Shown here: in pieces, positions 1-13,490 of the stretch
Layout of the letters: every line of letters begins with the position of its first letter
Position numbering within the stretch: the first letter of the stretch is position 1
Assembly: GCA_946629405.1 (NCBI GenBank)
Contig: CAMOXW010000007.1
Span: 1 to 13,490, forward strand
From: an uncultured Ruminococcus sp.
GTDB lineage: Bacteria > Bacillota_A > Clostridia > Oscillospirales > Ruminococcaceae
DNA length: 13,490 bases
Direction of reading: 5' to 3'
Translations under genes and position numbers: made by a program
Notes under the pieces: generated by a model
What the model was told of the DNA's origin: nothing
The model's input: only the letters and a program-made list of their open reading frames with translations
The model's database searches: none

Positions 1-984
1 GTCGGTCGCTGTAGCTTTAAGGCGTGTAGCAAGATCTCCGACCGTAATAGAATCGGGGATGAGCACCTTGAGCTGCTGCTTTCTTGCACGCTCGAGCTCA
101 AGTCTTTTGAGCTTCTCAGCCTCAGTCTCCTTGCGGGAATACTGCTGACGGTTCCTCTGAGCGGACTTCTGGTTTATCTTCTGCTTCTTTGAGGAATAAT
201 TCTCGTTATGCTTGTTTGAAGAAGCCATATTGTCATAGCGCTCGTTATACTTATCGAGGTCAACGTAGCTTCCTCTTGTATCAACTGTACGGCGCTGAGT
301 AGATGTCTGGGCTGTCTCAGAGCTGAACGCCGCATTGAACTTTGTGCGCTCACCTCTATCCTGAGCCTTTGCCTGCTCCTTTTTCTTCTCAGACTTCCTG
401 GGCTGCTGCTGTTTCTGGGGAGCAGTCTCGGTCTGGGATTTTGCGGGAGCCTCCTGTTCGGTTTTCTTTTCTTCCTTCTTCGGAGCTGTTTTCTGCTCGG
501 CAGGCTTCTGGGCAGGGTTCTCAGCAGGCTTAGTCTCTGCCTTCTTTTCGGGCTCGGACTTCTTCACCGGTTCAGTTTTTTTCTCAGGCTCAGTCTTTTT
601 GACAGGCTCCGCCTTCTTTTCAGGCTGGGGCTTTTTCTCCGGCTCTGACTTCTTGGCAGCAGGCTTCTTGTCAGCCTTAGGCTCATTCTTCGGCTCGGCA
701 GGCTTCTTTGCAGGAGCATCCTGCTTTTTCGCAGGCTTTTCCTTTACGGGCTCCGGGGATTTCTTTGCCGGTCTCGGGTCATTCTTTGAGGCAAAATACT
801 CATCGAATGACTTCACCTCTCTGAGCTTTGTATAATGCTCAAGGATACGGTCCATTTCATCCTCAGTAAGACTGCTTCCGGCTTTTTTCTTATTGTCACC
901 ATTCTCGGTGAAATAGTCTATGATTTCCTGCGAAGAGATGCCGAGATCCTTCGCTGCATCGCTTAACTTGATTTTTTTAGCCAT
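1..984 (-). CDS. infB: Translation initiation factor IF-2, N-terminal part (cut by window edge)
   Basis: This is the first 328 codons of IF-2, the GTPase that places initiator tRNA on the 30S subunit and promotes subunit joining. The start ATG at 984-982 has GGAGG 11 bases upstream. Residues 1-60 (MAKKIKLSDAAKDLGISSQE...) form a first IF2_N-type helical domain. Residues 70-210 are a disordered Lys/Pro/Glu/Ala-rich stretch with units such as EPEKK and EPVKK. Residues 285-328 are a charged helix leading into a second IF2_N domain (VLIPDSITVGDLATRLKAT). The GTPase core lies outside the window. It is the last visible gene of the nusA operon, 79 bases after ylxQ. The long basic linker is common in Firmicute IF-2. 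The identity is secure from the N-terminal motifs and the gene order. Confidence 0.95.
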   Translation of the reverse strand, partial: MAKKIKLSDAAKDLGISSQEIIDYFTENGDNKKKAGSSLTEDEMDRILEHYTKLREVKSFDEYFASKNDPRPAKKSPEPVKEKPAKKQDAPAKKPAEPKNEPKADKKPAAKKSEPEKKPQPEKKAEPVKKTEPEKKTEPVKKSEPEKKAETKPAENPAQKPAEQKTAPKKEEKKTEQEAPAKSQTETAPQKQQQPRKSEKKKEQAKAQDRGERTKFNAAFSSETAQTSTQRRTVDTRGSYVDLDKYNERYDNMASSNKHNENYSSKKQKINQKSAQRNRQQYSRKETEAEKLKRLELERARKQQLKVLIPDSITVGDLATRLKATATD

Positions 985-1008
985 AGGCTCATATACCTCC
1001 ATAGGTCA

Positions 1009-1025
1009 TTCCGCACCGGGCGGAA
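1009..1025 (-). other. Small hairpin in the ylxQ-infB gap
   Basis: TTCCGC and GCGGAA form a 6-bp stem around a 5-base loop, in the 79-base gap between ylxQ and infB. On the minus strand no U-run follows, so it is not an intrinsic terminator. It lies just upstream of the infB ribosome binding site (GGAGG, 996-1000) and might affect mRNA stability or infB translation. It could also be chance. Confidence 0.3.
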
Positions 1026-1063
1026 GTATTTCATATTAATGTAAGAGCACAAGCTCATCAGTA

Positions 1064-1378
1064 TCATTGTGCGCTGATACGCATAAAAGCGTCCGCGAAG
1101 CCCTTGTCTGTCACCGCGATCACCGCAGTTGACTTTCCGCACAGCTTTCCGAGCTCTTCCTTCGAGAGCTCAGAGGCGATAACAGGGACTGAATATCTGC
1201 CGCAGACGAACACGGTCTCCTTGACCGTTTTTGCAGAGGCATCGCAGGCTGTTATCACACAGAAAGCCCTGCCCTCTGCGGCACACCCGCAAACGCTGTC
1301 AAAGCCTTTGACGGTCTTCCGTGCCTTGTTGCATATCGTGAGGAGATCAGCCGTTCTGCGTTTCTTTTCCGAGCTCAT
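1064..1378 (-). CDS. ylxQ: L7Ae/L30e/S12e-family RNA-binding protein YlxQ
   Basis: A 104-residue protein of the ribosomal L7Ae family, whose members bind kink-turn RNA. The family pattern is visible: LLTICNKARKTVKGFDSV near the N terminus, then VITACDAS, the central CGRYSVPVIASELSKEELG, and CGKSTAVIAVTDKGFADAF at the end. It sits between rnpM and infB, the standard Firmicute position for ylxQ. Its start (ATG 1378-1376) has GAGGTG seven bases upstream, inside the end of rnpM, so the two genes overlap by 32 bases and are probably translationally coupled. The sequence has several cysteines (positions 16, 30, 32, 40, 45, 59, 79), more than usual for the family, but they form no obvious metal-binding pattern. 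Its exact cellular role is unsettled in the family. Confidence 0.88.
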   Translation of the reverse strand: MSSEKKRRTADLLTICNKARKTVKGFDSVCGCAAEGRAFCVITACDASAKTVKETVFVCGRYSVPVIASELSKEELGKLCGKSTAVIAVTDKGFADAFMRISAQ

Positions 1379-1631
1379 CAGCCATCACCTCATAAACGCT
1401 GTCGTCTATCCTGCATGAAAATGTCTTTTCAAATCTCCGGGCTTTTCTTGCCTTGCCGAAGCACTCGGTACTGCGGCAGATATAAGCTCCTCTGCCGGAC
1501 TTCTTGCCGGTGATATCGAGGCTTATATCTCCCTCCGGGGATCTGACTACGCGGATCAGTTCCTTTTTCGGCTTCATCTCATTGCAGCCGAGACACATTC
1601 TCATGGGGACCTTTTTCGGCTTCATGCTCAT
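1347..1631 (-). CDS. rnpM: YlxR/RnpM family nucleic-acid-binding protein
   Basis: A 94-residue YlxR-family (DUF448) protein; in Bacillus this family binds and modulates RNase P RNA and is now called RnpM. Hallmarks are the N-terminal RMCLGCNEMKPKKELIRVVR (Cys13 and Cys16 in a C-x-G-C pattern), the TGKKSGRGAYIC segment around residues 41-52, and a basic helix KARKARRFEKTF after it. The ATG at 1631 overlaps the nusA stop codon in an ATGA arrangement, so translation is likely coupled to nusA. The tail reads into the ylxQ start region. An alternative ATG two codons in (MKPKKVP) is possible. The family call is firm; the RNase P role is transferred from other bacteria. Confidence 0.92.
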   Translation of the reverse strand: MSMKPKKVPMRMCLGCNEMKPKKELIRVVRSPEGDISLDITGKKSGRGAYICRSTECFGKARKARRFEKTFSCRIDDSVYEVMADELGKETQNG

Positions 1632-2902
1632 TCCTCTGTGTCCTCAGGAGCATCTGCCGTTTCAGCGGGAGCTTCCTCAGCGGGAGCATCATCGAGAGAA
1701 AGCACATTCTCAACGAGCTCTGGTTCATCCTCACCCTCCTCAGGCTCAGGCTTTACTGTTTCCGGCACCTTGTAATCCGGGCTCAGCTCAGGAGCTGCGT
1801 CACCTGTAAGGGTATCGAACTGCGGCTTGATGTCGATCTTGTAGCCTGTAAGCTTTGCCGCAAGCTTTGCATTCTGGCCCTTGTTTCCGATAGCGAGCGA
1901 GAGCTGATTGTTCGGCACGATAACGGTGCAGGTCTTTTCCTCCTCGGAGGTGATGACTGTCTTGAGCACCTCTGCGGGAGCGAGCGCTCTTGCGATGAAC
2001 TCACCGGGGTCCTCGCTCCAGGGGATGATGTCTATCTTTTCACCGTTGAGCTCGCTTACGACAGCGGTTATTCTTGAACGCTTCGCACCGATGCAGGCGC
2101 CTACTGCGTCAACGTTCGCATCGTTCGACCAGACAGCCATTTTTGTTCTTGAACCAGCCTCACGCGAGATCGACTTGACCTCAACGATGCCGTCATATAT
2201 TTCCGGCACCTCAAGCTCAAAGAGTCTCTTTACAAGGTCCTTGTGGGTACGGGAGATCTTGACTACGGGCTTCTTGTTCTTGCCGATTATGCCGGTGATA
2301 TATACCTTTACAGGCTTGCCCTCGACGAGAGTTTCACCGGGTATCTGCTCATTGCGGAAAAGGTAGAGCTCTGTGCCATCGTAGAGGACGGTAACAGTTC
2401 CCCTGCCGGGCTCGACCTGGGAAACTGTTGCAGTGATGCACTCATGCTCCTTCTGCTCGAACTTGCTGAGCATCTGCTCACGGTTTATCTCTCTGAGGTC
2501 GCCCTTGATGGACTGCTTTGCGGAGAGAGCAGCCATTCTTCCGAGCTTTGAGATATCTATTTCCTTCAGTAGCTTATCTCCTACCATGACATCGGGCTTT
2601 ATTGTTCTGGCAACGTCGATATTGATCTCATTCTCGTCGATCGGGTAATCGTCTATGACCTCCTGTGCGATGAACATCTGGAAGCGCTTTTCAGAAGGGT
2701 CTATCTCAACGCGGATGTTCTCCTCGCTGTGGGGGTAAGCCTTTCTTGCAGCCTTGAGCATTGCGGACTTGACCTTTTCGATGAGCAGCTCAGTCTCGAC
2801 GCTGTTTTCCTCGCCGAGAAGCGCAAGTGCCTCGAAGAATTCGCTTCCGCTGAACTCAGGAGCAGCGTTTGCAGCCTTTGACGATTTTTTCTTTGTATTC
2901 AT
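1628..2902 (-). CDS. nusA: Transcription termination/antitermination factor NusA
   Basis: NusA binds RNA polymerase and nascent RNA and modulates pausing, termination and antitermination. The 424 residues show a helical N-terminal RNAP-binding domain (about 18-145), an S1 domain (about 153-218, VSQVEPGRGTVTVLYDG), and KH1 (about 245-310, SREAGSRTKMAVWSNDANVD then VGACIGAKRSRI). KH2 follows (about 320-360, LAIGNKGQNAKLAAKLTGYK). Two features differ from the common 350-370 residue form: an extra N-terminal stretch of about 18 residues rich in Lys/Ser/Ala, and an acidic tail of about 55 residues (PEPEEGEDEPELVEN...). In KH1 the GxxG loop reads G-A-K-R (272-275), so the second glycine is missing, while KH2 keeps G-N-K-G. 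The start has GGAGG 11 bases upstream. It lies between rimP and rnpM, as expected. Confidence 0.96.
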   Translation of the reverse strand: MNTKKKSSKAANAAPEFSGSEFFEALALLGEENSVETELLIEKVKSAMLKAARKAYPHSEENIRVEIDPSEKRFQMFIAQEVIDDYPIDENEINIDVARTIKPDVMVGDKLLKEIDISKLGRMAALSAKQSIKGDLREINREQMLSKFEQKEHECITATVSQVEPGRGTVTVLYDGTELYLFRNEQIPGETLVEGKPVKVYITGIIGKNKKPVVKISRTHKDLVKRLFELEVPEIYDGIVEVKSISREAGSRTKMAVWSNDANVDAVGACIGAKRSRITAVVSELNGEKIDIIPWSEDPGEFIARALAPAEVLKTVITSEEEKTCTVIVPNNQLSLAIGNKGQNAKLAAKLTGYKIDIKPQFDTLTGDAAPELSPDYKVPETVKPEPEEGEDEPELVENVLSLDDAPAEEAPAETADAPEDTEE

Positions 2903-2937
2903 TTCTGTAGATTCCTCCAGTATAATAATATTTCTTT

Positions 2938-3411
2938 TTAAAATTCAAGGTAAAGCTTTACATATGCGATATCAGCAAGCGGGAATTTTCTCTCGGAGCC
3001 GTCCTCAAGGGCAAGTGTAACTCCCTCCCGGTCGGCGCCGGCAAGCACAGCGGTGAATTCCTTTTCGCCGTCCGCAGCTCTTATCAGACGAAGTCTTACC
3101 GTATCGCCGGTGCAGACCTCGAAGTGCTCCTCCTTGACGAGCTCGCGTTCAAGTCCGGCAGAGCCGACCTCCAGCACATAGCTCTGTGAGATCGGGTCAG
3201 CCTCATCAAGCGCCTCGTTGATCGGGGCAGTAGCCCTTTCACAGTCGTCGATAGAGATCCCCTCGTCCTGGTCAATGAACACCCTCAGGTACCACATCGC
3301 ACCTTCCTTTTCGTAGCAGATGTCCCAGAGGTAATAGCCAAGCTCGTCGGTTATCGGCTTTATAAGGTCATATACACGCTGTTCAGTCGCTCCGAATTTC
3401 TTATACTTCAT
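2938..3411 (-). CDS. rimP: Ribosome maturation factor RimP
   Basis: A 157-residue RimP, which helps assemble the 30S subunit. The N-terminal domain (about 8-83) contains LGYYLWDICYEKEG and the DDCERATAPINEALDEADP helix. The signature YVLEVGSAGLERELVKEEHFE corresponds to the usual LEVSSPGLDRPL, with S-to-G and P-to-A changes and EREL in place of DRPL. The C-terminal SH3-like domain (about 88-155) ends IAYVKLYLEF. It is the first gene of the operon. AAAGGAGA sits seven bases before the ATG at 3411, and a promoter and hairpin lie in the 5' leader. The order rimP-nusA is near universal, which together with the signature makes this secure. Confidence 0.94.
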   Translation of the reverse strand: MKYKKFGATEQRVYDLIKPITDELGYYLWDICYEKEGAMWYLRVFIDQDEGISIDDCERATAPINEALDEADPISQSYVLEVGSAGLERELVKEEHFEVCTGDTVRLRLIRAADGEKEFTAVLAGADREGVTLALEDGSERKFPLADIAYVKLYLEF

Positions 3412-3440
3412 TAGCAGTCTCCTTTCTGATAAGTCCTAAT

Positions 3441-3471
3441 ACAAACGAAAGACCGGAGGCTTCCGGTCTTT
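3441..3471 (-). terminator. Leader hairpin with U-rich tail upstream of rimP (candidate attenuator)
   Basis: On the minus strand AAAGACCGGA, an AGCC loop and TCCGGTCTTT form a perfect 10-bp stem. It is followed by CGTTTGTATT, an interrupted U-rich tail. The hairpin lies within the roughly 75-base leader between the predicted start site (about 3487) and the rimP ATG. A terminator inside the leader of a rimP-nusA operon fits NusA-dependent autoregulation, reported for Bacillus; that link is inferred here. The stem could also act on the plus strand, where TTTTGCTTT follows. Confidence 0.6.
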
Positions 3472-3493
3472 TGCTTTAACTATCATCTTTATT

Positions 3494-3522
3494 ATTATAC
3501 CACCTGTTTCCTGAAAAATCAA
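3494..3522 (-). promoter_or_regulatory. Sigma-A type promoter of the rimP-nusA-infB operon
   Basis: On the minus strand, -35 TTGATT (3522-3517), a 17-base spacer and a perfect -10 TATAAT (3499-3494) give a start site near 3487. A-rich tracts upstream of the -35 (about 3523-3552) resemble an UP element. Confidence 0.8.
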
Positions 3523-3552
3523 GTCTTTTCGGAAATTTTTTCATATTTTTTC

Positions 3553-3569
3553 AGCATATTCCGTATGCT
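3553..3569. other. Inverted repeat between divergent promoters
   Basis: AGCATA, a 5-base spacer and TATGCT form a perfect 6-bp dyad midway between the rimP-operon promoter and the solute-binding-protein promoter. It could be an operator for either side. It is short enough to be chance. Confidence 0.3.
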
Positions 3570-3599
3570 TGTCCCTTCAAGAAAATGTTCACATTATTC

Positions 3600-3629
3600 T
3601 TGACAATCGGGTAAGAAATATTGTATAAT
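3600..3629 (+). promoter_or_regulatory. Strong sigma-A type promoter of the solute-binding lipoprotein
   Basis: A consensus -35 TTGACA (3600-3605), an 18-base spacer and a consensus -10 TATAAT (3624-3629) predict a start near 3636 and a 5' leader of about 54 bases. Both hexamers are perfect, suggesting high expression. It also rules out the in-frame ATG at 3621, which lies inside the -10 region. Confidence 0.85.
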
Positions 3630-3689
3630 ATACTTGACATGACCGTGCTGACCCTCTCACCGGCACGTTGTACGAAAGGAGTTTTTATT

Positions 3690-5108
3690 ATGAAGAAATT
3701 AACAAGAGCCCTTGCAGGCATCATCGCCCTCTCTGCTCTGATGTCGGCAACACTCTCTTGCAGCAGCAAAAAGGATGACAGCAGCAGTGAATCTCACGTT
3801 GACCAGTATTCCGTAACTGACTACGAGGGACTTCCTGAGGCTGATGCGAAAGAGGATAAGCCCATGGACATCGTATGGCTCAGCTACTACGACCTCAACC
3901 CTGAGGGCAAGGCTGACCGTTCGGTTGCGCTTTCACTGTTCGAGGACCGCTATGGCGGCTCGATAAAATCGATCGTTGTCAACCCGGAGGAAAAGTTCAC
4001 CATTCTGTCTACCAAGATCGCAGCCGGCGATCAGGTGGATATGTTCCCCTATGAATGGGATGCTGTGCCTAACGGCGTTATGAAAAACCAGTATGCTCCT
4101 CTTGATCCTTACTACGACTCTCTCGGCATGAACGAGGACGGCCTCTGGGACGATATGAAGGACGTTATAGATATGTTCGAGTACAATGGCGGACACTATG
4201 TTATCCCTTACTCGATTTCCGATCCGCTCCTCATCACCTACAGCAGAAAGCTCATGCAGCAGGAAGGCCTTGACGATCCCTATGAGCTTTACCTCGACGG
4301 CGAATGGGACTGGGATGCTTTCATGGACATGATGGAACAGTTCGTTGAGAACGCTCCCTCCGGCACTCAGAGATACGGAATAAACGGCTGGTTCGGTCAG
4401 GCTGTTATCCAGTCGACCGGCCATACAGTCATCAACTATGACGGCGAAAAGTTCAGCAATAACATCAACGACCCCGAGCTTGAAAAGGCTGAGCTCCTCC
4501 TCCAGGAGATCTCACGCAAGCAGCTCTACCTCCCCGGCTGGATAGGTTACTTCCCGAACGACCAGTCTACGCTGTTCTTCGCAATGGCTGACTGGGCTCT
4601 CGGAACATCGAATGCAAAAAACGAGGGCGCGGATCTTATGGTGGTTCCGTTCCCAAAGGAGCCCGGTGCTAAGGACTATTACCTCTGCTGCAACTACGGT
4701 GCAAGAATGCTCGTGAACCATTCTGACAGAGGCGACGCAGTTGCTACTTACATAATGTGCGAGAGGTACGCTGCCACTGAGCAGAAGTACAGGGACGCTG
4801 CAAAACAGAAGGCTCTCATCGTCGAAAAGACCGGAAGCGGCCTCACCAAGAGCTTCGTCACCGAGGAGCAGTACGACGCTATCCAGAGCTATCTCGACCC
4901 CTCGAATATCGTTCCTATGTTCGACTTCGGCTACGGCATGGGCGAGAGAATGTACAGGGACGGCGATTATACCTATGAGACCAGAGGTGTTATGAACAAC
5001 CTTGAAAACGCTCTCCTTGAAGGCACCGAAGGCGTGGATTCATGGGCGACCCTCCGCGATGCGTGGACAGGCGTTATCACCGAAGAAGTGAATTCCTTTA
5101 ACAACTAA
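3690..5108 (+). CDS. Extracellular solute-binding lipoprotein (ABC importer type, probably sugar)
   Basis: A 472-residue lipoprotein resembling family 1 extracellular solute-binding proteins of ABC importers. MKKLTRALAG and a hydrophobic segment lead to Cys24 in a T-L-S-C lipobox, then a Ser/Lys/Asp-rich tether. The mature part has family-like features: an opening beta strand (PMDIVWLSYYDLNPEG), FTILSTKIAAGDQVDMFPYE (about 103-122), YAPLDPYYDS, GGHYVIPYSISDPLLITYSRKLM (about 167-189), and EWDWDAFMDMMEQF (205-218), the usual TWDEF-like helix. Abundant Trp and Tyr would suit carbohydrate binding, but the ligand cannot be read from sequence. The start at 3690 is supported by GAAAGGAG eight bases upstream; the longer in-frame start at 3621 lies in the promoter. 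It is monocistronic, ending at a terminator, with no permease or ATPase gene adjacent. Confidence 0.85.
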   Translation: MKKLTRALAGIIALSALMSATLSCSSKKDDSSSESHVDQYSVTDYEGLPEADAKEDKPMDIVWLSYYDLNPEGKADRSVALSLFEDRYGGSIKSIVVNPEEKFTILSTKIAAGDQVDMFPYEWDAVPNGVMKNQYAPLDPYYDSLGMNEDGLWDDMKDVIDMFEYNGGHYVIPYSISDPLLITYSRKLMQQEGLDDPYELYLDGEWDWDAFMDMMEQFVENAPSGTQRYGINGWFGQAVIQSTGHTVINYDGEKFSNNINDPELEKAELLLQEISRKQLYLPGWIGYFPNDQSTLFFAMADWALGTSNAKNEGADLMVVPFPKEPGAKDYYLCCNYGARMLVNHSDRGDAVATYIMCERYAATEQKYRDAAKQKALIVEKTGSGLTKSFVTEEQYDAIQSYLDPSNIVPMFDFGYGMGERMYRDGDYTYETRGVMNNLENALLEGTEGVDSWATLRDAWTGVITEEVNSFNN

Positions 5109-5131
5109 GATATTTCAATAATTATGCTATG

Positions 5132-5160
5132 GCGGGGAGCTCTCTCCCCGCTTTTGTTTA
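5132..5160 (+). terminator. Intrinsic terminator of the solute-binding-protein gene
   Basis: GCGGGGAG (5132-5139), a CTCT loop and CTCCCCGC (5144-5151) form an 8-bp GC-rich stem followed by TTTTGTTTA, 23 bases after the stop codon. Confidence 0.9.
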
Positions 5161-5176
5161 CAGATCATAAGACAGC

Positions 5177-5204
5177 AAAAAGGACGCCTCAGGCGCCCTT
5201 TTTT
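5177..5204 (-). terminator. Terminator of the lipoprotein-CorC operon, probably bidirectional
   Basis: On the minus strand GGGCGCC, a TGA loop and GGCGTCC form a 7-bp stem with one G-U pair, followed by TTTTTGC, immediately after the CorC-type gene's stop. The plus strand also shows A-run, stem and T-run, so it may back up the terminator at 5132-5160. Confidence 0.88.
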
Positions 5205-6526
5205 CATTCTTCGTCAGTTTCTTCAGTCACGGGAAGCTTTTCGACCCTGCACAGCTCTATCCTGTGGTGACGCAGCTCGATGACCTCGATCCCCAGACCG
5301 TCAGCCTCAATGGAAAGCTGTGTACCATCGCGGGGAATATCGCCGAGCTCGGCCATGACATAGCCGCCGAAGGTCTCATAATTATCCGCAGGAAGCTCTA
5401 TCCCAAGCTCCTCATTGACCTCTGCGACCGAAGTATTACCGGGTATCAGCCAGACATTGCCGCTTGCCTTTTCCATGCGCGGCTGCGGGATATCGTCCTC
5501 ATCGTCCGAAAAATCGCCGACGAGCTGTTCAACAAGATCGGTAACTGTTATTATGCCGCTCATGCCGCCGTACTCATCAACAACAACAGCAAAATGATCC
5601 GCGCCGCTGTTCTTCATCTGCTCAAAGAGCCTGTCCGCCTTCATCGTCTCATGAACAAAGTACGGCTCCCGGACGGCGCTTCTCATGATATTCTCACGGC
5701 TCTTGTCATCGAGGCGAAAGTAATCCTTCGCGTGAAGCACTCCGACAACATTGTCAACGCTCTCGCCGCAGACCGGGAATACCGAGTGTCTTGTGCGGTG
5801 GATAGTTTCCTCCCATACACTTGTATCATCATGCTCCCAGAGTACGGAGACCTCGGTGCGGTGAGTACATATTTGTCCGGCGGTCATATCGTCAAAGGCA
5901 AAAACGTTCTTGATTATCCTGTTCTCGTCCTCGTCGATAGTCCCCTTTTCCGCGCCCGCATCGGACATCATGAGTATTTCCTCCTCGGTAACGGCATTAT
6001 CCTCAGCAGAGGGGTCTATGCCCATGAGCCTCAGCAAGCCGTCCGAGGCAGCGCCGGTAAGGAATACTGCCGGAGCGGAGACTGCCATAACTATCCTGAG
6101 GAAGCCGCTCAGCCGGAGCGCTGTCTTTTCGGGGTACTTCGCAGCAATGTGCCGGGGCATGAGCTCGCCGAAAACAAGCAGCAGAAAACTCACTGCAAAA
6201 ATAATTATTATCAGTGAAGCCGCCGAAAGAACTCTCCATGAGAGACCGGTGCCGGCCTTTTCAAGGACGCAGGCAAGCTTCCCTGTAAAGCCGTAAGCCG
6301 CAGATGCCACCGCAGCAAGGCTTACAAACAAGGATGATACGCGGGCAGAATCAAGGAGTCTGCCGGGGCTCGCAGTGAGTTTTTTCAGGCGTTTTCCGCG
6401 CCTTGAGCCATCAGCAGCAAGCTTTTCGAGCCGCGTATCATTGATCGCTATAGCAGCAGCCTCCGCGCAGTTAATCGCCGCGCAGAGAACTATAAGAATA
6501 AATTGCAGTATAAACCGCGTTATCAT
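5204..6526 (-). CDS. HlyC/CorC (CNNM) family membrane protein with CBS pair
   Basis: A 440-residue member of the CNNM/CorC (UPF0053, 'hemolysin-like') family, linked in other bacteria to Mg2+, Co2+ or other cation efflux. Residues 1-195 form the DUF21/CNNM transmembrane region. Hydrophobic segments lie at about 4-27, 60-82, 100-122 and 140-165, with the family FGELMPRHIAAKYPEK motif near 119-134. Residues about 215-335 are a CBS pair (VFPVCGESVDNVVGVLHAKD and FAVVVDEYGGMSGIITVTDL). Residues about 350-430 are the CorC_HlyC cap (NYETFGGYVMAELGDIP). The start has GGAGAC just upstream and lies 18 bases after the LP1 lipoprotein stop. It is the last gene of the six-gene operon and the only one with predicted polytopic membrane segments. 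Transported ion unknown. Confidence 0.92.
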   Translation of the reverse strand: MITRFILQFILIVLCAAINCAEAAAIAINDTRLEKLAADGSRRGKRLKKLTASPGRLLDSARVSSLFVSLAAVASAAYGFTGKLACVLEKAGTGLSWRVLSAASLIIIIFAVSFLLLVFGELMPRHIAAKYPEKTALRLSGFLRIVMAVSAPAVFLTGAASDGLLRLMGIDPSAEDNAVTEEEILMMSDAGAEKGTIDEDENRIIKNVFAFDDMTAGQICTHRTEVSVLWEHDDTSVWEETIHRTRHSVFPVCGESVDNVVGVLHAKDYFRLDDKSRENIMRSAVREPYFVHETMKADRLFEQMKNSGADHFAVVVDEYGGMSGIITVTDLVEQLVGDFSDDEDDIPQPRMEKASGNVWLIPGNTSVAEVNEELGIELPADNYETFGGYVMAELGDIPRDGTQLSIEADGLGIEVIELRHHRIELCRVEKLPVTEETDEE

Positions 6527-6544
6527 GTTTGTCTCCGATACAGA

Positions 6545-7471
6545 TTATTTTTCTCTTTTCAGCACAGTTTCCACGCCGTCATCAGCCAGCATGGTGAGTG
6601 TATTTCCGTCAACGCTGTAGTAAAATGTACCTTCGTCATCCATATTGTAGGAATCCGACTCAATTGTGAGCTTATTGCCGCTTACGGAGTAGGAGAAGGC
6701 GTCAGAAGCGCTTATAACAGTCTTTCCGCCGTCGATCGTTATCAGAGTATTGCTGCGGTCAACGTTGGCAGCACCGCCTGTGAGAGCTGAAGCCCATTGC
6801 TCCCCCTCGCTGATCGTATAGGTACCGTCGAGAGTGCCGGAGCCTCCGGACTTCTTATCGAAAACGAACATTTTCTCGCCCTCATAGAGTATAGAGAGCT
6901 TGCTTCCGCTGAAGTCATATGTGATAGACTCATCCTCGTCGTCGAAGAAGTAGACCTTTCCGTCACGGAAGCTGAACATATAGCTCACATCCACAGATAT
7001 ATCGCCTTTTCCGCCGGGATTGAAGATCAGTGAAGCGGTAATTTCATCTTCCTCGATCACCCATGAACCGGTCACATCTCCTCCCTTGTACCTGGAAGTA
7101 TCTTCGGTCACAGGCTCTCTCCTCCCGGTAGTTACGGGAGAGGTGGTTTTCTTTGTGGTAGTCTTTGCATCAGCAGTTGTCTCAGCAGTTGTCGTTACAG
7201 CCTTAGCCTCTGTGGTAGTCTCCTTGTCGGGCACCTTAACGGTCTTTGCGGAGGTAGTGGTCTTTTCAGTAGTCTTTTCGGATGTCTTTTCCTCACCGGT
7301 AGAAGCCGCGGTCGAAGCTTCTGCCGGCTCCTCCGATGTATCCGTTGCGGTCTCAGAGGTATTTGCAGAGGTCGTAGCTTCTGTATTGGATGAGGAGCTG
7401 TCCTTGCCGCACGAAGCGAAAGCGCTCACGAGAAGCAGGCAGCTCATAAGCAAAGCGATAGATCTTTTCAT
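6545..7471 (-). CDS. Lipoprotein LP1: Thr-rich stalk plus B module
   Basis: A 308-residue predicted lipoprotein of no family I can name. The signal peptide ends at the lipobox F-A-S-C (Cys21). Residues 22-128 are a low-complexity stalk of Thr, Ser, Ala, Glu and Lys (for example KTTTSAKTVKVPDKETTTEA), likely extended and surface exposed. Residues about 133-306 form a B module of two beta-rich units. B1 begins GSWVIEEDEITASLIF; B2 begins LDGTYTISEGEQW and ends FYYSVDGNTLTMLADDGVE. The same B module ends LP2, LP3 and LP5, with the shared end pattern G-x-T-L-x-[LM]. AAAGGAG within the last codons of LP2 serves as ribosome binding site, and the gap is 4 bases. The fold may be lipocalin-like, but that is inference. 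Confidence 0.85.
   Translation of the reverse strand: MKRSIALLMSCLLLVSAFASCGKDSSSSNTEATTSANTSETATDTSEEPAEASTAASTGEEKTSEKTTEKTTTSAKTVKVPDKETTTEAKAVTTTAETTADAKTTTKKTTSPVTTGRREPVTEDTSRYKGGDVTGSWVIEEDEITASLIFNPGGKGDISVDVSYMFSFRDGKVYFFDDEDESITYDFSGSKLSILYEGEKMFVFDKKSGGSGTLDGTYTISEGEQWASALTGGAANVDRSNTLITIDGGKTVISASDAFSYSVSGNKLTIESDSYNMDDEGTFYYSVDGNTLTMLADDGVETVLKREK
7088..7408 (-). repeat. Low-complexity Thr/Ser/Ala/Glu/Lys linker coding region
   Basis: Codons for residues 22-128 of LP1 are dominated by ACT/ACA/ACC Thr, with Ala, Glu and Lys, giving irregular repeats on the DNA (gtagtc/gtggta-type blocks on the plus strand). It encodes the stalk between lipid anchor and folded module. Such regions are prone to length change by slippage or recombination. 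Confidence 0.7.
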
Positions 7472-7475
7472 TTCA

Positions 7476-8078
7476 TTACTCCTTTTCTCTGATCAGGACG
7501 GTCACGGTGCCGTCCCCGGCTGTCAGTGAAAGTCTGCTGTCTGTCAGCTCATAGCTGTATACGGAACTCTCGTTTTTTCCGTTTGATGTTTTTGAGAGCG
7601 TAAGGTTTGAGCCGTCAGCGGAATACTGATACATACTTACTGCGTATGTCATTTCTCCGTCGATCATATAGGTACTGTCTGCGGCGCGCATATATTTTTC
7701 GATATCAGGATCGTATATCTGGATATATGAGCCGTTGATATCCTCCGTTGAAGTATTGCCGTCTACACGCCTCAGTCTGTGGAGTTCAAGGCCGTCGAGC
7801 GTTACAGTAAGGTCAGTGCCGTCAAAGGTATAATCAGCCTTCTCACTCCCCAGAACGACCGCAGAGTCTCCGGAGAAGCTCAGGATATCTGAATAGTCTC
7901 TTTTTTCTTCCGCAGTTCCGTCCTCAAAGAAGGTCAGCCGCATATTGCCGGTCTGCGTACTCAGAAGCCATGTACCGATGATGCTTCCGGTTTCCTCAGC
8001 GGTGCAGGATGAAGTCCTGCTCCCGCATGAGGACAGCGCAGCAGCCATGCAGCAGAGCGCTGCGGTGAACCTTTTCAT
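7476..8078 (-). CDS. Lipoprotein LP2: B module only
   Basis: A 200-residue predicted lipoprotein, family not recognised. The signal peptide ends at L-S-S-C (Cys18); a second Cys is at 25. There is almost no stalk. The B1 unit (about 33-104) starts IIGTWLLSTQTGNMRLTFFEDG. B2 (about 114-199) starts INGSYIQIYDPDIEKYM and ends YSYELTDSRLSLTAGDGTVTV. The stretch YQYSADGSNLTL (150-161) closely matches YQYTADGSDITI in LP3, so these two look like the closest pair in this region. The start lies 6 bases after the LP3 stop. No GGAGG-like sequence precedes it (the upstream bases read TGATAAGAA), so translation probably depends on ribosomes terminating on LP3. Function unknown. Confidence 0.82.
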   Translation of the reverse strand: MKRFTAALCCMAAALSSCGSRTSSCTAEETGSIIGTWLLSTQTGNMRLTFFEDGTAEEKRDYSDILSFSGDSAVVLGSEKADYTFDGTDLTVTLDGLELHRLRRVDGNTSTEDINGSYIQIYDPDIEKYMRAADSTYMIDGEMTYAVSMYQYSADGSNLTLSKTSNGKNESSVYSYELTDSRLSLTAGDGTVTVLIREKE

Positions 8079-8084
8079 TTCTTA

Positions 8085-9242
8085 TCAGTCAGCGCGGGTA
8101 AGTTCCTGCTTTGCGCCGCTTGCAGAAAGTGTGAGCGTGTCGCCCTTGATAGTATAGGAAAATTTCGTGTTGTTGAACAGAGACTTGCCCTTTACGATAG
8201 TGATATCCGAGCCGTCAGCGGTATACTGGTAGCAGTCAGCCATTACCATAACACTGTCTTTGCCGTCAAATTCGATAGTGAGGTTGAGCGGGAAGTCCTC
8301 TCCGAAGGTAGGCTCATACTGGTCATAGAGATAACCGGCTGTGATCTGGAACGTACCCTGGAGGTCGTTCTTGCTGCCGGAGATCTTGGTCATGGTGAGA
8401 AGGTTCTCGCCGTCAACATCGAGAACGAACTTGCCGTTCTTGAAGGAATACATATCCTCTGTGATCTCATTGTCGGAGAACACCATTGTAGTGCCGTCAA
8501 CTGAGATGATCTCGGAGGAGTAGAGGATAACATCGCCCATACCGTCAGCCTTGTAGTTGTAGGCGCCCTTGAATCCGTTTTCCTCAGTCTCCCATGTGCC
8601 GACGAGCTTGCTGTCGACCTCGCCTGAGGATGAGCCGCCTGAGGATGAACCGCCCGAAGACGAGCCGCCCTCATAATCCGTATATTTTGTTACCTTCTCG
8701 AAATACATGATGAAGTCAGTGTCTTCGTCGTCTGCAACAACAAGATATCCAGACTTGATAATAAACTCGGTGTCGTCGCCTTCCTCATCAAGAGCAGAAA
8801 CTTTCTTGGAGCTCTTTTCTTCCCATGTAAATTTGATCGTTTCGCCTGATTCTGTGTTCATGTATTTTCCGTTGCCGTCCTCATCGAACTCAACACGGAT
8901 AAAGCTTCTCAGGCTTACTCCACCCTGCTCGGTATATTCCTCCCCGTCATCCTCTATTTTCACGAGTTCCCACTTTCCGACGAACTCTGAATCGCTCTCG
9001 TCATCGTCAGCCTCAGTAGTAGCCTCCTTGGTAGTCTTGCCCTTTGTGGTCTTCTTTGCAGTTGTGGTATCCTCGTCGTCATCATCGTCGTCAGCCTCAG
9101 TAGTATCTTCCTCATCATCAAAGAGACCGGAAATAGAGCCCTTTGACGCAGAATCCGAATCACTTCCGCCGTCGCTTCCGCATGAAGCAAAAGCACTTGT
9201 GATAAGCATACAGCTCATAAGAATTGAAATAAGTTTTTTCAT
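8085..9242 (-). CDS. Lipoprotein LP3: acidic stalk, A module, GGSSS linker, B module
   Basis: The largest of the set, 385 residues, and the only one with both module types. The lipobox is F-A-S-C (Cys21). Residues 22-86 form an acidic and Thr/Lys-rich stalk, including an unbroken run of six Asp (51-56). The A module (about 87-183) begins FVGKWELVKIEDDGEEY and ends DFIMYFEKVTKYT. A flexible linker with three GGSSS units (192-206) follows. The B module (about 212-383) begins KLVGTWETEENGFKGAYNY, continues at LQGTFQITAGYLYDQYEP, and ends FSYTIKGDTLTLSASG. AAAGGAG seven bases before the ATG supports the start. The gap to LP4 is 33 bases. The A module resembles lipocalin-like G-x-W domains of Firmicute surface proteins; the ligand is unknown. 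Confidence 0.87.
   Translation of the reverse strand: MKKLISILMSCMLITSAFASCGSDGGSDSDSASKGSISGLFDDEEDTTEADDDDDDEDTTTAKKTTKGKTTKEATTEADDDESDSEFVGKWELVKIEDDGEEYTEQGGVSLRSFIRVEFDEDGNGKYMNTESGETIKFTWEEKSSKKVSALDEEGDDTEFIIKSGYLVVADDEDTDFIMYFEKVTKYTDYEGGSSSGGSSSGGSSSGEVDSKLVGTWETEENGFKGAYNYKADGMGDVILYSSEIISVDGTTMVFSDNEITEDMYSFKNGKFVLDVDGENLLTMTKISGSKNDLQGTFQITAGYLYDQYEPTFGEDFPLNLTIEFDGKDSVMVMADCYQYTADGSDITIVKGKSLFNNTKFSYTIKGDTLTLSASGAKQELTRAD
8625..8669 (-). repeat. Three 15-base tandem units encoding GGSSS linkers
   Basis: Three consecutive 15-base units each encode Gly-Gly-Ser-Ser-Ser between the A and B modules of LP3. The two downstream units share TCATCCTCA for the serines; the third differs by synonymous changes. 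The linker resembles a flexible inter-domain hinge. Confidence 0.85.
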
Positions 9243-9275
9243 AAATTTTCTCCTTTAAAAAAGTTATTTGATTTA

Positions 9276-10253
9276 TTATTTTTCAAAATACAGCTTGAAT
9301 TCTTCATCGTCCTCTTCATAGAGAACGAGATATTCCCCGTCTAAATAAGACAGATTAGTTCCGCCTTCATCATCAGTCATTGTCACCTCATTAGGACCGG
9401 TTACCTCCCACATGAAGCCTATCGAATCGTTCTCTCCGTCAGTATAACTGCTGAACGTGCCCTTGCCGTCAGCATTGATCTCCAGTGCCATAAGCTCACT
9501 CAGATCCACGCCGTCATACTCATCCTCAATAAAGCTGCCGCTGTAGTCGATCTTTGCAAGATGCCATTCACCGACGATCTTCTCCCCGATATCACCGGAT
9601 GATGAGCTGCCGCCGGAACTGTCATCGCCGCCGCTTTCATCCCACGGCGTATACTTATTTACCTTCTCGAAGTACAGAACGAAATCCGGGTCGCCAAGAT
9701 CTGTGACAAGATATCCGCTCTTGAGCGTGCAGTAAGAGCTGTCGCCGTCCTCGTCAAGTATCGTGATCTTTTTAGTGCCGGTGTCTTTCCAGTCGAAATC
9801 AAGCACATCCCCGTCCGCAGCACTGATGAACTGTCCGCTGCCGTCTGACTGGAACTCTGCGCGGATAGCGCTTCTGAGACTTATGCCGTTGTAGGAATCA
9901 GAGTAGGTAATACCCTCGTCCTCGATCATGACGAGCTCCCACTTGCCGATGAAATCGGAGCTGCTGGTATCAGGCTCATAATCCGTCTCAGGTTCAGTCT
10001 CCTCCTCATCGGGGTCTTCACGGGGAGTTCTTTCCCTTGTGGTCTTTTCCCTGAGGGAGATGCCTTTTGTCGCAGGCTCATCGTCGTCCTCATCCTTGCC
10101 ATCTTCCGCCTCGGTCGTCTTTTCCGTCTTTTCGGAAGAAGCCGCTGAAGATGCTGCGTCAGAGTTATCCGTACCGCCGCTGCTGCTTCCGCATGATGCA
10201 AAAGCGCTTGTGAGGAGCATACAGCCTGTGAGTATCGCAACAAGTCTTTTCAT
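9276..10253 (-). CDS. Lipoprotein LP4: acidic stalk plus two A modules
   Basis: A 325-residue predicted lipoprotein, family not recognised. The lipobox is F-A-S-C (Cys21). A stalk of Asp/Glu/Ser/Thr/Lys/Arg (22-100) is followed by A1 (about 101-197: FIGKWELVMIEDEGITYSDS ... FVLYFEKVNKYT). A Gly/Ser/Asp linker (about 203-224) leads to A2 (about 226-325: KIVGEWHLAKIDYSGSFIED ... FKLYFEK). The protein stops exactly at the LYFEK motif, where LP3 continues into a B module. A1 is visibly closer to the LP3 A module than to A2 (shared ISLRS/VSLRS, LKSGYLV/IKSGYLV and YFEKV-x-KYT). The ribosome binding site AAAGGA lies seven bases before the ATG. Four in-frame TAA codons end the reading frame and its downstream gap. 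Confidence 0.86.
   Translation of the reverse strand: MKRLVAILTGCMLLTSAFASCGSSSGGTDNSDAASSAASSEKTEKTTEAEDGKDEDDDEPATKGISLREKTTRERTPREDPDEEETEPETDYEPDTSSSDFIGKWELVMIEDEGITYSDSYNGISLRSAIRAEFQSDGSGQFISAADGDVLDFDWKDTGTKKITILDEDGDSSYCTLKSGYLVTDLGDPDFVLYFEKVNKYTPWDESGGDDSSGGSSSSGDIGEKIVGEWHLAKIDYSGSFIEDEYDGVDLSELMALEINADGKGTFSSYTDGENDSIGFMWEVTGPNEVTMTDDEGGTNLSYLDGEYLVLYEEDDEEFKLYFEK
9279..9953 (-). repeat. Internal duplication of the A module in LP4
   Basis: The regions encoding residues 101-197 (9663-9953) and 226-325 (9279-9578) align over their length. Both have G-[KE]-W-[EH]-L near the start, a DG-x-G turn with a following F, a [DF]-x-W strand, DEDG/DDEG, G-Y/E-Y-L-V and a final LYFEK. The copies are strongly diverged, so the duplication is old. 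Confidence 0.75.
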
Positions 10254-10268
10254 ATTCCATTCCTTTCC

Positions 10269-10306
10269 GACCGGAAAACGGTCATTGATATGCTGCTGGT
10301 ATATCA
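10269..10306 (-). other. Two small hairpins in the LP5-LP4 gap
   Basis: On the minus strand a 6-bp stem TGATAT/ATATCA (10301-10306 with 10286-10291) starts at the LP5 stop codon. A second 5-bp stem GACCG/CGGTC (10279-10283 with 10269-10273) with loop TTTTC lies next to the LP4 ribosome binding site. No U-run follows either, so they are not obvious terminators. They may tune LP4 expression or mark a processing site. Confidence 0.35.
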
Positions 10307-10915
10307 GCTTTCCTTGACGAGCACTCTCTTTGTTCCGTCGGTGCGTGTCAAGGAGAGCGTATTCCCGGATAGTTCAAATTCGCCGCTGCTGTCAGGGAAG
10401 CCGTTATGTCCCTTGAAGCTCAGCGTGCTGCCGTCTATGGAATAGTCCACTGCATCAGCCGCAGTGATGCGTATGCTGCTGCCGTTCACTGTGAAATGCA
10501 GCTCTGCGCTGCCGGCATCTGTTATGCCCATGCCATGCGCAATGTTTTCACGGAGGCTCCCGCCTGTAAGTATGTAATCTCCTTCGTAGGAATCCGGCAC
10601 CGCCTCTCCTGTGCGGTCAAGCACCACTGCTTCCTCACCGAGTATCTCTGCTCTGAGGATACTGCCGTCATAGCTGAGGTCGGAGCTGCCGATATGTATT
10701 CCCGCAATGAACAGATCTCCGCCAAGAAAATAGATATTATCCGGACAGACATAGATGTCAGCCGTGCCGTCGCTTCCGAAGACATAGCCTCCGGTGAAGC
10801 CCTCATCATTTACGCGCCATGTTCCGGTTATATCGACACCGCTGCTGCTCCTGCCGTTTCCGCATGAGGTAAACGCAAGCAGAGAAGCAGCCATCACCGC
10901 TGCAAAAGCCTTCAT
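10304..10915 (-). CDS. Lipoprotein LP5: B module only, first gene of the operon
   Basis: A 203-residue predicted lipoprotein, family not recognised. I place the start at ATG 10915-10913 because AAGGAGG lies directly upstream and MKAFAAVMAASLLAFTSC is a complete lipoprotein signal (Cys18). A longer in-frame start at 10945 would put that ribosome binding site inside the gene. The stalk is very short. B1 (about 29-100) begins ITGTWRVNDEGFTGGYVFGSDG and B2 (about 110-202) begins YEGDYILTGGSLRENIAHG and ends FELSGNTLSLTRTDGTKRV. Its B1 is most like that of LP3 (ENGFKGAYNY against DEGFTGGYVF). It is the promoter-proximal gene of the six-gene operon. Function unknown. Confidence 0.83.
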   Translation of the reverse strand: MKAFAAVMAASLLAFTSCGNGRSSSGVDITGTWRVNDEGFTGGYVFGSDGTADIYVCPDNIYFLGGDLFIAGIHIGSSDLSYDGSILRAEILGEEAVVLDRTGEAVPDSYEGDYILTGGSLRENIAHGMGITDAGSAELHFTVNGSSIRITAADAVDYSIDGSTLSFKGHNGFPDSSGEFELSGNTLSLTRTDGTKRVLVKES

Positions 10916-10938
10916 AGTTCCTCCTTGATCCACGCACA

Positions 10939-10953
10939 CAGGCAAGAAGCCTG
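10939..10953 (-). other. Small hairpin in the LP5 leader
   Basis: CAGGC and GCCTG form a 5-bp stem around TTCTT, in the roughly 50-base 5' leader between the predicted start site and the LP5 ribosome binding site. G-U pairs could extend it slightly. It may be a minor leader structure. Confidence 0.3.
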
Positions 10954-10968
10954 CACGATGATACTACA

Positions 10969-10997
10969 ATTATATCACTGAGAGTACAGTATTTCAA
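10969..10997 (-). promoter_or_regulatory. Sigma-A type promoter of the lipoprotein-CorC operon
   Basis: On the minus strand -35 TTGAAA (10997-10992), a 17-base spacer and a perfect -10 TATAAT (10974-10969) precede LP5. The predicted start is near 10962. I see no other comparably good promoter or terminator before the CorC-type gene, so all six genes are likely one transcript. Confidence 0.82.
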
Positions 10998-11108
10998 GCA
11001 ATTATCCAAAAAGTCCCCGAAATGTAATATTTTTTTTATCGCCGCGGGCTCAATTTGTAAATTATGACTATAATTCCGCGGTGTTACGCCTCTTTAAGCC
11101 GTCTGCAC

Positions 11109-11140
11109 TTGACATTTCCGTCTTTTGATGTTAATATAAT
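11109..11140 (+). promoter_or_regulatory. Promoter of the LRR lipoprotein and P-type ATPase genes
   Basis: A perfect -35 TTGACA (11109-11114) is followed by an AT-rich -10 region. TAATAT at 11132-11137 gives a 17-base spacer. A perfect TATAAT at 11135-11140 gives an overlong 20-base spacer. The first reading is the more likely active form. The start should lie near 11145. Confidence 0.65.
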
Positions 11141-11159
11141 CATGGCAAAACAGCGTAAC

Positions 11160-11183
11160 TTCCGCAGCCGCGGAAATTTTTTT
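11160..11183 (+). terminator. Terminator-like hairpin directly before the LRR gene ribosome binding site
   Basis: TTCCGC (11160-11165), an AGCC loop and GCGGAA (11170-11175) form a 6-bp stem. Seven T (11177-11183) follow, then immediately GGAGGG. This is the layout of an intrinsic terminator inside a 5' leader, so it may act as an attenuator. The stem is short, so it could be weak or without function. Confidence 0.5.
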
Positions 11184-11192
11184 GGAGGGAAT

Positions 11193-12173
11193 ATGAGAAA
11201 AATCATCGCCGTGCTCGCGGCTGCAATGCTTGCCACGCCTGTTTCCTGCAGCAAGTCTGATGATAAAAAAGATGATAAAAGCAGATATTTCGTGATAGAG
11301 GACAATGTCCTCGTAGGCTATACCGGAAAGGATGCCATTGTGCATATACCTGACGGCGTGACCGAGATAAACCAAAGAGCCTTCTGGGGGAATAACACGG
11401 CTGTCGCGGTATACATACCTTCCTCAGTGCGGAAGCTTGACGAAAATGCCTTCTGGAGCTGCAACGGGCTGAGATTCGTGGACATTGCAGAAGGAACGGA
11501 AACTATCAGCGAATGCGTATTCTGGAGCTGTCCCGCATTGAAGGACGTTAATCTCCCGGAGAGCGTAAAATACATGGATGATTCAGTCTTCTGGGCGATA
11601 AGAGGTCTCACGCTTCACGCCCCGGAAAACTCATATGCAGCAGAATTTGCAAAGGATCACCGGTTCAGCCTTGACTATACCCCCGCGGTATATGAGGATG
11701 AAGCGCCCGGAAAACACATCACCGCTTCACAATATGCTGACATGGACCTCACGGAATTTGAGATAGGCAGCGATATAGCTGCGATAGATGCCAACGCTTT
11801 CTACCACTGTGAAGGTCCCGCAGCCGTTACTGTTCCGGAAAATGTACAGTATATCGCGCCGGATGCGTTCGGATACTGCACAGGCCTGAAAACCGCTGAG
11901 ATACAGGGCTGCCGCGATGTGAGAGCAAATGCCTTTGAATACTGCAAGGGTCTGGAAAAGCTTACCATAGGCGAGGGTACTGTCTCAATAGGCAGCTGGG
12001 CGTTTTCGTACTGCGAAAATCTGAAGGATGTGTTCCTCCCGGAAAGCCTTTCGGAGCTTGGAGAATATGCCTTCGAGCACTGCAGCGATGATCTTGTTCT
12101 GCACGTCCCGGCAGGCTCCGAGGCTGAAAAACTCGCAAAGCTCGCAGGACTTGACTATGATAATAATATTTAA
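11193..12173 (+). CDS. BspA-type leucine-rich-repeat lipoprotein
   Basis: A 326-residue lipoprotein with LRR_5/BspA-type repeats, a family of surface proteins often involved in protein or matrix binding. The signal peptide ends at P-V-S-C (Cys19), followed by a Lys/Asp tether. Block 1 has four repeats of 23 residues, each with a Phe-Trp pair (64-65, 87-88, 110-111, 133-134), then a cap LTLHAPENSYAAEFAKDH. Block 2 has five repeats of 22-23 residues with F-x-[YH]-C (Phe at 203, 226, 248, 271, 294), then a matching cap LVLHVPAGSEAEKLAKL. So the protein is an ancient duplication of repeats plus cap. The start at 11193 has GGAGGG close upstream; the longer in-frame start at 11064 lies upstream of the promoter. 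The next gene begins 11 bases on. Confidence 0.88.
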   Translation: MRKIIAVLAAAMLATPVSCSKSDDKKDDKSRYFVIEDNVLVGYTGKDAIVHIPDGVTEINQRAFWGNNTAVAVYIPSSVRKLDENAFWSCNGLRFVDIAEGTETISECVFWSCPALKDVNLPESVKYMDDSVFWAIRGLTLHAPENSYAAEFAKDHRFSLDYTPAVYEDEAPGKHITASQYADMDLTEFEIGSDIAAIDANAFYHCEGPAAVTVPENVQYIAPDAFGYCTGLKTAEIQGCRDVRANAFEYCKGLEKLTIGEGTVSIGSWAFSYCENLKDVFLPESLSELGEYAFEHCSDDLVLHVPAGSEAEKLAKLAGLDYDNNI

Positions 12174-12184
12174 GGAGAGATAAT

Positions 12185-13490
12185 ATGAACTATTTTGACC
12201 AGGACGAAGAAAGCGTCATCAGTGCTCTCGGCAGCGACCGGGAGCACGGACTGACAGACCAGCAGGTGAAGGAAAGCCGTGAAAAATACGGAGAGAATGC
12301 TATCGCCGAGGAAAAACCCAAGAGCCTTCTGCGGGTATTCCTTGAACAGTTCGCGGACCTCCTCGTAGTAATACTCATCATAGCTTCCATAATCTCAATG
12401 ATAAGCGGCGAGATAGGCAGCACTATCGTTATCCTCGTCGTGCTCGTCATGAACGCTGTACTCGGCACCGCTCAGCACGTCAAGGCTCAGAAGTCCCTCA
12501 GCAGCCTCAAAGCCATGAGCTCCCCCAGCGCAAGAGTTATCCGTAACGGCGCCCAGACAGAGATACCTGCCTCTGAAGTAGTTGTAGGCGACATTCTCCT
12601 TATGGAAGCCGGAAACGTTGCCGCTGCCGACGGACGCCTTCTTGAAGCCGCTTCATTGCAGGTCAACGAGAGCGCTCTCACCGGTGAATCGCTGAACGTT
12701 ACCAAGTCCACCGCAAAGATAGAACAGTCCGAGCTTGCTCTCGGCGACAGGGTGAACATGATCTACTCCGGCTCGAATATTTCTAACGGCAGAGGCGTTG
12801 CTGTCGTCACCGCCGTCGGAATGGGCACCGAGATAGGCAAGATCGCTTCCCTCATGCAGAATGCCAAGAAAAAGAAAACTCCCCTCCAGGTCAGCCTCGA
12901 CAAGTTCAGCAAGATACTCTCGATCGCTATCATATTCATATGTATCGCCGTATTCCTGATGACCTACTTCATCAACGACCAGCCCGCCGTTGATGCGCTC
13001 ATGTTCGCTGTAGCGCTCGCAGTTGCGGCAATACCTGAAGCTCTCAGCTCGATAATCACTATCTCCCTCGCTATCGGCACTCAGAAAATGTCGAAGCAGA
13101 AGGCGATCATAAAAGACCTCAAAGCTGTTGAGGGCCTGGGCTGTGTATCAATAATCTGCTCCGACAAGACCGGTACGCTCACCCAGAACAGGATGACTGT
13201 CCGTGACCTCAGCTTCCCCTGTGAGGCAGCAAAGGATGAGCTGCTGCTGGCTATGGCTCTCTGCAACGACGCTGCAAAATCTGAGGACGGCTGGCTCGGT
13301 GACCCTACAGAGACCGCACTCTCCGATTATATGGGCAACGATGAATATATCCGCATCCGCAGCGAAAATCCCAGACTTGACGAGATCCCCTTCGACATCG
13401 ACAGAAAGCTGATGACGACTGTCCACTTATTTGCAGGCGAGCGCCGTGCTTACACAAAGGGCGCGATACACGTTCTTGTCACCTGTATGA
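12185..13490 (+). CDS. P-type ATPase, Ca2+-type (P2), N-terminal 435 residues, cut by window edge
   Basis: This is a cation-pumping P-type ATPase of the P2 (SERCA/PMR1-like) group, acting in the cytoplasmic membrane. The N-terminal cation-ATPase domain (HGLTDQQVKESREKYGENAI) is followed by membrane helices M1-M2 (about 55-98). The actuator domain has ALTGES (164-169). M3-M4 (about 243-300) carries AAIPEALSSI, with Glu285 at the place of SERCA Glu309, a Ca2+ ligand. The phosphorylation site is CSDKTGTLTQN (Asp327), and the nucleotide-binding domain shows GDPTETAL (372-379), FDIDRKLMTT (403-412) and KGA (425-427). The C-terminal half is outside the window. The ribosome binding site AAGGAGA overlaps the LRR gene stop codon, so the two are likely co-transcribed and coupled. 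Ca2+ is likely from the PEAL motif; Mn2+ is possible. Confidence 0.93.
   Translation, partial: MNYFDQDEESVISALGSDREHGLTDQQVKESREKYGENAIAEEKPKSLLRVFLEQFADLLVVILIIASIISMISGEIGSTIVILVVLVMNAVLGTAQHVKAQKSLSSLKAMSSPSARVIRNGAQTEIPASEVVVGDILLMEAGNVAAADGRLLEAASLQVNESALTGESLNVTKSTAKIEQSELALGDRVNMIYSGSNISNGRGVAVVTAVGMGTEIGKIASLMQNAKKKKTPLQVSLDKFSKILSIAIIFICIAVFLMTYFINDQPAVDALMFAVALAVAAIPEALSSIITISLAIGTQKMSKQKAIIKDLKAVEGLGCVSIICSDKTGTLTQNRMTVRDLSFPCEAAKDELLLAMALCNDAAKSEDGWLGDPTETALSDYMGNDEYIRIRSENPRLDEIPFDIDRKLMTTVHLFAGERRAYTKGAIHVLVTCM

Follow-up and report, generated by a model that had tools for sequence, protein, structure and literature searches.

Five predicted lipocalin-type lipoproteins encoded ahead of a CNNM protein: a candidate divalent-cation homeostasis operon in Ruminococcus

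Why should five lipoprotein genes stand in tandem ahead of a gene for a CNNM membrane protein, and do their products serve one function? The question is raised by a 13,490-nucleotide stretch of DNA from an uncultured Ruminococcus sp., the whole of which is called the window here. The features considered are the following.

10997-10969, minus strand: promoter-like site, TTGAAA-17-TATAAT with TG before the -10 (motif scan)
10304-10915, minus strand: LP5, lipocalin-like lipoprotein with a single B module (ORF, Pfam, HMM, predicted fold)
9276-10253, minus strand: LP4, acidic lipoprotein, A-A (ORF, HMM)
8085-9242, minus strand: LP3, acidic lipoprotein, A-linker-B (ORF, HMM, predicted fold)
7476-8078, minus strand: LP2, lipoprotein with a single B module (ORF, HMM, Pfam)
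6545-7471, minus strand: LP1, lipoprotein with a Thr/Glu/Lys-rich stalk, then B (ORF, HMM)
5204-6526, minus strand: CNNM gene with CNNM transmembrane, CBS and CorC_HlyC domains (Pfam)
5203-5177, minus strand: terminator-like hairpin of 12 pairs after the CNNM gene (hairpin scan)
11139-12173, plus strand: divergent leucine-rich-repeat (LRR) lipoprotein between the operon and the ATPase (ORF, relatives)
12185-13489, plus strand: divergent P-type Ca2+-ATPase, LMCA1-like, truncated by the window end (sequence comparison)

The preliminary description of this DNA had proposed five tandem minus-strand lipoprotein genes ending in a CNNM/CBS/CorC gene, and this arrangement is borne out, with gaps from LP5 through LP4, LP3, LP2 and LP1 to the CNNM gene of 50, 33, 6, 4 and 18 bases; such close spacing makes a single transcript likely. 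For LP5 the listed ORF begins with TTG at 10945, and the ATG at 10915 is preceded by aaggagg. The shared promoter and terminator it had named both correspond to sites in the scans: the promoter-like site scores 11/12 and ranks second among 20 hits, 10.4 being expected by chance, and the terminator-like hairpin is one of 27 hits against a chance expectation of 11.4. Between 6545 and 10915 the same hairpin scan returned no minus-strand terminator-like hit, and internal minus-strand promoter-like hits are weak (9/12, at 10761, 6573, 6535 and 6024). The six-gene layout thus stands, and the neighbourhood, previously bounded at 5204 and 10997, continues past 10997 to the opposite-strand LRR lipoprotein, whose relatives occupy the same position in L001, L003 and L083 (G005), and to the Ca2+-ATPase. 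Scans of the whole window for tRNA genes and Rfam families returned no match.

Iterated HMMs locate module B at residues 28-201 of LP5 (2e-50), 33-197 of LP2, 132-306 of LP1 and 213-383 of LP3, and module A at residues 86-186 of LP3 and at 100-200 and 225-325 of LP4, which upholds the architectures B, A-A, A-linker-B, B and stalk-B (LP5 to LP1). The module HMMs, together with counterparts in other genomes, rule out chance ORFs and chance repeats. By reading, all five sequences carry a signal peptide and a lipobox cysteine (FTSC in LP5, LSSC in LP2, AFASC in LP1, LP3 and LP4) and are predicted lipoproteins. Structure prediction, as the preliminary description had suggested, gave lipocalin-type barrels: the predicted folds of modules A and B match solved lipocalin-like proteins, and the matches to the lipoprotein modules include 8alo, 8u2f and 5kew, which, going partly by their entry titles, are structures of the ToxR-ToxS and VtrA-VtrC type. 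An early fold test of LP3 covered little outside residues 79-195, and module B, afterwards folded separately, is predicted as a two-part barrel whose second half, in three of its four copies here, opens with G-x-Y; it gave no Foldseek match at E 0.001. Two Foldseek matches of whole LP3 at that threshold (the DUF4822 protein 4nw4, and BamB) were set aside at an rmsd of 20 A or more.

These modules had been described as no named family, a statement that must be revised given their predicted barrels and the passage of LP5 (26.6 bits) and LP2 (23.7 bits) over the gathering cut-off of 22.4 bits for Pfam Lipocalin_4 (PF13648). LP3 (20.2 bits) and LP1 (15.2 bits) fall under this cut-off, LP4 has no match to the model, and for LP4 and the A modules no Pfam family passes a cut-off. 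The Lipocalin_4/DUF5640 lipoproteins are a named, uncharacterised family. Likeness to them lies in the scores of LP5 and LP2 and in the G-x-W that opens all seven window modules; in contrast, module B of the window is longer and two-part, module A is unmatched, and modules occur in tandem and in A-B combinations. Across 16 genomes the DUF5640 model matches in seven and exceeds its cut-off in two, a sparseness indicating that most family members escape this Pfam model. A protein search with LP3 returned five matches.

The last gene of the operon encodes a protein whose CNNM (DUF21), CBS and CorC_HlyC domains score 134.1, 45.2 and 69 bits, all above the respective Pfam cut-offs of 28.4, 24 and 27. 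It shares these domains, and the pi-helix Glu and Pro, with the CNNM/CorB/CorC proteins (MtCorB, TtCorB, and Salmonella PaeA, CorB and CorC), and differs from them in the unusually fast divergence of its clade's membrane domain and, as far as the literature covered shows, in its lipoprotein neighbours. PMC12421838 reports that Salmonella CorC, which lacks a membrane domain, is nevertheless required for Mg2+ tolerance, so a CBS and CorC part can function in the absence of such a domain. Of the MtCorB pi-helix residues Glu111, Pro114 and Lys115, whose roles are given in PMC8242095, the first two are kept as Glu121 and Pro124 and the third is replaced by Arg125; the ligands Ser21 and Ser25 align with Cys15 and Asn19. 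Unlinked Ruminococcus relatives, whose CNNM genes lack adjoining lipoprotein genes, for the most part carry Asn (53/80) and Ala (50/80) at these positions, so the difference is not special to the window. On these alignments we leave the protein unassigned to the MtCorB/TtCorB-type Mg2+ transporters. A dead transporter is unsupported, since Glu121 is kept, and identity with the polyamine exporter PaeA is rejected at 211.7 bits against an NCBIfam equivalog cut-off of 500.

We then ask how far the neighbourhood extends among relatives. Module B is matched in 107 of 120 genus genomes (E 1e-8) and in 3 of 148 family genomes (E 1e-18), all three of which belong to the genus sample. Of the 95 genus genomes that could be assessed, 19 have lipoproteins of the LP type ahead of the CNNM gene, as the window does, a linkage far above chance; genes in relatives come from a simple ORF caller that missed two CNNM genes. 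The preliminary description had held that CorC genes unlinked to the lipoproteins in relatives would speak against a working set of the two. The survey cuts both ways: the linkage, joined by the Ca2+-ATPase, favours such a set, whereas in 76 of the 95 genomes the CNNM gene has no adjoining lipoprotein gene. Those 76, together with B lipoproteins that lie mostly away from CNNM in the genomes carrying them, favour an explanation by co-regulation only, in which the lipoproteins and the CNNM protein would share a transcript, and a regulon with the ATPase, and act separately, the lipoproteins being a genus-specific expansion with a ligand of its own. Co-regulation without contact would produce identical gene maps. 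Against it, pairings of ATPase with lipoproteins, lipoproteins with CNNM, and ATPase with CNNM recur with a varying partner missing, which suggests more than one inherited block; we regard co-regulation alone as a real but doubtful possibility.

The third partner is itself recognisable. The orthologue of the window ATPase in L001 has as its best PDB match LMCA1 of Listeria (lmo0841; E about 1e-221) and carries DKTGT, PEAL and NLLTD; Glu, Asn and Asp are presumably its Ca2+ site II residues. The NCBIfam Ca2+ equivalog cut-offs are not reached (best 627 against 798.3 bits). An LMCA1-like Ca2+-ATPase adjoins the lipoproteins in 13 of the 26 genomes that have one, stands beside CNNM without lipoproteins in three, and is apart from both in nine, of which three lie on contigs shorter than 9 kb. 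Its presence in the neighbourhood strengthens the idea of a divalent-cation role. The accessible part of PMC11977196 mentions no lipoprotein partner for LMCA1, the word lipoprotein occurring there only in a nanodisc-method reference; a reference title in the same part gives human PMCA1 an outer partner, neuroplastin, which is unrelated to the window lipoproteins.

The CNNM protein evolves unevenly. Within the window's clade the membrane domain diverges fast and the cytosolic CBS and CorC part is 83-90% identical. Gene conversion as the source of the conserved half is unsupported, because the two parts have similar dS in the three pairs that have diverged least (membrane against cytosolic part: 1.02/0.98, 0.51/0.76 and 0.17/0.13; dS is saturated in one or both parts for 9 of 21 pairs). 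Positive selection on the membrane domain is likewise unsupported, with dN/dS of 0.08-0.31 in the 12 pairs of finite dS in both parts. The median ratio for membrane-domain speed is 4.99 in 20 linked against 3.01 in 80 unlinked proteins (p 0.005); it is 2.31 in the 13 linked proteins outside the window's clade (p 0.36), and unlinked G053 and G024 are fast too, so speed fails as a general mark of linkage. The transport-critical pi-helix Glu is absent from 12 of 20 linked and 4 of 80 unlinked proteins (Fisher p 1.5e-7, kinship ignored), G037 and G117 being among the genomes whose protein lacks it, and a Pagel-type test of Glu loss against linkage is not significant (LR 3.36, p 0.5). Counted by branch, seven linked branches have exchanged Glu for another residue (R, V, D, I, S or Q), compared with four such changes among unlinked branches (p 0.008 by cytosolic exposure, 0.019 by membrane exposure). 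Among 173 membrane sites this one has the largest excess (uncorrected p 0.013). The site had first been spotted in seven of these proteins, so the comparison of Glu loss with linkage is not independent.

Because of the Glu replacements on linked branches and the conserved cytosolic part, one may propose that CNNM in this lineage is on the way from transporter to membrane-bound Mg-ATP/cation sensor that would control the Ca2+-ATPase, with the lipoproteins as outer subunits; we consider this unlikely.

Neutral gene order, an old genus arrangement thinned by random losses and without functional meaning, is distinctly improbable. Linkage requires only five changes on the cytosolic tree, compatible with one old origin and losses, yet in the window's clade the order is kept even though identity between counterparts is just 43-55% for LP5 and 41% for LP3, and among relatives the number of lipoproteins and the order of their modules shift while the CNNM gene still follows them. 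A role of the lipoproteins as envelope protease inhibitors or ligand binders in the manner of potempin E, within an incidental neighbourhood, is very unlikely, for a common barrel reveals no function, other barrels score equally, and the cation-protein neighbours are left unexplained.

We therefore favour, tentatively and with less than even confidence, the reading that in a Ruminococcus module for divalent-cation (Ca2+/Mg2+) homeostasis the operon supplies the sensor and extracytoplasmic side; the neighbourhood kept in some relatives suggests an undescribed helper set for surface metal-ion balance. Five acidic, lipid-anchored lipocalin-type barrels, some stalked or in tandem, would stand at the outer face of the cytoplasmic membrane, where we infer that they contact the membrane proteins, most likely binding ions or an envelope ligand and modulating the CNNM protein or the pump. 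The strongly constrained CBS and CorC part of CNNM would read Mg-ATP or cations, and the divergent Ca2+-ATPase would be the third partner. The working principle may resemble that of ToxS and VtrC, lipocalin-like extracytoplasmic partners of membrane sensors (ToxR-ToxS, VtrA-VtrC), although those systems have no lipoproteins beside CNNM. Against the cation-module reading count the unlinked CNNM genes, the B lipoproteins encoded elsewhere, LP-to-CNNM gaps as large as 319-650 bases in G047, G043 and G116, the ATPases apart from both partners, barrels in which no ion-binding motif was demonstrated, and module B without a Foldseek match.

A survey mostly of literature outside subscription journals turned up no publication that describes these lipoproteins as a set or names a lipoprotein as partner of a bacterial CNNM protein, and as far as these searches show a lipoprotein-equipped, two-sided cation sensor is so far undescribed. 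The abstract of PMC8242095 starts from the question of whether Mg2+ is carried by the CNNM/CorB proteins or whether these act as regulators of other transporters, and goes on to show that CorB transports it directly. Natural CNNMs without the transport-critical Glu that retain the cytosolic sensor, taken with the candidate outer partners and the Ca2+ pump, would make a regulator role of some members testable, and would also provide a role for the unnamed lipoproteins found across the genus.

Re-derivation of the coordinates and the short intergenic gaps bears out the six-gene, minus-strand arrangement proposed in the preliminary description, in which five tandem lipoproteins (LP5 to LP1), built from modules A and B that are both predicted lipocalin-type barrels, are followed by a CNNM/CBS/CorC_HlyC protein (CNNM).

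10304-10915, minus strand: LP5, lipoprotein, B
9276-10253, minus strand: LP4, lipoprotein, A-A
8085-9242, minus strand: LP3, lipoprotein, A-B
7476-8078, minus strand: LP2, lipoprotein, B
6545-7471, minus strand: LP1, lipoprotein, stalk-B
5204-6526, minus strand: CNNM

From LP5 to CNNM the gaps measure 50, 33, 6, 4, and 18 bases. In a motif scan, the window's best minus-strand promoter-like site (11/12, with a TG preceding the -10) stops about 53 bases upstream of where LP5 begins; the CNNM stop is followed by a 12-pair hairpin. Weak single sites carry little meaning, because many are expected by chance (promoter-like, 20 found vs 10.4 expected; terminator-like, 27 vs 11.4). Elsewhere, RimP-, NusA-, YlxR-, and L7Ae-like genes (1064-3411, minus) stand in what we take to be the usual nusA-operon order and are presumably ordinary. 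Within 3600-5108 on the plus strand, a 12/12 sigma-70-type promoter-like site lies immediately 5' of a lipoprotein gene, whose product presumably resembles an ABC-transporter sugar-binding protein and gave zero matches in an NCBIfam search at E 0.001.

Of 48 loci with a CNNM relative, seven (L001-L006, L027) contain A or B modules within the fetched stretch, which covered as much as 10 kb of either flank and was shorter on short contigs; in a tree of the cytosolic part, the window and L001-L006 form one clade (100/99). CNNM is present in 102 of 120 genus genomes (E 1e-60). Loci were fetched from 101 of these, leaving out G070 (CNNM broken in two matches), and 95 are assessable after removal of genomes in which the ORF caller missed the CNNM gene (G049, G072) or no upstream gene lies inside the contig (G021, G048, G069, G106). 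A same-strand A/B lipoprotein gene occurs within 1 kb upstream of CNNM in 18 of the 95; G015, with such a gene 1,073 bases away and a further lipoprotein in between, brings the linked total to 19/95. G027 is included on the strength of an 85-residue gene end lying at its contig edge. This linkage needs five changes on a 100-tip tree.

The B profile (A3) matches at least 107/120 genus genomes (E 1e-8; up to 26 candidates scored per genome) and 3/148 family genomes (E 1e-18; up to 21 scored). Since those three (G001, G016, G039) all belong to the genus sample, B looks like a genus-level family at the sensitivity used.

Other genes adjoin the lipoprotein-CNNM genes in relatives. An ArsR-family regulator, assigned by Pfam HTH_5 in L134 and by similar ORFs in L135 and L133, is found with a protein of ~144 residues that has no Pfam match (L134 4581-5380, L135 7838-8636, L133 11666-12492), and is possibly a metal-responsive regulator of the set; a comparable small protein follows the ATPase described below in L129 and L130. 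Following CNNM on the opposite strand in L001 (11359-12543) and L129 (12810-13940), the two loci on which the family assignment is based, is a VanY/LdcB-type carboxypeptidase-like membrane protein; other relatives carry ORFs near CNNM with similar N-termini, on the same strand in L002.

CNNM, CBS, and CorC_HlyC domains were found in the window protein, which aligns with MtCorB without gaps over the pi-helix. In one report (PMC8242095), MtCorB Glu111 coordinates Mg2+, TtCorB transports less when its equivalent Glu is mutated, and mutating the Ser and Asn ligands increases transport. Between species of the clade that includes the window, identity is 83-90% in the cytosolic part (99-100% in two close pairs) and 36-66% in the membrane part (82 and 97% in those pairs). 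The median dN ratio is 7.1 in this clade (21 pairs) vs 1.9, maximum 4.9, in unlinked proteins (62 pairs selected for a cytosolic dN of 0.004-0.10), the pairs being non-independent and dS saturated in many. The fast membrane domain is a property of the window's clade, because 13 linked proteins elsewhere show no excess over 80 unlinked ones (2.31 vs 3.01, p 0.36).

The pi-helix Glu is retained in 76/80 unlinked vs 8/20 linked proteins (19 genomes plus the window, itself a retainer). Glu changes fall on seven linked vs four unlinked branches, linked branches making up a quarter of tree length (p 0.008 or 0.019), whereas a Pagel-type test of Glu loss against linkage gives p 0.5; with tree-aware tests in disagreement, the association is a lead. 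Transport could be covered by a second CNNM-domain protein, because 14/16 genomes examined encode one (each at least 176 bits); G006 and G014 show a single such protein.

Divergent from the operon beyond an LRR lipoprotein, a P-type ATPase is cut by the window's right edge after residue 435; over that length it is 91% identical to its L001 orthologue. That orthologue has LMCA1, a Ca2+-ATPase, as best PDB match and carries the phosphorylation motif and the site II motif. The ATPase, present in 26/120 genus genomes (E 1e-180), adjoins lipoproteins, with at most an LRR lipoprotein or small ORFs intervening, in 13 (G001, G002, G003, G005, G006, G007, G027, G043, G045, G079, G091, G094, G116) and CNNM without lipoproteins in three (G026, G053, G119). 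It is on another contig in G004 and apart in nine (G015, G031, G034, G069, G073, G106, G112, G118, G120), three of these on contigs below 9 kb. All three partners are contiguous in the window and nine genomes (G001, G002, G003, G005, G006, G043, G091, G094, G116). The recurrence of each pair without the third partner speaks for a functional set over inheritance as a single block, shared descent being a possibility too. The CNNM and ATPase genes are divergent in the three genomes where they adjoin with no A/B lipoprotein beside them (G026, G119, G053; L142-L144), the membrane domain being diverged in G053 and of the usual type in G026 and G119. The ATPase frame is interrupted by an internal TAG in G007 (C59:20183-21478) and split over two adjacent frames in G045 (L147 7233-9807), through either decay or sequencing error.

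The individual parts are of known kinds; our literature search found neither the lipoprotein/CNNM/pump combination, nor genus-level barrel lipoproteins, nor the repeated pairing with a Ca2+ pump. CBS pairs of the CNNM family bind Mg-ATP. Salmonella CorC functions without a membrane domain, according to one report (PMC12421838). These analyses demonstrate the gene layout, predicted folds, and neighbourhood of the set and, in the window's clade, uneven evolution across the CNNM protein. Co-regulation without contact is a close second as an explanation, a possible but somewhat doubtful one. In our leading, still tentative proposal, the lipoproteins would make contact with CNNM or the ATPase and have ions or an envelope ligand as their binding partners, with the CBS-CorC part reporting the inner cation state.
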